The notes under the pieces: model-generated
Database searches by the model: none
What the model saw: only the letters and a program-made list of their open reading frames with translations
Told to the model about the DNA's origin: nothing
Part shown: positions 1 through 64,000 of the stretch, piece by piece
Position numbering within the stretch: position 1 is the first letter of the stretch
Layout of the letters: each line of letters begins with the position of its first letter
Program-made: the position numbers and the translations under genes
DNA from: Bacillota bacterium
Lineage (GTDB): Bacteria > Bacillota > Clostridia > Lachnospirales > Bianqueaceae
Reading direction: 5' to 3'
Assembly: GCA_017442735.1 (NCBI GenBank)
Contig: JAFRZE010000068.1
Span: 1 to 64,000 of the forward strand
DNA: 64,000 bases

Positions 1-753
1 GTTGACGATCGGGTCATAGGCGGATGGCGCGTTGAAAAGACCGGCCAGAAGCGCGCACTCGGACAGCGTCAGTTCTTTGCAGTGCTTGCCGAAATAACGC
101 TGTGACGCGGCTTCCACGCCGTAGCAGGCGTTGCCGAGGAAATTATAGTTGAGGTACGCTTCCAGGATCAGATCCTTGGTAGCGTCCTTGCCGTATTCCT
201 TGCTCATCTGGTCTTCGAACTGCAACGCCAGATACCATTCCTGGAACTTACGTTTCCAGTTCTGGTCGGAGGTCAGGACCAGTTTCTTGATCATCTGCTG
301 GGTGATCGTGGAACCGCCTTCCGCCGTACCGCCTGCACGAAGGTTGGCGACGCCCGCACGGATGATACCTTCGAGGTCGATACCGCTGTGGCTGTAGAAC
401 CGGCGGTCCTCAATGGCCACGACTGCGTCTTTCAGGTACTTCGGCATCTCCGTGATCGGGACGGAAGTACGCTGCTCGGCGGTCTGGATGTCCGTGACTT
501 TCTCGCCGGTATCCAGATAATAGATCGCAGAAGTCTGGCGGTTGATGGCCAGAGAGTTAAGATCGACTTTCGGCGCGCCGTCCAGCATGCCCAGGAAGGC
601 GCCGAAACCCACGCCGATCCCCACGCACATGACCGCGAGCACGCCAATACAGGCGATCCTCACGATCCACAGGATCACCTTCCGGTAAAGTTTATCATTA
701 TATCCGCCTCTCGTAAGGCGTTTATTAATATTGTTCTGTCTGCTGAAATCCAT
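1..753 (-). CDS. Class A penicillin-binding protein, N-terminal part (truncated by window edge)
   Basis: The first 251 codons of a peptidoglycan glycosyltransferase (GT51) protein run off the left edge. A basic cytoplasmic tail and one membrane anchor (about residues 25-52) precede the GT51 domain. The family motifs are visible: EDRRFYSHSGID with the catalytic Glu, GGSTITQQ, and KRKFQEWYLALQFE. The transpeptidase part would lie outside the window. The family polymerises lipid II glycan chains on the outer face of the membrane. The start at 753 follows AGAGGATGAGCT, a good ribosome binding site. A minus-strand promoter lies at 835-863, so the gene appears independent of the maltodextrin operon upstream. 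Confidence in the family is high; whether it is PBP1a or PBP2c-like cannot be decided. Confidence 0.93.
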   Translation of the reverse strand, partial: MDFSRQNNINKRLTRGGYNDKLYRKVILWIVRIACIGVLAVMCVGIGVGFGAFLGMLDGAPKVDLNSLAINRQTSAIYYLDTGEKVTDIQTAEQRTSVPITEMPKYLKDAVVAIEDRRFYSHSGIDLEGIIRAGVANLRAGGTAEGGSTITQQMIKKLVLTSDQNWKRKFQEWYLALQFEDQMSKEYGKDATKDLILEAYLNYNFLGNACYGVEAASQRYFGKHCKELTLSECALLAGLFNAPSAYDPIVN

Positions 754-834
754 AGCTCATCCTCTTGTATATCTATCTGATTTTTTGCCTCCGGCTCTTC
801 CTTCGCCGGCCGCTGATGGTCATAGATACATAGC

Positions 835-863
835 ATTATATCAAATAGACGACGCAAGTTCAA
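835..863 (-). promoter_or_regulatory. Promoter for the penicillin-binding protein gene
   Basis: Minus-strand TTGAAC (858-863), 17-nt spacer and TATAAT (835-840). The -35 box lies directly behind the T-tract of the mal operon terminator, so one unit ends where the next begins. Confidence 0.65.
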
Positions 864-900
864 GTAAAAAGAAATGGCATGACCCGAAGATCATGCCATT
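862..900 (-). terminator. Rho-independent terminator of the maltodextrin operon
   Basis: A perfect 10-bp stem (aatggcatga 873-882 with tcatgccatt 891-900) and an 8-nt loop, followed on the minus strand by TTCTTTTTAC. It lies 35 nt after the malG-like stop codon. Confidence 0.85.
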
Positions 901-934
901 CCAAAAACTGTTTTGTAAATCTCGATGCCGCGCC

Positions 935-1867
935 TTAGCCCTTGACCGCGCCGGCGGTAACGCCTTCGACGTAGTACTGCTGCAGGAACATGAACAGCGT
1001 GACGATGGGGATCGCCACGATCACGCAGCCTGCGGCGAACTGGGTAAAGAGGTTCGTATCGGGATGCGTACCGAACAGCATCGAGTAAAGACCTACGGAA
1101 ACCGTCCAGTACTGCGCGTTATCCGCGCCAATGATGACCTTGGCGAAGATGAAGTCCATCCACGGACCGGTGAAGCTCATCAGCGCCTGATAGATGATGA
1201 TGGGTTTGGCCAGCGGCAGGATGATCTGCCGGAAGATCTTGAAGTTCGTGCATCCGTCCAGCTTGGCCGATTCGACCAGCGCGTTCGGGATGACGTCGAA
1301 GAAACCTTTGGCGATCTGGAATCCCAGACCTGCGCCGGCACTGTAGGCGAGGATCAGACCGATCACGGAGTATCCCGGATGCGCCGGGTTACCGGTCAGG
1401 CCGATCGACTTTAACAGGAAGTAGATCGCGATCATGCTCATGAAGCCGGGGAACAGTCCGATGACCATCGTGATGTTCATGAATGCTTTCCGCAGTTTGA
1501 ATCTCAGTTTGGACATACAGTAGGCCACGGAAAGCACGAGGAACGTGGAGATCAGACAGTCGATGATGGCGATCAGCAGGGTATTGAGCATCCAGCGCGG
1601 GAATGCTTTCGGCACACCGTAGTAGGTAGCCGTAAACAGATCCTTGAAGTTTTTCAGACCGTAGTTCTTCGGGAAGAAGTTGCTCGTGACACGGCCGATG
1701 AACGTACCGTCCGCCTGATACTCACAGCGGAATGCGGAAAGAAGGATCCATACCAGCGGGATCAGCCAGATGATGCCCATAACGATCAGGATCGCGTAGG
1801 TCACGCCAAGCGATACCTTCCGGTTGCGGGACTGGCTGGCGACTCTCTTTTTCTTCTGTAAACTCAT
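935..1867 (-). CDS. malG: Maltodextrin ABC transporter permease, MalG type
   Basis: A 310-residue inner permease of a binding-protein-dependent sugar importer. A basic N-terminus precedes six predicted membrane helices. The EAA loop that docks onto the ATPase is at about residues 199-219 (ESAKLDGCTNFKIFRQIILP). Length and motif fit the MalG/CUT1 family. It overlaps the upstream malF-like gene by 4 nt (ATGA), which implies translational coupling, and it is the last gene of the operon before the terminator at 862-900. The maltodextrin substrate is inferred from the amylase and pullulanase genes in the same locus; the permease alone shows only a CUT1 sugar transporter. Confidence 0.93.
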   Translation of the reverse strand: MSLQKKKRVASQSRNRKVSLGVTYAILIVMGIIWLIPLVWILLSAFRCEYQADGTFIGRVTSNFFPKNYGLKNFKDLFTATYYGVPKAFPRWMLNTLLIAIIDCLISTFLVLSVAYCMSKLRFKLRKAFMNITMVIGLFPGFMSMIAIYFLLKSIGLTGNPAHPGYSVIGLILAYSAGAGLGFQIAKGFFDVIPNALVESAKLDGCTNFKIFRQIILPLAKPIIIYQALMSFTGPWMDFIFAKVIIGADNAQYWTVSVGLYSMLFGTHPDTNLFTQFAAGCVIVAIPIVTLFMFLQQYYVEGVTAGAVKG

Positions 1868-3324
1868 TGGAAAGTATCCTCCTCATTGTACGCTTTACTG
1901 CGGCGGTACGTGATGAGCGTAATGGTCGCAGTGATGATGAAGGTGAAGATACCGATGACGGCACCGGTGTTGTAGGAACCCTGGTCGATCGTGACCTTAT
2001 ACAGCCACGTGACCAGAAGGTCGGTGCCGCCGGCCTGATAGCCGGTATACGTCGGTCCGCCTCCTGTCAGAAGGAAGATCGTGTTGAAGGAGTTGATATT
2101 GCCGATGAAACTCGAGATCAGGTACGGGGTCGTGATAAAGATAACGTACGGCAGGGTGATCTTGAAGAACATCTTAAAGGTCGACGCGCCGTCCACACGG
2201 GCCGCTTCGTACAGATCCGCGGGGATATTCATCAGAATACCGGATGTCATCAGCATCGTATACGGAATACCGACCCACATATTGACGATGATGACCATGA
2301 CCTTTGCCAGTTTTTCACTGTCGCCTGTCTTCAGTCCCAAAAAGCCGATCGACTCGGTGATCCAGCCGAGATCCTTCAGGAACTGGTTGAACGGGCCGTA
2401 CTCACCCAGAAGGTTACGGACAGCCAGCAGCGAAATGAACTGCGGGACCGCGATCGTAAAGATGAAGACCGTACGGAAGACTTTCTTTCCGTTCAGGCCT
2501 TTCTTGTTGATGAGAAGGGCCAGGATGATGCCGCCGAAATAGCAGCTTAAGGTAGCGAAGATCGCCCAGATGAACGTCCAGCCGAGGACCGGCAGGAAAC
2601 GGTTCTTGATCTCCATACCCAGCGAACCTTCACCGGTGAACACCGCCGCGAAGTTCTGCAGGCCGTTCCAGCGGAACAGGTTCGTACCGAGGTCGTTCAT
2701 GTCCTGCGAGTTGTAGGTCGTGAACGCCAGCGCGATCATGAAGATCGTCGGCAGGATCGTGAAGACCGTCGCGGCGATACAGGTAGGCGTCAGCATGAGC
2801 ACGTGGAACTTGCCGTCCAGAAGCTCTGCCATATCCTCTTTGAAAGTGGTCGGTTTTTTACCGATCTTCTTGTCCATGTCCGCCTTATAGGAGGACGCGA
2901 TGCTCATATTCCAGATCATGAAGTAGATGATGATCAGCGCGATGGTAACAAAGCCGAACAGGATCATCAGCTTACAGTCAGAACCGCTGGTGAAGTGACC
3001 GGTCGCGGGATCGAAGCCGCCGCCTTCGGACAGATTCTTCAGCGGAAGGTTCGCCAAGGCTTTCCAGCCGTAGGGCGTCCCGTTGATGGATGGACAGAAG
3101 ATCATGACCGCCAGGATCGCGATCTGCAAAAGCAGGAAGATCGCGCCTTTGACGTACTGCTTATGATAAAAGTTGCCGGCACCGAAGATAAAGTGAGCCA
3201 GTTTCGTTCCCAGAGAACCATCCTCGAAGCGTTTTCTGAAGTTCGAGAACCTATTCCCCAGCTTTTCGAAGAACGTCAGCTCATGCGCTTTATTTTTCGG
3301 CGCTGTAATTGCTTTAGAAGCCAT
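1864..3324 (-). CDS. malF: Maltodextrin ABC transporter permease, MalF type, with N-terminal extension
   Basis: A 486-residue permease partner of the MalG-like protein. The EAA motif (YEAARVDGASTFKMFFKITLP) is near residues 372-392. The first about 150 residues form a cytosolic segment plus two hydrophobic helices (about 58-77 and 119-138) before the usual permease core. The protein is therefore longer than the roughly 300-residue CUT1 permeases and recalls the extended MalF seen in some bacteria. It starts after a GGAGG site and is followed by malG with a 4-nt overlap. Confidence 0.92.
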   Translation of the reverse strand: MASKAITAPKNKAHELTFFEKLGNRFSNFRKRFEDGSLGTKLAHFIFGAGNFYHKQYVKGAIFLLLQIAILAVMIFCPSINGTPYGWKALANLPLKNLSEGGGFDPATGHFTSGSDCKLMILFGFVTIALIIIYFMIWNMSIASSYKADMDKKIGKKPTTFKEDMAELLDGKFHVLMLTPTCIAATVFTILPTIFMIALAFTTYNSQDMNDLGTNLFRWNGLQNFAAVFTGEGSLGMEIKNRFLPVLGWTFIWAIFATLSCYFGGIILALLINKKGLNGKKVFRTVFIFTIAVPQFISLLAVRNLLGEYGPFNQFLKDLGWITESIGFLGLKTGDSEKLAKVMVIIVNMWVGIPYTMLMTSGILMNIPADLYEAARVDGASTFKMFFKITLPYVIFITTPYLISSFIGNINSFNTIFLLTGGGPTYTGYQAGGTDLLVTWLYKVTIDQGSYNTGAVIGIFTFIITATITLITYRRSKAYNEEDTFQ

Positions 3325-3368
3325 AATTTCCCTCCAATCGTTCAGGAATTATAAGGTCTCTGCTCTTC

Positions 3369-4811
3369 TTACGCTTTCTCCGGTAACGAGGCCGGGAAGC
3401 TGTCCGGGGTCACACCGTGCATCCAGATGTACTCGATCAGGTAGAGGCCTTTGCGGATGCTCTCGATCGATTCGGTCTCGGTCAGGATCTGGTCGCCGGT
3501 CGTCGGATACGCGGTCTTGTCGATCATCGCGCGGAAGATCGCCGGGCCGTTCTTGGAGTAGTAGTAGGTGTTCAGGGTACCGGTGATGAACGGCTGCGGG
3601 ATGCCCCACTCAGCCATGGAGACCTGCATCGCGGCCAGGTTGAACTGGCTCTCCGTCACTTTACCTTCATTGAAGCACTGCTCAATGAAGGAAGCCGCGC
3701 CGACATAAGCGGGAACGTTCAGGACTTCCAGGTAGGAACGGTTCTGGATCTCCTTGCCGGCCAGATACGCGATCAGCTCCTGCTCTTTCGCGTACTTGCT
3801 CGCCGCGGAGTTCGCGTTGATCATGAAGCACTTGCAGTCGGCAAAGGTACCGCCGCGGTACTCATCTCCTGCCTTGACGCCGGAGAGGCCTTCACAGGCA
3901 GCTTCTGTCAGCTTGAAGGTCGGGATCATCGCGATACCGAGGTTGGACTCGCCGAGCGCTGCTTTCGCAGTATTGTAATGCCATGCACCGCCGATAACAG
4001 CCAGCACACCTTTGTTGTCCTTATCCAGGTCAGCGTCCCAGCCATCGGGAGAAGCCCACTTGAAACCGTTGGGATCAGCCGCATATTCCTGCAGCCAGCG
4101 AACGATCGCGATCGTATCATCGCCCTGGCAGTTGCTCTCGCCCTTGGAGCCGCCGGAAACGGATTCCGCGCCTTCATAGATCTTGACGGTGGTGCCGTGG
4201 TCTGCTACGCGGGTCGCCAGCAGTGCGAAGCACATATTGAAGCCGTCGTCGCCAGTCACAGTGATCGCCTTGGTGTTTTCACGGGCGGCTGCTGCCTGAA
4301 GTCCCTCAAAGGTTTTTGCCTCTTCCTCGGTCACGAGCGCTTTGTTGTAGTACAGGAACAATGCCTGGGAGATATAGGGAACACCGTACAGATACTGATT
4401 GCCGTCCAGGGTGGAGTAGATGACTTTCTGGAAGGAAGCAGGATTGTCTGCCAGCACCTGATTGATCAGTGCTTCGTCGGTAATGGGCTTGGCGCACTGC
4501 GTAGCTGCCAGCTTACCGATATTGTCATGAGCAACCGTGTAAATATCGGCTGCCGCGGTCGGGTCATTCGTAATGGTACCGGCTACCGAACCGGTGTCCA
4601 TGCCCTTGACCTCGATCTTGTATCCGAAATCGGAATGGGCCGCAACATATTCGTCGCAGACTTTCTGATAGAAATCAGCGGATTCTTCACCGACCCATAC
4701 ACGGATCACGCCGTCATCCTTGCCACCACCGCCGCCGCTGCTGCCGCCGCAGCCGGTCAGCATCGAACAGGCAAGTACGAAAATGAGCAGTAATGCTAAA
4801 GCTTTTTTCAT
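3369..4811 (-). CDS. malE: Sugar ABC transporter substrate-binding lipoprotein, MalE type
   Basis: A 480-residue extracellular solute-binding protein (family 1). The signal peptide ends in the lipobox LTGC, and a Gly/Ser-rich linker follows. The mature part has the usual binding-protein features, such as IRVWVGEES near the N-terminus and a PFITGTLNTYYYSK segment near the C-terminus. It should capture maltodextrins for the MalFG permease and stay lipid-anchored through Lgt (an Lgt gene is at 61637-62431). The start is supported by AAGGAG 11 nt upstream. It lies 44 nt ahead of malF and 21 nt behind the RDD gene. Substrate is inferred from context. Confidence 0.9.
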   Translation of the reverse strand: MKKALALLLIFVLACSMLTGCGGSSGGGGGKDDGVIRVWVGEESADFYQKVCDEYVAAHSDFGYKIEVKGMDTGSVAGTITNDPTAAADIYTVAHDNIGKLAATQCAKPITDEALINQVLADNPASFQKVIYSTLDGNQYLYGVPYISQALFLYYNKALVTEEEAKTFEGLQAAAARENTKAITVTGDDGFNMCFALLATRVADHGTTVKIYEGAESVSGGSKGESNCQGDDTIAIVRWLQEYAADPNGFKWASPDGWDADLDKDNKGVLAVIGGAWHYNTAKAALGESNLGIAMIPTFKLTEAACEGLSGVKAGDEYRGGTFADCKCFMINANSAASKYAKEQELIAYLAGKEIQNRSYLEVLNVPAYVGAASFIEQCFNEGKVTESQFNLAAMQVSMAEWGIPQPFITGTLNTYYYSKNGPAIFRAMIDKTAYPTTGDQILTETESIESIRKGLYLIEYIWMHGVTPDSFPASLPEKA

Positions 4812-4832
4812 TTTTATAATCTCCTTGTTGGA

Positions 4833-5480
4833 CTAATGAATGCCGTTATATGATAGTTTCTCGATCACCATGATCCCGGTCACGAAGTCACAGATCGTCT
4901 TGTTCTTTTTGTTCAGCAGCATCTCCATGAGCCGGACGACGGGTACCATCAGGAACGTCAGGATACCGGTAAACAGATAAAGCCCTAAAGAATCAATCAG
5001 AAAGATGAACAGAAACCGGTAGAATATCTGATACCAGCGGGCCCGGCTGTTTCTTCTTTCGGAGAAAAGCATGATCCCGGTCATCAATTTGCCCGGTGTT
5101 GACCTGTTTTTGTTCAGGAACGGGACAATGATAAGGACCGGTATCTCTGCCAGAAGCGCTGCCAGTGCTTTCATCAGATAGCCGTAAAGATTGGTGGTAA
5201 AGAGCTCATTCTGATATTCCGAATTCGAGCTCAGAGCCTGTGTGACTGCCTGCGCGTCGTTTCCGAGCGCTTCCACCGTTTCTTTCTGGATCGCCTGTGC
5301 TTTGTCAAAGTGGATCTGATACGTTTCGGCGATCGGAGTTCGTAAAAGAATCATGGTAAATAGCATGAACAGACCAAAGATCAGCAGAATGTCAAATCCA
5401 TCCGCTACCATCCTCTTCAGAAGGTAGGGCTTGGAATTCGGAGAAAGTTCGATCTGTCTGCCGCCGACATCTGCCTTCAT
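4833..5480 (-). CDS. RDD-family membrane protein inside the maltodextrin operon
   Basis: A 215-residue polytopic protein. The first helix region begins after KRMVADGFDILLIFGLFMLF, which has the Arg..Asp..Asp pattern that names the RDD family. Other hydrophobic segments lie near 105-120, 150-170 and 172-188, followed by a conserved-looking end (KTICDFVTGIMVIEK). RDD proteins have no single agreed function; some have been linked to ion transport. It begins 1 nt after the ATPase stop codon and ends 21 nt before malE, so it is embedded in the sugar transport operon. A role in folding or tuning the transporter is possible but is only inference. Confidence 0.8.
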   Translation of the reverse strand: MKADVGGRQIELSPNSKPYLLKRMVADGFDILLIFGLFMLFTMILLRTPIAETYQIHFDKAQAIQKETVEALGNDAQAVTQALSSNSEYQNELFTTNLYGYLMKALAALLAEIPVLIIVPFLNKNRSTPGKLMTGIMLFSERRNSRARWYQIFYRFLFIFLIDSLGLYLFTGILTFLMVPVVRLMEMLLNKKNKTICDFVTGIMVIEKLSYNGIH

Positions 5481-5481
5481 A

Positions 5482-7368
5482 TCAGCAGATCTTCATATCG
5501 ATGGTCGTTGAGTAAACCGAAACATCCTTGCTGTCGAAGGCAATCCTGACTTCCTTCTCATCGAAACCGGGATCGACCTTGATCAGGAATTCCTGTCCGT
5601 CGGCCTGAAGTTTCGCGAAGCAGATATTGCTGTAGTCCAGCAGCTCGACAACTTTCGCGGAAAGACCTTCCTCAGCCTTGTCCACGATACGGATATTGTC
5701 GTTGTTTACGCTGTAGCGGTATGTTTTCTTATAACAGGCATCACCGTCCACGGAGTTGATCTTATAACCCTGTTCAGGAGCTGCCTCCAAGGTATAATCA
5801 CCGATCTTGTAGAAGAAGTGCAGCACACGGTCACCGTTCTCCTTGACCTCGGTCTTTGTGAAGCGACCTTCCAGGCTCTCCTCGTCCGGAACTGCCTTCA
5901 GGATCTCTTCACCGTCGGCTACGACATTGATCTTCTCATTCTGCAGCGCGAAGTGATAGTCATCACCTTCTGCCACATCTTCGCCGACCAGCGCGAACAG
6001 ATAGCTGTCACCGTTGACGAGGTATGCCAGACGTTTGTCATCGGCCTTCTCGATCCGGGCCACCTTCAGTGCGAAATCAAAGCCGGGCACGATGGATGCC
6101 GGCGGGACGGTCAGCTCAAAGCTGTCCTTGCCGCCAAGAGCCTTCTTGAAGACTTCAGGCAGAACCACGGATTCGCCCAGAAGCTGCATCTTGTCTCCTG
6201 CTGCTTTGGCCGGAATGGTATTGAACGGCGGAATCTTTTCCATCAGGGTAACTTCGGTCTCGGCGTCGAAGAAGTGGACCTTGTTCGGATTCGGGACCGC
6301 GTAGACCACGTCGCCGACTTCGATATCGTCGCGGTCGACGACTTTCACAATGATGTTGTTGCCTTCGTCCTTCATTGTGAACTCGCCCAGCTGATCGCCG
6401 AGTTTGCCGTAGATGTTAGTCTCGTTGCCGAGCCGCTCTACGTTCGTCACGATGATCTTCAGGCCGTCGCCCTCTTTCTCGATCGAGACATGCTCCGGAC
6501 GGATACCGAAGGTAACGGTGGTATCGCCGTGCAGGTAACGGTCGTGGATCTTGGAGACTTTCTCGTACGGGACCTTGATCGAGTCGCCGTTCGCGAAGGT
6601 CACGATCACGTCATCGCCGTCTCTTAACAGCTTGACGTCGAAGAAGTTCATCTGCGGCGTGCCGATGAAACCGGCCACGAACTTGTTGTACGGAGAATTG
6701 TACAGGTTCATGGGGGTATCGATCTGCTGCACGTAACCGAGCTTCATAACGACGATCCTGGTACCCATCGTCATGGCCTCGACCTGATCGTGGGTAACAT
6801 AGATGAATGTCGTCTTCAGGCTCTTGTGCAGCGCCGTGATCTCGGTACGCATGGCAGCACGAAGTTTCGCGTCCAGGTTGGACAGCGGCTCATCCAGAAG
6901 GAAGACTTTCGGGTCACGGACCAGGGCACGCCCCAGCGCGACACGCTGTCTCTGACCGCCGCTCATTGCCTTCGGCTGACGCTCCAGGTAGTCCTCGATG
7001 TCGAGCATCTTGGCTGCCTTCATGACACGTTCCTTGATCTGATCTTCCGGCATTTTGCGGTTTCTCAAACCGAATGCCATGTTCTCGTACACCGTCATAT
7101 GAGGATACAGGGCGTAGCTCTGGAACACCATCGCGATGTCGCGGTCTTTCGGTTCCATGTCGTTCACCAGCGTATCGCCGATGAACATATCGCCTGTCGT
7201 GATCGTTTCCAGTCCGGCGATCATGCGGAGTGTGGTGGATTTACCGCAGCCCGACGGTCCGACGAAAACGATGAACTCCTGATCGGCAATATCGATGGAG
7301 AAATCGTTGACCGCTTTGTGCCCATTCTCATAGACCTTGTAGATGTGGGAAAGCTTTAGACTTGCCAT
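5482..7368 (-). CDS. msmX: Sugar ABC transporter ATPase, MsmX/UgpC type, with long C-terminal extension
   Basis: A 628-residue ATPase that energises CUT1 sugar importers. The nucleotide-binding domain is complete: Walker A GPSGCGKST (37-45), signature MSGGQRQR (135-142), Walker B VFLLDEP (155-161) and the H-loop His near 193. A MalK-type regulatory domain with a TOBE fold follows to about residue 370, ending in VYAVPNPNKVHFFD. Typical members stop there at 360-390 residues. Here about 250 more residues continue, and they contain two stretches that resemble further TOBE-like modules (DDYHFALQNEKINVV near 465-480 and EVRIAFDSKDVSVY close to the end). The start has a GGGAGG site. The extension is the odd feature and has no assigned function. 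Confidence 0.93.
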   Translation of the reverse strand: MASLKLSHIYKVYENGHKAVNDFSIDIADQEFIVFVGPSGCGKSTTLRMIAGLETITTGDMFIGDTLVNDMEPKDRDIAMVFQSYALYPHMTVYENMAFGLRNRKMPEDQIKERVMKAAKMLDIEDYLERQPKAMSGGQRQRVALGRALVRDPKVFLLDEPLSNLDAKLRAAMRTEITALHKSLKTTFIYVTHDQVEAMTMGTRIVVMKLGYVQQIDTPMNLYNSPYNKFVAGFIGTPQMNFFDVKLLRDGDDVIVTFANGDSIKVPYEKVSKIHDRYLHGDTTVTFGIRPEHVSIEKEGDGLKIIVTNVERLGNETNIYGKLGDQLGEFTMKDEGNNIIVKVVDRDDIEVGDVVYAVPNPNKVHFFDAETEVTLMEKIPPFNTIPAKAAGDKMQLLGESVVLPEVFKKALGGKDSFELTVPPASIVPGFDFALKVARIEKADDKRLAYLVNGDSYLFALVGEDVAEGDDYHFALQNEKINVVADGEEILKAVPDEESLEGRFTKTEVKENGDRVLHFFYKIGDYTLEAAPEQGYKINSVDGDACYKKTYRYSVNNDNIRIVDKAEEGLSAKVVELLDYSNICFAKLQADGQEFLIKVDPGFDEKEVRIAFDSKDVSVYSTTIDMKIC

Positions 7369-7424
7369 AATCTCCTCCCTTTGTTTATAAAAAGGTTTTT
7401 TATAACAAACTGATGCGGCCTTCG
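7369..7424 (-). other. AT-rich inverted repeat ahead of the ATPase gene
   Basis: tttgtttataaaaa (7380-7393) and tttttataacaaac (7397-7410) form an imperfect inverted repeat just upstream of the ribosome binding site of the ATPase gene. It could be an RNA processing or stability element between operon segments; it lacks the GC-rich stem of a terminator. Confidence 0.4.
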
Positions 7425-7838
7425 CTATACGAAGGAAGCGCCGCTTTTTTCCAGCTGATATAGGATCTTGTCGATCCCTGTCAGCTGGGCATTGATCGTT
7501 CCTACAAGAGCGCCTTTCTTGTTATAGACAGAATGGACGTTGTCCTTGTAGGAAACTTTGCCGATCTCCTTCATAGGGATCCGGCTTTTTCGGAACATGT
7601 AGCGCATACATAAGGTATCATCTTCAATGTACGCCTGATCGGTCACCATCGCGAACAGGACTGCCGCGGAGGCCAGAAAAACAAGGCTCAGCATGATCCC
7701 CGCGAAGATCGCGAGTCCGTCCCCTTTGCTGAAAACAAAGAGCAGGACCGCGCCGATCAGACTGCCTGATAAGGCGACCACCGTAAAAACAAACGGCTTT
7801 TTATCGATCTCTGTACTGATGTCTCCGTGGCTGAACAT
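7425..7838 (-). CDS. Small membrane protein of the maltodextrin operon, function unknown
   Basis: A 137-residue protein with two adjacent membrane helices (about residues 17-36 and 41-63) and a C-terminal soluble part that looks like a small PH-like fold (DDTLCMRYMFRKSRIPMKEI). The start was placed at 7838 rather than at 7871. ATG 7838 has AAAGGAGAG at the right distance, and the earlier start would overlap the pullulanase end. The Shine-Dalgarno bases lie inside the last codons of the pullulanase gene and the spacing is 1 nt, which suggests translational coupling. No known function is recognised. Confidence 0.72.
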   Translation of the reverse strand: MFSHGDISTEIDKKPFVFTVVALSGSLIGAVLLFVFSKGDGLAIFAGIMLSLVFLASAAVLFAMVTDQAYIEDDTLCMRYMFRKSRIPMKEIGKVSYKDNVHSVYNKKGALVGTINAQLTGIDKILYQLEKSGASFV

Positions 7839-7839
7839 A

Positions 7840-10599
7840 TCACTCTCCTTTCCGAAGAACGATGGATTCATTGCCCATCACATCGAAAGATCCGGTGACC
7901 TTCTCCCCTGCTTCACGCAGATTCGAGTACAGGATCTCATAGGTCCCGTCAAGCTCTACCGTCGTTCCGGTCAGCGAGTGGATGATCAGCAGGTCGTCGA
8001 CTGTATAGGAGACATTTCCCTTTTCCGATGTGACCTCTGACATTCTCGATCTGATCTCGTCCCGGCTGGAGAGTCTGAGTGCTTCCAGTTCTTTTCGGAC
8101 CTGGATCATTTCTTTCGTCTTCTCGAAGACGTCCGCATGATCGATCTTCAGCGAATAGTCCATCACATTGACGAAGTCTCCGGAGATATACGAGTTGCCC
8201 TCGTACTTTCCGGTATCCGGATCCAGCTTGCTGCGCATGAACTCTTCGCCTTCCTGGATGAACGGGATGCCCTGGGACAAAAATACGATCGAGTCCGCCT
8301 GGGTATAGGCGGCCGGGAGCCGGTCTTCGTTCATCGTCTGGACCAGCTGATCGTACAGCGTGTAGTTATCGTGGCAGGATACGTAGTTCAGCACCTGGCC
8401 CGGATCGATCGCCTGTGTCTTCACGGTCTCCTTCGAGAAGATACCGACCGCGCACATCGCGATCGTCGATGCGTCAGAGGAACTTCCCTGTACGTAACCC
8501 TTGCCGGGATTGTTCTCGCCTCTGGCCGCGTTGCGGATCACGTCATTGAACGCGCCTACCATCACACCACTGCCGGCGAAGAAATCCTGTGCCAGCGATT
8601 CCTGTACCGTCGTCTGCTCACTGAGTGCCGTATCGCTGATACCGGCTTTCAGTTTGGAAGCACCGCCGGTCCACGGCTCGCCGTAGATCAGGATCTCCGG
8701 ATAGATCTGACTGCAGTCCTTGTAGATATCGATCATGGTCTGATTGTCAATCAGGCCCATCAGGTCGAACCGGAATCCGGAGAGGTGATACTCGTCTGTC
8801 CAGAACTTGCAGGAATCCCGGAAGAACTTGTTCACCATGTACCGCTCGGAAGCCATCTCGTTGCCGCAGCCGGAGCCGTTGTAGAAAGCGCCGTTGGCCT
8901 TCGTGCGGTAGTAGTAATATGGTACCAGAAGGTTGAAATTCGAGTTCTCGGAAGCCGCCGTATGATTGTAGACGACGTCCATCGTGATCGAAATGTCTGC
9001 CTCGTGCATGGCCATGACCATCGTCTTGAACTCGCGGATCCGGACATAGCCGTCATACGGATCCGTCGAGTAACTGCCTTCCAGTACATTGTAGTTCAAG
9101 GGGTCGTAGCCCCAGTTGTAGTTGTCTTTGGACATTTCTGTCCCGGAGCGGGTCTCATCCACGGACGCGTAGTCGAAGAACGGCTGCAGCTGTACGTGGG
9201 TGATGCCCAGTTCCTTCATATGATCCAGTCCGGTCGATACGGTGACGCCGTCCTTTGTATAGGTCGTGCCGGTCTGGGCCAGGCCCATGAACCGTCCGCG
9301 ATACGCCTCTTCCACACCGCTCGTCTCACTGATCGTCATATCTCGCACATGCGCTTCGTAGATGACCGCGTCCGTGCGGTTCCCGCTGAAGGGCCGCTCG
9401 TCGCTCTCCCATCCGGAAAGCGATGCGTTCAGTTTCGTAAAGTTCACGATCATGCCGCGGCGGCCGTTCACGCCGGCGCTTTTCGCGTAAGGGTCAACGA
9501 CTTCGTTGGTTCCCTTGGCGTTCGTCACGGTATAAGTGTAGTACTGTCCGTCCAGATCTTCCGGTACCGTGACGGTAAAGATGCCCTTCTCGGCCTTTTC
9601 CATAGGATAGACCGCCGCGGGCTCCTTCTCCGTCAAATAATCGCCGGTCTGATAGAGATTCAGCTGGACTTCGGTGCTTGTCGGCGCCCAGACCTTGAAG
9701 ATCGTGGCGGTCGGATTATCTTCGTTGTCGAAAGTTGCACCCAGATCATCGCCATCATAGGCGTAGCGCTCGTTGAATTCGGCCGTATCGAAGTAATAGG
9801 TCATCATCAGTCCTACCTGACAGATCCAGTCCTTATCAAAGCGGTAGCTGACCGTCACGACATCGCAGATATCGATATCGTCGTCCAGGATGAGATCGAC
9901 TTTTTTCAGCGTCTCATCGTACTCGCTCATCTTGAACTTTTTATACTCTTCCCCGTTCAGCGTCATGGAGAAACGGGGCTCGTAGGCTTTGAAGCTATCG
10001 GACAGCGGCTTGAAGTAGACGGAAAGGGTTTTCGCGTCCCGCAGCATGGCATAACTGACGATGGACTTCAAGGCGTTTTCTTCCGTATCGAACACGGTCG
10101 ATTCGGTGGTGCGCACCCAGGCCTCTTGCAGTCCGCCGGGTGTCTCGGAAAGAATCTCGATGGATCGGTCGCCATCCGGGTCCTTGGACCAGTTGTCCGT
10201 CCGGACGATAAATCCGATCAGGCTCGTACCCTTTCCTTCGGAGAGCTCATCGAGGTTCAGATCGACATACACGCCGTAATCATCGTATCCGGTAAATTCA
10301 TAGACTGCGCCGGGGCCGCCGTTTGCCATATCCCACGCCCAGACGTTCCATGCCTCATAGCAGGCACGGTCATTTTTGGAATCATCATTCCGGCGATAGT
10401 GAAGACGAAGGACCTTTGTAGGCTCTGCCGGCATGGAAGCATAATCCGTGCTGTCCAGTGTATAACGGCTGATGACGTCTCCGGCTTTTTCCAGCTGGAT
10501 CGGCTTTTCATCCGGTCCTTCCTTGCTCCCGCAGCCGGAAAGCAGGCTTACCGCCAGAAGGATCGCCATCAGCAAAGATAGTGTTTTCTTATTTTTCAC
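7840..10599 (-). CDS. pulA: Type I pullulanase lipoprotein (GH13)
   Basis: A 919-residue debranching enzyme that should cut alpha-1,6 bonds in starch and pullulan outside the cell. The signal peptide has the lipobox LLSGC. A pullulanase-type carbohydrate-binding module comes first (LRLHYRR near residue 44), followed by a CBM48-like N domain (IFKVWAPTSTEVQLNLY). The catalytic barrel carries the type I signature YNWGYDP (about residue 494), the region I motif VVYNHT, nucleophile Asp about 612 in GFRFDLMG, acid/base Glu about 641 in YGEPW, and Asp about 744 in SCHDN. All catalytic residues are present. It follows the alpha-amylase gene in the operon, giving debranching plus endo-cleavage at the surface. 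Confidence 0.95.
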   Translation of the reverse strand: MKNKKTLSLLMAILLAVSLLSGCGSKEGPDEKPIQLEKAGDVISRYTLDSTDYASMPAEPTKVLRLHYRRNDDSKNDRACYEAWNVWAWDMANGGPGAVYEFTGYDDYGVYVDLNLDELSEGKGTSLIGFIVRTDNWSKDPDGDRSIEILSETPGGLQEAWVRTTESTVFDTEENALKSIVSYAMLRDAKTLSVYFKPLSDSFKAYEPRFSMTLNGEEYKKFKMSEYDETLKKVDLILDDDIDICDVVTVSYRFDKDWICQVGLMMTYYFDTAEFNERYAYDGDDLGATFDNEDNPTATIFKVWAPTSTEVQLNLYQTGDYLTEKEPAAVYPMEKAEKGIFTVTVPEDLDGQYYTYTVTNAKGTNEVVDPYAKSAGVNGRRGMIVNFTKLNASLSGWESDERPFSGNRTDAVIYEAHVRDMTISETSGVEEAYRGRFMGLAQTGTTYTKDGVTVSTGLDHMKELGITHVQLQPFFDYASVDETRSGTEMSKDNYNWGYDPLNYNVLEGSYSTDPYDGYVRIREFKTMVMAMHEADISITMDVVYNHTAASENSNFNLLVPYYYYRTKANGAFYNGSGCGNEMASERYMVNKFFRDSCKFWTDEYHLSGFRFDLMGLIDNQTMIDIYKDCSQIYPEILIYGEPWTGGASKLKAGISDTALSEQTTVQESLAQDFFAGSGVMVGAFNDVIRNAARGENNPGKGYVQGSSSDASTIAMCAVGIFSKETVKTQAIDPGQVLNYVSCHDNYTLYDQLVQTMNEDRLPAAYTQADSIVFLSQGIPFIQEGEEFMRSKLDPDTGKYEGNSYISGDFVNVMDYSLKIDHADVFEKTKEMIQVRKELEALRLSSRDEIRSRMSEVTSEKGNVSYTVDDLLIIHSLTGTTVELDGTYEILYSNLREAGEKVTGSFDVMGNESIVLRKGE

Positions 10600-10613
10600 G
10601 TGTGCCTCCTTCC

Positions 10614-12608
10614 TTACAGGCCGCTGAGGTCATAAAAACCGCTCTTCAGAAGATCGCCGGAAATATCCGGACTTTGTTTCAGTACATGAGAATCCCAGTT
10701 TGTGGGATCACCGATCCTGTAGTCTTTTTCAAATACAGCGACCAGAAAACCTGTCATCCCGGTGGTATCGATCAGCAGGACGCCGTCCTGGATCTCATAG
10801 TCCTGACTCCACCGCCCGGGTGACCAGCTCCAGATATAGAGCGCATAATCACCATTCAGGTATTTGTCATCCAGACCGATGACATTGAACTTTCCTTCGA
10901 TCAGCTGCACCTGACGGTAGGTCAGGGTCTGTTCAAAGACATTCTTCCCTTTTTTCAGGCAGATGGTAAGATTACAGGTTCCGTCATCCGTATGATCCGA
11001 AACTTTCACTTTCGTTTCATTTTCGATCGGATATTGATCAGAAGCATTCCCATTAAAGTAATAGTACGCCTCATCACAATTCCTGGTTTTCAGCGTGATC
11101 TCCTTGTCGCCCACAAAAGTGCAGTCCTTTTCGGAGATCTCCACCTGCGGATGCACATCCTTTGACCGGGTGATGACGGCCATGCCGTTTACTTCAAAGC
11201 GCACATAGGCGATGTGATCGGAAACGACGACTTTTTCACCGGTAAGAGCATCATAATAGTTGCCGGTCTCCAGATGCGGAACCGCAACTTTCACGATCTT
11301 GTCCGGATCCACGTCACCAACGTTCAGAATCAGCGCGCCTTCATCTCCCTGACCGATTTTCTCATTGACATAGAAGGTGCCTTCTGCGGATTCGTAGGAT
11401 TCCGCATCATAGAAACGGTTGTGGAACCGGTTGCTGACCGCTACATATTCACTTTCAAAGGCATAGGATCCGATCACGCCGACTGTCAGTTCTTCGGTCG
11501 GCCTTGCCAGGTACAGACCGCCGAGGCCTTTCTTCGCGGCGATGATCGACCAGTATTTGGCTACGCGCACATCCGAATAATGGGTGTTGCTTGAGACATA
11601 TTCGTCATGGCTCTCCACCCATGCGATCAGATCTTCCGGATTGTCTGTTTTCAATACCGCACTCAGGATCTTGGTCGCATCCTTGGAGGCAAAGACGTTT
11701 TTCAGCTGTGCGGCAAATCCGTCATCCGTGATCCGCATATGATCGGTATAGACACTCAGGTTCCGTCCGGTCGGCGAATTCAGGATCTCTCCATAGGCGT
11801 AGAGGTCTTTGCCGGTCTTTTCCTTATAATAGGCTTTTGCCACTTCCAGGGTGTTGTCCCAGAAATCACTCGGATAGTCTGGATCCTGCTCCGTCTCGAT
11901 ATGCTTGGCCGCATCGAAGCGGAATCCGTCGATGCCGGCATCGATGCATTCCTTGAGGAGTGCAAGGACACGTTCCTGCACATAGGCATTGGAGGTGTCC
12001 AGGTCCGGCAGTGCACCGTACGCGTAATTCTGCGTTTCCGCACCGGATCCGCCGGCGTTTTTGTTGTGGTGGAAGGTGACGCCGTGGCCATCCGTATCTT
12101 CATTCCGATTTGCGTAGATGATCGGTTCATACTCTGCTACGGCGGGAGAAACGGTAGGCGTTCCGTCTGCCTCCGTCTCAACGCCGTCCGAGTTGGCCAG
12201 ATGATTCACTACGATATCCGCCAGTATACAGATACCATATTTTTCTGCTTCTGTGCAGAGCAGGGTCAGCTCTTCCTTGGTGCCCAGCGCCGAATCATCA
12301 CCGATCAGAAAACCGAGCGGCTGATAGAAAGCCCACCAGTTGGATCCTCCGCTTTTCGGCTGCTGCACCGGCATGGTGAGCACATTTTTGAAGCCAGCGT
12401 TTTGGATGTTCTCCAGATTGATCAGGATCTCATGATAAGTCCAGTTAAATGCGTGAAGTGTCAGTCCGTCTTCTGCATTTTCGGGAAGCGCATCTGTATA
12501 GCTGTCTTCAAAATCATTGCAGGCAGGAACCTTGTCGCTGCATCCAAATAAACCAAGGCACAGTGACAAGGCCAATAATGTACAGATGAATAGTTTAACG
12601 ATTTTCAT
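10614..12608 (-). CDS. Alpha-amylase family lipoprotein (GH13)
   Basis: A 664-residue extracellular glycosidase. The start at 12608 has AGAAGGATG upstream and gives a proper signal peptide ending in LGLFGC; an upstream in-frame ATG at 12662 would put 18 unlikely residues before it. GH13 motifs are intact: DIVVNHL, nucleophile Asp about 232 in GFRFDAAKH, Glu about 274 in YGEIL and Asp about 335 in SHDEY. The C-terminal roughly 190 residues follow the barrel and look like a beta-sandwich starch-binding region (SYYYFNG-type and YALYIWSWSPGRW segments). It should release maltodextrins for the MalEFG importer. It lies 14 nt upstream of pulA. Confidence 0.92.
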   Translation of the reverse strand: MKIVKLFICTLLALSLCLGLFGCSDKVPACNDFEDSYTDALPENAEDGLTLHAFNWTYHEILINLENIQNAGFKNVLTMPVQQPKSGGSNWWAFYQPLGFLIGDDSALGTKEELTLLCTEAEKYGICILADIVVNHLANSDGVETEADGTPTVSPAVAEYEPIIYANRNEDTDGHGVTFHHNKNAGGSGAETQNYAYGALPDLDTSNAYVQERVLALLKECIDAGIDGFRFDAAKHIETEQDPDYPSDFWDNTLEVAKAYYKEKTGKDLYAYGEILNSPTGRNLSVYTDHMRITDDGFAAQLKNVFASKDATKILSAVLKTDNPEDLIAWVESHDEYVSSNTHYSDVRVAKYWSIIAAKKGLGGLYLARPTEELTVGVIGSYAFESEYVAVSNRFHNRFYDAESYESAEGTFYVNEKIGQGDEGALILNVGDVDPDKIVKVAVPHLETGNYYDALTGEKVVVSDHIAYVRFEVNGMAVITRSKDVHPQVEISEKDCTFVGDKEITLKTRNCDEAYYYFNGNASDQYPIENETKVKVSDHTDDGTCNLTICLKKGKNVFEQTLTYRQVQLIEGKFNVIGLDDKYLNGDYALYIWSWSPGRWSQDYEIQDGVLLIDTTGMTGFLVAVFEKDYRIGDPTNWDSHVLKQSPDISGDLLKSGFYDLSGL

Positions 12609-12654
12609 GTTTGCATCCTTCTCACGCGATGTTGCTTCTCTATATATGATATAA

Positions 12655-12684
12655 GGAAACAAAGGGGCTCAAAATGAGCCCCTT
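12655..12684 (-). terminator. Hairpin terminator after the starch-binding lipoprotein gene
   Basis: A perfect 10-bp stem (aaggggctca 12662-12671 / tgagcccctt 12675-12684) with a 3-nt loop, then TTTG on the minus strand. It lies 18 nt after the stop of the first gene. Partial readthrough would make the binding protein the most abundant product of the locus. Confidence 0.75.
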
Positions 12685-12702
12685 CTGTGCTGCTAAGCAG
12701 AA

Positions 12703-13662
12703 TTATTTCTTGACAGCGGTAACGCTAACGTCGTCTGCGCTGTTGAATACGATCGTGACTTCGTAGGTGCCGTCTTCTTCGGCTACCAGGTTGTCAGCGC
12801 CGTTGCCCCAGCTGTAATCCCATGCTCCGTCTGCACGTACCTTGAACTCGGTGCCGGCAGTCAGTTCGACTTCGCCGACCCAGGTATTGTCGGCCGTTTT
12901 TTCCATAGCGACATCGCCGTTCCAGTCATTGAAACCGCCGATAATGCCGTAGGTATGGTCTGCGGGAACATATTCCAGGATCTCTTCATAGGCGATACCG
13001 TCTTTCGCTTCTTTCAGTACCAGGCCAACGCCGTATCCGGGATTGCCGGCTGCGGAAACACTGTTGTACTGAGCGATGACAAGGGTATACACACCGGAAC
13101 CACCGGTGACGACCGGGTTGCTGGCCCAGGAGAAGCCATACTCATCGGGCTCTTCCTGCCAGATGGGATACCATACCGTATCCGGAGTCAGAGACTCAGC
13201 ATAAGCGGTCTTGGGATCGCTGATCCACTGATCTTCTGCATATACTTTGTTGTCGCCGTCGACATCAACGGTGCACTGCGCAATCTTGAATGCGTAGGAG
13301 CCGTTGGCACGATACAGTTTTCCGTCTTTCAGGAAGTTGGTGGTCCAGCCAGCGTCATTCGTACCGAAGATCAGTTCGGTCTTATACAGATATTTGACAT
13401 CTTTGCCTTCCAGTGCCTTATACAGGTCTTCGCTGATGGCTTTGACGTCTTTCAGCGCGATGGCTTCCAGTGCGGATTTCTCGTAAAGCTCGGTTGCTTT
13501 ACCATTCCAGCTGTTTTCGGTTCCATCAGCCAGCAGGAACTGACCATGTGTAACCCAGGCAGCATGTCCTTCATCTTTCAGCGGGCTTGAGCTTCCGCCG
13601 CTGCAGGCTGTCAGAGACAGAACCATCGCAGCTGCCAGCAGAAATACAAGAACTTTCTTCAT
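12703..13662 (-). CDS. Starch-binding surface lipoprotein with SusE/SusF-like C-terminal module
   Basis: A 319-residue lipoprotein (lipobox LTAC, then a Gly/Ser linker) and the first gene of the starch locus. The middle region is not recognised. The last about 90 residues (YGIIGGFNDWNGDVAMEK, later TEFKVRADGAWDYSWG) match the pattern of starch-binding modules found in SusE/SusF and in X25-type pullulanase modules, in which Trp residues stack on glucose rings. No catalytic motif is seen, so a binding role at the cell surface is likely. It has its own promoter (13744-13771) and is separated from the amylase gene by a terminator hairpin. Confidence 0.75.
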   Translation of the reverse strand: MKKVLVFLLAAAMVLSLTACSGGSSSPLKDEGHAAWVTHGQFLLADGTENSWNGKATELYEKSALEAIALKDVKAISEDLYKALEGKDVKYLYKTELIFGTNDAGWTTNFLKDGKLYRANGSYAFKIAQCTVDVDGDNKVYAEDQWISDPKTAYAESLTPDTVWYPIWQEEPDEYGFSWASNPVVTGGSGVYTLVIAQYNSVSAAGNPGYGVGLVLKEAKDGIAYEEILEYVPADHTYGIIGGFNDWNGDVAMEKTADNTWVGEVELTAGTEFKVRADGAWDYSWGNGADNLVAEEDGTYEVTIVFNSADDVSVTAVKK

Positions 13663-13702
13663 GATTGTTTTCTCTCCTTTTTCGTTTTTGCCATTAATTG
13701 GC

Positions 13703-13737
13703 TGTTCCGACCCGCCAAACTCAGTAGAATCGGAACA
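13703..13737. promoter_or_regulatory. Inverted repeat at the transcription start of the starch operon
   Basis: tgttccga (13703-13710) and tcggaaca (13730-13737) form a perfect 8-bp inverted repeat with a 19-nt gap. It begins at about +1 of the predicted promoter, so it could be an operator or a leader hairpin. Confidence 0.45.
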
Positions 13738-13743
13738 TTAATT

Positions 13744-13771
13744 ATTTTAATCAATTTTTATCAATAGTCAA
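13744..13771 (-). promoter_or_regulatory. Promoter of the starch/maltodextrin operon
   Basis: Minus-strand TTGACT (13766-13771), 16-nt spacer and TAAAAT (13744-13749), in an AT-rich stretch. A second TTGACA at about 13826-13831 lacks a good -10 box. Confidence 0.65.
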
Positions 13772-13827
13772 CAATAAACAGAGTAATTTTTACAAAAAAT
13801 TAACATTTTCGTGAATTTACCGGCTTG

Positions 13828-15546
13828 TCAATTCAGACCGACTTTTTTTCCTATTATATAGAGCCGTGGCGTTAGGCCTCCGGCCGAAAGGCGGAAGTGT
13901 TTCAGGACTTTCAGACCGGAAGCTTTCTCCAGTTCCTTTTCCAGCAGCCGGCCTTCCATCGTATAAAGCGCCGCGATCCCGCCGGGAGCGAGCCACTTGG
14001 TGAGATTACGAACCAGCGCTTCATACAGTGCTTCATTCTTTGTGTGGTCGCCGACACGAAGACCGAACGGCAGATTCGCGTAGATCTCATCAAACGGACG
14101 ATCTTTTTCAGGAAGCTTCCATGTTTTCAGATCTGTCTGAAGGATCTTCCATTCGGTCAGAAATCCTGCCTCATCCGCCTGATCCTTCGACTGCTCCGGC
14201 AGCGACCAGACGATATCTTCCGGTTTCTGGAAAGCGGCCGCGAGATTCTTTTTCGCGGCGCGAATAGCCCGCGATTCGATATCCAGCCCGACCAGTTCCA
14301 CCGGACCTGAAGTGCTCGCCTTCGCCCTTTCGATCAGAAGGGTCCCGCTGCCGCAGCAGGGATCCAGGATGCGCCGCGGCGATGCCAGGCGGCGCGAAGC
14401 GTCCGCCGGGTCTTCTTTATCTCTCAGATACGGGGCGGCCAGCCGCATGATCATCGCGGCATTGGCCGGATGGATCGAAGCCGGGATGGCTTCTTTCCGG
14501 TAATCAAAGCGCTCATCCGGCGCGCAGGAGAATTTCAGGAACCAACTCACATCCGTGCTATATGTCTCGGAAGGATTTGTGTCATGCGCGCTGAGACGAT
14601 CTTCCGATGCTTTTCCCAGCAAGACCCTCACTTCCACCTCATAGGAGGATGGATCATTGATAAGCGAAGGTCCTGCCAGCGTTTCGATCTCTTCGATCAG
14701 CCGCCGGATCTTATAGCCGCGTCCTTCATGGTTTCCGGATGTCTGTGTTTTCAGTTCGATCCGGTAACGATACGGCGCTTCCCCTTTAAGACAGGCTTGA
14801 CATAACGGCAGGATCTCTTCCGGTCCCGAAAGGGGGACCAGCACTTCCAGCCATGTCCGGTCCCGCTGCAGCAGCTGCCGGACAGAGTGCTCCTTTGAAG
14901 CCGTGACCTTTTCCCTGGGGATTTTTCTTTTCCGTTCACCGAGCGCCGTCACCAGGATCAGATCACGGTCTGCAGGAAAGTCCGAAAATCGACTGGCGCC
15001 GGAGCGCAGCGCAAAACCGGATGCGCCTGACTCTGTCACGCACTGAGCCGCCTTGGATCTGCCTGCGCCGAGACGGGCTTTTCGCAGGGCCTCCTTCTCT
15101 TCCGCCGCGTGTTTTTCCAGGGTGTCTTCCGGCACTTTGTAATCATCCAAAAGATTCGCGAAACCCATGGATCCGATCGCCAGGATATAAGAAGGTCGGA
15201 TCATCTGTACCTGTTCTTCCGAAAGCAGCTCCCGCAATTTCCTGGCCAGGGCCGGTGAGGACGATGCCGTATACAGTTCGCCTATCACACGGGCGGTATT
15301 TTTCCGGACTTTGGCTTCCGGACTATCCAGAAGCGTCAGCCAGAAAGTTTCCTTCGCTTCGCGAAGAATCTGTTCCCGCGGGGCTTTTTTTCTTACCAGA
15401 GGAACCAAAAGGCTCAGGGCCTGCGCGATATTCCGCGGGTCCTGAGCCTCTTTCTCTTTTCTGACTTCCTGAAAAAGACCGGCAAAAAGAAGGCGCGCTT
15501 CACGCACCGCTTCCTTCGCGTCCGATTCATTCCGTCTGTTTGCCAA
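13828..15546 (-). CDS. THUMP-type RNA guanine methyltransferase with HEAT-like N-terminus
   Basis: A protein of about 572 residues. The C-terminal half is a class I SAM-dependent methyltransferase of the RlmL/Trm14 group: DPCCGSGTLLIE binds SAM, and NLPFG is the (N/D)PPY-like catalytic motif of N2-guanine enzymes. The first about 150 residues are helical and repeat-like, which is unusual for the family. The start is set at TTG 15546 because GGAGG lies 6 nt upstream; the ATG at 15600 would overlap nagB by 74 nt and has no site. The remaining 20-nt overlap with nagB suggests coupling. The target RNA is not predictable. Confidence 0.82.
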   Translation of the reverse strand: MANRRNESDAKEAVREARLLFAGLFQEVRKEKEAQDPRNIAQALSLLVPLVRKKAPREQILREAKETFWLTLLDSPEAKVRKNTARVIGELYTASSSPALARKLRELLSEEQVQMIRPSYILAIGSMGFANLLDDYKVPEDTLEKHAAEEKEALRKARLGAGRSKAAQCVTESGASGFALRSGASRFSDFPADRDLILVTALGERKRKIPREKVTASKEHSVRQLLQRDRTWLEVLVPLSGPEEILPLCQACLKGEAPYRYRIELKTQTSGNHEGRGYKIRRLIEEIETLAGPSLINDPSSYEVEVRVLLGKASEDRLSAHDTNPSETYSTDVSWFLKFSCAPDERFDYRKEAIPASIHPANAAMIMRLAAPYLRDKEDPADASRRLASPRRILDPCCGSGTLLIERAKASTSGPVELVGLDIESRAIRAAKKNLAAAFQKPEDIVWSLPEQSKDQADEAGFLTEWKILQTDLKTWKLPEKDRPFDEIYANLPFGLRVGDHTKNEALYEALVRNLTKWLAPGGIAALYTMEGRLLEKELEKASGLKVLKHFRLSAGGLTPRLYIIGKKVGLN

Positions 15547-16375
15547 AGTGAGCCTCCAGTAGTTTTTTACCGCTGTCCTGATCGACATACAGCGTGGCAT
15601 GGGGATGCATCCGCATGATCGTCGCAGGTACTTTTTCGCGGATCTCTCCGAGCACCGTCAGTCCCACCGCCTCTTCCTTCGTCGCCGCCGGTACCATGCA
15701 GAAAAGCTCTTTGGCTCCGGCAAGGGTGGGGACCGTAAGGGTCAGCGCGTGCGTCGGCACTTCCTCAATGGAAGCAAAGCAGCCGTCATGCACCTGCTGC
15801 ATCCGGCAGCGTTCGTCCAGCGAGACCAGCTTTACCATGGCCGGGTCGTCAAATCTGGCGACATGCGGATCATTGAACGCGATATGGCCGTTCTCCCCGA
15901 TCCCCATGAAAACCAGATCCGCCGGATCTTCCTCCAGCAGACGGGTATACCTTTCGATCTCGGCAGACACGGCCGCCTCATCCGGCGCGTATTCCCCGCT
16001 CGCCCGAAGATATTCCACTTTTCCGAAGGGAACCTTTTCAAAGATCCCTCTGCGAAGAAAGTTTCCGAATCCCTGCGGCGCGTCTTCCGGAAGGCCGACA
16101 TACTCGTCCATATGATACGCGTGCACTTTCGAAAAATCGATCCTTCCGCCCAGGCGGGAATCTTCCTCGCACAGCGCCGCCAGAAACTCGTTCTGTGACG
16201 GTGCCGCGGCGAAGATCACCGAGCAGAAGCCCTTTTCGGCAATCACCCGCTCGATCGCAGCTGCTGCATCCGAAGCCGCCGCTTTGCCGAGTGCCGCCCG
16301 ATTTTCATAGATTTCAACCGACAGCCGGCCCGCTTTTCCCTGGCGGATCAGTCCGGCTTTTCCTTGTGCGATCAT
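15527..16375 (-). CDS. nagB: Glucosamine-6-phosphate deaminase
   Basis: A 282-residue NagB/6-phosphogluconolactonase-fold enzyme that converts glucosamine 6-phosphate to fructose 6-phosphate and ammonia. Recognisable motifs are MDEYVGLP (Asp about 90, the proton-transfer residue), GIGENGHIAFNDP (catalytic His region) and VPTHALTLTVP. It starts 17 nt after the FakA-like gene behind AGAGGAAATG. The first about 15 residues contain a short repeat (QGKAGLIRQGKAG), so they may be an extension. No nagA or PTS gene is near. Confidence 0.9.
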   Translation of the reverse strand: MIAQGKAGLIRQGKAGRLSVEIYENRAALGKAAASDAAAAIERVIAEKGFCSVIFAAAPSQNEFLAALCEEDSRLGGRIDFSKVHAYHMDEYVGLPEDAPQGFGNFLRRGIFEKVPFGKVEYLRASGEYAPDEAAVSAEIERYTRLLEEDPADLVFMGIGENGHIAFNDPHVARFDDPAMVKLVSLDERCRMQQVHDGCFASIEEVPTHALTLTVPTLAGAKELFCMVPAATKEEAVGLTVLGEIREKVPATIMRMHPHATLYVDQDSGKKLLEAHFGKQTE

Positions 16376-16392
16376 GTCATTTCCTCTGGGGA

Positions 16393-16644
16393 TCAGCCGT
16401 GCAGGCCGCGTGCCTGACGGTCCATATCCTCCACGACGATATCATAGATCTCGCCGAGTGTTGAACAGTATTCCAGCACTTCCCAGGGCTTATTCGTATG
16501 AAAATGGATCTTGATCAGGTCCTCATCCCCGACTGCGAGCAGGCAGTCGCCCTCAAAATGCTCCAGAAAATAATCATGGATCTCATCTTCATCGAGGTCT
16601 TCGCCTTCGATGAGCAGCTGGGTATCATATCTCGGATCTACCAT
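16393..16644 (-). CDS. Stand-alone FakA/DAK-associated domain protein
   Basis: An 83-residue acidic protein. YDTQLLIEG followed by VGDEDLIKIHFHTNKPWEVLEY and a DIVVEDM ending strongly resembles the middle domain of FakA/YloV (DhaK-like fatty acid kinase), but both the kinase and the DegV-like parts are missing. It lies 26 nt after proS and 17 nt before nagB with a clear AAAGGAG site. A regulatory or lipid-related role would be inference only. Confidence 0.75.
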   Translation of the reverse strand: MVDPRYDTQLLIEGEDLDEDEIHDYFLEHFEGDCLLAVGDEDLIKIHFHTNKPWEVLEYCSTLGEIYDIVVEDMDRQARGLHG

Positions 16645-16670
16645 GGTCGTACTCCTTTCACAAATGGGGT

Positions 16671-18410
16671 TTAGATGCTTTCGGGAACCGTCTGATCGAT
16701 CTGATCCTGAAGGGTCCTGATGATTTCTTTGATTTTATCCAGCGCTTCCGCTACCGGAACTTTCACCTGGATAGATTTGTCGCGAGTCGAGATCTCGATC
16801 TCGCCGTTCGCCAGGTTCTTGGGGCTCACGATCACACGGACCGGCGCGCCAAGAAGGTCCGCGTCGGAGAACATGGCGCCCGGACGGATGTCACGGTCGT
16901 CATACAGGGTATCCACCCCGGCCTTTTCCAGAGCTTCATACAGCTCCTCGGAGATCCGCTTCGTTTCGGGATCATCGGCTCTCAGGCAGCACACCTCTGC
17001 GCTCCAGGGAGCGATGCTGATCGGCCAGATCGGTCCGAACTTGTCATGGCTGGCTTCCGCGATGGAAGCGGCCAGACGTCCTACGCCGATGCCGTAGCAT
17101 CCCATGATGGGATACTGGCTGTTACCGTCCGCGTCGGTATAGGTCATGTTCATGGACTTGGAATATTTGATCCCAAGCTGGAAAATGTTGCCCACTTCGA
17201 TCCCGCGGGAGACCGTCAGATGCGGTTTACCGCAGACCGGGCAGATGCCGCCGGCAAACGCCTTGGCGATGTCCACGAACTCGGCGCCGGGTACATCGCG
17301 CTTCATCGAAAGACCGGTATAGTGATAATCCTGATCGTTGGCTCCGCAGATCATGCCCACGGCATCCTCGAGCGAGCGGTCAAAGACGATCTTTACTTCG
17401 GAAGAGATCCCCACCGGGCCGATAAATCCGGCGACGATGGGACTGTCCTCGGTCACGAGGGCGGGATGGATGTTTTCACCCAGATAGTTGGTCAGCTTGG
17501 TCTCGTTGACTTCCAGGTCGCCGCGAAGGAAGGCCACGACAAATTTATCTTCGGCATTCGTCTGATAAACGACCGCCTTCACGGAATGCATCGTGTCGCC
17601 GTGCAGATATTCCACGACTTCCTCAATGGTCGCTTTGCCCGGTGTGGAGACCTTGACAAGCTCCGCTTCCTCTCCCTGAACAGGCGCCACGATATTCTCA
17701 GCGGCTTCCATGTTCGCGCGGTATCCGCAGTCCGGACAGATGACGATACTGTCCTCGCCGATATCGGTCAGCAGCATGTATTCATGGCTGACAGAGCCGC
17801 CCATCATACCGGAATCGGATTTCACCGCGATGACTTCCGGCGCGCCGGCGCGCGCGTAAATGCGCTCGTACGCGCGGTAGCAGCGGGCGTAATATTTCTC
17901 CAGGTCCTCCTGGGAGGTATGGAAGGAATAGCCGTCTTTCATCGTGAACTCACGCACACGGATCAGTCCGGCGCGCGGTCTCGCCTCGTCACGGAACTTG
18001 GTCTGGATCTGATAGATCATGAAAGGATAGCGGTTGTAGGTGCTGCCATATTCACGGACCAGCTGCACCGCGGCTTCCTCGTGTGTCATACCGAGTACCA
18101 TGGGAGTGCCGTTGCGGTCGTCGAAGCGGGCCAGCGTATTGTCAACGGACTGATAGCGGCCGCTCTCCATCCACAAACTTCCGGGCAGCACGACCGGGAA
18201 CAGGACTTCCTGTCCGTCGATCCGGTCCATCTCCTCGCGGATGATGGCTTCGATCTTCTGCGTCACGCGGCGTGCCGGCGGAAACAGGCTGAAAATACCG
18301 TTTGCCACCTGCTTGATATAGCCGCCGCGCACCATCAGCGCATGGCTGTCGACCACGCAGTCGGAAGGACGCTCTTTAAAGCGCTCGCCGACCAGATTCT
18401 TCACTTTCAT
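16671..18410 (-). CDS. proS: Prolyl-tRNA synthetase, bacterial type
   Basis: A 579-residue class II synthetase that charges tRNA-Pro. The motif 2 region (FRDEARPRAGLIRVREF) and motif 3 (GIGVGRLAAS) are present, with the insertion (editing) domain between them at about residues 225-385. The C-terminal anticodon-binding domain begins near APWSAEVCCLRADD. It lies 16 nt downstream of the PIN-like gene. A tRNA-Pro(CGG) gene is present at 59745-59818 but unlinked. Confidence 0.97.
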   Translation of the reverse strand: MKVKNLVGERFKERPSDCVVDSHALMVRGGYIKQVANGIFSLFPPARRVTQKIEAIIREEMDRIDGQEVLFPVVLPGSLWMESGRYQSVDNTLARFDDRNGTPMVLGMTHEEAAVQLVREYGSTYNRYPFMIYQIQTKFRDEARPRAGLIRVREFTMKDGYSFHTSQEDLEKYYARCYRAYERIYARAGAPEVIAVKSDSGMMGGSVSHEYMLLTDIGEDSIVICPDCGYRANMEAAENIVAPVQGEEAELVKVSTPGKATIEEVVEYLHGDTMHSVKAVVYQTNAEDKFVVAFLRGDLEVNETKLTNYLGENIHPALVTEDSPIVAGFIGPVGISSEVKIVFDRSLEDAVGMICGANDQDYHYTGLSMKRDVPGAEFVDIAKAFAGGICPVCGKPHLTVSRGIEVGNIFQLGIKYSKSMNMTYTDADGNSQYPIMGCYGIGVGRLAASIAEASHDKFGPIWPISIAPWSAEVCCLRADDPETKRISEELYEALEKAGVDTLYDDRDIRPGAMFSDADLLGAPVRVIVSPKNLANGEIEISTRDKSIQVKVPVAEALDKIKEIIRTLQDQIDQTVPESI

Positions 18411-18426
18411 TTCCTTACCTCCGGGA

Positions 18427-19131
18427 TTAAAGCTCTTTCTTGATCAGGTTATAATATTTCAGGCCGTTCTTCTGACCGTACTTGCCTATAATGGCGCGGT
18501 AGATTACGGATTTTCTCTGGGGCTCCGGATACAGATCACTCACCTTCTGGCGAATGAAGCTGCGGATGCCGGGATCGACTTTCTCACGCTCGAAGATCGC
18601 GGAAAGATGGTTCATAAGCTCGGCCGGAGCCTTCGCTTTCTCTCCCTGTTGAGCGCTCTGGGCCGAAGTGGCCGTTACCGCTGCGGCAGGCGCCTGCGCG
18701 CTTTGCTGAGCCGCCTTTTCACTCTGCTGTGCTGCTTTTTCGCTCTTCTTGGCCGCCTTCTTGGCCTGTTCGGTGTCGACCGTCTGTCTTTCCACCTGAT
18801 AGCCGCGGGACTTCCAGAAATTCACGACGCCGTCGTAATCGCCGTCGTTGCTGATGATGATATAGTTCGCGCTCTTGCCAAGATCCGCGATCGCGAATCC
18901 CAGATAGGAGACCAGCAGCAGATCGAGTGCCTGCTTACCCGTCTGTGAGCGGATGACCTGCAGGGTCGCCTGCAGCTCGGAGAGAGAATCAAGGTCCAGC
19001 TTGGCCGCGTTCGCTGTATACACGATGATCAGCAGATCCCGGTCCGTCGTCTGGATAGACTTGATTCCATATTCACGTGTATTCTCAAAATCGATCAGAT
19101 ACACGTTTCTTTTTGTGTCAAATGGTGCCAT
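18427..19131 (-). CDS. PIN/NYN-like nuclease-domain protein
   Basis: A 234-residue protein. The N-terminal about 115 residues have a PIN/NYN-like layout: YLIDFENTR supplies an early acidic cluster and IIISNDGDYDGVVNFW a later one, the pattern expected for metal-dependent RNases. An Ala/Gln/Lys-rich low-complexity linker (about 120-170) joins a helical C-terminal region (IRSFIRQKVSDLYPE). Its operon position just ahead of proS suggests a link to RNA metabolism. AAGGAG sits 7 nt before the ATG. Substrate unknown. Confidence 0.72.
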   Translation of the reverse strand: MAPFDTKRNVYLIDFENTREYGIKSIQTTDRDLLIIVYTANAAKLDLDSLSELQATLQVIRSQTGKQALDLLLVSYLGFAIADLGKSANYIIISNDGDYDGVVNFWKSRGYQVERQTVDTEQAKKAAKKSEKAAQQSEKAAQQSAQAPAAAVTATSAQSAQQGEKAKAPAELMNHLSAIFEREKVDPGIRSFIRQKVSDLYPEPQRKSVIYRAIIGKYGQKNGLKYYNLIKKEL

Positions 19132-19443
19132 ATATACTTACTCCTTAAAAATATCAAACCAATGATGATTCATAGTTCAACTGTTAAGGATACCACAAAT
19201 CCCGGAAAAAAGAAAGAGGAAAGAATGATTATCACTTTTTCTGTATATTTATTCATTCCCTTTCTCAAAAACAAAAACTGCACAAAGCCAGATAATATAG
19301 GTCTTTTCTCTTGTCTGATTTTCACGAAATTCACAAAACACATGAATATTTATTGACTATTCGCGAAAATTATTGCATAATGGATGTCAACTCTCATAGG
19401 GCGGACTTCGCCCGCAACCAAATTCCGAGACAAGGAGATACTC
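19132..19443. other. Divergent intergenic region before the arginine operon
   Basis: 312 nt without a gene. It holds the minus-strand ribosome binding site for the PIN-like protein at its left end, AT-rich sequence in the middle, and the arginine operon promoter with an ARG-box-like site at 19341-19381. No terminator or structured RNA is evident. Confidence 0.7.
19341..19381 (+). promoter_or_regulatory. Arginine operon promoter with overlapping ARG box
   Basis: TTGACT (19353-19358), 17-nt spacer and CATAAT (19376-19381). The 18-mer catgaatatttattgact (19341-19358) differs by one base in the inner palindrome from the ArgR/AhrC consensus TGAATnnnnATTCA. It overlaps the -35 box, as expected for repression by arginine. 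Repressor binding is inference. Confidence 0.65.
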
Positions 19444-20361
19444 ATGGCAGTAAATGTATTCATCGACGGCAGCGCCGGGACCACCGGCCTTCGCATCCGG
19501 GAACGGCTGGAAAGCCGGCCGGATCTTCACCTTCTCACACTTCCGGACGAGAAAAGAAAAGACCTTTCCGCCAGAGAAGAAATACTGAATGCCTGCGATA
19601 TCGCGTTCCTCTGTCTGCCGGATGCCGCGGCGATCGAAGCCGTCAGCCTGATCAAAAATCCGAACGTGATCGTTCTTGATACATCGACCGCTCACCGGAC
19701 AGATCCCGGCTGGACCTACGGTTTTCCGGAACTGTCCGAAGCGCACAAAAAGGCGGTGGAAACGTCCAAACGGATCGCCGTCCCCGGCTGCCACGCTTCC
19801 GGATTTATCGCCCTTATTTATCCGTTAGTAAAGGAAGGGATCATCCCGGCGGACACATTTCTCGCGGCCACTTCCCTCACCGGCTATTCCGGCGGCGGAA
19901 AAAAGATGATCGCGCAATATGAGGATCCCGAAAGACCTGTCTCCTACGATTCACCCAGACAGTACGGCCTTTCGCAGATGCATAAACATCTGCCGGAAAT
20001 GGTCGCGGTCACGGGCCTTCAGACAGCACCGGCCTTTTCTCCCATCGTCGCGGATTTCTACAGTGGCATGGAAGTGACCATCCCTCTTCCGACCGATCAG
20101 TCAGACGCGATCAAAAAGATCTACCAGGATCTTTACCAAGGCCCGATCGTATATTATAAGGAAGATTCCCCTGCCGACGGTTTCCTCGCGGCCAACGCGC
20201 TGACCGGCAAGGATACCATGGAGGTCCGGGTGTTCGGCAACAGCGAACGGGTGCTGCTTTCCGCACTCTTCGACAACCTCGGCAAAGGCGCTTCCGGCGC
20301 CGCCATCGAGTGCATGAATCTGGCGCTCGGCCTTCCGCCCGAAACCGGCCTTGTCCTGTAA
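19444..20361 (+). CDS. argC: N-acetyl-gamma-glutamyl-phosphate reductase, short type
   Basis: A 305-residue NADPH-dependent enzyme for the third step of arginine synthesis. GSAGTTGLRIRERL is the nucleotide-binding loop and PGCHASGFIALIYP carries the catalytic Cys (about residue 116). The GCHASG form and the length fit type 2 ArgC. The start at 19444 has AAGGAG 6 nt upstream; an ATG at 19384 would add 20 residues not found in the family and would start only 3 nt past the -10 box. It is the first gene of the operon. Confidence 0.94.
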   Translation: MAVNVFIDGSAGTTGLRIRERLESRPDLHLLTLPDEKRKDLSAREEILNACDIAFLCLPDAAAIEAVSLIKNPNVIVLDTSTAHRTDPGWTYGFPELSEAHKKAVETSKRIAVPGCHASGFIALIYPLVKEGIIPADTFLAATSLTGYSGGGKKMIAQYEDPERPVSYDSPRQYGLSQMHKHLPEMVAVTGLQTAPAFSPIVADFYSGMEVTIPLPTDQSDAIKKIYQDLYQGPIVYYKEDSPADGFLAANALTGKDTMEVRVFGNSERVLLSALFDNLGKGASGAAIECMNLALGLPPETGLVL

Positions 20362-20398
20362 GACGATCCAAAGAAAATATATACCCAAAGGAACAGCT

Positions 20399-20854
20399 AT
20401 GGAACCATTCACCATCCACACCATGACCATCCAGGACTACGATGAAGTCAAAGATCTCTGGATGAGCATCAAAGGCTTTGCCATCCGCAGCATCGACGAT
20501 TCCCGCGAAGGAGTTAAGCGCTTCCTAAAACGCAACCCAACGACTTCGGTCGTGGCCCGCTGCGATGGAAAGGTCGTCGGCGCGATCCTCTGCGGCCACG
20601 ACGGACGCCGCGGATGTCTCTATCACGTATGTGTGCGGGAAGGTTACCGGCGAAGAGGGATCGGCAAGGCAATGGTCACCCAGTGTATGCGTACCCTCCA
20701 GGCCGAAGAGATCAGCAACGTCTCGCTGATCGCCTTCACCACCAACGATGTCGGCAACGCCTTCTGGAAAGAGATCGGATGGAAGAAGCGGCCGGATTTC
20801 AACTATTATAACTTTATCCTTAACGAAGCCAATATTATTCGTTTCAATCAATAA
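20399..20854 (+). CDS. GNAT-family N-acetyltransferase in the arginine operon
   Basis: A 151-residue single-domain GNAT protein. Motif A is VCVREGYRRRGIGKAMV (acetyl-CoA pyrophosphate loop), and the C-terminal part is FTTNDVGNAFWKEIGW. The start at 20399 has AAAGGA at 6 nt. It sits between argC and argJ, 37 nt and 15 nt from its neighbours. An N-acetylglutamate synthase role to prime the ArgJ cycle fits this place but is inference; a different amine substrate is equally possible. Confidence 0.85.
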   Translation: MEPFTIHTMTIQDYDEVKDLWMSIKGFAIRSIDDSREGVKRFLKRNPTTSVVARCDGKVVGAILCGHDGRRGCLYHVCVREGYRRRGIGKAMVTQCMRTLQAEEISNVSLIAFTTNDVGNAFWKEIGWKKRPDFNYYNFILNEANIIRFNQ

Positions 20855-20869
20855 GACGAGGTGAATCCT

Positions 20870-22096
20870 ATGACAAAAGTGATCTCCGGCGGCGTGACCG
20901 CCCCGAAAGGTTTCGAAGCAGCCGGTATTGAGGCCGGTATCAAGTACGCAAACCGCAAGGATATGGCGCTGATCTATTCCATCCTGCCCTGCATAGGCGC
21001 AGGTACCTTCACCAGCAACATCGTGAAGGCGGCGCCGGTGAAATGGGATAAAAAACTCATCGAAGAAAGCCCGTTCATCCAGGCTGTCGTCGTCAATACC
21101 GGCATCGCGAACGCCGGGACCGGTGCGGGCGGTATGAAATGCGCCATGGATACCGCGGAAGAAGCTGCCAAATTGCTTGGCCTTCCCACAGAGGCCGTGC
21201 TCGTCGGTTCGACCGGCGTTATCGGACCGCTGCTTCCCATGGACCGCATTAAGGCAGGGATCGCCCAGCTGGTACAGAAAAAGGCCGCTACGCCAGAGGC
21301 AGGCGCGGATGCCGCGAGAGCCATCATGACTACCGACACGCACCCCAAGGAGTATGCGGTGCAGCTGGAGATCGGCGGGGTGACGGTCACCCTCGGCGCC
21401 ATTTCCAAAGGCTCGGGCATGATCCATCCCAACATGTGCACCATGCTGAGCTTCGTCTGTACCGACGCGGTGATCTCCAAAGAGACGCTGACTCCCCTGG
21501 TAAAGGAAAGTGTCGTGGATACCTATAACATGATCTCCGTGGACGGCGATACCTCCACCAACGATACCTTCGTGGTCCTGGCGAACGGCGCCGCGGGCAA
21601 TCCCGAGATCCTGCCCGGCACGAAGGAATATGAGGCTTTCAAGGAAGCCCTTTACATGATCAACGAGCATCAGGCCAAGGCGCTCGCCGGCGATGGCGAA
21701 GGCGCGACGGCGCTGGTGGAATGTCAGGTCATCCATTCAGATACAAAAGAGAATGCCTGCCTGCTCGCCAAGTCCGTCATTTCCTCCAGCCTGACCAAGG
21801 CCGCGATCTTCGGTCATGACGCCAACTGGGGCCGGATCCTCTGCGCCATGGGCTATTCCGGCGCGATGTTCGACCCGGACGATCTGGCGATCTGGATCGA
21901 GGCAAACGGTGAAAAGATCCTTCTCTGTGAGAACGGCGTAGGCCAGGATTACAGCGAAGAGGCCGCCACCAGAGTGCTCTCACAGAAAGAGATCAAAATC
22001 ATCTGCGATATGAGAATGGGCGAGGCACAGGCCACCGCCTGGGGCTGCGATCTTTCCTATGAATATGTCCGGATCAACGGCGACTATCGCTCATAA
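20870..22096 (+). CDS. argJ: Bifunctional ornithine acetyltransferase/N-acetylglutamate synthase
   Basis: A 408-residue self-cleaving enzyme that recycles the acetyl group from N-acetylornithine to glutamate. The processing motif KGSGMIHPNMCTML is present. Thr about 191 would become the nucleophile after cleavage, and Cys replaces the more usual Ala before it. The start is the ATG at 20870 behind GAGGTG; a GTG at 20861 is part of that site. It follows the GNAT gene and precedes argB by 14 nt. Confidence 0.95.
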   Translation: MTKVISGGVTAPKGFEAAGIEAGIKYANRKDMALIYSILPCIGAGTFTSNIVKAAPVKWDKKLIEESPFIQAVVVNTGIANAGTGAGGMKCAMDTAEEAAKLLGLPTEAVLVGSTGVIGPLLPMDRIKAGIAQLVQKKAATPEAGADAARAIMTTDTHPKEYAVQLEIGGVTVTLGAISKGSGMIHPNMCTMLSFVCTDAVISKETLTPLVKESVVDTYNMISVDGDTSTNDTFVVLANGAAGNPEILPGTKEYEAFKEALYMINEHQAKALAGDGEGATALVECQVIHSDTKENACLLAKSVISSSLTKAAIFGHDANWGRILCAMGYSGAMFDPDDLAIWIEANGEKILLCENGVGQDYSEEAATRVLSQKEIKIICDMRMGEAQATAWGCDLSYEYVRINGDYRS

Positions 22097-22110
22097 CGGG
22101 AGGAAAAACG

Positions 22111-22956
22111 ATGGATAACGCAAAACGCGCGCAGGTACTGACCGAAGCGCTCCCTTATATACAGGAATATGCCGGGAAGATCGTGGTCGTCAAATATGGC
22201 GGTAACGCGATGAAAAACCCGGAACTCAAAAAAGCGGTCATGGGCGATATCGTCCTTTTATCCATGATCGGCGTAAAAGTCGTCGTGGTACACGGCGGCG
22301 GCCCCGAGATCTCGGACATGCTGAAAAAGACCGGCAAGCAGTCAGAATTTGTCGACGGACTCCGCGTGACCGACGATGAAACCATGGACATCGTCCAGAT
22401 GGTGCTCTCCGGCAAGGTCGGCAAGGATCTGGTCAGCCTGGTCCAGAGCATCGGCGGCAAGGCGATCGGCATCTCCGGTGTCGATGCCGGCATTATCGAA
22501 GCCAAGATCCTCGACGAAAGACTCGGAAACGTAGGCGAGATCACCGCGATCAACACGAAGCCGGTCCTGGATCTTCTCGATCTAGGCTATATTCCCATCA
22601 TCTCCACTATTGCCGGGGATAAATCCGGCAACCGCTACAACATCAACGCGGATACCGCCGCGGCGCAGATCGCCGGACGGCTCGGTGCGGAGAGCATGCT
22701 GGCGATGACCGATATCGCCGGACTGATGGAAGACAAAGATGACCTGTCCACGCTCATTCCTACCGTACGGATCGAAGAGATACCCGTCTTCATAGAAAAA
22801 GGCGTCATCTCCGGCGGAATGATCCCGAAAGTCCAGTCCTGCGTCGAAGCGATCGAACACGGGGTCAAGAAAGTGTTCATTATCGACGGTCGTGTCCCTC
22901 ACTCCATCCTGATAGAGCTTCTGACGGATGAAGGTCTCGGAACCATGTTTATTTAA
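22111..22956 (+). CDS. argB: Acetylglutamate kinase
   Basis: A 281-residue amino-acid kinase that phosphorylates N-acetylglutamate, usually the feedback-controlled step. Motifs are VVKYGGNAM, VVHGGGPEIS, and NINADTAAAQIAG near the end of the substrate site. A helix before the core (residues 1-20) matches the N-terminal extension of arginine-sensitive enzymes. GGGAGG precedes the start. Next gene argD is 11 nt away. Confidence 0.96.
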   Translation: MDNAKRAQVLTEALPYIQEYAGKIVVVKYGGNAMKNPELKKAVMGDIVLLSMIGVKVVVVHGGGPEISDMLKKTGKQSEFVDGLRVTDDETMDIVQMVLSGKVGKDLVSLVQSIGGKAIGISGVDAGIIEAKILDERLGNVGEITAINTKPVLDLLDLGYIPIISTIAGDKSGNRYNINADTAAAQIAGRLGAESMLAMTDIAGLMEDKDDLSTLIPTVRIEEIPVFIEKGVISGGMIPKVQSCVEAIEHGVKKVFIIDGRVPHSILIELLTDEGLGTMFI

Positions 22957-22967
22957 AAGGAGAAACT

Positions 22968-24137
22968 ATGAATATCCAGCAGATCGATCAGACTTATGTT
23001 GCTTCCACTTACGGCCGGATGCCGGTCGCGCTCGTCAAGGGAAAAGGCGCTCTCGCCTGGGACGAGAACGGTAAGGAATATATCGATTTAGGGGCCGGGA
23101 TCGCCGTCAATACCTTCGGTTATTCCGATGACATCTGGATCCAGGCTGTCACTGAACAGCTCGGAAAGATCTCCCATACCTCGAATCTCTACTATACATC
23201 ACCCGACGCGCTCCTCGCGAAGATGCTCTGCGAGAAGACCGGGATGAAGAAAGTTTTCTTCGGCAATTCCGGTGCGGAAGCGAACGAATGTGCCATCAAG
23301 ACCGCCCGTAAATGGGCGTATGATCAGTTTGGCGACGAAAGCCATTCGACCATCATTACCCTGAAAAACAGTTTCCACGGCCGGACCATCGCGACCCTTG
23401 CCGCTACCGGCCAGGATAAATTCCATACCCATTTCGGTCCTTTCCCCGGCGGATTTGTATACGCGACGGCGGAAGATCCGGAAGAGCTGGAAAAACTGGC
23501 TTCGGAAAACGGCTGCTGCGCGATCATGATCGAGCTCGTCCAGGGCGAGGGCGGCGTCGTCCCGCTGTCCCAGGCCTATGTCGACGCGGTCGTTGCTACC
23601 GCCAAAAAACATGATCTTCTGATCATCGACGACGAAGTCCAGACCGGAAACGGCCGTACCGGTACCCTCTATACCTACATGCAGTACGGCTTCCAGCCGG
23701 ACATCGTCTCGACCGCGAAGGGCCTCGGCGGCGGTCTGCCGATCGGCGCCTGCCTGCTGGGAGAAAAAGTACAAAATACCCTGACGCCCGGATCCCACGG
23801 ATCCACCTTCGGCGGCAACCCTACGAGCTGCGCCGGCGCGCTCAGCATCCTGGCCAGGATCGACGACGATCTCTTGGCAGGAGTTCAGGAAAAATCCAGC
23901 TATATCTTCGATACCCTTTCCGGCGCCAAAGGTGTTCAGTCCGTGACAGGCCTGGGGCTGATGATCGGTATCTCCTGCGACAAACCGGTCGGCGAAGTCC
24001 TCTCCGCCTGCCTGGAAAAAGGTGTGATCGTTCTGTCCGCTCATGATAAAGTCCGTCTGCTTCCGCCGCTTTCCATTCCCATGGAACAGCTGAAGAAAGC
24101 GATCGAAGTATTAAAGGAAGTGATTTCGAATGCCTAA
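22968..24137 (+). CDS. argD: Acetylornithine aminotransferase
   Basis: A 389-residue class III PLP aminotransferase converting N-acetylglutamate semialdehyde to N-acetylornithine. FFGNSGAEANECAIK, FHGRT, IDDEVQTGNGRTG and the PLP-binding Lys in STAKGLGGGLP are visible. The end overlaps the start of carB by 8 nt, so the two are probably coupled. Confidence 0.95.
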   Translation: MNIQQIDQTYVASTYGRMPVALVKGKGALAWDENGKEYIDLGAGIAVNTFGYSDDIWIQAVTEQLGKISHTSNLYYTSPDALLAKMLCEKTGMKKVFFGNSGAEANECAIKTARKWAYDQFGDESHSTIITLKNSFHGRTIATLAATGQDKFHTHFGPFPGGFVYATAEDPEELEKLASENGCCAIMIELVQGEGGVVPLSQAYVDAVVATAKKHDLLIIDDEVQTGNGRTGTLYTYMQYGFQPDIVSTAKGLGGGLPIGACLLGEKVQNTLTPGSHGSTFGGNPTSCAGALSILARIDDDLLAGVQEKSSYIFDTLSGAKGVQSVTGLGLMIGISCDKPVGEVLSACLEKGVIVLSAHDKVRLLPPLSIPMEQLKKAIEVLKEVISNA

Positions 24138-27100
24138 AGATCAATCGATTCAAACAGTACTCGTAATAGGATCCGGTCCGATCGTCATCGGTCAGGCAGC
24201 GGAATTCGACTATGCCGGTACACAGGCCTGCCGCGTCCTGAAGCGCGAAGGCATCAAGGTCGTGCTGATCAACTCCAATCCCGCTACCATCATGACCGAT
24301 CAGCTGAACGCTGACTCGATCTATCTGGAACCGCTGACACTGGAAACGGTCCAGCGGGTCATAGAGAAAGAAAAACCGGACGCGCTGCTCGCCGGTCTCG
24401 GCGGACAGACAGGTCTGACGGTCGCGATGCAGCTGAGCAAATCCGGTTTCCTTCAGAAAACCGGCGTCCGGCTGATCGGGACCAACGCCGAATCCATCGA
24501 TAAGGCCGAAGACCGGCAGATGTTCAAGGACACCATGGAAAAGATCGGCGTCCCGACCATCCCCTCCGATACTGTGAACACCGTAAAAGACGCGCTCGAA
24601 ACCGCGAAGAAGATCGGTTATCCTGTCATCATCCGACCGGCTTTCACGCTCGGCGGGACCGGCGGCGGCGTTGCCTATGACGAAAAGCAGATGGCGTCCG
24701 CCGCGAAAACCGGTCTGGATGCTTCACCCATTACCCAGATCCTGGTGGAAAAATATATCGCCGGCTGGAAAGAGATCGAATTCGAGGTCATGCGTGACGC
24801 TTCCGACCACGTCATCACCGTCTGCAGTATGGAAAATGTGGATCCCGTAGGCGTGCATACCGGCGATTCCATCGTTGTCGCCCCAGCTCTGACGCTTTCC
24901 GATACCGATTATAAGATCCTCGAAAACGCGGCGATCGATATCATCCGTGAACTGAAGGTCGCCGGCGGTTGCAACGTGCAGTTCGCCCTGCATCCCGAGA
25001 CCTCCGAATATGCCGTGATCGAGGTCAACCCGCGTGTGTCGCGTTCCTCCGCGCTGGCTTCCAAGGCGACCGGTTATCCCATCGCCAAGGTCACGGCCAT
25101 GATCGCGCTCGGCTACGATCTTGATGAGATCAAGCTGGACAAGGACAAAAAAGGCAGCGCGCGCTTCAGTCCTCAGGTAGATTATATCGTCGTCAAGTTC
25201 CCGCGGTGGCCGTTTGATAAGTTCACGAACGCCAGCCGCCGCCTGGGCACGCAGATGAAAGCGACCGGCGAGGTCATGGCGATCGCTCCGACGTTTGAAG
25301 CCGGTATCATGAAGGCTGTCCGCGGTGCGGAGATCGGCATGGAAACGCTGAATCGTGTCTCCTCCAGCGGAAAACCGCTTGCCGAGCGGCTTACACGAGT
25401 GAATGATCTTCGTCTGTTCACGATCTTCGAAGCCCTGAAGAGCGGCATGAGTGTCGCCGACATCGCTTCGGTCACGAAGATCACACCTTTCTTCATCGAG
25501 AAACTGAAAAACCTTTCCGACTTTGAACTTTCCATCGCCGGCCAGGCGATCTCCCCGGAACAATACCATCAGGGCAAGGTCTTCGGCTATACGGATCACG
25601 CGCTGGAAGTCCTTTCCGGCCATCCGCTGCCCTGCCATGAGGACGCGAATTACCGTCTTGTCAACACCTGTTCCGGCGGTTTCGGCATCACGCCATATTA
25701 CTATTCCGTCTATGAACCCGGCTGCGACGCGCGGGAAGCGGCGGCGAAAACGGCCGGAAGCGTGGCTGGCTTCAAAGGCCGCATCATCGTCCTCGGCGCC
25801 GGCCCGATCCGTATCGGACAGGGCATTGAGTTCGACTACTCCAGTGTCCACTGCGTGGATATTCTGCGCCGTCTCGGCTATGAAGTGATCATTATCAACA
25901 ACAACCCCGAAACGGTTTCGACGGACTATGACACCAGTGACCGGCTGTATTTCGAACCACTGACACCGGAAGATGTCATGAATGTGGTAGAGATCGAAAA
26001 ACCGCTTGGCATCGTGGTGGCCTTTGGCGGCCAGACCGCGATCAAACTGGCGAAATATCTCGATTCACACGGCGTGAAGATCCTCGGAACTTCCGCCGAG
26101 GGCATCGATCTGGCGGAAGACCGTGAACGGTTCGATCAGCTGTTGGAGAGCTTCCATATCCAGCGTCCGAAGGGCTGCGGCGTCAACACCCTGCCGGAAG
26201 CCCGGATCGCGGCCAAGATCCTCGGCTATCCTGTCCTGCTCCGTCCGTCCTATGTCATCGGCGGCCAGGGCATGACGATCGCCCGTTCTGAGGCGGATGT
26301 CACCAAATATATGGAAGCCATCCTCTCCGGCGGCATCGAAAACCCGGTCCTTGTGGATAAATATATGCCCGGTACCGAGCTGGAGGTCGACGTCATTTCC
26401 GACGGCGAGACCGTTCTGATCCCGGGTATCATGGAACATATCGAGCGGGCCGGCGTCCACAGCGGTGACTCCATCGCTGTCTATCCACCCTATAATCTCT
26501 CCGAGAAGATGCGCGACAAGGTCTGCGACTGCTCCCAGAAGCTGGCCTTGGCGCTGGGTACCAAAGGTCTGGTCAATATCCAGTACCTGATCTACGACAA
26601 CGAACTGTATGTCATCGAGGTCAATCCCCGGGCGTCCCGTACGATCCCGTATATCAGCAAAGTCACCGGCGTACCGATGGTCGATCTGGCCTCTCAGGTC
26701 ATGCTGGGCGCCAAGCTGAAAGATCTCGGCTACGAAGGCGGCCTGTGGAATGCGCCGCACTGCTTCGCGGTCAAAGTACCGGTCTTCTCCTTTGAGAAGC
26801 TTTCCGACGCGGATTCGATCCTCGGTCCGGAGATGAAATCCACCGGCGAGGTCCTGGGCGTTGGCCGGACCAAGGCGGAAGCACTGTATAAAGGTCTGCT
26901 GGCCGCTGGTTTCCGGATCCGTCGGGATGATCTGCCCACTTCCGCAGGCGGCGACGATCCGTCCTCGGATGACCGGACGGGTGTCCTGCTTTCCGTTGAG
27001 GATTACGATCACGCGGACATCATCGCACTGGCCGGCAAGTTCTTCGACCTGGGTATCAAGCTTTACGCGACGCCCGATACCGCCGCCGCGATCCGCTCCA

Positions 27101-27372
27101 CCGGCCTGGATGTCGAAACGGCTCATAACGTCTGGGAAAACAATGATATCTACGATCTGGTCGAGAATGAGAAGGTCAGCTGTATCGTTTATACCGGTGC
27201 GGTGATCGATACCAGCGTGGGTGATTTCACGCTTCTTTCCCGCAAGGCGCAGCAGCACCGGATCCCGTGCCTGACTTCCATCGACACGGCTTCCGCCCTG
27301 GCGGACATCCTGGCCAGCCGCTACAGCGAAGCCAGCACCAAACTGGTGGACATCTGTCAGCTGGATGCCTGA
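24130..27372 (+). CDS. carB: Carbamoyl-phosphate synthase large subunit
   Basis: A 1080-residue enzyme with two homologous ATP-grasp halves (about 1-400 and 550-935), an oligomerisation region, and a C-terminal MGS-type allosteric domain. Motifs include IGSGPIVIGQAAEFDYAG, HTGDSIVVAP, EVNPRVSRSSALASKATG, and the second-half GPIRIGQGIEFDY. It makes carbamoyl phosphate for arginine and pyrimidines. It starts inside the end of argD. The small subunit gene carA, normally next door, is not in the window, nor are argF, argG and argH. Confidence 0.97.
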   Translation: MPKDQSIQTVLVIGSGPIVIGQAAEFDYAGTQACRVLKREGIKVVLINSNPATIMTDQLNADSIYLEPLTLETVQRVIEKEKPDALLAGLGGQTGLTVAMQLSKSGFLQKTGVRLIGTNAESIDKAEDRQMFKDTMEKIGVPTIPSDTVNTVKDALETAKKIGYPVIIRPAFTLGGTGGGVAYDEKQMASAAKTGLDASPITQILVEKYIAGWKEIEFEVMRDASDHVITVCSMENVDPVGVHTGDSIVVAPALTLSDTDYKILENAAIDIIRELKVAGGCNVQFALHPETSEYAVIEVNPRVSRSSALASKATGYPIAKVTAMIALGYDLDEIKLDKDKKGSARFSPQVDYIVVKFPRWPFDKFTNASRRLGTQMKATGEVMAIAPTFEAGIMKAVRGAEIGMETLNRVSSSGKPLAERLTRVNDLRLFTIFEALKSGMSVADIASVTKITPFFIEKLKNLSDFELSIAGQAISPEQYHQGKVFGYTDHALEVLSGHPLPCHEDANYRLVNTCSGGFGITPYYYSVYEPGCDAREAAAKTAGSVAGFKGRIIVLGAGPIRIGQGIEFDYSSVHCVDILRRLGYEVIIINNNPETVSTDYDTSDRLYFEPLTPEDVMNVVEIEKPLGIVVAFGGQTAIKLAKYLDSHGVKILGTSAEGIDLAEDRERFDQLLESFHIQRPKGCGVNTLPEARIAAKILGYPVLLRPSYVIGGQGMTIARSEADVTKYMEAILSGGIENPVLVDKYMPGTELEVDVISDGETVLIPGIMEHIERAGVHSGDSIAVYPPYNLSEKMRDKVCDCSQKLALALGTKGLVNIQYLIYDNELYVIEVNPRASRTIPYISKVTGVPMVDLASQVMLGAKLKDLGYEGGLWNAPHCFAVKVPVFSFEKLSDADSILGPEMKSTGEVLGVGRTKAEALYKGLLAAGFRIRRDDLPTSAGGDDPSSDDRTGVLLSVEDYDHADIIALAGKFFDLGIKLYATPDTAAAIRSTGLDVETAHNVWENNDIYDLVENEKVSCIVYTGAVIDTSVGDFTLLSRKAQQHRIPCLTSIDTASALADILASRYSEASTKLVDICQLDA

Positions 27373-27895
27373 AAGGCTTCCTGACGGAAGAATTCATAAA
27401 GCTCCGTGAACGGCATGTTTTTCAAAATCACGCGCATCTGCTCCGTGAAAAGCATGTTTTTCAAAATCACACGTTTCATTTGCTCCGTGAAAAGCATGTT
27501 TTTCAAAATCACACGTTTCATTTGCTCCGTAGAATAGGGATTTATCAAATCGACGCGTCTTTCTGGCCTTCTGACTGTTTCCAGGATGACCTTTTACGCG
27601 CGGTTTTGATAAATCCCTGTTTCATGCCGCAGATGATGCGTTCAATTTTGAAAAACGTGGATTCTAGGGAGCACGAACGCGTGATTTTGAAAAAAGCTGA
27701 ATTTCTACCGCCGCGTGGTTTTGAAAAAAATGCTCCTCAGACCGCTGGACTGATTTTGGAAAAATGGCATCTCAGGCACCCGTGGCGTTTCCGCTGTAGC
27801 ACCCTCATATAAAAACGGACTGCTTTACACAGATGTATGTGTATCGCAGTCCGTTTTTTCACCTGATCTCAGGTGTCTTTATAAGGCAAGTCAGC
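27373..27895. repeat. Inverted array of about 40-nt intergenic repeats downstream of carB
   Basis: 523 nt without a believable gene. Three clear tandem units (27402-27440, 27441-27482, 27483-27524; the last two identical, 42 nt) and a fourth partial unit (27525-27557) carry the core tgtttttcaaaatcacgcg. From 27598 on the same core appears reversed about every 36-41 nt (27598, about 27635, 27678, 27712, 27750), with decay. An inverted repeat of 14 bp (27536-27549 / 27605-27618) marks the turning point. The 42-nt period lets short frames read 14-residue peptide repeats on both strands; these look like a by-product. A terminator closes the region. Confidence 0.85.
27811..27858. terminator. Bidirectional terminator between carB and the oxidoreductase gene
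   Basis: aaaaacggactgc (27811-27823) pairs perfectly with gcagtccgttttt (27846-27858), giving a hairpin followed by T residues on either strand. It separates two convergent units. Confidence 0.88.
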
Positions 27896-28954
27896 TTACA
27901 GATTCACGTTCACTTTGACCGGTTTGCCGGTTTCCATGGACTCATTGCAGGCCAGGGTGAAGAGGACGGATTTGACCGCATCTTCGTACGGGGATTTGAT
28001 CTTGGAAGGATCGCCGGTCTGGACCGCTTCGATGAAGGTGTGGTCGCAGAGCATGCCGCAGTCGGTTTCCGGCTTGTAGATCTTGGCGGTGCCTTTGGAG
28101 ACCATACGGCCGTCGCCTTTGACGACTTCGGCGTTGGCGCCTTCTTCCGGCTCGTCTTCCGCTTCGCCGTAGATAGCTACTTTATCGAACATGTAATAGT
28201 CCGCGCGCGCGTCGACCGCACCGAAGGTCAGTTTGTTGTCCGCGCACTCCGCGCCGGTCGCGTAGCAGCCGGTGGTCATGGTAGCCAGAGCGCCGGATTC
28301 GAAACGGACAAGGGAGATGGAGGTGTCTTCCACATCGAATCCTTCGATGCCCTTGACGACGTCTTTGCCGCCGAAGGAGAAGACTTCCACGGGCTCTTCG
28401 CCCATGACATTTCTCATCATATCGACCTGATGGATCGTCTGCTCGACCAGCTGGCCGCCGGAAAGTTCACGGACCTTCCACCACGGGGTATCCGGAATAC
28501 CGCCGACTCTCATGAGGTTGGCTTCGACGATCTTGTGCTTTTTCGCGAACTCTTTCAGTTTCGGGATGTTGCTCTCATAACGAAGCTGGAGGCCGGAAGC
28601 GGTGATCAGACCAGCCTCACGGATCTTGTCGCGGATCGCCAGGAACTGCGCGGGATCCAGGCCGACCGGTTTCTCGACAAACATCGGGATGCGGCGGGCG
28701 ATGGTCTCGAACTCGATCTCGCCATGGCAGTAGGGCGGGATGCCGATAAAGACACATTCGGGATTGACTGCGTCATACATCTCTTTGAAATTGTAGAAAG
28801 CCGGGCAGTTCACTTCCGCCGCGAACTTATCCGCTCTTTCCGGGATGATGTCGCATACGCCGACGACTTCCACATCGTCCATCTTTTTGAAGTGGTCGAA
28901 GTGATAACGTCCGATGGTACCGCAGCCGATCAGGGCAACTCTTGTTTTGCTCAT
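27896..28954 (-). CDS. Gfo/Idh/MocA-family oxidoreductase
   Basis: A 352-residue NAD(P)-dependent sugar or polyol dehydrogenase of the inositol 2-dehydrogenase type. The N-terminal Rossmann motif is ALIGCGTIGRYH, followed by FVEKPVGLD with the EKP signature and the family's C-terminal alpha/beta domain. It lies 33 nt after the isomerase/epimerase gene and has an AGGAG site. The pair is divergent from an AraC regulator. The exact substrate cannot be told. Confidence 0.88.
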   Translation of the reverse strand: MSKTRVALIGCGTIGRYHFDHFKKMDDVEVVGVCDIIPERADKFAAEVNCPAFYNFKEMYDAVNPECVFIGIPPYCHGEIEFETIARRIPMFVEKPVGLDPAQFLAIRDKIREAGLITASGLQLRYESNIPKLKEFAKKHKIVEANLMRVGGIPDTPWWKVRELSGGQLVEQTIHQVDMMRNVMGEEPVEVFSFGGKDVVKGIEGFDVEDTSISLVRFESGALATMTTGCYATGAECADNKLTFGAVDARADYYMFDKVAIYGEAEDEPEEGANAEVVKGDGRMVSKGTAKIYKPETDCGMLCDHTFIEAVQTGDPSKIKSPYEDAVKSVLFTLACNESMETGKPVKVNVNL

Positions 28955-28987
28955 GGTAATTCTCCTCGTCTTGTTGATTTGTATGAA

Positions 28988-29812
28988 TTAGTACTTGATG
29001 ACTTCTTCGATGCCTTTCGCGACAAAGGCGTAGTAATCCTGGTAGGACATGTCCGGATCTTCCTTGAAGACTTCACCGGTCAGATAGCCGTCGAAACCGG
29101 CCGCGCGAAGCGCCGGGATGACCGCTTTCCAGTTGACATCGCCCAGCGGGATGTCCGCCCAGACGCCGCCGGAGTTCACGCCGCGGGCACGCTTGTAGTC
29201 CTTGACATGGATGTTATGGATGCGGCTGCCCAGGACCTCGATCCAGCGTTCGGACCAGGAGAAGGCGATGACGTTGCCGACATCATAGTAGGCGCCGACC
29301 AGCGGATTGTCCACTTCGTCGATGAAGCTCACCATGTCCAGCGGAGATCCGAAGAACATGTTCCAGACATTCTCGACACCCACATAGATCCCGTAGGATT
29401 CGATCAGCGCGCGCTGGGATCTGAGGAATTCGATACAGCCTTTGCGGTCTTCCAGCAGCGGGATCTTCGGATAGGCGCCGCCCGGGACGACCAGGATGCC
29501 CTTCGCTCCGAAATAGTCCGCGCAGAAAAGCTGCTGTTTCAGGATCTTCTCGGATAGTATCGGATCAGTCCCCATGCATCCGCCCCAAAGCGAGGTACTG
29601 ATGCTGATGACCGGCAGATCATACTTTTCCGAGATGGCTTTGATTTTCGCGAGATCTTCCGCTGTTGTAGACAGGGTCAGGGAATGCTCGCTGGTACCTT
29701 CCTTGTCCACGTTCAGTTCGACTCCGTCAAAACCGGCAGCCTTGAGTTCCTTGAACATCTGCTCAAAACCGGTTTTCGAATCGACTGTCCATGCATTGAG
29801 TGATTTTTTCAT
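28988..29812 (-). CDS. Sugar phosphate isomerase/epimerase (xylose isomerase-like TIM barrel)
   Basis: A 274-residue AP-endonuclease-2 fold protein like inosose isomerases and ketose 3-epimerases. Visible segments are GFDGVELNVD, VGVENVWN (metal-binding Glu), GAYYDVGN and IHNIHVKDYKRA (metal-binding His). It is first in a two-gene unit with the oxidoreductase and is divergent from araC-like 29963-30829, which probably controls it. The ATG follows AGGAGACACT. Confidence 0.87.
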   Translation of the reverse strand: MKKSLNAWTVDSKTGFEQMFKELKAAGFDGVELNVDKEGTSEHSLTLSTTAEDLAKIKAISEKYDLPVISISTSLWGGCMGTDPILSEKILKQQLFCADYFGAKGILVVPGGAYPKIPLLEDRKGCIEFLRSQRALIESYGIYVGVENVWNMFFGSPLDMVSFIDEVDNPLVGAYYDVGNVIAFSWSERWIEVLGSRIHNIHVKDYKRARGVNSGGVWADIPLGDVNWKAVIPALRAAGFDGYLTGEVFKEDPDMSYQDYYAFVAKGIEEVIKY

Positions 29813-29962
29813 AGTGTCTCCTCATGCGTAAATGAGAATTTTCGACTATCCGCAAGGATTTGTCTTGCATTTGTCTTCTCTATAATATATGCTTTTCTCA
29901 AGGAAATTCATATAGTAATATCAATTGCTTATATGGATAAATCGACTATTCGGGAGGTTTCT

Positions 29963-30829
29963 ATGCCGGTCGATCAATCGTATTATCTGGAGCTCAGCGC
30001 GGGAGCGGATAACGTATCGCGTCCCGAGCACGCGCTCATTCCCAACTGCTGCGGGCTCTGTGTCCTTCCGAGTCCGTTCATCGGCCGCTCCGCCACCGGA
30101 CGGGAGGATTTCTATCTGCAGTACCTGGTCCGCGGCGAAATGGATGTCTGGATCGGTGAAGAGAAAAAGATCATGTATCCCGGTCAGGCCATTCTGTATT
30201 ATCCGCACACGCCCTACCACTATACCATGCGAGGCGTCCGGGATGAGGTCCACTATTACTGGGTGCATTTTACGGGATCCTCCGCGAGATCGCTGGTGGA
30301 GCGCTGCGGCGTCCCCAATCAGACCTTTATCCCCGTGGCTGACGGCCTGTTCCTTCAGATGCAGTATGAAGGCCTCTTCCAGGATTTTATCCGCCGCGAT
30401 CCGCTATTTGAGATCTCGGCGGCAGCAAAGATCACTTCCCTGCTGGTCAGTCTCGGCCGGGAAGTCAGCGGCCATGAGAATCTTCAGAGCGATCCGCGGA
30501 TCCAGGCTTCTCTTGCCCGTATCCACCAGAGCTTCCGCGAAAACCTGTCCATCGAGCAGCTGGCGCTGGAAGCTCATCTGTCTCCCAGTCGTTTCCGTAC
30601 CCTGTTCAAGAACCGGACCGGCCTCTCTCCGCAGGACTATCTGACTTCCCTTCGACTTAGCCGCGCGCGGATGCTGCTGGAACAGACCGACGAACCTCTC
30701 AGCCAGATCGCGGAAGCGGTGGGCTATCCGGACCAGCTTTATTTCAGTCGGCTTTTTCGCTCACGTATCGGCCTGTCACCGTCCGAGTACCGCAGGAATA
30801 CTGTGACAGCGGAAGTCATTTCATCATAA
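29963..30829 (+). CDS. AraC-family transcriptional regulator
   Basis: A 288-residue regulator with an N-terminal cupin sensing domain (YLVRGEMDVWIG, YYPHTPYHYTMRG) and a C-terminal double helix-turn-helix (about 185-285; NLSIEQLALEAHLSPSRF, AVGYPDQLYFSRLFRS). The start at 29963 has GGGAGG at 7 nt. It is transcribed away from the isomerase/oxidoreductase pair across a 150-nt space, a usual arrangement for a local sugar-responsive activator. Its 3' end overlaps the end of the convergent hydrolase gene by 91 nt. Confidence 0.93.
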   Translation: MPVDQSYYLELSAGADNVSRPEHALIPNCCGLCVLPSPFIGRSATGREDFYLQYLVRGEMDVWIGEEKKIMYPGQAILYYPHTPYHYTMRGVRDEVHYYWVHFTGSSARSLVERCGVPNQTFIPVADGLFLQMQYEGLFQDFIRRDPLFEISAAAKITSLLVSLGREVSGHENLQSDPRIQASLARIHQSFRENLSIEQLALEAHLSPSRFRTLFKNRTGLSPQDYLTSLRLSRARMLLEQTDEPLSQIAEAVGYPDQLYFSRLFRSRIGLSPSEYRRNTVTAEVISS

Positions 30830-31527
30830 TATCCTTCAAAGCCGTGATTCGAGCCGGGGATAGTGACGAGTTTACAATTCTCATACAACTCAGCGGCTTT
30901 TTTCGCGTAGGCGTACGGTACCGCGCGGTCTGCGGTCCCGTGTACGATCAGCACCGGGCCATGGTATTTTTCGATCGCGTCTTCCGTATGCAGCAGCTGC
31001 GCGGTCCGCGCGTAGTTGCCGCCGAGGATCTCCCCGCCCCAGATCACCAGCTCCTCCGGAATTTCGTCCGGTTCATACAGTGCGCTGGCCAGGTTGCCGG
31101 CACGCGCGGCATCCGGGATCATCCCGGCCGGCGCCAGCAGTACGAGGGCTTTTAGATCATCCGGTCGAAGGCCGCCCATCATCATGGCATTCATGCCGCC
31201 CTGCGAATGTCCGACATAATAAAGATCCGTGACGAAATCCAACTTCTTCGCGTACTCAATCACTGCCAGCCCCTGTTCGATCCACTTGAAAAGTGTGTGC
31301 TCCTTAAAAGTTCCGCTACTCTTCCCATGGCCGTAAAGGTCCACCCGGAGAGTCGCGATCCCCATAGCACGAATGGCTTCCTTGACGGCCACGATCTGCG
31401 GCTCTTCCATGTGTCCGGTAAATCCGTGATTGATGATCGCCAGCGGACATTTCGCGCCGACATTATCGGGCATTTCCAGCTTTGCGTGGATCTTCTGTCC
31501 GTCATAGGGGATGTAAAACTCTGTCAT
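30739..31527 (-). CDS. Alpha/beta hydrolase
   Basis: A 262-residue serine hydrolase. HGFTGH (oxyanion region), GHSQGG with Ser about 108, an Asp in HGTADRAVP and His in GSNHGFEG make a full triad. It resembles feruloyl/acyl esterases and cytoplasmic hydrolases of the peptidase S9-like group. The start at 31527 has AAAGGAG and overlaps the transporter stop by 4 nt. The last about 17 residues extend past the usual family end and lie antisense to the 3' end of the AraC gene. Third gene of the ribulokinase operon. Confidence 0.88.
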   Translation of the reverse strand: MTEFYIPYDGQKIHAKLEMPDNVGAKCPLAIINHGFTGHMEEPQIVAVKEAIRAMGIATLRVDLYGHGKSSGTFKEHTLFKWIEQGLAVIEYAKKLDFVTDLYYVGHSQGGMNAMMMGGLRPDDLKALVLLAPAGMIPDAARAGNLASALYEPDEIPEELVIWGGEILGGNYARTAQLLHTEDAIEKYHGPVLIVHGTADRAVPYAYAKKAAELYENCKLVTIPGSNHGFEGYYDEMTSAVTVFLRYSDGDRPIRERKSRLK

Positions 31528-32507
31528 ACTTTCTCCTTTCCTGCTGAGGCAGTCAGCAGTCCGAACGTCAGGACAGCTGCCGCGCAAAGAAGCGTGACCG
31601 GGGATAGAAGCGCCCTGTCTTTCAACAAAAGGAACGCGAAAACCAGGGCCCAGGCCGAATATGTCACATTCAAGGCCATCGCGCGGATCGCTCCGATCCG
31701 GCGAAGCGCCTGATAATAGAATAGATACGATGTCGTCGCGGCGAAAGCCGCCAGCGCGAGGAGCCCGAAGCTTCCAGGTGTTTTCAGCAGATACCCGGCA
31801 AGGCTCCATCCCGCAAGAAGACTCTCTCCTGATCCGATCCATCCAAGGACCGGCAGCAGGAAGAGCCCGTAAACAAAAGCCGAGACCGTCTGGCGGATCA
31901 GCAGCGCGATCTCGCTCGTCATCTGCGGATCCTGAACGCTTTTGGTGATGATCACCGCTTCCGTTCCCCAGCCGAACGCGCACATCAGTGTCCCAAGGAG
32001 GCCAAGGAAAAAGTTGGTGATATCCACCTCGCCTGTATAGCTCAGCATATAGACCGCTGCCAGCGTTAAGGCCAGGAAGATCCATCGGTACCAGGGCATC
32101 CGTTCCTTCAGAAAGAAGAACGCCAGTAAGGCGCCGATGGCCGGATAAACCGTACTGGCGACCGCTCCGATGGCCGGCCCCATATAGAAGACCGAAAGGA
32201 TGTAGCCGGTCATACCGACCGGTCCGCCGATCAGCGCGGCAAGCGCCACCGATCTCGCGCCGCGGGTCTTCAGCATATGGAACGTCTTCCCGAGACTTCC
32301 GCGGATCCCGTGATAAACGAAGGTATAGACCGACGAACAGGCGTCATGGATGAACGCCGCCGAGAGCGGCACAAGCATCATTCCCATCAGCCCTGTATTT
32401 CCTCCTGCGATCACATCCGTCTGTGCGCCGAGACCGGATCCAAGCGCGGCTCCCAGAAGCACGGTCTCCAGCCCCCAAAGCAGCGCACCGAGGATTCCCG
32501 CGAGCAT
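31524..32507 (-). CDS. EamA/DMT-superfamily transporter
   Basis: A 327-residue membrane protein with about ten hydrophobic helices arranged as two repeats, ending in short cytosolic GKEKV. EamA-type features include ASTVYPAIGALLAFFFLKER in the first half and a matching FAFLLLKDR in the second. It begins directly after the ribulokinase stop codon (TAGATG) and overlaps the hydrolase by 4 nt. Uptake of the kinase substrate is a reasonable guess from the operon; no direct evidence. Confidence 0.87.
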   Translation of the reverse strand: MLAGILGALLWGLETVLLGAALGSGLGAQTDVIAGGNTGLMGMMLVPLSAAFIHDACSSVYTFVYHGIRGSLGKTFHMLKTRGARSVALAALIGGPVGMTGYILSVFYMGPAIGAVASTVYPAIGALLAFFFLKERMPWYRWIFLALTLAAVYMLSYTGEVDITNFFLGLLGTLMCAFGWGTEAVIITKSVQDPQMTSEIALLIRQTVSAFVYGLFLLPVLGWIGSGESLLAGWSLAGYLLKTPGSFGLLALAAFAATTSYLFYYQALRRIGAIRAMALNVTYSAWALVFAFLLLKDRALLSPVTLLCAAAVLTFGLLTASAGKEKV

Positions 32508-34205
32508 CTATATTTTCCTCCGAAGGTCGTGCATCAGATCTTTTTCTTCCTCGCCGAAGATTTGGCAGAGACGCTGATATTTTCTGTATAACCCGTCGTA
32601 GATCGTCACATGATCCGCAACCGGTCTGTAAACGATCCTTTCCTTACATCCCATTGCTCGGATCGCTTCTTCCGCACTGTCATAGCTTCCGCCCGACGAC
32701 CCTGCCGCCACCGCTCCGAAAATCGCGCTGCCATGGGCCGGTCCCACCGGAAGCGGCACCACTTCGACCGGTACGCCAAGAATATCGGCATAGAGCTGCA
32801 TCGCGAAGGGATTCTTCTGACTGATCCCGCCGGAGGCCAGGATCCTGTTCACCGGAAGACCCGCGCGGATAAAGTTTTCAACGATCGTACGGCAGCCGTA
32901 CGCTGTCGATTCCAGCAGCGCCCGATAGATGTCCTCCGGCCTGGTTTCCTGTGTCAATCCCACCAGCATTCCTGAAAGAGCGTAATCACACAGCGGACTG
33001 CGGTTCCCGTTCAGCCAGTCAAGTGCGATAAGTCCGTTTTCACCAGGTGCCTTCTTCTCTGCCAGCGCAGAAAGATACGCGTGAACGTCCGCCGCCTTCG
33101 ACCTGCCACCAATACGGCCCGAAGCAAAGGCGTAGTCCTTCGCCGCACGATGGATATCTTCCGTGATATAATTGTCCACAAAATACGCGAACAGGTCGCC
33201 TACCGAGGTCTGGCCGGCTTCATATCCGACATAGCCCGGCAGGATCCCTCCCGGGACCGCGCCGCAGATGCCCGGGACCGGCAGGTCCTTCTCTGAAAGC
33301 AGCATCTGGCAGGTCGACGTCCCGATGATCATGAGCAGCTCCCCGGGGCTAGTGATACCGCAGGCAGGCACGCTGGCATGCGCGTCCACCATGCCAACTG
33401 CGACCGGGATCCCTTCCGCCAGCCCAAGTTCAAATGCCATTTCGCGTGTGAGCCGGCCCGCTGCGTTCCCGACCGGCACGACAGGGGACGGCAGTTTTTC
33501 CAGCAATTCTTTCCTCGAAAGCCTGGCCGCGTTGAAAAGTGCTTTCGGCGGGAATCCGGTTTCCGGCCGATAATACGCCTTATATCCGGCTGCGCAGCCG
33601 CCGCGGATCCGTTTCCCGCGTGCCTTCGCACCGGTCAGTTCGCTCACGATCCAGTCCGCGACTTCCATGTACTCGTCCATCTCGGCAAAAAGACGCGGCG
33701 CCTTTTCCTTCATTTCCCACATCCGCGGGAACAGGCTCTCGGCCGAAATGTTCCCGCCGAACCGGGCCAGCAGGTCCGGACAGGCTTCTTTCGCGGCTTC
33801 CGTCAACTTCTCCGCGTAAGGCGCTGCGCCGTGATGTTTCCACATTTTGATATAGGCCTGCGGCTGCGACCGGTATTCTTCATGGAAAGCCATAGGCTCA
33901 CCCGCCGCATCCACCGGCAGGATCGTGCATGAAGTCGCGTCGATCCCGACGCCGATGATCTCTTCCGCCATGAGTCCGGACAGTCCGACCGCTTCCTTGA
34001 CCGATCCGACGAGCGCCTGAATATAATCCCCCGGGGCCTGCAACGCCGACTCCGGTTCGATGGGCGTTCCGTCCGGCAGTTCGCGGTTCAGCACGCCGTG
34101 CGCATAGTCTGCGCTGGCCGAAGAGACGATCTCTCCGGTCAGCACATCCACGATCACCGCCCGCGCCGACAGTGTCCCGAAATCGATCCCGATCGTATAG
34201 CTCAT
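32508..34205 (-). CDS. araB: Ribulokinase-like FGGY carbohydrate kinase
   Basis: A 565-residue FGGY kinase. GIDFGTLSARAVIVD is the phosphate 1 loop, and the ribulokinase style is seen in GVGIDATSCTILPVDAAGEP and in WKHHGAAPYAEKLT. The C-terminal ATPase half contains LASGGISQKNPF. It should phosphorylate L-ribulose or a related ketose. The start at 34205 follows GGAGGG; earlier in-frame codons reach into the TnpB element boundary. The native upstream region is interrupted by the TnpB element 40 nt away. Confidence 0.9.
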   Translation of the reverse strand: MSYTIGIDFGTLSARAVIVDVLTGEIVSSASADYAHGVLNRELPDGTPIEPESALQAPGDYIQALVGSVKEAVGLSGLMAEEIIGVGIDATSCTILPVDAAGEPMAFHEEYRSQPQAYIKMWKHHGAAPYAEKLTEAAKEACPDLLARFGGNISAESLFPRMWEMKEKAPRLFAEMDEYMEVADWIVSELTGAKARGKRIRGGCAAGYKAYYRPETGFPPKALFNAARLSRKELLEKLPSPVVPVGNAAGRLTREMAFELGLAEGIPVAVGMVDAHASVPACGITSPGELLMIIGTSTCQMLLSEKDLPVPGICGAVPGGILPGYVGYEAGQTSVGDLFAYFVDNYITEDIHRAAKDYAFASGRIGGRSKAADVHAYLSALAEKKAPGENGLIALDWLNGNRSPLCDYALSGMLVGLTQETRPEDIYRALLESTAYGCRTIVENFIRAGLPVNRILASGGISQKNPFAMQLYADILGVPVEVVPLPVGPAHGSAIFGAVAAGSSGGSYDSAEEAIRAMGCKERIVYRPVADHVTIYDGLYRKYQRLCQIFGEEEKDLMHDLRRKI

Positions 34206-34245
34206 CTTTCCCTCCATCTTGCACGTAAACTGCCCTAATGATACA

Positions 34246-34480
34246 GTCAACTACCCACCCACTAAAGTGAGTGGGCTTGCAACTCCCCAGTAGTACGAGC
34301 GTCTTACGACTCCTACCTTTGACTTATCTGACAAATCAGATAGTGGGGTTACATCGCAGGGTGATTGACAGCACCCTTATCATCTCAGATATGCTGAGGT
34401 GATACTGTATCCGGTACTTGGCTATCTCTGGAAAGATAGTTGATTCCCATGCGATACAGATTCATAGCTCCAATACGGTC
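34246..34480 (-). ncRNA. Putative omega RNA (reRNA) of the TnpB element
   Basis: The 3' part of tnpB and the following 139 nt to the element end form the expected omega RNA region. Hairpins are seen at 34359-34376 (gggtg/caccc), 34325-34342 (tatctga/tcagata) and 34258-34275. The guide would be the flank just outside the element, reading from 34245 leftward. The 5' limit is a guess. Confidence 0.55.
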
Positions 34481-35530
34481 ATCGTTGGAAGTGTAGCTGC
34501 AGGACTTACAGCAGAAGATGTGCATCTTCTTGTTACGGTTTGCTTTTTCCGTGTGTCCGCATACAGGACAGGTCTGGCTGGTGAAGCGAGGATCTACGTT
34601 AATAACAGAGCTTTCATTAAGCGCTGCTTTATACTTTAGCTTCTGCTCAAGGTCATAGAAAGACCAAGAGACAGATACATAGCGATCCTTCCGTCGAACA
34701 CGCTCTGTTGCAGATCGAACACCGGAAAGATTCTCCAAAACAAAGAGTGTATGCTTCGGATTGTTCTGGGCGAGTGCCTTCGATACACAATGGTTTATAT
34801 CCTGCATCCAACGGTTTTCTCGCTGACCGATAGCTTTAAGCCTTCGTCTTGCAGAAGGAGTCTGCCTTTGCTGAAGTTCCTTACGGAGTGTCTTATACTT
34901 TGCACGCTTCTGTTTGATGGTTTTGCCGCTGAAAAATCCAGACTTGTGTTTGCTGTCATAAGTTGTAGCCACAAAGTTAATACCGCGGTCTACGCCAACA
35001 ACATTGCAGATATCCGAGTCCAGAGATTCAGGCACATTCCTTGTAACAGGTATATGCAGAAAATAATAACCATGTTTCTTTACAAGCTTGGCAGTGCCAA
35101 AAGAGTAGACATCATGGTTAAAGTATTTCTCCATACCATCAGCAAAATACGCAAGTTTTACTCGACCGTCCACCGTATTTACGGAGAACCGGTTCTGCGT
35201 AAGTGAATAGTCTCTGTTCCAAACAAGGTCGTACTGAGGTTTCGAGAAATCAGGCTTAATCCACTCATGCTGGTTCTCAAGAATAGTTCTATATCTAGCA
35301 ATAACCGTCTTAAATACCGATTGTGCCATCTGAGACTTTAAGCCGTATCTTTCACGGAGGTCATAATACAATGCCTTATTAAGAGAAAACTGCTTCAGAT
35401 CGTGCGTCTGGAAGATATAGTTTGCAACACAGTTACATGCATTGCGATAAGTGTCCATCGTAATATCTAACAGATCACGCTGTTCGGGCAATACTTGAAC
35501 CTGAATCTTTGCAGTAACAGTGATTTGCAT
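34385..35530 (-). CDS. tnpB: TnpB RNA-guided endonuclease (OrfB)
   Basis: A 381-residue TnpB. RuvC-like residues are complete: Asp about 181 in VVGVDRG, Glu about 266 in LENLSGV, and Asp about 351 in NDDRIGAMNL. The zinc ribbon is CPVCG with CCKSC (about 321-344). An N-terminal helix-turn-helix-like region and a basic middle region (RRRLKAIGQRENR) are present. The family cuts DNA matching an omega RNA guide next to a short target motif and helps keep the element after excision. The start has GGGAGG; a promoter lies at 35568-35596. No break is seen, so it may be active. Confidence 0.95.
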   Translation of the reverse strand: MQITVTAKIQVQVLPEQRDLLDITMDTYRNACNCVANYIFQTHDLKQFSLNKALYYDLRERYGLKSQMAQSVFKTVIARYRTILENQHEWIKPDFSKPQYDLVWNRDYSLTQNRFSVNTVDGRVKLAYFADGMEKYFNHDVYSFGTAKLVKKHGYYFLHIPVTRNVPESLDSDICNVVGVDRGINFVATTYDSKHKSGFFSGKTIKQKRAKYKTLRKELQQRQTPSARRRLKAIGQRENRWMQDINHCVSKALAQNNPKHTLFVLENLSGVRSATERVRRKDRYVSVSWSFYDLEQKLKYKAALNESSVINVDPRFTSQTCPVCGHTEKANRNKKMHIFCCKSCSYTSNDDRIGAMNLYRMGINYLSRDSQVPDTVSPQHI

Positions 35531-35567
35531 ATCGTATACCTCCCTTCCTTGTGTTTCACTATATATT

Positions 35568-35596
35568 ATTATATCATAGAATTAGTGAATATACAA
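35568..35596 (-). promoter_or_regulatory. Promoter of tnpB
   Basis: Minus-strand TTGTAT (35591-35596), 17-nt spacer and TATAAT (35568-35573), 38 nt ahead of the tnpB start. It also faces the tnpA remnant's start. Confidence 0.65.
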
Positions 35597-35613
35597 GAAG
35601 AGGTATTACATCC

Positions 35614-35732
35614 ATGCAAGACCGCTACGAACATAAGAATCGTCGCAAGTATAATCAGATGGGTCTTTTGCCTGTAGTATTGGTGAAGTATCTTCTGCTA
35701 CTATTGAAAAGTATATAGCTGAGCAAGGTTAA
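35614..35732 (+). pseudogene. tnpA: tnpA (IS200-type Y1 transposase) remnant with internal deletion
   Basis: The ATG at 35614 opens MQDRYEHKNRRKYN, a typical TnpA N-terminus. Only about 14 codons later the sequence continues in another frame with SDGSFACSIGEVSSATIEKY and stops at 35732, which is the typical TnpA C-terminus. The HUH motif and catalytic Tyr region are gone, so about 100 codons were deleted with a junction near 35655-35660. The element can only move if TnpA is supplied elsewhere. Confidence 0.82.
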
Positions 35733-35825
35733 GAAAGGAGAAGCGGCTCTCCTCCCACCCGCTAAAGCAAGTGGGTTTCCGAGCCGTCAAATCTATATGA
35801 AAATCAACAGAAAGAAGCGATTCCC

Positions 35826-37187
35826 ATGACAAATTTCGAACCGTTCGATTTCGCTCCGCTCCTTCGTCCCGAGGGCTTTTGCTGTGCCTGCGGACGTGTA
35901 CACAACGCGGATATCCGGCTTCTCGCGGTGGGTCCGAATATTCTTCCTTCTTTGCCCGATCAGCTGGACGTGCTGGGTTTTGCCCGGTCGTTTATCGTCG
36001 CGGACGCGAACACATATGCCGCTGTCGGAGAAAGGGTCTGCCGGATCCTGAAGGAAAAAGAAATCCCCTATGGGACATATGTCTTCCCGCACCGAACCTC
36101 CAAACTTCAGCCAGACGAAAATGCCGTACAGGCTGTCATTGACGGTTTCGATCCTGCCTGCGATCTGATCCTGGCCGTCGGCAGCGGCACGATCGGTGAT
36201 ATCTGCAAGGCCGCCGCGACAAAGCTGAGCATTCCGCAGATCACCGTAGGTTCGGCGCCTTCCATGGACGGGTATACCTCTGCCTCTTCCTCTCTGGAAC
36301 TGAACCATACCAAAGCTTCGATCCCGGAAAACGCGCCGATCGGCGTCATCTGCGATACGTCTGTCATGGCTGAGGCGCCGCTTCGGCTGATTCATGCCGG
36401 GGTCGGGGATGTTCTCGCGAAAGCTCATTCCCTGATCGAATGGAAGATCGCCGCTCTGGTGCGCGGTGAGGATTACTGCGCGCCTACCGCGGCGCTGGTT
36501 CGCCAGGCTTATGAGCGGGTCACGGATGGGATGGAAAGCGCGGTCCGCCGGGAGGAAACCGGGATCCGAGCTGTGATCGAAGGCCTGCTGCTGTCCGGGA
36601 TCTGCATGACGCTGGCCGGAACATCCCGTCCCGCTTCCGGTCAGGAACATTACTTTTCCCACTGCTGGGAGATGATGGCTATCGCCCGCGGCGAAGAATA
36701 CGAGCTTCACGGGATCTATGTCGGAGTCGGAACGCTGCTGGCTCTTCGGATCCTGGAAAAGCTGATCACACTTCATCCCACCTTAGAACACGCCGAAGCC
36801 GCTGCGGAACGCTTTGACGAATCTGCCTGGGAAGCGCGCCTTCACCGGGTCTTCGGACAGACCGCCGAGTCTTTTATAGCGCTTGAAAAGAAAACACAGA
36901 AAAATGAAAAGACCCGCCGAATGCAGCGGGTCGGGAAAATTCTCGAAAACTGGGATGAGCTCGTCCGGTTGATCCGGGAAGACCTTCCGGACACAGACGC
37001 TCTCGAAGAAAAGATGCGCCGGATCGGTATGCCCACACGCCCTGCGGATATCGGGCTAAGAAAGCAGGCCGTACTGGACGCGTTCGTCTGTTCCCGCGAT
37101 ACGAGGGACAAGTACCTGACGAGCAGTCTGATCTGGGATCTCGGCTATATGGACGAGTTCGAATCCTGGCTGCCAGAAATTCTGTAG
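35826..37187 (+). CDS. araM: sn-glycerol-1-phosphate dehydrogenase (AraM/EgsA type)
   Basis: A 453-residue iron-type alcohol dehydrogenase-fold protein. AVGSGTIGDICK binds NAD(P), GSAPSMDGYTSASS is the AraM/G1PDH signature, and metal-binding His residues lie in GQEHYFSHCWEM and ELHGIYVGVG. The family reduces dihydroxyacetone phosphate to glycerol 1-phosphate; in Bacillus subtilis araM lies in the arabinose operon, which fits the ribulokinase gene facing away on the other side of the TnpB element. The ribosome binding site is weak (AGAAAGAAG). It ends 3 nt from a convergent lipoprotein gene. Confidence 0.9.
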   Translation: MTNFEPFDFAPLLRPEGFCCACGRVHNADIRLLAVGPNILPSLPDQLDVLGFARSFIVADANTYAAVGERVCRILKEKEIPYGTYVFPHRTSKLQPDENAVQAVIDGFDPACDLILAVGSGTIGDICKAAATKLSIPQITVGSAPSMDGYTSASSSLELNHTKASIPENAPIGVICDTSVMAEAPLRLIHAGVGDVLAKAHSLIEWKIAALVRGEDYCAPTAALVRQAYERVTDGMESAVRREETGIRAVIEGLLLSGICMTLAGTSRPASGQEHYFSHCWEMMAIARGEEYELHGIYVGVGTLLALRILEKLITLHPTLEHAEAAAERFDESAWEARLHRVFGQTAESFIALEKKTQKNEKTRRMQRVGKILENWDELVRLIREDLPDTDALEEKMRRIGMPTRPADIGLRKQAVLDAFVCSRDTRDKYLTSSLIWDLGYMDEFESWLPEIL

Positions 37188-37190
37188 CCG

Positions 37191-38279
37191 TTATTCCGGC
37201 TGTTCATAAGCACTGATGATTTGCCGGCGGATCTTACGAAGGAAATCATAGTCGATCACGCTCTTCGTACCCGCGGCATCGGCCGTGATCACCCAAGCCG
37301 AATCAAAGTCAAACCAGCAGATCATGCCGGTATTGTTTTCTTCATCTGTCAGCATCGAGTAATCCGATTCTTTCACCACCTGATCCTTCCCGGACTCCGG
37401 GAAGATAAAAACTTTCTCCTCTGCTATTTCCAGCGTCACCTTATCGACCAGCTGAACTTCACAGTAGATACCGCTGTCCAGAGTAAAGGTCAGATAATAC
37501 CAGTCAAGCTCTGATCCTTCTACTTTGCCTCCGGACAGATCGTGATAGTCATCTTCCGGCAGGGTCAGATCATAGCCGGTCCCTTCCTTGATTTCCTTCA
37601 AGGCCTGTTCACCTGCTGTCGGCTCGTGCTCCGGCGCCTGATCCGGTGTAAATGTGAGTACGCAGTAAGTCCGCTCTTCCGCACTTTCCAGGATGATCGT
37701 TCCCTTGCCGGTGGAGAAATAATCATGGGTCACACAGCCGCCCAGGGCTTCCACATAGGCTCCCATGAACGATTCGTAAGGCTGGCCGTTTTCCATCACC
37801 AGGATCTCGTAAAGATCATCATGGCTCACTGTTTTGTTGGAAGTATACAGGATGACCTTATGGCACTTTCCATCGAGATAGTATGCGGCGCCATACGCCG
37901 GGAATCCGAAAACGCTTCCCTCGACACGGACTGTATCCTGAAATTCCTCGGGGATCCCGGCTTCGGTATGGGTCTTGCCAAGCCAGTCTTCACAGCGTTC
38001 CAGTCGTTCTACATATAATGTCTGCTCGTCGCCGCTCATATAGATATCTCCATCCTGATGCTCTTCCTGCTGTGATTCCTGTACGGAACTGTCTTTGTCC
38101 GAATCTTCTCTGGCGGAGCTTTCTTCTGTCGCCGATGATTCCGACGCCACCGAGGTTTCAAACTTCCCGGATGAGTCCATGGATGCCGGCTTCGGCGCGG
38201 GATCCGTACAGCCCATTATAAGGATGATCAGGCTCATGGTCATCAACAGGACGAATCCTTTTCTTATCCTGGCTCGCAT
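37191..38279 (-). CDS. Lipoprotein of unknown function
   Basis: A 362-residue secreted protein. The signal peptide ends in LIMGC, and a Ser/Glu/Asp-rich linker (about 27-80) leads to a folded part. No enzyme motif is recognised; the C-terminal region (about 200-350) looks like alternating beta strands, such as DWYYLTFTLDSGIYCEVQLV. It has an AGGAGG site. It is a single gene between araM (convergent) and tRNA-Asp. Confidence 0.75.
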   Translation of the reverse strand: MRARIRKGFVLLMTMSLIILIMGCTDPAPKPASMDSSGKFETSVASESSATEESSAREDSDKDSSVQESQQEEHQDGDIYMSGDEQTLYVERLERCEDWLGKTHTEAGIPEEFQDTVRVEGSVFGFPAYGAAYYLDGKCHKVILYTSNKTVSHDDLYEILVMENGQPYESFMGAYVEALGGCVTHDYFSTGKGTIILESAEERTYCVLTFTPDQAPEHEPTAGEQALKEIKEGTGYDLTLPEDDYHDLSGGKVEGSELDWYYLTFTLDSGIYCEVQLVDKVTLEIAEEKVFIFPESGKDQVVKESDYSMLTDEENNTGMICWFDFDSAWVITADAAGTKSVIDYDFLRKIRRQIISAYEQPE

Positions 38280-38301
38280 AAATAAATCCTCCTATACAAA
38301 T

Positions 38302-38330
38302 ATAGGACGCAAATGAAGTTTGCGTCCTAT
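38302..38330 (-). terminator. Hairpin after tRNA-Asp
   Basis: ataggacgcaaa (38302-38313) pairs perfectly with tttgcgtcctat (38319-38330), 11 nt beyond the tRNA 3' end. The following minus-strand bases are ATTTGTAT, so the T-tract is short. Confidence 0.6.
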
Positions 38331-38340
38331 TATTATGAAG

Positions 38341-38414
38341 CGACTCGGAAGGGGCTCGAACCCTCGATCTTCGGCGTGACAGGCCGACGCGATAACCAGC
38401 TTCGCTACCGAGCC
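38341..38414 (-). tRNA. tRNA-Asp (GTC)
   Basis: A 74-nt cloverleaf: acceptor GGCTCGG/CCGAGTC with one G-T pair, anticodon stem TCGGC/GCCGA around loop CTGTCAC (anticodon GTC), and T-loop TTCGAGC. Discriminator G, as expected for Asp. CCA is not encoded. Confidence 0.95.
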
Positions 38415-38428
38415 AAACAGCAGCAAGG

Positions 38429-38525
38429 CTGCTGTGAGAGTTGCTTTGCAACTCTGAAAATGCACCTCCTTCGGAGCTGCTGAAACCAAGCCTTCAGTCC
38501 TGCTGTGAGAGTTGCTTTGCAACTC
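38429..38525 (-). repeat. Pair of 26-nt direct repeats in the tRNA-Asp leader
   Basis: Identical copies at 38429-38454 and 38500-38525 each contain gagttgc-ttt-gcaactc, a 7-bp hairpin. They lie between the tRNA promoter (38535-38563) and the tRNA. They may be processing sites or the scar of a lost tandem tRNA copy. Confidence 0.75.
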
Positions 38526-38534
38526 GTATATTAA

Positions 38535-38563
38535 ATTATACTGGCTATTCTTTGGTTTTTCAA
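38535..38563 (-). promoter_or_regulatory. Promoter of the tRNA-Asp transcript
   Basis: Minus-strand TTGAAA (38558-38563), 17-nt spacer and TATAAT (38535-38540), giving a leader of about 115 nt before the tRNA. Confidence 0.7.
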
Positions 38564-38584
38564 GCCTTTTTTCGTGTCTTCTGT

Positions 38585-39394
38585 CTATTCCTCCGGTACT
38601 TTTCTCAAAAACGCCAGGATCCGGTCATTGAAATCCGGCGCTTCTTCATAGGCCGCGTGTCCCAGTCCGTCATACATGTGGATCTCACAGCCGAGCGCCT
38701 TCGCGATCTCATAAGATCCTTCTGGTGAAACGATCTTGTCTTCCTTGCCTCCAAGGACCAGTGTTTCGCACCTGATTTCTCCCAACCTGTCCGTCACATC
38801 AAACCCTTTGATCGAGCGAGCCAGAGGAATAAACCGCTCCGCGCTGATCAGTTTCTGGGTTTTCAGGATCAGTGGGAAAAACCGGCGATACCGTTTCTGG
38901 TACCGTTCGGAATACATGGATTCCAGTATATCCATCCCCAGTCCCTGCCAGTCACTCTTCTCCGCGAAACCTATCCACTTATCCAGCGCCGCTTCTGTCA
39001 TAGGTGTTGCCTTGGGCCCGGTGACCGCCAGTACCAGGTGGCGGACCAGATCCGGCCGGTCGATGGCCAGCTGAAGTGCGATCATTCCGCCCTGCGAAGT
39101 CCCGAAGACATCCGCGTTTTTGATCTCCATCTGGTCCATCGCGGACGCCACAGACTGCGTCAGCGCTGAGATCGTGCATTCTTCCGGCAGCGGATCGGGA
39201 CGATCAAACAGCACCACTCGATAGTCTTTCGCGAACTTCTTATATCCCAGCGCGATCATCGCTCCGGCTCCACGGAACTCTTTGATCGTAAGTCCCTGAA
39301 GCATGATCAGGTCTTTCTCTCCACTGCCGAAGGTGATCACATGGACGATGCTTTCGCCTACCGTCAGATCGAATTCCTTTGCACCAAAAGCCAT
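38585..39394 (-). CDS. Alpha/beta hydrolase
   Basis: A 269-residue hydrolase. The nucleophile elbow is FGTSQGGM (Ser about 98), with acid Asp in GGKEDKIVSP and His in DGLGHAAYEE. It starts 15 nt after the GH2 gene and probably belongs to the same minus-strand unit (flavodoxin protein, GH2, hydrolase). Substrate unknown. Confidence 0.87.
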   Translation of the reverse strand: MAFGAKEFDLTVGESIVHVITFGSGEKDLIMLQGLTIKEFRGAGAMIALGYKKFAKDYRVVLFDRPDPLPEECTISALTQSVASAMDQMEIKNADVFGTSQGGMIALQLAIDRPDLVRHLVLAVTGPKATPMTEAALDKWIGFAEKSDWQGLGMDILESMYSERYQKRYRRFFPLILKTQKLISAERFIPLARSIKGFDVTDRLGEIRCETLVLGGKEDKIVSPEGSYEIAKALGCEIHMYDGLGHAAYEEAPDFNDRILAFLRKVPEE

Positions 39395-39409
39395 ATCTGT
39401 CTCCCTCTT

Positions 39410-41836
39410 CTATACAACGATCGTATTGATGATCAGTGAATCTCTGTCTGTCAGATGGATCCTTACCCGAACCGGATCTGAGGCTGTTCGGCGAAGGATC
39501 GCCAGCGCGCAGCCACCTCCCGTAGATGTTCGAGGCGAGGTGAATCCCCGTTCATGGACCGCCTTTTCACTGCCGAATCCCAGCAGTTCGGCCGGTCCCT
39601 CCACGGAAAGTTCCAGACTCTGATCCTGATAGACCCGGGTTCCCTGGCTATCTGTCAGTTCCAGATTCAGGAAGATCAGATCATCCTCTGTCTCGGGAAT
39701 GATCTGTATCTGCTCTACCTCTCCGGCCGTCCGAAGGACGGAAAGTCCGATCTGCCTTCCTTTTCTGAGCGCCACAACGCTGAGTTCACCCGGTTCGTAC
39801 GTGATATTGAATTCGCAGCAGTAGCCAACGCCGCCTTCTTCAAAGGGTTCTCCCGGCGCCGGACAGGTCTTCTCACCGACTTTCTGCCCGTTCTGATAGA
39901 GAACGATGGTATCTCCCCGGCTGTAAACCTGAACGAGCATCGGCTTTCCTTCCTGCTCCGGCCAGGTGTAGTTCATTTCACAGTCTGTAAATTTCCAGGG
40001 GCCGAAATTGCGGCTGCAGCCATACCGCGCGGGATCCTGCGTCGCGATGACCGGACCTTTCTTCAGCCCGAACACGATCTCTCTGTAATAGGACATCGCA
40101 CGTCGGACACCGATAAGCGAGATATCTCCTGCCTCGTTGATCAGTCCCGGGAAAGGCCCTCCGATCTCGCCCATATAGTCCCACCCGGTCCAGGTAAAGT
40201 CGCCCAGTACCGCCGGACAGGCGCTGATGACCGACCAGTTTTCCGCGATCTGTTTCGGATAGGTCTCGCTTCCTACCATCAGTCGGTCCGGATACGTCTC
40301 ATAGTCCGGCAGATAGCGGGAAGTCATATAATTATAGCCAACAACGTCCATAGAAAGCTCCAGCTTTTCCAGGATCCCGGACAGGATCGGATGCTGGACG
40401 ATCTGTGGCATGTGGTTTGCCAGCGCGGCCATAAAGACATTCACGTCCCCCGGTCCCGGACGCTGTCCGGTGATATCTTCCACGATCGAGGAAAGGCCGT
40501 CACCCGCGGCAAAAGCCCCATTGATTCCATTCGTACGAAGCCGTGTCGGATCGAGTTCTTTGAGATAATCTCCCAGCATTCGGGCAGTCTCGATCCCTTT
40601 TTCCGTCGCGATCTCAAAGATCTCATTGCCGGTGGAATACAGGATCACCGAAGGATGCGGGCGATCTGCTTCCACCATGGACCGAAGATCCTTTTTCCAG
40701 GTCGCTTCAAAATGGATCGACTGATCGTAAGTTGCCTTGGCCTTGTCCCAAACGTCGGTCAGTTCATCCATCACATACATGCCCAGTTCGTCACACGCCC
40801 GAAGAAAGGCCTGAGACGTGTGGTTATGTGCCGAGCGTACCGCGTTAAATCCCGCCTCTTTCAGCCGCCGGATCCTCCGCCGCTCATATCCGTAGAGAGC
40901 TCTCGCGCCCAGAAGACCGCTGTCATGATGCACACAGGCGCCACGCAGCTTGACGCTCTCCCCGTTGATCATGAGGCCGTGGATCCGGTCCGCCTGGATC
41001 AGCCGGACGCCGGTCGTAATGGTCTCTTCATCGGCCTTCGCTTCATTTGCGACATATGTCCCATTTGCGATTCCGGCCTTTATTTCATACAGGTTCGGCT
41101 TTTCCGCGCTCCAGAGCGCGGAGTTTTCCAGAAAGATCCGTTTGGAAAGTTTCTGCTTTTCTCCGACTTTGAGTCGGACGGGAAATGTTCTTTCAAAAAC
41201 AGGATCCGTTGACACTCCCCCTACCGGCGCTTTCCGTGCGACGGAAAATGTCACATCAAAAGTACCGGCCAGCGAAGAACTGTTTTCCGCTTCACAGGAA
41301 ACCTCCACCAGTGCGCCTTCTTCCGAGAGCGAGAGGGTGGTTAACTGAAGCGAGCCCGGGACGACATGAACCGGCGCGCCATGCAGCAGCCAGACATCCC
41401 GATAGATTCCGGCGCCGCTGTACCAGCGGCTGTTTTTTACATCACATTTGACCGCGACCAGGATATCGTTATCCTGTCCATAGTTCAGATGATCAGAGAT
41501 GGGAACGGTGAATTCGTTATAGCCAAAGAAGCATCCTCCCACTGCGGAGCCGTTGACAAATACGGTCGCCTGCCGGTAGACGCCTTCGAAATGAAGCAGG
41601 ATTGGATCGCCTGCCCATTCTTCCGGCACATATAAAGACTTATGGTATTTATACGCACCGCCGTCCAGATAACCGGTCGCTCCGCCATTGAGGCTTTCCG
41701 GGCTTTGTTTCTCCCGAAACATCGCGTCATCCGGCAGATCGACGGTAATGGCAAAGGGTGGTACACCGGATACCAGCTCAAACGGGATCTTGTCTTCCCA
41801 AACCTGCCAGCTACGATTTAAAAGCTCTCTTTTCAT
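39410..41836 (-). CDS. Glycoside hydrolase family 2 enzyme (beta-galactosidase-like)
   Basis: An 808-residue GH2 protein. A sugar-binding jelly roll comes first (RSWQVWEDKIPFEL, YRQATVFVNGSAVGG), followed by an immunoglobulin-like domain, and the catalytic barrel with acid/base Glu about 405 in YSTGNEIFE and nucleophile Glu about 524 in VGSETYPK. A DUF4982-like C-terminal domain is seen (VQVYSRGDTIVLYQNG). There is no signal peptide, so it is cytoplasmic. Specificity for galactosides, glucuronides or mannosides is open. It overlaps the flavodoxin gene by 4 nt. Confidence 0.92.
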   Translation of the reverse strand: MKRELLNRSWQVWEDKIPFELVSGVPPFAITVDLPDDAMFREKQSPESLNGGATGYLDGGAYKYHKSLYVPEEWAGDPILLHFEGVYRQATVFVNGSAVGGCFFGYNEFTVPISDHLNYGQDNDILVAVKCDVKNSRWYSGAGIYRDVWLLHGAPVHVVPGSLQLTTLSLSEEGALVEVSCEAENSSSLAGTFDVTFSVARKAPVGGVSTDPVFERTFPVRLKVGEKQKLSKRIFLENSALWSAEKPNLYEIKAGIANGTYVANEAKADEETITTGVRLIQADRIHGLMINGESVKLRGACVHHDSGLLGARALYGYERRRIRRLKEAGFNAVRSAHNHTSQAFLRACDELGMYVMDELTDVWDKAKATYDQSIHFEATWKKDLRSMVEADRPHPSVILYSTGNEIFEIATEKGIETARMLGDYLKELDPTRLRTNGINGAFAAGDGLSSIVEDITGQRPGPGDVNVFMAALANHMPQIVQHPILSGILEKLELSMDVVGYNYMTSRYLPDYETYPDRLMVGSETYPKQIAENWSVISACPAVLGDFTWTGWDYMGEIGGPFPGLINEAGDISLIGVRRAMSYYREIVFGLKKGPVIATQDPARYGCSRNFGPWKFTDCEMNYTWPEQEGKPMLVQVYSRGDTIVLYQNGQKVGEKTCPAPGEPFEEGGVGYCCEFNITYEPGELSVVALRKGRQIGLSVLRTAGEVEQIQIIPETEDDLIFLNLELTDSQGTRVYQDQSLELSVEGPAELLGFGSEKAVHERGFTSPRTSTGGGCALAILRRTASDPVRVRIHLTDRDSLIINTIVV

Positions 41837-43131
41837 TTCTGATTCCTCTTCTTTTCCGCGTCTTTCAGCACTTTCTGATAGGGCATGACCATGCCTTCAG
41901 TCATCTTTCCTCCGATCTTTTTCATGATCTTCGGGCTGTTCATCATCGCGCCGACCAGATACATCGCCGCGATCCGTCCTTTTTTCTTCTGCGGGAAATC
42001 ATAGAATCCGTGCTTTTTATAGAAACGGTGGTCCTCGCGCATCAGTCCCTGCATCTGATAGATCAGATCACGGAATACCTTGAGTCCGCCTACGCCGTAG
42101 AAGTCCTTCGGTGGCTGATACGCGTTCTCGATCGCGTATTCCAGGGTCTTCGCCACTGAACCGATCTTCTCGTCGGTATCCGCGATACCGGCCAGGAAGT
42201 TGCCGCCCACCTCGGATCTCGCTCGCATGAGTGTCATGAGATTGGGCTCCTCGGACAGATCGCCTTCCACCAGATAGGCTACCGGCTTGCCCATGGTCAC
42301 CGTCCGATGCCCGTTGCAGAACTGCCGGTCGTCATACATCTTGAACCGGGATCCCATCGAATGATCCTTGACAGTATACGCATAGACGATCGCGTCCGCT
42401 GTCTGGATATTGTCTCTCAGGAACGAGGAGAATCCGTCCTTGTAGATACAGGTCCCGTCCGCCGCGCAGCGAAAGCAGCCGAGACAGCCTCCCTGGAACG
42501 GAAACTCACGGATGTTCACAACGTCGACCTTTTGCGCGCTTGCTGCCCGGAACGCTTCGATCATTTCAGATAGTTTGCTGCCTTCCGCCGCGTCTGTGAC
42601 CAGTGCGATGCGGCCGGCAGATCCCGCCTGCTCCGTAAGATCCTCGTCCGGTTGATCTAAGGCCATGTTCCACTCTACGAAACGCCAGAAATCGAGCGCT
42701 TCTTTCTGCCCGGAAGCTTTTGTCAGATCATCCATGTCCGCGGAAAGGCCGCGGATATAGCGAAGGCCAAGATCGCGGCAATTATCCTCGATGAATTGAT
42801 GCGCGGTCATATCATAGAAATGCTTGGATGTGGAGATCTGCGTCGCGAATTTCCCCTGAAGCTCCACCCCGTGCTCCTTGATCAGTTCGATGAACCGGTG
42901 CAGCTGGGAGGGAACCAGGAAGGTATAGACCGGATAGCAGAAAACGATCAGATCGGCGGCGGCCAGCGCCTGTGCGGATTTGGTGAAGTCCTTCTCGATC
43001 GACCGGATCTGCTGCCCGACATGGATCGTGGTATAGGTATGATCAGGGAAAAACTTTTCGATATACAGCATGGTATACAACGTAATGCTGTTTTTGCCCG
43101 AAGGTGAACCGTTCAGAATAAGAATATTCAT
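41833..43131 (-). CDS. Double flavodoxin-domain NAD(P)H oxidoreductase
   Basis: A 432-residue protein with two flavodoxin-like halves. The first starts ILILNGSPSGKNSIT, the FMN phosphate loop. The second (from about 180) starts RIALVTDAAEGS and holds GCLGCFRCAADGTCIYKD, the cysteine pattern of FMN-dependent NADPH reductases with possible metal or thiol function. A basic helical tail ends the chain. First gene of the unit with GH2 and hydrolase. The order suggests redox support unrelated to the glycosidase; no substrate known. Confidence 0.82.
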   Translation of the reverse strand: MNILILNGSPSGKNSITLYTMLYIEKFFPDHTYTTIHVGQQIRSIEKDFTKSAQALAAADLIVFCYPVYTFLVPSQLHRFIELIKEHGVELQGKFATQISTSKHFYDMTAHQFIEDNCRDLGLRYIRGLSADMDDLTKASGQKEALDFWRFVEWNMALDQPDEDLTEQAGSAGRIALVTDAAEGSKLSEMIEAFRAASAQKVDVVNIREFPFQGGCLGCFRCAADGTCIYKDGFSSFLRDNIQTADAIVYAYTVKDHSMGSRFKMYDDRQFCNGHRTVTMGKPVAYLVEGDLSEEPNLMTLMRARSEVGGNFLAGIADTDEKIGSVAKTLEYAIENAYQPPKDFYGVGGLKVFRDLIYQMQGLMREDHRFYKKHGFYDFPQKKKGRIAAMYLVGAMMNSPKIMKKIGGKMTEGMVMPYQKVLKDAEKKRNQK

Positions 43132-43223
43132 GATCTCTCCTTGCGATAATTTCTTCCTTCATTTTATCATATCTCTGCCCGCGCTGTACACACCCAATGC
43201 CGTCCTTTTGGCACATTCGTGTC

Positions 43224-43252
43224 TTGTCACGGACGTGGTACCGGGCTATAAT
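43224..43252 (+). promoter_or_regulatory. Promoter of the S10 peptidase gene
   Basis: TTGTCA (43224-43229), 17-nt spacer and TATAAT (43247-43252), 32 nt before the start codon. Confidence 0.7.
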
Positions 43253-43284
43253 AGAGAGCAAGTCCAACTATCGGAGGTAATCTC

Positions 43285-44736
43285 ATGTACAAAACCGAAT
43301 GTTTCAAAGCTGATCAGTTCAAGCCGGCCCGCTTCGAATCCGAAGGCAGTATCAAGCTGAACGGCAAGACGATCCCCTACCGGACCGTCTCCGAAGATAC
43401 CGTTTTCTACACCTCGGACGGCAAACCGATCGCTACGATCTTTTCCTATTCCTATTTCCGCAGCGACGTAAAGGATACCGCGTCCCGTCCGGTCATCTTC
43501 GGATACAACGGCGGCCCCGGCTCCTCTTCCATGTATGTGCATGCCGGCTTCCTCGGCACCCGCCGCATCGTCTACGGCGAGCCTGACCGGCCCACCGCGC
43601 TGCCACCCTATGAAGTGATCGACAATCCGAACTGCCTGATCGACATTGCGGACATCGTGCTTGTTGACCCGGTGGCCACCGGCTACGGCGCACTTCTGGA
43701 TGACGAAAAAGGCAAGGAGTTCTTCGGCATCGAACAGGACGCGGAAGCTTTTCTGACCTTCGTCGAGCAGTGGCTGCATCGCCACAACCGCTGGCTCAGC
43801 CCCAAGTATCTCGTCGGTGAAAGTTATGGCTGCACCCGCAGCGCCATCGCGGCCGGCATCGCTTCCACCCGCGGCAAGGAACGCAGCTACGGTATCGCTT
43901 TCGATGGTATCGTCATGATCGGAAATACCGTTTCCGTCGGCAAGTACTTCGGCCGTGAGGTTCCCGTGGACTCAGCCGTGATCTGCTTCCCCACCTATGC
44001 TGCTGTGAACTGGTACCACAACCATCCCACGGATCAGAGTCTGGAAGACTTCGTGAAAGAAGCCAAGGCTTTTGCGGACAAGGATTATCTTCTGGCTCTC
44101 TATCAGGGCGAGGCGCTGCAGGGCAAAGAGCGTGAGCGCATCATCAAAAAACTCATGTATTATACCGGCGTTTCCCGCGAATACCTGGAGGAGCGCGGCC
44201 TCAAGATAGACTCGCCCACCTTCCGTCAGGAAGTCGCGAAAGAAAAAGGGTACGCGGTCGCCCGTTTCGACGGACGAATCACGCGTCCCTTCTATACCCC
44301 GCAGAAAGTGGAAGAGAAAGTCGGTCTCTGGGATGACGCCTCTTCCGACCGCTACGGCGCCTACTACTATGGCGCGCTGACCGGCGACCTGCTGCCCAGA
44401 CTGGGCGTCAAGCTAGATCGGCAGTATGTCTCCTCCGCCGGCGTCATCCGTGACTGGAACCGCGAAGAGACGATGGGCACCACCGCCGAACAGCTTCGCA
44501 ACGCCATGTGCCGCACCCCGGGCATGCGTACGTTCTTCGCGAACGGCTGGTTCGACGGCGCGACCGACTGCGGCCACATTTTCTATACGCTGACCCACGC
44601 CGGCCTGCCCATGGACCGCATCACCTTCAAGGGCTATCCCTCCGGCCATATGATCTATATCGGCGAAGAGAATATCAAAGCCCTCTGTGACGACATCCGC
44701 TGCTTCATCCAGGGCGGCATGCCGGGCAAAGAATAA
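43285..44736 (+). CDS. Serine carboxypeptidase-like S10 family peptidase
   Basis: A 483-residue S10 peptidase. YNGGPGSSSMYVH forms the oxyanion site, GESYGCTRSA carries the nucleophile Ser (about 182), the Asp is in NGWFDGATDC and the His in GYPSGHMIY. No signal peptide is seen, so it probably trims peptides in the cytosol. Single gene with its own promoter and terminator; AGGAGG-like site TCGGAGGTAATCTC. Confidence 0.92.
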   Translation: MYKTECFKADQFKPARFESEGSIKLNGKTIPYRTVSEDTVFYTSDGKPIATIFSYSYFRSDVKDTASRPVIFGYNGGPGSSSMYVHAGFLGTRRIVYGEPDRPTALPPYEVIDNPNCLIDIADIVLVDPVATGYGALLDDEKGKEFFGIEQDAEAFLTFVEQWLHRHNRWLSPKYLVGESYGCTRSAIAAGIASTRGKERSYGIAFDGIVMIGNTVSVGKYFGREVPVDSAVICFPTYAAVNWYHNHPTDQSLEDFVKEAKAFADKDYLLALYQGEALQGKERERIIKKLMYYTGVSREYLEERGLKIDSPTFRQEVAKEKGYAVARFDGRITRPFYTPQKVEEKVGLWDDASSDRYGAYYYGALTGDLLPRLGVKLDRQYVSSAGVIRDWNREETMGTTAEQLRNAMCRTPGMRTFFANGWFDGATDCGHIFYTLTHAGLPMDRITFKGYPSGHMIYIGEENIKALCDDIRCFIQGGMPGKE

Positions 44737-44756
44737 GAATTATATTCGCTTTTTCT

Positions 44757-44793
44757 GAATCCGCCCCGACTCGTTGGGGCGGATTCTTCTTTT
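44757..44793 (+). terminator. Terminator of the S10 peptidase gene
   Basis: gaatccgcccc (44757-44767) pairs perfectly with ggggcggattc (44776-44786) over an 8-nt loop, followed by TTCTTTT. Confidence 0.9.
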
Positions 44794-45120
44794 CGTCCGA
44801 TCTCACCCATCTCATTGGGGCGAAACATTCTTTTTTACGACCTGCCGCCCAGAGCTTTTTCTGATTTTTGGGCGGCGCATCAATTTAACGAGCTATCTTT
44901 CCTAAATCCTGGGCGGGAAATGCTTTCTGACCGTTATCTTATCCAGAAATTTCATTGAATGGAAGACCTGTCTGGGCGAGATGATTTCTTGACAGACTAT
45001 CTTTTCCAATTCCTGGAAAAGATAGTTCGTCCGGCTGATATCTTGTCCAGAAATCGCAGGGATTCTTGGGCGGTGAGTCTCTTACAAAAGACAAACGCCC
45101 CAAAAGACTCATAAAGCGCC
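44776..45120. repeat. Degenerate 41-nt repeat array in the S10 peptidase-rpiB gap
   Basis: The 463-nt gap (44737-45199) has no gene. GGGCG-type cores occur at 44776, 44817, 44870, 44911, 44974 and 45068, and TATCTTnTCC-type cores at 44894, 44935, 44998 and 45039. Several intervals are exactly 41 nt (44776-44817, 44870-44911, 44894-44935, 44998-45039). A perfect 13-bp hairpin lies at 44996-45026 with loop attcc. This looks like a decayed tandem array rather than coding sequence. Confidence 0.65.
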
Positions 45121-45144
45121 TTTTACACAAAGGCACGCCTTCTG

Positions 45145-45182
45145 AGCATGGAAAAGGCCGCAGCTTTTTTGCTGCAGCCTTT
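45145..45182 (-). terminator. Terminator of rpiB
   Basis: aaaggccgcagc (45153-45164) pairs with gctgcagccttt (45171-45182) with one wobble pair; TTTTCC follows on the minus strand. It lies 18 nt after the rpiB stop. Confidence 0.85.
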
Positions 45183-45199
45183 GGTGTTTACTATGGTTT

Positions 45200-45664
45200 T
45201 TATTCTTTCGCTGCCTGTAAATCCTGAGTATCCTGTATTTCCATGATCATCCCAACGCGGACCGCGTGGCGGCCGCCTTCGAACTCCGCTCCGAGCCATT
45301 CGTCCACGATCATCTTGGCCATTTCGATACCGATGACCCGTGCGCCGAACGCGATGACATTCGAATTGTTGTGCTGCTTGGAAAGTTTCGCGGAATAGGG
45401 CTCCGAACAGATGCAGCAGCGGATCCCGTCGATCTTGTTCGCCGCGATGCCGATCCCCACACCGGTCCCGCAAATCAATATACCACCGTCGACCTCGCCG
45501 GAGGCGACCAGCTTTCCTACTTTATAGGCCGAGATCGCGTAACTGTAGGATTCGGATTTGTCCGTCCCTACATTGATCACTTCGATCCCTTTGGCTTCCA
45601 GATATGCTTTGATGGTGTTTTTCATCTCGACCGCGACATGGTCGTTTCCGATCGCAAGCTTCAT
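45200..45664 (-). CDS. rpiB: Ribose 5-phosphate isomerase B
   Basis: A 154-residue RpiB/LacAB-family isomerase. GNDHVAVEMK (substrate Asp/His), ICGTGVGIGIAANK with the catalytic Cys about 65, and SKQHNNSNVIAFG are present. It interconverts ribose and ribulose 5-phosphate; some members act on allose or galactose 6-phosphate. Single gene with promoter (45695-45723) and terminator. GGAGCGAGGAG precedes the start. Confidence 0.93.
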   Translation of the reverse strand: MKLAIGNDHVAVEMKNTIKAYLEAKGIEVINVGTDKSESYSYAISAYKVGKLVASGEVDGGILICGTGVGIGIAANKIDGIRCCICSEPYSAKLSKQHNNSNVIAFGARVIGIEMAKMIVDEWLGAEFEGGRHAVRVGMIMEIQDTQDLQAAKE

Positions 45665-45694
45665 TTCTCCTCGCTCCTTTTCCGGTTTGCCTAT

Positions 45695-45723
45695 ATCATA
45701 TCACCGTCGTCTTCTAAAAACAA
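45695..45723 (-). promoter_or_regulatory. Promoter of rpiB
   Basis: Minus-strand TTGTTT (45718-45723), 17-nt spacer and TATGAT (45695-45700). The box lies just downstream of the next upstream gene's stop area (45736). Confidence 0.6.
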
Positions 45724-45735
45724 TCGGATTTCGGC

Positions 45736-46293
45736 TTATAGGTTCTGATAGAAACTTTCTGTTTTCTTCTCGTGTTTAACAAATGCCCAGAATTTATCGC
45801 CGCCGCTTATGACCGCCAGATCGGTGTCCGGTTCCAGTTTAAAATAATTGACATAACCGCTGTATCCGAACATTTCCTCTCTGCCATCCAGTATCCAGCC
45901 GCCTTCCGCTTTCTGTTCCGTTACCCACAGGATATGTGCGATCCTGCACTCGAGATCCTGTGGCAGAAGCATCTTAAGCTGCGTCGCGTAGTGCTCTTCT
46001 CTGGCTTTTTTAAATGTCCGGTCATCCAGGATGAAATAAGATATCGGCACCGCGCCACAGGCGACGATCAGTGCGCCGCATCCGATCCCCGCATAAAGCC
46101 ATGGGTGACTGTTCACTAAATCCCGAAAAAGATAGCCCCACAGGAAAATAACCAGCCCGGTGACAGCCGGAAGGATCAGCGCCTTTCCCAAAGAACACCA
46201 ATGTGTTTTGATCGCCTTGTATGGATTAAACATAACAAGCTCCGGGTTCTCCAGAAGGATGTTCCTTTCTTCCGGCGTTAGTTTTCTTGACAT
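45736..46293 (-). CDS. Two-helix membrane protein, function unknown
   Basis: A 185-residue protein with two predicted membrane helices (about 37-57 and 66-88) and a charged C-terminal domain of about 95 residues (AREEHYATQLKMLLPQD, then YVNYFKLEPDTDLAVISGG). No family is recognised. It lies 19 nt downstream of the GyrI-type regulator in the same direction and may be its target or partner. Confidence 0.72.
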   Translation of the reverse strand: MSRKLTPEERNILLENPELVMFNPYKAIKTHWCSLGKALILPAVTGLVIFLWGYLFRDLVNSHPWLYAGIGCGALIVACGAVPISYFILDDRTFKKAREEHYATQLKMLLPQDLECRIAHILWVTEQKAEGGWILDGREEMFGYSGYVNYFKLEPDTDLAVISGGDKFWAFVKHEKKTESFYQNL

Positions 46294-46312
46294 GATAGGT
46301 CTTCTCTCACCT

Positions 46313-46981
46313 CTACTTATACGCTATATAAACATCCATACTCTCGCCGTCTGTTTCGAAGCATGGTATCACTTCATTTCCTACCCGTTCCAGGCCGTTG
46401 GTTCTCATGAAATCGTTCAATGTATGATAAGCCCCCGGTATTGTAACAAACGGATTATCAAATGGTTTGTCTATATGGATTGCCACGTATTTATGCGCGG
46501 GCTGTTCTTTTATTTCGTGCCCGGCAGGTGTGATGCCATCCGGAAGTATTAACGCGGCCGTATATCCATGCATAGCAAAGACATTCACCTGTTCTTGCGA
46601 AAGACTGGGAAAATCCCATCCGATCACTTTCGGGTTATCGATGCCGTTTTCTTCTGCTATTTTATACATGCGGTTGATCGCATCACTTTCCGGATCGGTA
46701 CTGATCACTGTATGCTCTATGTAACGGAATCCGGTGACTTCTTCTACGCGCAGGTTTGTGTATGCGTCACTGCGTTTGTCCATCTCTTCTCTGAACAGAT
46801 TATCCAAAGAGCAGTTAAAAACTTTACATATTTCAAGTGCCTTATCCATTTCCGGATTCGCCGCATCCATTTCCCATTTTGAGATAGTCTGCCGGCTTAC
46901 ACCAAGTTTTTCCGCTAATGTCTCCTGTGTCATATTCCTGCTAAGCTGGCGTAAATACTGAAGGTTTTTTCCAAAACTCAT
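46313..46981 (-). CDS. XRE-type regulator with GyrI-like effector domain
   Basis: A 222-residue regulator. An XRE helix-turn-helix (about 5-60, TQETLAEKLGVSRQTISKWE) is joined to a GyrI/SOUL-like small-molecule binding domain (about 75-222, ending GESMDVYIAYK). The start at 46981 has AAGGAG at 7 nt, and the ATG at 47038 is less likely. Such fusions often control export or detoxification genes. It is the first gene before the two-helix protein. Confidence 0.88.
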   Translation of the reverse strand: MSFGKNLQYLRQLSRNMTQETLAEKLGVSRQTISKWEMDAANPEMDKALEICKVFNCSLDNLFREEMDKRSDAYTNLRVEEVTGFRYIEHTVISTDPESDAINRMYKIAEENGIDNPKVIGWDFPSLSQEQVNVFAMHGYTAALILPDGITPAGHEIKEQPAHKYVAIHIDKPFDNPFVTIPGAYHTLNDFMRTNGLERVGNEVIPCFETDGESMDVYIAYK

Positions 46982-47133
46982 ACCTCTTCTCCTTTTCATC
47001 CATATCTGCTGATTTACATTCTCTGCACCGCGTTGCAAATATAGATTACCAGATCAATATAAGTATCTCCACCAACCAGCAAGTGCTTTTTCTGTGCTTT
47101 GCGCAACTATAAGTTGCGTGCTATGTTTCTTCG

Positions 47134-47541
47134 TCAGCACAGAGGTTCTTTATCAAACCCGTCACTGCACAGAAGTTCCAGGGCTCTTGCGTAGTTTTCT
47201 TCCTTTATAAGGATATAATCCGTGTTATATGTCGACAGGGCAAATATCCCTATGCCCGCATCTGCCAGTTTTTTCGAGATCTTTGCCAGTATGCCTGTCA
47301 GAGAAAAGTCCAGCTGCCCACAGATCCGAAAAGCCCTCCAGCCATCTTCTCTGGAAAAAGCGTTCTCCGGCACCAGCGCTGTTGGACAGACCAATGATTT
47401 TTCCTCATCGGTGCAGCCGGTGAAAACAAAAGGCTGTTCAGGATCGATTCCAGAATAATCGGATACCTTGCACACAGAAAGCCGGACATCGAGGGGCTCG
47501 ATCCGCAGGGTATACATGTCTGGTATCAAACTTTCCTTCAC
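47134..47541 (-). CDS. ACT-domain protein
   Basis: A 135-residue protein with two ACT-like units like CASTOR/aspartokinase regulatory domains. The second half reads LDFSLTGILAKISKKLADAG and FALSTYNTDYILIKEE, the typical ACT strand pattern. It probably binds an amino acid as a sensor. The start lies 1 nt from the stop of the M3 peptidase gene upstream; ribosome binding bases lie inside that gene. Confidence 0.82.
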   Translation of the reverse strand: MKESLIPDMYTLRIEPLDVRLSVCKVSDYSGIDPEQPFVFTGCTDEEKSLVCPTALVPENAFSREDGWRAFRICGQLDFSLTGILAKISKKLADAGIGIFALSTYNTDYILIKEENYARALELLCSDGFDKEPLC

Positions 47542-47542
47542 T

Positions 47543-49474
47543 TCATTCGCCTCGTCGCTCGGCGATCACTTTGCCCATATTCCAGAGATCGATCGCCTTC
47601 TTCGCGGCCTGCCGCTTGGATGCGGGATCCTGATACTGGACAAAAGCCGTCGTGGATCCGCAATGGCCGCAAACTACGTACAGACACCAGTCGCCTTCGG
47701 TCTCCAGATACGCGCAGTCTTCATGGCAGACACGGCAGGGCAAAAGCTCGGCGAGTAGCTCAGGATCATCCTCCGGCTCCGGCGCGGATATCTCTGCGTA
47801 TCCTAATTCTTCCACGATGCCGGCGATACATTTTTTGACGGCACCGGGTTTGACCGGGATCGACAGATTCGCGTAGGTAAGCAGGTCGAAATATCCTTTG
47901 CTTCCGCCCGCTTTGCACAGATTCAGGTAATCCGTCCAGGCGGCCGCACGGTCTTTCTTCGCCTTGGTAAAGAACTCGAAAGCGCCCATGATCGCCATCG
48001 CATATTCAATATAATAGAAGGGATAGAGGAAAACGTGCTGTTTCTGCATCCAGAAACCGCCCTCCTCAAGAAACTCGTTTCCATCGTAGGAACGCCAGGG
48101 CATGTAGGTCTTTTCGATCTCATGCCAGACGGCACGCCGCTCTTTCGCGCTCATCGTGGGATTCTGGAAAACCTTTTCCTGGAACTCGTCAACGCTCACG
48201 AGATACGGCACGTTGGAAAGGCCGCCAGCCAGATGGGCGTAGCGGTATTTGTCCGCGTCTTCCCCGAAGAACAGCTCCATCCAGGGGTAGGTCCAGTATT
48301 CCATAGCCATGGAGTGGATCTCCGCCACCTCCGCGCCGGAATGGCACTGCTCCATGAGCGGCAGCGTGCGATAGGCAGTAAAGCCCTGGAACGCGTGGCC
48401 CGCTTCGTGGGTCAGGACGTCCACGTCGGCGCTGGTGCCGTTGAAATTCGAGAAAATGAAGGGCATTTTGATACTCGGGAGCGACGTGCAATAACCACCG
48501 CCCTGCTTGCCCGGCTTGGTCTCGAGATCAAACATCTCATCCTCGACCATCCGGTCGAAAAAGCGGCCGGTCTCGGGCGACAGTTCGCGGTACATCTTCT
48601 GTGCCGCCGCGACCAGTTCCTCTCGTGTCCCGCGGGGAACAGCATTACCTTCCGGATAGGCCAGGAACTCATCGTAATACTGCAGCTTGTCAATACCCAG
48701 GTTTTTCCGCTGCTGTTCGAAGATCTTCGCCGCGATCGGCGTGATCTCGTCCCTCACCTGTTTACGGAATGCCTGCGCGTCCTTTAAATCATAGTCGAAC
48801 CGGCCTCTCTCCAGGTAGGCCATCTCGACATAATCCTTGAACCCGAGCTTTTTCGCGCTGTCACAGCGGACCACGATCATCTCGTCGTAGATCCGGTCCA
48901 GCTCCGGCGCGATCTTTTCGTACAGGCCCGCCCAGGCTTCGAAGGCCGCTTTGCGGACCGCGCGATCCGTGCTTTCCATGTATTTCAGAAGCCCGTAGAA
49001 GTTGCATTCTTCCCCATGGAACCGGACGCTGGCGCCGGCGGTCACTTTCGCGTACTGCGTCCTGAGCTCCGATTCCTTCACGCGGTTCGGGATGATCTCC
49101 TCACTCTGCAGACGCTGCTGCGCTTTCAGCCGGTTGACGCCGGTCGGTCCGAATTCCGCGACAAAATCATCGAGATATGGCGATTCGAGCAGCGCTTTGC
49201 CCGCCTCTTTCTCCAGTAGGCCGAGTTTCGGCATCTCGCTGTGCAGGTATTTCATCTCCGCTTCATAGAACTCGTCCCGGGTATCGATGGTGTTGCGAAT
49301 GCTCGCAATGCTCATCTGCGTCCTGAGCTCTGCACGCGGCTTTTCGCGCGCGATATAGGCTTCCCGCAGTTCTTCGTAGCTTTTCGCGTTTCTCAGTTTT
49401 TCGGTAAATGCTTTGACCTCTTTCGCCGCAGCCGCCATGTCCGGCCTGGTATAGGGCATATCCTTGAACTTCAT
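47543..49474 (-). CDS. M3-family oligoendopeptidase with C-terminal Lar-like zinc ribbon
   Basis: A 643-residue zinc peptidase. THEAGHAF holds the two zinc His (about 356 and 360), and the third ligand Glu lies in SGAEVAEIHSM. It is close in layout to the second M3 peptidase at 59904-61607. It differs by about 70 extra C-terminal residues with four Cys (PCRVCHEDC and VVCGHCGSTT) and a RQAAKKAIDLWN end that resembles the Lar/restriction-alleviation zinc ribbon. The start at 49474 has AGGAGG; the ATG at 49612 would add residues unlike the paralog. Confidence 0.9.
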   Translation of the reverse strand: MKFKDMPYTRPDMAAAAKEVKAFTEKLRNAKSYEELREAYIAREKPRAELRTQMSIASIRNTIDTRDEFYEAEMKYLHSEMPKLGLLEKEAGKALLESPYLDDFVAEFGPTGVNRLKAQQRLQSEEIIPNRVKESELRTQYAKVTAGASVRFHGEECNFYGLLKYMESTDRAVRKAAFEAWAGLYEKIAPELDRIYDEMIVVRCDSAKKLGFKDYVEMAYLERGRFDYDLKDAQAFRKQVRDEITPIAAKIFEQQRKNLGIDKLQYYDEFLAYPEGNAVPRGTREELVAAAQKMYRELSPETGRFFDRMVEDEMFDLETKPGKQGGGYCTSLPSIKMPFIFSNFNGTSADVDVLTHEAGHAFQGFTAYRTLPLMEQCHSGAEVAEIHSMAMEYWTYPWMELFFGEDADKYRYAHLAGGLSNVPYLVSVDEFQEKVFQNPTMSAKERRAVWHEIEKTYMPWRSYDGNEFLEEGGFWMQKQHVFLYPFYYIEYAMAIMGAFEFFTKAKKDRAAAWTDYLNLCKAGGSKGYFDLLTYANLSIPVKPGAVKKCIAGIVEELGYAEISAPEPEDDPELLAELLPCRVCHEDCAYLETEGDWCLYVVCGHCGSTTAFVQYQDPASKRQAAKKAIDLWNMGKVIAERRGE

Positions 49475-49500
49475 GTGATTCGTCCTCCTATCTTGTTTGG

Positions 49501-49556
49501 GAACCGCGCAGCGGTTCAGACAGGGGCTCAGGATTGCAGCCACTGAATGCCCCTGT
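49501..49556 (-). other. Structured 5' leader of the M3 peptidase gene
   Basis: Two hairpins precede the start: acaggggc (49520-49527) with gcccctgt (49549-49556), extended by tcag/ctga, and gaaccgc-gca-gcggttc (49501-49517). They lie between the promoter and the ribosome binding site. No known riboswitch is recognised. Confidence 0.5.
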
Positions 49557-49583
49557 TTCACTCCTGTTTTTATGCATGCTATG

Positions 49584-49612
49584 ATTATAGCTGATGCAAA
49601 TTCATGTTGCAA
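49584..49612 (-). promoter_or_regulatory. Promoter of the M3 peptidase/ACT gene pair
   Basis: Minus-strand TTGCAA (49607-49612), 17-nt spacer and TATAAT (49584-49589). A plus-strand TATAAT at 49641-49646 probably serves the divergent DUF554 gene. Confidence 0.65.
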
Positions 49613-49678
49613 GCCTCTGGTAATTTCCCGGCGTTCCTTGTATAATGATTGTCATCAAATCAACAGGACGAGGAAAAA

Positions 49679-50401
49679 ATGATCGGACTTGGCACACTCA
49701 TCAATACCGGCGCGATTATCGTCGGTGGCCTTCTGGGCATGCTGATCGGAAGAGCCTTGAAGGAAAAAATACAGGACGGACTCATCAAAGCCTGCGGCGT
49801 CGCGACGATGTTCATTTCCATCGCCGGCGCACTGGAAGGTATGCTCGAACTGACAGACGGTCAGCTGGTCAGCGGAAAAGGTCTGATGATCGTGCTCTGC
49901 CTGACGATCGGTACACTCATCGGTGAACTGATCGATCTGGAAGACGGCTTCGAGCGCTTTGGTGAATGGCTCAAGAAAAAGACCGGAAATGCCAAAGACG
50001 CCCGTTTCGTAGATGCTTTTGTCACCACTTCCCTGACGGTCTGTATCGGCGCCATGGCAATTGTCGGCTCGATCCAGGATGGCCTCCTGGGCGATTATTC
50101 CACCCTAGCCATCAAGGCTGTACTGGACTTCATCATATTGATCGTGCTTGCCTCTTCCCTGGGAAAAGGCAGTATCTTCTCCGCGATCCCGGTTTTCGTG
50201 ATCCAGGGCGGCATGACGCTTCTTGCCAGGTTCATTTCTCCGATATTCTCGGACAGCGCAATCTCGAATATCTCGATGATCGGTTCCATTCTGATCTTCT
50301 GTGTAGGTATCAATCTCGTCTGGGGAAAGAAAGTTCGTGTCGCGAACATGCTGCCCGCGCTTGTTTTGGCTGTTGTTTTCGCTTTTCTGCCCTGGTTCTA
50401 A
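49679..50401 (+). CDS. DUF554 integral membrane protein
   Basis: A 240-residue membrane protein with about seven helices. GTLINTGAIIVGGLLGMLIG at the N-terminus and CIGAMAIVGSIQDGL in the middle are typical of DUF554 (YdfK type). Function unknown. The start at 49679 has GAGG at 5 nt; CorA follows 17 nt later. Confidence 0.88.
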   Translation: MIGLGTLINTGAIIVGGLLGMLIGRALKEKIQDGLIKACGVATMFISIAGALEGMLELTDGQLVSGKGLMIVLCLTIGTLIGELIDLEDGFERFGEWLKKKTGNAKDARFVDAFVTTSLTVCIGAMAIVGSIQDGLLGDYSTLAIKAVLDFIILIVLASSLGKGSIFSAIPVFVIQGGMTLLARFISPIFSDSAISNISMIGSILIFCVGINLVWGKKVRVANMLPALVLAVVFAFLPWF

Positions 50402-50418
50402 ATACAAGGAGGAGTTAT

Positions 50419-51336
50419 ATGCGCTTTTTTCTGATCAAAGATACACTGATCCCCTGCGAGAAGGAGGATATCTCCACTCGGACGGCGCCCTATGTCGCGG
50501 TTTTGACATTTGAAGAATGGAAGGTGAGCAGCGCGCTTTTCGACATGGTCATTGATCTGGAGATCCAGACCACCGACCAGCGTGAAACAAAAGCGGTCGT
50601 AAACTATGACTCCCTGACCGGCTGTTTCTCGATCCCGGATCGTGAAAAGATCAGCGCCCGGCACTTCTTTTCCTTCGCGCTGGATGAAAAAGGGATCGTG
50701 CTGATCGACGACACGGGCTACGCGCTGATGCAGATCGAAGCCATTCAGCGTTCAAAAAAATGGCGGATGCCTTCGCTGGAGCGATTCCTTTATGATTTCC
50801 TCGAGATGATTATCGGAAAGGATCTGGCGCTGCTGGAAAAGATGGAACACCAGCTGAATCATACCGAAGAAGAGATCCTTCGCTCAAAGGGCGAAGATTT
50901 CCCCACCGAACTCAACCAGATCCGCGGCGATCTGATCGACCTGCGCGTCCACTATGAGCAGCTGATCGACTTCGGTCAGGAACTGGAAGAGAACGAAAAC
51001 GGTTTCTTCCAGGCTGAAAATCTGCGCTTCTTCCGGCTGTTCACCGAACGGGTCATCCGCCTGCAGGATACCGTTTCCTCTCTTAGAGACTATGTCGTGC
51101 AGCTGCGGGATCTGGTGCAGTCCGAACTGGATGTTCATCAGAACAAGATCATGACGCTGCTGACCGTGGTAACATCGATCTTCCTGCCGCTGACGCTCAT
51201 CGCGGGATGGTATGGCATGAACTTCCGCTATATGCCGGAGCTGAACTGGAAAGCCTCCTATCCGGTGGTGATCCTTATATCGATCCTGATCGTGGTCGTG
51301 TGCCTGGTCTGGTTCAAAAAGAAAAAGTGGTTATAG
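50419..51336 (+). CDS. corA: CorA-like magnesium/divalent cation transporter
   Basis: A 305-residue protein with a large cytosolic domain, a long helix and two C-terminal membrane helices. The signature is YGMNFRYMPEL (GMN motif) at the pore mouth, and the end KKKKWL is basic. It should move Mg2+ or related ions. The start at 50419 has AAGGAGGAG at 7 nt. Probably co-transcribed with the DUF554 gene. Confidence 0.92.
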   Translation: MRFFLIKDTLIPCEKEDISTRTAPYVAVLTFEEWKVSSALFDMVIDLEIQTTDQRETKAVVNYDSLTGCFSIPDREKISARHFFSFALDEKGIVLIDDTGYALMQIEAIQRSKKWRMPSLERFLYDFLEMIIGKDLALLEKMEHQLNHTEEEILRSKGEDFPTELNQIRGDLIDLRVHYEQLIDFGQELEENENGFFQAENLRFFRLFTERVIRLQDTVSSLRDYVVQLRDLVQSELDVHQNKIMTLLTVVTSIFLPLTLIAGWYGMNFRYMPELNWKASYPVVILISILIVVVCLVWFKKKKWL

Positions 51337-51407
51337 AAAGCGCTGCTTCGCAGCGCTGCGAGACGGCCTTTGGCCGCTCGAACGGCACGGCGTTTTCACC
51401 GGCCTGC

Positions 51408-51435
51408 TTGACAAAACGGCCGATTCGTTTATAAT
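51408..51435 (+). promoter_or_regulatory. Promoter of the thiT transcript
   Basis: TTGACA (51408-51413), 16-nt spacer and TATAAT (51430-51435), 28 nt before the riboswitch. Confidence 0.78.
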
Positions 51436-51462
51436 TTATATCGCACAGAATTCTGGGCAAAA

Positions 51463-51559
51463 ACAGGGGTGCCTTCGGGCTGAGATGCCACGCTCCCGGT
51501 CAGTTTGACCGGTCACGGCAAACCCTCGAACCTGATATGGATCATACCAGCGTAGGGAG
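51463..51559 (+). ncRNA. TPP riboswitch (THI element)
   Basis: The conserved blocks CAGGGGTGCC, GGCTGAGATG, CCCTCGAACCTGAT and CCAGCGTAGGGAG are all present, with a variable P3 stem in between. It senses thiamine pyrophosphate. The downstream intrinsic terminator (51591-51630) gives a transcriptional off switch. Its target is thiT. Confidence 0.96.
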
Positions 51560-51590
51560 TTTTTTCAGAATCATATATACTGATCAAACG

Positions 51591-51630
51591 GTTTTCGCAT
51601 GGGGGATCCTGTGCGAAAACTTTTTTATTT
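51591..51630 (+). terminator. Riboswitch expression-platform terminator
   Basis: gttttcgca (51591-51599) pairs with tgcgaaaac (51612-51620), followed by TTTTTT. It lies between the TPP aptamer and thiT. Confidence 0.88.
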
Positions 51631-51674
51631 GAGCCGGCCTCATTTGCGCGCGGGCCGGCGGAAAAGGAGAATCT

Positions 51675-52502
51675 ATGTCTTCCAAAAATGTTTCCATGAC
51701 ACAGCGGCTGGTCCTTTCCGCGATGCTGATCGCGATCGCCGCCGTCCTGTCCATCATCAAAGTCATCGACCTGCCCTACGGCGGTTCAGTCACACCGGCC
51801 TCCATGCTGCCACTGGTCATCATCGCCTACCGCTTCGGTACGCCCTGGGGCCTGCTCTGTGGTTTTGTCTATGGCATCATCCAGCTTTTCCTGGGCATGG
51901 ACAACTTCTCGTATGTGACCGGCGCCGCGTCCGTGATCGCGCTGGCGATCTTCGACTATCTGCTGGCCTTCACGGGTCTGGGCTTCGGCGGCATCTTCCG
52001 TAAGAAAGATTCCTCTTCCCAGCCGGCCGCCTTTGTTTCCGGCATCCTGCTCGTCAGCCTGATCCGCTATCTCTGTCATGTGATCAGCGGCGCGACCGTC
52101 TGGGCAGGCCTTTCCGTCCCGACAGCCGACGCGCTGCGCTATTCGGTCATCTATAACGCGACCTACATGCTGCCAGAACTGCTCGTCCTGCTGATCATCG
52201 GGTTCTATCTGTCGAAGACCTTCGACTTCGGTTCCGCTCAGCTGAAGCTGGCCGCGAGAGACGAGTCCGATTCTGCCGGTCGTCCACTGGCGATCGCCGC
52301 GGGCCTGCTGCTCGCCGGCGCCGGTGTGTTCGATGTAGCCGCGATCTTCAGCAAACTTCAGAACGCGGAGACCGGCGAGTTCGATATCACCGGCTTCTCT
52401 CAGGCGCCATGGCTTTGGATCGCGATCATCAGCGTGATCGCCATCGTCGTAGCCGTCGCCCTGCTAATCCTGAGAAAGAAAGTCATAAAGAAAGCTGCAT
52501 AA
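51675..52502 (+). CDS. thiT: Energy-coupled thiamine transporter ThiT with extra C-terminal helices
   Basis: A 275-residue membrane protein. The first about 190 residues fit the ThiT S component of ECF transporters (six helices; LPYGGSVTPASMLPL and YSVIYNATYMLPELL line the thiamine site). About 85 residues more, with two further hydrophobic helices and a basic end (LRKKVIKKAA), are unusual for ThiT. TPP riboswitch control supports thiamine uptake. The start has AAAGGAG. ECF module genes are not in the window. Confidence 0.93.
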   Translation: MSSKNVSMTQRLVLSAMLIAIAAVLSIIKVIDLPYGGSVTPASMLPLVIIAYRFGTPWGLLCGFVYGIIQLFLGMDNFSYVTGAASVIALAIFDYLLAFTGLGFGGIFRKKDSSSQPAAFVSGILLVSLIRYLCHVISGATVWAGLSVPTADALRYSVIYNATYMLPELLVLLIIGFYLSKTFDFGSAQLKLAARDESDSAGRPLAIAAGLLLAGAGVFDVAAIFSKLQNAETGEFDITGFSQAPWLWIAIISVIAIVVAVALLILRKKVIKKAA

Positions 52503-52506
52503 CAAG

Positions 52507-52543
52507 AAGGAGTCATAGCGAAAATGCTATGGCTCCTTTTCCA
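52507..52543 (+). terminator. Terminator of thiT
   Basis: aaggagtcatagc (52507-52519) pairs with gctatggctcctt (52526-52538), one wobble, then TTTCC. Confidence 0.82.
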
Positions 52544-52574
52544 AGTGGGTTGTTATTTTTCATATATACATTTT

Positions 52575-53375
52575 TTAGTCCATCTGAATCCGGTGTTCTT
52601 TCTTCCAGACAAGTTTCGCGAGCAGCACCATCGCTACTGCCAGCAGGCAGATGATACCTTCGATCGCAAGGGTAGGCACGTCCAGCCCGGCCGCCACAAC
52701 GCTGATCCCATCGACCAGCAGGTGGCAAAGGATCGCCAGGAAGTAGAGCCCGATCTTCCGGTTCTTCACGCCGAACCATACGAGGACCGAAAGGCTGAGC
52801 TGCAGGACGATCGCGAACAGCCGCTCGAGCATTCCTACCAGGAATACCCAGGAAGATGTTTCTGCCAGCTGCGTGAAAACCGCTTCGACCTGGCCAAGGT
52901 ATTCTTCCGGCAGGCCGGTCGTCAGAAGCGCCGCGTTACCGGTATTGATCATGACCGAGTAGATCAGGTTGTTGACCATCGTCATGCCCAGCAGCACCAT
53001 GCATTCGATCCCGCCGTGGCCGGCGCCGTACATCAGCGCGTTGGCATCGTTCGGCAGGTATTTTTTCAGGAGCGTTTTCATAGCGATCAGCCGTCCGGTC
53101 TCTTCGAAGAGCCCGGCCATCAGGCCGCCGTACAGGGCGTACAGCCAGATGTTGGCCTGGATCGCCTTGCCAAAGGACGTGAGGAACACCACCTGATGGA
53201 TCAGCCTTTCCACGATCAGCGCGAAGACCAGCATGACTGCCATACCGATAAAGAACGGCGGGAAATTCGCTTTCTTCTTCACCCGCAGCCAGATCATCAG
53301 CGCGATCGGGACCAGAAAGGCCAGACAGAGAGATATGGCCATAAATACGATCGACAGGGCAGGAACTTTACTCAT
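52575..53375 (-). CDS. YhfC-family intramembrane glutamic protease
   Basis: A 266-residue polytopic membrane protein. The family pattern is FEETGR (about 91-96), GHGGIE (about 118-123) and a late HLLVDG, matching YhfC-type (PF10086-like) putative intramembrane peptidases. About seven helices are predicted. It overlaps the upstream MerR gene by 8 nt, so it is translated with it. A role in cutting a membrane-bound partner is inference. Confidence 0.85.
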   Translation of the reverse strand: MSKVPALSIVFMAISLCLAFLVPIALMIWLRVKKKANFPPFFIGMAVMLVFALIVERLIHQVVFLTSFGKAIQANIWLYALYGGLMAGLFEETGRLIAMKTLLKKYLPNDANALMYGAGHGGIECMVLLGMTMVNNLIYSVMINTGNAALLTTGLPEEYLGQVEAVFTQLAETSSWVFLVGMLERLFAIVLQLSLSVLVWFGVKNRKIGLYFLAILCHLLVDGISVVAAGLDVPTLAIEGIICLLAVAMVLLAKLVWKKEHRIQMD

Positions 53376-54120
53376 TTTCTACCTCCAGCGCAGTCTCAAT
53401 GCAGAAACTCTTCTTCCCGCAGTGCGGGCAGGTCAGTTTCCTGGTCTTCATCGTGTGCGCCGCCCACAGGATCTCTTTCTTCTTTCCACGGAATACTTCA
53501 TGGCATTCCGGGCAGATGAACGCGGCATTTTTACAGTAGTACCGGAACATGATCACGGTCATCATCGCGACGATCACCATTCCCGCGGCGAACGGCCACC
53601 AGATCTTTGATGCAATCGCGTAGATCAGGGTACCGTATTCGATCATTCCCATGATAACGGCTGTTATGATCATCGTTCTGATCATTTTCTTATGCAGTTC
53701 TTTGTTTTTCATTTGACTGGCTATGTCTTGCATCGTGTTTTCTGTTACGGTTTTGGCGGATCGGATCTCGCTCAGGAACTCTTTTGCCTGCTCAAGCTGC
53801 TGCTTCCTTTCGGCCGTTTCCTCTTCCAGGGTACGGATCTGTTCCTCCAGGACGGTCTCGATGACTTTCGTCGCGTTTTCTTCCTTTTGGATACGCGCGA
53901 TATTGTCGATCGACATGCCCAGAGAACGAAGATAGGTCAGCAGCTGAAGTTTTCTGACGTCCTCCCGGGTATACATCCGGCGGCCGCCTTCCGTAAGCTC
54001 ACTCGGCTCCAGGATCCCGCGCTGGTCATAATACTGAACCGTGCGGACACTGACCGAACACATCTTCGCGATCTCCCCGGTAGAGAACATTTCCATCTCT
54101 TTTTCCGCCTTGTCTGACAT
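53368..54120 (-). CDS. Membrane-anchored MerR-type regulator with zinc ribbon
   Basis: A 250-residue regulator. The MerR helix-turn-helix is at about 11-80 (STGEIAKMCSVSVRTVQYYD), followed by a long coiled coil (about 85-125), two membrane helices (about 145-190) and a C-terminal four-Cys ribbon (CPECHEV and CPHCGKKS). The start at 54120 has AAGGAGG at 7 nt; the frame continues upstream without support. With two helices, both the DNA-binding part and the ribbon face the cytosol. It overlaps the YhfC protease gene. Confidence 0.85.
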   Translation of the reverse strand: MSDKAEKEMEMFSTGEIAKMCSVSVRTVQYYDQRGILEPSELTEGGRRMYTREDVRKLQLLTYLRSLGMSIDNIARIQKEENATKVIETVLEEQIRTLEEETAERKQQLEQAKEFLSEIRSAKTVTENTMQDIASQMKNKELHKKMIRTMIITAVIMGMIEYGTLIYAIASKIWWPFAAGMVIVAMMTVIMFRYYCKNAAFICPECHEVFRGKKKEILWAAHTMKTRKLTCPHCGKKSFCIETALEVENE

Positions 54121-54193
54121 AGCTCTTACCTCCTTACACGCCCAATATAGCGTATGACGCTGCGTCACAAGCAATACCTGACGCAAGGGGATT

Positions 54194-55108
54194 TTACAAA
54201 AGTTTCCCGATATTTTCCACGATATACGTTGGTTCGACCTCAGAGGCGGCCACATCCTCCATCGTGGACTCCCCGGACAACACCAGAACCGCGTCCATCC
54301 CGTTGTTCACACCGACCGCGATATCCGTATAGAGCCGGTCCCCCACGACCACCATGTCGCTCCGGTCAAGACCCGTATGCGCTTCGATCATCCGGACGAC
54401 GTCCTCGTAGGGTTTGCCGAAATAGCGTGGCTTTTTCCCGGTGGACGCGGTGATGAGCGCGCAGATCGCTCCGGAGTCCGGAACGAAGTCGCCCTCTTCC
54501 TTTGTCACCGGACAATTGAAATCCGGATGCGTACTGAAGAACTCCGCGCCGCGCCGGATCAGCCGGCAGGCGATATTCAGTTTCTCATAGGTCAGTGTCG
54601 TATCAAAGCTGGCTACGACGATGGGACAAAGGGACACTTCTTCCTCGGCACAGGGCAGCGGTTTTGCCGCTTTGCTCTTTGACGGGACCGCTTCCGCGGC
54701 GGCCGTGCCTGCCGATCCGTAGCCGTTATTTACCAGCCAGTCATTATACAGGGAAATACCCGCTTCGCGGAATTTCTTTTCCAGATCCGGCGTCCCCACC
54801 AGATAGACCATCTTTCCCGGCCGTTCCTTCTTCAGAAAAGCCAGCATCGTCTCTCCGGACGTCAGGATCTGCGACTCGCTCGCCGGGATCCCCAGGGCGG
54901 CCAGGCGCTTCACATAGGTCTCTTTGGAACGGGAAGCGTTGTTGGTAAAGAAGAGATATTCCGCCCCCGTCTGTTTGATGCGGGAAAGGAAAGGCAGGGT
55001 CTCAGGGAAGACGGAACTGCCCAGATAGACCGTCCCGTCCATATCGAGGATCCAGAGTTTCTTTTGAAATAAAGCCCGGAGCGCGTCCGGGCTTGCGATG
55101 TTTTTCAT
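54194..55108 (-). CDS. HAD-family phosphatase, NagD type
   Basis: A 304-residue HAD hydrolase. Motif I is LDMDGTVYLGS (catalytic Asp pair), motif II is FFTNNAS, and motif IV is VVGDRLYTDIAVGVNNGMD. A type IIA cap fits NagD/glycerol-2-phosphatase relatives. It precedes nothing in its direction within 70 nt and follows sortase B by 12 nt. Confidence 0.92.
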   Translation of the reverse strand: MKNIASPDALRALFQKKLWILDMDGTVYLGSSVFPETLPFLSRIKQTGAEYLFFTNNASRSKETYVKRLAALGIPASESQILTSGETMLAFLKKERPGKMVYLVGTPDLEKKFREAGISLYNDWLVNNGYGSAGTAAAEAVPSKSKAAKPLPCAEEEVSLCPIVVASFDTTLTYEKLNIACRLIRRGAEFFSTHPDFNCPVTKEEGDFVPDSGAICALITASTGKKPRYFGKPYEDVVRMIEAHTGLDRSDMVVVGDRLYTDIAVGVNNGMDAVLVLSGESTMEDVAASEVEPTYIVENIGKLL

Positions 55109-55120
55109 AGGTTTTCTCTC

Positions 55121-56017
55121 TTATTCTTGTGACGATTCCTGTGAGGATTCCTGCGCCGGTTCCGCCGGCATTTGTACGGGCGTACGGGATCTTTCGATCA
55201 TTTTAGCGTGTACGAGCAGGCGGCCCTCCGAGGGATGAAGAAGGGAATCACAGGTCGATAGCGTGAGGATCTGCTCGTCGGTATCGGCGGATACGACGAC
55301 ATCCGTCTTGATAACCGAGCGGTCATAGCAAGCCTGAATATACCGGGCGTAGTCATCATCCGTCGCGAAGACGGTCTGCCAGGCATCGACAAAAGTGGTA
55401 AGCCGGTAGACCGCGAAGACTTCACAGTCGTACATGATATCTTCCTTACCGACCCGCATCAAGAGCGTAAAGTTCTTGTGCTGCTCGTACCAGTCCTGCT
55501 CCAGATACTCGCCGATGATCCAGAACATCGACTTGTCCTTCATCCGGTGTCCGTAGATGATGTAGTTCTGCCGTTTCGCTCCGGGTGTATTCGTGGCGTC
55601 CAGGAACGGGATGCCGGCGTAATTGTATTCCCGGAAGAAGTCGCGGTGCAGGTAATAATCGTTGTCCGCCGCGTGCATGACCGCAAAGTCCACGACAGTA
55701 TCCGGGATATTGATCCATCCGACCGTATCGGGATTCTGCGCGACCAGCGGGCTGAGTGAATAAGCTTCCTGTGTGATCTTATTCTCTTTTGCCTGCGTGG
55801 GCGTGACCTCGGAACCCTCCTGGGCCTCCTGCTCGACCACTGTCTGCTGTCCGTAAAAGACTTCCGACACTTTATTCTGGCTGACTGTATTATGATGATA
55901 TTTCTGGTACATGACGAACAGTTTATAACCCGAAAAACCGACGACGCCCAGAAGGACGACGATCAGTCCGGTCAGGATAATATTCGTGACGGACCATTTT
56001 TTCTTCTTTTTGACCAT
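55121..56017 (-). CDS. srtB: Class B sortase
   Basis: A 298-residue transpeptidase. A basic N-terminus and signal-anchor helix (about 12-32) lead to the catalytic domain with NYIIYGHRMKDKSMFW (catalytic His) and LTLSTCDSLLHPSEGRLLVH (Cys about 256 and the Arg). It should attach a surface protein or pilin to the cell wall. No candidate substrate with a sorting signal is nearby. It follows smpB by 11 nt and precedes the HAD gene. Confidence 0.93.
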   Translation of the reverse strand: MVKKKKKWSVTNIILTGLIVVLLGVVGFSGYKLFVMYQKYHHNTVSQNKVSEVFYGQQTVVEQEAQEGSEVTPTQAKENKITQEAYSLSPLVAQNPDTVGWINIPDTVVDFAVMHAADNDYYLHRDFFREYNYAGIPFLDATNTPGAKRQNYIIYGHRMKDKSMFWIIGEYLEQDWYEQHKNFTLLMRVGKEDIMYDCEVFAVYRLTTFVDAWQTVFATDDDYARYIQACYDRSVIKTDVVVSADTDEQILTLSTCDSLLHPSEGRLLVHAKMIERSRTPVQMPAEPAQESSQESSQE

Positions 56018-56028
56018 GTTTTTCCCCG

Positions 56029-56496
56029 TTAGTACATTTTGCTGATCTTATAATCCCGCTCGGCCTCGCGGCGCTGATCTTTCTTCGCGATGGTCTCGCG
56101 TTTATCGTACAGCTTTTTGCCCTTGGCCAGCGCTATCTCGAGCTTCGCGTGATTGCCCCGGAAATACAGCCGGACCGGAACGATCGTATAGCCGTCCGCC
56201 TTGACCGCGCCGAGGAGCTTGCGGATCTCGTGCTTGTGCAGAAGCAGCTTGCGCGTACGAAGCGGATCCTTATTGAAGATATTGCCGTGCTCGTAGGGAG
56301 AAATATGCATATTGTAGATATAAGCTTCTCCGTGTTCGATGGCAACGTAGCTCTCCTTCAGGCTGCACTTGCCGGCGCGAAGGGATTTGACCTCGGTTCC
56401 GGAAAGCGAAAGTCCGGCCTCATAGAGCTCCTCCAGGAAATAATCATGGTGAGCTCTTCGATTCTGTGCTACCGGTTTAACGGTATCTTTTGCCAT
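56029..56496 (-). CDS. smpB: SsrA-binding protein
   Basis: A 155-residue Smp[30 protein letters not shown] and the C-terminal [19 protein letters not shown] are conserved. It binds tmRNA in ribosome rescue. The start at 56496 has GGAGAACTAACT; a TTG at 56514 lies in the terminator tail. A terminator-like hairpin stands just upstream, and rnr, often between secG and smpB, is absent. Confidence 0.96.
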
Positions 56497-56510
56497 AGTT
56501 AGTTCTCCTA

Positions 56511-56545
56511 ACAAAAAACGGCCCGCAGCATCCGCCGGGACCGTT
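56511..56545 (-). terminator. Terminator-like hairpin between secG and smpB
   Basis: aacggcccg (56517-56525) pairs with cgggaccgtt (56536-56545) with one bulge; TTTTTT follows on the minus strand and runs to within about 10 nt of the smpB ribosome binding site. Confidence 0.75.
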
Positions 56546-56566
56546 ATCTACCAAAGGGTCAGCGGA

Positions 56567-56818
56567 TCAGGAAATCGCACTGACGATGAAATAAAGCACC
56601 AGAGCCAGCACCAGATATCCGGCAGCCAGAATCTTGGTCAGCCTCTCCAGTTTCCCTTCCAGGGTCCGTGCTTTGTTCTTGCCGAAATAAGTCTCCGCGG
56701 CACCGCTGATAGCGCCGGAAAGTCCCGCGCTCTTGCCTTCCTGCAGGAGCACGACTGCGGACATCACGAGACAAATAAGCAGCAGAAGAATAGAAAGAAC
56801 AATCGCCAAAGCTTTCAT
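56567..56818 (-). CDS. secG: Preprotein translocase subunit SecG
   Basis: An 83-residue protein with two membrane helices (about 1-22 and 62-80) and the loop VVLLQEGKSAGLSGAISG typical of SecG. It supports SecYEG export. GAGGTGACATAG precedes the start; a strong promoter lies at 56892-56920. Confidence 0.95.
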   Translation of the reverse strand: MKALAIVLSILLLLICLVMSAVVLLQEGKSAGLSGAISGAAETYFGKNKARTLEGKLERLTKILAAGYLVLALVLYFIVSAIS

Positions 56819-56891
56819 CTATGTCACCTCTTTCAATATAATACGGGGTCATCGGCAGTCTCCATACTCCGGTACGGAAAATGCAACGACT

Positions 56892-56920
56892 ATCATAACA
56901 CAGAAAAAAGCCTCTGTCAA
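56892..56920 (-). promoter_or_regulatory. Promoter of secG
   Basis: Minus-strand TTGACA (56915-56920), 17-nt spacer and TATGAT (56892-56897). It overlaps the end of the YfcE gene. Confidence 0.75.
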
Positions 56921-57492
56921 TGCCTTTTCCAACGCATTTTCTCTTCGCCGAAGCTTTCTTCTTCCAGCCTCTTCCAGACAAATTCTCCTTTCTCGAGAAT
57001 CATATACCCATGCCAGCTTCCGTCCTTCGGGATCGCGACCGAGCCCGGATTGATATAGGTATAGGTCTCATGCTCCCGTACCACCGGCACATGAGTATGC
57101 CCGTGGAGCAGGATATCCCCTTCGCACAGTGGCGGCAGATGGTTTTCGTTCCACACATGCCCGTGGGTCAGATAGACGAGCGCGTCCGGCTGATCATCTT
57201 CCGCCGGCAGAGAAAGGATCGCATAGTCCGCCATGATCGGGAACTGAAGCACCATCTGATCGACCGCGCTGTCACAGTTGCCGCATATCGCGAGGATCCG
57301 GTTTTTCAGGGGATTCAGCATCTCGATCACCTTCGGCGGATCATACTCGTCCGGCAGATTGTTGCGCGGACCGTGATAGAGAACGTCGCCCAGAAGGATC
57401 AGCCGATCCGCCTGCTCTTTTTCAAAGGCTTCCAGCATTTTGCGGCACCACGCCGCAGATCCGTGGATGTCGGACGCGATAAAATACTTCAT
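56917..57492 (-). CDS. yfcE: YfcE-type metallophosphodiesterase
   Basis: A 191-residue calcineurin-like phosphoesterase: ASDIHGS, LLGDVLYHGPRN, CGNCDS, THGHVWNE and GHTHVPV supply the metal ligands. It hydrolyses simple phosphodiesters in vitro; the cellular role is unclear. It overlaps aroA by 4 nt. Confidence 0.93.
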   Translation of the reverse strand: MKYFIASDIHGSAAWCRKMLEAFEKEQADRLILLGDVLYHGPRNNLPDEYDPPKVIEMLNPLKNRILAICGNCDSAVDQMVLQFPIMADYAILSLPAEDDQPDALVYLTHGHVWNENHLPPLCEGDILLHGHTHVPVVREHETYTYINPGSVAIPKDGSWHGYMILEKGEFVWKRLEEESFGEEKMRWKRH

Positions 57493-58823
57493 AGCTCATT
57501 CCTTTCTTCTATATGGATTCCAAGTCCCTGCAGACGTTCAAAAAAGGTCGGATCGCTTTTTCGGACAGCCTGCGCTCCGCGGATCACGCCACCGGTTCGT
57601 ATCAGAAGGACGGCGAGCGCCATGACGATCCGGTGATCGCCATGTCCCTGCAGGGGCTCTTCCGGCGTCTGAAGTTCTCCCGGGAGGATCGTGAAGCTGT
57701 CTTCTCCGGTCTTTGTCTGTATGCCGAATTTACCCAGTTCTTCCGCCATCGCCCGGACGCGATCGCTTTCTTTCTCGCGAAGACGGGCGGTGCCCGTAAA
57801 TGTGCCGCCGCAGCCAAGCCCCGCGGCCGCCCCGAAGAGGATCGGGCCGAGATCGGGCGTATCGGACAGGTCGATCATCTTTCCTTGTTTCAGCTGCGCG
57901 ACAAGATCCGGGAAAACCCTGTCGCCCTGCCGCGTCATGGGATCCAGGCCGGTGATCGTTATTTCGCTTTCCGAATCGAGAAGCGGGATCGCTTTCAGAA
58001 ACGCCGCCTGTGATTCATCTCCCTCGATGGAGATATTGGCGGCTGTATATCGCTGCCCTCCGGGGATAAGGATCGCTTCGCGCTCCTGCAGCGTTTCCCG
58101 GCAGGTCCAAATACCGAACCGTTCCAGTATCTGCCGGGTCATCTCGATATACGGCCGGCTGACGATGGGCGGGATGAGCTCGATCCGTCCTCCTTCCGGG
58201 AACAGCGGAAGGGCGAATAAAAGTCCCGTTGCGAACTGACTGCTGATATGACCTTGTATGGTGACGGACATCGGTCCCGGCCGCGACTCTTCGTGTTCGG
58301 GTCCCTGCTGTCCGGATCCGGCTCTTCCGCAGATGTCCAGAAAAGACGCTTCTTCGGTCTGTCCGTACCGGAAGGTCATTCCGTATTGTTGACAAAGTTC
58401 TTCATAAACGTCAAGCGGCCGCTCAAAAAGAGATTTTTCTCCCACGAACCGCGCCGGATGACCAAGAGATAGTACCAGCGGGATCAGAAAACGCAGCGTC
58501 GAGCCGCTGGCGCGGACAGGCAGAATCAGGCCGGTCTGCTCTCTTTCGTCTGCCGGGTCTTCCACGGGGATCACCCCGCAGTCTTTTCCGATCCCACGAA
58601 CCGTGATCGCTCCATCACCAGGAAGAAGCTCACATCCAAGCACCTTCAGGCAATCGATCGTTGCCAGAATATCCTCGGATAAAGCTGGTCCATCCGTCCG
58701 GCTGATACGGCTTTCTCCTTCCGAAAGTGCTGCCGCGATCAGCGCCCGGTGAAGCAGGCTTTTAGAGGGCGGCGCAGCGACCGTTCCTCTGGCATGGCCC
58801 GGCCATATCCGAATCTCTGTCAT
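57489..58823 (-). CDS. aroA: 3-phosphoshikimate 1-carboxyvinyltransferase (EPSP synthase)
   Basis: A 444-residue enzyme of the shikimate pathway. PPSKSLLHRALIAAALSEG near the N-terminus and LREKESDRVRAMAEELGKFG near the C-terminus are the two signature motifs. Overlaps the aroQK-like gene upstream and yfcE downstream by 4 nt each. Confidence 0.96.
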   Translation of the reverse strand: MTEIRIWPGHARGTVAAPPSKSLLHRALIAAALSEGESRISRTDGPALSEDILATIDCLKVLGCELLPGDGAITVRGIGKDCGVIPVEDPADEREQTGLILPVRASGSTLRFLIPLVLSLGHPARFVGEKSLFERPLDVYEELCQQYGMTFRYGQTEEASFLDICGRAGSGQQGPEHEESRPGPMSVTIQGHISSQFATGLLFALPLFPEGGRIELIPPIVSRPYIEMTRQILERFGIWTCRETLQEREAILIPGGQRYTAANISIEGDESQAAFLKAIPLLDSESEITITGLDPMTRQGDRVFPDLVAQLKQGKMIDLSDTPDLGPILFGAAAGLGCGGTFTGTARLREKESDRVRAMAEELGKFGIQTKTGEDSFTILPGELQTPEEPLQGHGDHRIVMALAVLLIRTGGVIRGAQAVRKSDPTFFERLQGLGIHIEERNEL

Positions 58824-59599
58824 TCCTCTTCCCTCTTTTTCATGGACAGAAGGATCTTCTCCGCGGCTTCTTCCGGCGAGAGGATCTCGATCCGTTCATC
58901 GGCCGTCGAAAGATAGATCTCATATCGGTTCTGATAAAGGTCAAATAGTTTTTCTCTGGTATCCGCCAGCGGACGCTCCTCGGACACTTCGATCAGCGCC
59001 GGATCCCGGTCGAGGAAAAAGATCAGCCCGCTCTGATGAAGCGCTCTCACGTTTTCTCTCCGAAGAATGGCGCCGCCGCCCACAGACAGGATCTGACCGG
59101 GTCTGGACGCGGCTTCCCGGATCACTTCACTTTCCAGATTGCGGAAATAAAGTTCTCCAAAGCGCGAGAAGATCTCCCGGATAGAAATCCCGGTCCGCAT
59201 AACGATCACCTCATCGGTGTCGACCAGCGGCCGGCCCGTCTTCTCCGCCAGGATCCGGCTGACTGCCGACTTTCCGCTTCCAGGCATACCGGAAAGGACG
59301 ATGTTCCAGTCTTTGCCTTCCGTGATCGTTCCGGCGCCAAGGGTCCTTTGATAATCTTTCGAAAGATCCAGGATATGCCGGAGAAAAGAAGTATAATACG
59401 GCCGAAGCGCCGGATCCTTGATCCAGAGCGTCTCTTCTTCCAGCATCCGCTGCTCCCTCTCCGGCGCGTAGATCGGCAGCTTTCTCGCTTTTTTATAAGC
59501 CGACGCGGCCGCCGACTGTTTCATTCTTTCCTCAAACAACGCCGCCAGCTGATGGTCGATCTCATCGATGGCCTGCCGGATCTGTTCCAATTCGCTCAT
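58820..59599 (-). CDS. aroK: Chorismate mutase-shikimate kinase fusion
   Basis: A 259-residue two-domain protein. Residues 1-80 are an AroQ-type chorismate mutase (ELEQIRQAIDEIDHQL, then YAPEREQRMLEEE). Residues from about 98 form shikimate kinase with Walker A GMPGSGKS (104-111), VDTDEVI and GGGAILRREN. The start at 59599 has AGGAAGAGG; the ATG at 59620 is inside it. It joins two non-adjacent steps of aromatic synthesis and overlaps aroA by 4 nt. Confidence 0.93.
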   Translation of the reverse strand: MSELEQIRQAIDEIDHQLAALFEERMKQSAAASAYKKARKLPIYAPEREQRMLEEETLWIKDPALRPYYTSFLRHILDLSKDYQRTLGAGTITEGKDWNIVLSGMPGSGKSAVSRILAEKTGRPLVDTDEVIVMRTGISIREIFSRFGELYFRNLESEVIREAASRPGQILSVGGGAILRRENVRALHQSGLIFFLDRDPALIEVSEERPLADTREKLFDLYQNRYEIYLSTADERIEILSPEEAAEKILLSMKKREEE

Positions 59600-59686
59600 G
59601 AAGTTCCTCTTCCTGTCCATGGTTTTCGTGTCCCCATGATATCATAATCTGCCTGATCTATCAAGAAAAGCACCTGAAAATCCCTC

Positions 59687-59715
59687 TTGACAGAACGCGA
59701 ATGGCAGGATATAAT
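59687..59715 (+). promoter_or_regulatory. Consensus promoter of tRNA-Pro
   Basis: TTGACA (59687-59692), 17-nt spacer and TATAAT (59710-59715), a perfect sigma-A match. Confidence 0.9.
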
Positions 59716-59744
59716 TGTTAAGCTATGAATCCCACAGGGATTTT

Positions 59745-59818
59745 CGGAATGTGGCTCAGTTTGGTAGAGCGCTGCGTTCGGGACGCAGAGGCCGCAGGTT
59801 CAAATCCTGTCATTCCGA
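59745..59818 (+). tRNA. tRNA-Pro (CGG)
   Basis: A 74-nt cloverleaf: acceptor CGGAATG/CATTCCG, anticodon stem CTGCG/CGCAG around TTCGGGA (anticodon CGG), T-loop TTCAAAT, and discriminator A. CCA is not encoded. Confidence 0.95.
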
Positions 59819-59825
59819 CTGAACA

Positions 59826-59855
59826 GGGCTGTCAGAAATGACAGCCCGTTTTTTT
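59826..59855 (+). terminator. Terminator of tRNA-Pro
   Basis: gggctgtca (59826-59834) pairs with tgacagccc (59839-59847), GAAA loop, then GTTTTTTT. Confidence 0.93.
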
Positions 59856-59903
59856 GCCCCGGTACTTCATCTGGATAAAGTGCCAAAAAGAAAGGAGAAT
59901 TCC

Positions 59904-61607
59904 ATGAAATTTAAGGACATGCCCTATGCGCGTCCCAACCTTGACGAGCTGAAACAGCAGCTTCAGAAAAACACCGAAGACCTGAAGGCCGCTTCCGATT
60001 ATGAAAGCGCCAGAGCCGCTTTCCTTGCCAACGACCAGCTGGGCCGTCACATCAACACGCTCTCTACCCTGTCGGAAGTACGTCACAGCATCAATACCCG
60101 CGACGAATTCTACGATGCCGAAGCCAAGTTCTGGGCCGGCGCCTCTCCCGAGCTTGCCGAGTACACGCAGGCGTTTACGAAAGCCATGCTGGAATCTCCT
60201 TTCCGGTCGGATTTTGAGAAGGAATACGGCGATCTGATGTTCGTGAATGCCGAGATCGCGCTCAAAGCTTTCTCTCCCGAGATCATTCCCGAACTGCAGA
60301 AAGAAAATGAACTCACGATGGAATATGACAAACTGATCGCCAGTGCCCAGGTTCCTTTCGAGGGAAAGACCTACACGCTGGCTCAGCTCGGCCCCTTCAA
60401 GACTGGTCCCGATGATGCCGTACGTCTGGCCGCGTGGAAAGCGGACGGAACCTGGTACAAAGAGCATCAGGCCGATCTCAACCGCATCTATGACGAACTG
60501 GTCCATCTGCGGGATGCCATGGGCAAGAAGCTCGGTTACGAAAACTACACGCAGCTCGGCTACTACCGCATGAACCGCAACTGCTATACAAAGGAAGACA
60601 TCGCCAAGTTCCGTGAGGCTGTCGTCAAGTACCTCGTGCCCATCGCGAACGAGATCTATCAGCATCAGGCAAAGCGCCTTGGCAAGACTTATCCCATGAG
60701 CTTCGCCGACAACGCGCTGGAGTTTCGTTCCGGCAATCCGCGTCCCTGCGGCAGCGCCGACGACATCCTGGCCCACGGCCTGAAGTTCTACACAGAACTG
60801 TCCCCCGAGACGGCTGTCTTCTTCAAGACCATGATGGATAACGAACTGCTCGATGTCCTCGCGAAGGACGGCAAGCAGGCCGGCGGCTACTGCACCGGTT
60901 TCCCGGATTATTCCGTCCCGTTCATCTTCGCGAACTTCAACGGCACCCAGGGTGATGTTTCCGTCGTTACGCACGAAGCCGGCCACGCTTTCGCCGCCTG
61001 GGAAAACGTGGACCGTGTCCCGTCCGAGTATTGCTGGCCCAGCATGGAAGCCTGCGAAGTCCATTCCATGAGTATGGAATTCTTCGCCTGGCCGTGGGCG
61101 GAAGGCTTCTTCGGACCCGATACCCGCAAGTTCTACTACAGCCACCTGGCCGAAGCCCTGAAATTCATCCCCTACGGCACGATGGTCGATCATTTCCAGC
61201 ACATCGTCTATGAGCATCCGGAATATACCCCGGCCGAGCGCCATGCCGCCTGGAAAGAGCTCCTCGGCATATACATGCCCTGGCAGAAGCTGGACGGCGA
61301 CATCCCGTTCTACTCCGAGGGCGAAGGCTGGCAGCGGCAGCTTCATATTTATGACATGCCGTTCTACTACATCGACTACTGTCTGGCACAGACCGTTTCT
61401 CTCGAGTTCTGGGCTATGATCCAGTCTGATTTCAAAAACGCCTGGGCCCACTATATGGCTTACACCAAGCAGGGTGGTACCCATACCTTCACCGACCTTC
61501 TGAAGAACGCGGGCATGGACAGCCCCTTCGAAGGCGATACCCTGAAGACAGTCGCGGAAGCCGCCAAGAAATGGCTCGACGCCTACGACATGACCGGGAT
61601 CGAATAA
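59904..61607 (+). CDS. M3-family oligoendopeptidase
   Basis: A 567-residue zinc peptidase: THEAGHAF (zinc His about 357 and 361) and EACEVHSMSMEFF (third ligand Glu). It shares the KFKDMPYxRP start and overall layout with the gene at 47543-49474 but lacks the zinc ribbon tail. The start at 59904 has AAAGGAG. No clear promoter is seen between the tRNA-Pro terminator and the start. Confidence 0.94.
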   Translation: MKFKDMPYARPNLDELKQQLQKNTEDLKAASDYESARAAFLANDQLGRHINTLSTLSEVRHSINTRDEFYDAEAKFWAGASPELAEYTQAFTKAMLESPFRSDFEKEYGDLMFVNAEIALKAFSPEIIPELQKENELTMEYDKLIASAQVPFEGKTYTLAQLGPFKTGPDDAVRLAAWKADGTWYKEHQADLNRIYDELVHLRDAMGKKLGYENYTQLGYYRMNRNCYTKEDIAKFREAVVKYLVPIANEIYQHQAKRLGKTYPMSFADNALEFRSGNPRPCGSADDILAHGLKFYTELSPETAVFFKTMMDNELLDVLAKDGKQAGGYCTGFPDYSVPFIFANFNGTQGDVSVVTHEAGHAFAAWENVDRVPSEYCWPSMEACEVHSMSMEFFAWPWAEGFFGPDTRKFYYSHLAEALKFIPYGTMVDHFQHIVYEHPEYTPAERHAAWKELLGIYMPWQKLDGDIPFYSEGEGWQRQLHIYDMPFYYIDYCLAQTVSLEFWAMIQSDFKNAWAHYMAYTKQGGTHTFTDLLKNAGMDSPFEGDTLKTVAEAAKKWLDAYDMTGIE

Positions 61608-61626
61608 ACAACTATAGAATAAAGGA

Positions 61627-61659
61627 AGACCTTGGGCTACAGCTCAAGGTCTTTTTTTG
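61627..61659 (+). terminator. Terminator of the M3 peptidase gene
   Basis: agaccttg (61627-61634) pairs with caaggtct (61645-61652), then TTTTTT. The convergent lgt gene ends inside it (61637). Confidence 0.85.
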
Positions 61660-62431
61660 GAGAGCGTTTTTTATATATGCGAATGATCATCAATACGATC
61701 AACGTGACGAGCGCGATCCACTGTGAAGTGGAAAAAGGCCCCAGACGGCCGCGGATCTCGTCGCCTCTTAAGAACTCGTCCAGGAAACGGATGACCGAAT
61801 AACTGGCCAGATAGATCTCCAGGAGATGGCCGCGGAAGCGGTTCGTCCGGTTGATCCGTCTTTCGCTGCTTTTCGGCGTGACACGGTAAAAGAAAAAGTA
61901 AAGTGTCAGAAAAAGGGCCAGGACAAGGGCGGATTCCAGCAGCTGCACCGGAAAACGGCGAACGATCTGATCCGCCGGGATCTCACGGCTGTGATACAGG
62001 ATGCCATGTTCCCACGGGATCCCGTAACAGCACCCGCCGAAGAAGCAGCCGATCCGGCCGAATGTGTGAAAGAGCGGAAGGGCCATGGAGGTAATGTCGG
62101 CATAGAGGGGAATGCGGTATCTTTTATGCCGTGCCCACACGTAGCCCGCGGCAAGCCCGCCGTAAAGACCGCCGAAATATACCATGCCGCCGAAGAGGCT
62201 CAGAAAACTCCACTCGCCGACATGTTTCAGGTTGGTGATCGCGTAGAGCAGATGGCCGCCGATCATGGTGCCGATCAGCGCGATCAGCAGCGTTTCTATC
62301 ATATAGAAAGGATGCTCGCCGTGTTTTACGGCCTGATGCTCGGCAAACCATCCGCTAAGAAGCATCCCCACCAGGGCCAGAAGGCCGTAGGTGGGGATCT
62401 GTCTTCCTAAGATCTCAATATAAGGTGCCAT
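61637..62431 (-). CDS. lgt: Prolipoprotein diacylglyceryl transferase family protein
   Basis: A 264-residue membrane enzyme that lipidates lipobox Cys, matching the several lipoproteins in the window. HTFGRIGCFFGGCCYG is the clostridial version of the Lgt signature; GGMVYFGGLYGG and FPVQLLES are also present. It starts 6 nt after the DUF4190-like gene, with a weak site. Confidence 0.85.
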   Translation of the reverse strand: MAPYIEILGRQIPTYGLLALVGMLLSGWFAEHQAVKHGEHPFYMIETLLIALIGTMIGGHLLYAITNLKHVGEWSFLSLFGGMVYFGGLYGGLAAGYVWARHKRYRIPLYADITSMALPLFHTFGRIGCFFGGCCYGIPWEHGILYHSREIPADQIVRRFPVQLLESALVLALFLTLYFFFYRVTPKSSERRINRTNRFRGHLLEIYLASYSVIRFLDEFLRGDEIRGRLGPFSTSQWIALVTLIVLMIIRIYKKRSPKKDLEL

Positions 62432-62437
62432 GGGAAA

Positions 62438-63859
62438 TCAGAAATTCCCGAAGGTGCTGGCCAGATACGAGCAGGCGCAAGCCCAGCAGGCCATTGCGAT
62501 CACGGTCAGGGAAATACCGATGATACCGCAGATCAGGCCCGCGGTCGCCATACCGTTGCGTTTGCCGGTGAGGGATCTCTTACCGGACATAATGCCCAGA
62601 ATAATGGCTGCGATCCCGGCCAGCAGTGCGAAGAAGCCGCCGATACGCATCCAGAACATCACGCAGCTGACGATACCGCAGATCATAGAGATCAGGGCCA
62701 TCGTATACCCGGGATCACTGGAAGAGGAAGCCGGCTGCTGATAAGTGTAATTAGGCGCTCCGTAAGGAGATCCGGTACCTTGTCCGGCATAATCGCCGAA
62801 CGTGCCGCGGCCTTCCATCGAGGTCTGCTGACCGGGAACATAACCGGTCGCAAAACCGCCAGCTGCGCCGCTGTACGGGTTGTTCTGCGTTTCAGAAGGA
62901 TTCTGCGGACCCATCTGCTGGGCAAACGCACTTTGGGCGTAAGACGGGTTCGGTTTTGCTTCGATGTTGTTCGGCTGAGACTGCCATGCCGTATCCGCGC
63001 CGCCGGTATAACCGGTGGCAAATCCGCCGACCTGGCCTTCCTGGCTGGTATACGGATGATTCTGATACTGCGGAGGTACTTCGACGCCCTGTCTTTGCTG
63101 ATACTGCTGGAACTGCTGATTCATTTGCGCGGCTCTTTGATTCTGCTGCGCCTGATACTGCTGGAACTGATCCTGCGCCGTTACAGGCTGAGCAGCGGCC
63201 ATCGGGGGAACCGGCGCTACCGGAGGAACCGGGGCTGCCTGCTGAGGCATCGGCTGTACGGGAGGTACAGGAGCTTCCTGCTGAGGCATTGGCTGTACCG
63301 GAGGTACGGGGGTTGCAGGCGCTGTCGGAACAGCAGCAGCTGTCGGAGCAAAATTATCCTGCGCGAAAGGTTTGGAGCCAAAGTCCACGTTCTCCGGCGG
63401 AAGCGGATTGGTCTCGACCGGCTGCCAAACCGGTTCAGGGGTTACGACCGGCTCTGCCGCCGCTTCCGGCGCGGGCTGGATCACAGGTGCTTCCTGTACG
63501 ATCGGCTCAGCCGGCGTATCGGAAATCACGCCAGGCATGGTCTCTTTCAAATATTCCGTCGCGAACTCATCGGTTTCTTTCATAAAATTCATAGCCGCGT
63601 CCGCTGCGGGTTCCAGTTCCGGAACGATCGGCTCAGCAGGAGCAACGATCTCTTCCGCGGCTTCAGATACGACCGGGACGGTTTCTCCCATGGAAACTTC
63701 AGCGGCAACATCCGCTTCTACTTCTTCCGCGATCTCGACCGGCATTTCGATAGCTTCTTCCACAGCTTCTTCGATCGCTTCAGCCGCTTCCTCGGCCTGT
63801 ACGATCTCTTCCTGTGCCATTTCTTCAATCTTTTCAGGGATGTTTTCAAATTCTGACAT
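62438..63859 (-). CDS. DUF4190-like membrane protein with acidic and Pro/Gln-rich N-terminus
   Basis: A 473-residue protein. Residues 1-130 are acidic and Ala/Glu-rich, about 130-360 are rich in Pro, Gln and Gly with repeats of PVPPVQPMPQQ, and the last about 100 residues hold two membrane helices with the DUF4190 pattern (ALISMICGIVSCVMFWM; GKRNGMATAGLICGIIGI). The long soluble part is probably cytosolic and disordered. Function unknown. GGAGACATGATCG precedes the start. Confidence 0.8.
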   Translation of the reverse strand: MSEFENIPEKIEEMAQEEIVQAEEAAEAIEEAVEEAIEMPVEIAEEVEADVAAEVSMGETVPVVSEAAEEIVAPAEPIVPELEPAADAAMNFMKETDEFATEYLKETMPGVISDTPAEPIVQEAPVIQPAPEAAAEPVVTPEPVWQPVETNPLPPENVDFGSKPFAQDNFAPTAAAVPTAPATPVPPVQPMPQQEAPVPPVQPMPQQAAPVPPVAPVPPMAAAQPVTAQDQFQQYQAQQNQRAAQMNQQFQQYQQRQGVEVPPQYQNHPYTSQEGQVGGFATGYTGGADTAWQSQPNNIEAKPNPSYAQSAFAQQMGPQNPSETQNNPYSGAAGGFATGYVPGQQTSMEGRGTFGDYAGQGTGSPYGAPNYTYQQPASSSSDPGYTMALISMICGIVSCVMFWMRIGGFFALLAGIAAIILGIMSGKRSLTGKRNGMATAGLICGIIGISLTVIAMACWACACSYLASTFGNF

Positions 63860-64000
63860 CGATCATGTCTCCTTTCGTTCTCTGATATTTCTCAGGATAT
63901 CATAATTTCTCTGCTTGTCAACTCGATTCCTCGCAGATTTCTGTGGTGATTATACCGCCCTCTGTACGAAGCTGCGCTCTTCTCGCCAATTCGGCACTTT
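63860..64000 (-). other. Upstream region of the DUF4190-like gene and possible end of another gene
   Basis: A minus-strand promoter (TTGACA 63916-63921, 16-nt spacer, TATCCT 63894-63899) serves the DUF4190-like gene. Two minus-strand frames are open to the right edge, one ending at 63950 and one at 63918; either could be the 3' end of a gene outside the window. Which is real cannot be decided. Confidence 0.45.

Follow-up and report, generated by a model that had tools for sequence, protein, structure and literature searches.

The DNA analysed here comprises positions 1 to 64,000 of contig JAFRZE010000068.1 (assembly GCA_017442735.1), from a Bacillota bacterium (Lachnospirales; Bianqueaceae) with a 2.8-Mb genome. 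We refer to this 64,000-nucleotide stretch as the window. The pair shown (positions 52,575-54,120) consists of a gene for a MerR-family regulator followed by a yhfC gene, both on the reverse strand (Table 1). The two genes overlap by 8 nt (ATGAGTAA), and both the yhfC start and its ribosome site (GGAGG, 53382-53386) sit inside the MerR gene. A longer, 295-aa open reading frame extends the regulator upstream to a start that lacks a ribosome site, and the start giving 250 aa is preferred. Downstream, a terminator-like hairpin is common to the operon and the convergent ECF thiamine transporter gene thiT (51675-52502), which is preceded by a TPP riboswitch (window 51455-51575).

Table 1. Features of the regulator-YhfC operon in the window, and of related loci (positions given as locus:range)
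Feature	Position	Strand	Basis or remarks
MerR-family membrane-anchored regulator, 250 aa	53368..54120	-	ATG 54120; AGGAGG 54129-54134; Pfam MerR_1; AlphaFold2 and Foldseek MerR matches
MerR DNA-binding domain, aa 12-80	53881..54087	-	Pfam; model
Coiled-coil helix, aa 83-121	53758..53874	-	AlphaFold2 secondary structure
Membrane hairpin: TM1 aa ~149-171, turn, TM2 aa ~175-198	53527..53676	-	AlphaFold2; alignments
Cytosolic beta zinc ribbon, aa 199-244	53389..53526	-	AlphaFold2; alignments
YhfC-family predicted intramembrane metalloprotease, 266 aa	52575..53375	-	PF10086, E 3.9e-49; AlphaFold2
YhfC motif 1, E91-E92-x-x-R95	53091..53105	-	Invariant in 70/70 paired and 52 diverse YhfC
YhfC motif 2, H120-G-G-x-E124	53004..53018	-	Invariant in 70/70 paired; in 52 diverse, H120 nearly and E124 fully
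YhfC motif 3, E184-R185	52821..52826	-	Invariant in 70/70 paired; in 52 diverse, E184 nearly and R185 fully
YhfC motif 4, H218-x3-D222	52710..52724	-	Invariant in 70/70 paired and 52 diverse YhfC
MerR-type promoter of the operon, TTGCTT-GTGACGCAGCGTCATACGC(19)-TATATT	54144..54174	-	Pattern comparison across loci
Perfect dyad TGACGC-A-GCGTCA (TGACGCAGCGTCA) in the spacer, predicted operator	54155..54167	-	Sequence
Terminator-like hairpin common to convergent thiT	52514..52531	-	Consensus scan only
XRE hairpin-ribbon regulator with YhfC	L074:7521-9012; L164:2369-3842; L305:3921-5420; L306:5045-6568
Hairpin-ribbon - yhfC - merR operon behind the MerR operator	L303:5291-7226 (G522); L304:5033-6959 (G623)

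In the AlphaFold2 model of the regulator (pLDDT 80), a MerR domain is followed by a long coiled coil, a membrane hairpin and a beta zinc ribbon. Pfam MerR_1 covers residues 12-80 with an E-value of 4.5e-20, and a Foldseek search with the model matched MerR proteins (E 5e-06). The N-terminal winged helix and coiled coil are those of the MerR family, and the presence of a DNA-binding domain and transmembrane helices in one chain, seen in both Pfam and model, makes the protein a transmembrane transcription regulator. An earlier reading of this DNA from its sequence only had proposed MerR DNA binding, a coiled coil, two membrane helices and a zinc ribbon, and every one of these parts was recovered. 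The regulator scored under the curated cut-off of all NCBIfam MerR equivalogs. Trp174 of the hairpin is nearly invariant; in the ribbon, C203, C206, C231 and C234 are invariant and C240 is nearly so. The hairpin turn in the model is about 3 residues long, giving an extracytoplasmic loop of ~3-6 residues and no site-1 domain. According to the model, both chain ends should be in the cytosol, and the protein should have no extracytoplasmic sensor domain. The zinc ribbon may be structural; a role in metal sensing would be a guess. The hairpin-ribbon of a close relative matched no Pfam family above cut-off, and the module seems to represent a domain-swapping family that has neither a name nor a Pfam entry.

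The product of the second gene scores 167.6 bits against PF10086 (curated cut-off 24.2), a family formerly named DUF2324. DUF2324 has been noted as PrsW-like (PMC3482391). The AlphaFold2 model of YhfC, a monomer like that of the regulator, was built on an alignment of 52 YhfC proteins and has a pLDDT of 95.7. Its best folds in the PDB are human APH-1B and APH-1A (Foldseek probability 1.00, TM 0.54-0.62, E only 0.02-0.05). A profile search also ranked APH-1B first, below significance (E 0.053), and a sequence search for solved structures matched no YhfC. The window's YhfC keeps all nine predicted catalytic residues (E91, E92, R95, H120, E124, E184, R185, H218 and D222), and the motifs that contain them are invariant in 70 of 70 paired YhfC proteins. 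These Glu/Arg/His motifs and the CPBP-type, APH-1-like fold are those of the YhfC family, in agreement with the earlier description of a membrane protein with Glu/His motifs encoded with an 8-nt overlap. On this basis the window's YhfC is predicted to be an active glutamate-type intramembrane protease. CPBP proteins have been linked to bacteriocin immunity or signal-peptide processing (PMC9298176), and the papers searched contain no YhfC protein with a characterised function. The same genome encodes a second YhfC-like protein (G000:C34:91116-91718; L080:5054-5896; Pfam E 3.5e-09), which lacks the catalytic Glu pair in the alignment, and weak-scoring YhfC paralogues recur across most genomes of the window's family. 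Elsewhere, YhfC overlaps or adjoins an SdpI/DUF1648 protein in an SdpI-like immunity layout (L075, L159 and L163), with an ArsR-type gene preceding in L075.

The regulator gene is preceded by a conserved MerR-type promoter, TTGCTTGTnACGCnGCGTCATnnnnTA, whose 19-bp spacer carries a dyad. A dyad inside such a spacer is the known layout of MerR-type activated promoters, and the spacer here is within the 19-20 bp of the MerR family. The element is found at the same position in 64 of 68 YhfC-paired loci with at most three mismatches among 22 specified bases, compared with a minimum of seven mismatches in shuffled upstream sequences. Regulators with CPBP or ABC partners, and those without a partner, have it upstream as well. 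At two or fewer mismatches, the nine family genomes in which it occurs contain exactly one copy each, always before the regulator and none elsewhere, and 74 of 80 named loci likewise have exactly one. Allowing three mismatches added four scattered sites in 19 genomes, and a reversed-pattern control also gave four. The single strong site per genome suggests that the circuit controls only itself and the protease; a wider regulon could still act through weaker, missed operators. This conserved promoter of the regulator-YhfC operon is new here.

Conservation of the pair was followed in three samples: named genomes searched by means of the hairpin-ribbon alignment, 19 genomes of the window's family, and 392 genomes drawn evenly across the order. 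The search of named genomes found at least 504 relatives, of which the best 80 were used downstream; these are the closest ones and no random sample. Most come from Clostridia of gut and rumen, and a few from spirochaete, Erysipelotrichaceae and Lactobacillus bins. Among the 78 evaluable loci of these 80, YhfC is downstream of the regulator in 67, with a spacing of exactly -4 nt in 64 of them. The sequence-only reading was to fall if the pair were rarely adjacent in relatives, and it passes on this point. In five further loci a PF02517 (CPBP/Rce1) protein replaces YhfC, at -4 or +2. The CPBP partners keep EExxxR, and the main CPBP group also keeps FAAxH. Within the window's family, ten of 19 genomes have the regulator, directly followed by YhfC in nine; in the tenth (G003) the locus is interrupted by a contig end. 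Many gut bacteria carry the two-gene cassette, and this conservation of gene order indicates that the MerR-YhfC pair is a conserved functional unit. Such a pair had been put forward as undescribed, and none is described in the papers searched, a weak sign of absence as most subscription journals were outside reach.

The association is not strict in either direction. The regulator occurs in 24 of the 392 order-level genomes and adjoins YhfC in only nine, all from the window's family, and most YhfC genes in the order adjoin unrelated genes. The remaining regulators of this sample are accompanied by CPBP (G343), by PLDc_N and/or ABC transporter genes (three genomes) or by a 4-TM protein (two genomes), or have no clear partner. 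The same type of regulator with PLDc_N and/or ABC transporter genes downstream was seen at L172, L174, L265, L266, L316 and L317, an arrangement resembling yxlEFG within the sigY operon of B. subtilis. Since no conserved gene comes after YhfC in 63 loci, YhfC is the only shared output. In some lineages, alpha/beta hydrolase genes recur shortly downstream of YhfC (L144, L148, L151, L153 and L157; L140 and L142), which suggests another functional link with YhfC. Carriage as phage or plasmid cargo was considered and rejected: the one viral contig has an unpaired regulator, and none of three plasmid records has YhfC, two of them having ABC transporters behind the regulator.

Quick-build trees of both proteins indicate that the MerR-protease pairing arose several times. 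In the YhfC tree, MerR-paired proteins occupy four separate positions, and well-supported branches force at least four changes. These positions are a main clade; the window's protein with that of G006, inside an otherwise unpaired YhfC clade; L271 with L273; and L204, inside an XRE-paired clade. The MerR tree implies five switches of CPBP partner, at least two of them forced; in this tree the window and L181 are joined by long branches, which calls for caution. YhfC and CPBP together give only four matches in the window's 2.8-Mb genome, and the repeated pairing is therefore not a matter of chance.

The hairpin-ribbon is also found outside MerR proteins. XRE regulators with a homologous hairpin-ribbon of the same Cys spacing lie directly before YhfC in G003, G249, G474 and G689; many further XRE hairpin-ribbon proteins occur without YhfC. 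In G522 and G623, a 116-117-aa hairpin-ribbon protein without a DNA-binding domain is followed by yhfC and then merR. The operator precedes this three-gene operon and therefore serves the operon, not just merR. The free-standing hairpin-ribbon and the XRE pairings hint at a protein-level contact between hairpin-ribbon and protease. We tentatively suggest, with doubts outweighing confidence, that hairpin-zinc-ribbon modules, whether attached to MerR or XRE or standing alone, could be dedicated substrates or adaptors of the YhfC/CPBP glutamate-type intramembrane proteases. Regulated intramembrane proteolysis would then have a new class, one that works without an extracytoplasmic domain and in which DNA-binding domains are swapped.

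Our best explanation is that the pair forms an autoregulated two-gene membrane-stress cassette with the protease as its output, and we consider this account about equally likely to be right or wrong. The sequences themselves give the architecture, the gene pairing, the invariant catalytic motifs, the conserved promoter, the one operator per genome and the exchange of the output gene; for activation, signal, proteolysis and substrate we infer the following. The membrane-anchored MerR would bind the dyad in the spacer of its own promoter and, upon perturbation of the membrane hairpin or the cytosolic zinc ribbon, would activate this promoter in the manner of MerR proteins. The output would be the co-translated YhfC, a putative glutamate-type intramembrane protease acting on membrane substrates such as an antimicrobial peptide or a damaged membrane protein. 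Feedback of YhfC on MerR may also occur. The same promoter and regulator are found ahead of CPBP or of PLDc_N and an ABC transporter, which suits an exchangeable effector. Counting against a pure output role, the partners are mostly drawn from two protease families, although in that role any membrane effector should serve; the hints of contact between hairpin-ribbon and protease also count against it.

The sequence-only reading had gone further and proposed a regulated proteolysis switch in which MerR itself is cleaved. YhfC would cut the MerR hairpin and free the DNA-binding domain as an on-switch; in a variant that we add, the cut would remove the activator as YhfC accumulates, a negative feedback. 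The membrane tether that this scheme needs is present as the two-helix hairpin. The scheme is also consistent with the repeated pairing with proteases of one superfamily (four places in the YhfC tree, at least two forced CPBP changes in the MerR tree), with the retention of every predicted catalytic residue in paired YhfC and with the recurrence of the hairpin-ribbon, on MerR, on XRE or alone, next to YhfC. Gly, Pro and Gln/Glu residues of TM1 are conserved in paired regulators, the window keeping only the Glu; however, they are similarly conserved with ABC/PLDc_N partners, where the hairpin as a whole is kept just as well, and this signature was dropped as a specific mark of a protease substrate. 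The regulator also occurs without YhfC in most other families of the order. With so short a loop in the model, there is no domain outside the cytosol to be cut first, and conventional site-1/site-2 cleavage does not match the protein as modelled. Nor would freeing the MerR domain give it a wider regulon, since the genome's one strong operator is that of the pair. Mirror-tree distance correlations, in which the DNA-binding domain served to control for shared history, revealed no co-variation with YhfC specific to the transmembrane or ribbon segments: in the main clade the partial r was 0.275 for TM, 0.253 for the DNA-binding domain, -0.008 for the ribbon and, highest, 0.457 for the coiled coil. 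Thus the conserved unit, the predicted active protease partner and the CPBP replacement of this proposal stand, but no sequence test favoured MerR cleavage, which we regard as possible and rather doubtful.

YhfC could instead be a sensor or scaffold, like SdpI with SdpR: by binding the hairpin-ribbon it would keep MerR at the membrane and leave it uncut. SdpI confers immunity and sequesters SdpR (PMC1626106), and some CPBP-fold proteins, for example LnsB and APH-1, are thought to be non-catalytic (PMC7387801). YhfC proteins of a neighbouring clade follow SdpI-like genes in three genomes (G004, G303 and G351) and an ArsR-type gene in one. However, the invariant E/E/R/H/E/E/R/H/D residues point to catalysis, and the regulator presumably also works with unrelated partners, making this role unlikely. 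It is very improbable that the two genes are co-transcribed neighbours of no functional meaning. Operons of autoregulated regulators often contain diverse genes, and the partner here does vary; against this stand the adjacency in 67 of 78 close loci, the CPBP replacement at the same spacing and the rarity of YhfC and CPBP in the genome. A chance neighbour is ruled out by that adjacency, the four tree positions and the single shared promoter site.

The pair offers a testable physiological entry to the YhfC family: a regulator that repeatedly recruited a YhfC or CPBP protease, a defined promoter and one target operon. If the protease does act on the hairpin, the pair would represent a glutamate-type intramembrane proteolysis route acting on a transcription factor.

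The cassette shares features with several known systems. With the MerR-family one-component activators CueR, ZntR, BmrR and MtaN it has in common the winged-helix MerR domain, the coiled coil and an autoregulated promoter with a dyad in a 19-bp spacer; its C-terminus is a membrane hairpin and zinc ribbon, whereas theirs is a soluble ligand or metal domain. YhfC has the PF10086 assignment, the EExxR, H, ER and HxxxD motifs and the APH-1-like fold of the YhfC/CPBP superfamily (ABI, Rce1, PrsW, APH-1), and differs in being translationally coupled to a membrane-anchored regulator. As in PrsW-RsiW and S2P proteolysis, a membrane-tethered regulatory protein is encoded near a membrane-embedded protease; unlike those systems, it has no extracytoplasmic domain, anti-sigma factor or known second protease, the circuit has a single target and cleavage of MerR is only putative. 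Transmembrane regulators form an established class, and in some cases a membrane partner is encoded with them (PMC10269533). ToxR/ToxS and TcpP/TcpH likewise combine a DNA-binding protein in the membrane with such a partner (PMC10269533); there the partner is a periplasmic stabiliser, whereas here it is a predicted protease and the regulator carries a MerR or XRE domain and a cytosolic zinc ribbon. SdpI/SdpR is an immunity operon whose membrane protein is also a signal transducer (PMC1626106). Like the present pair, this B. subtilis system is a two-gene autoregulated operon of a membrane protein and a DNA-binding regulator; here the regulator has a membrane anchor of its own and is a predicted activator.
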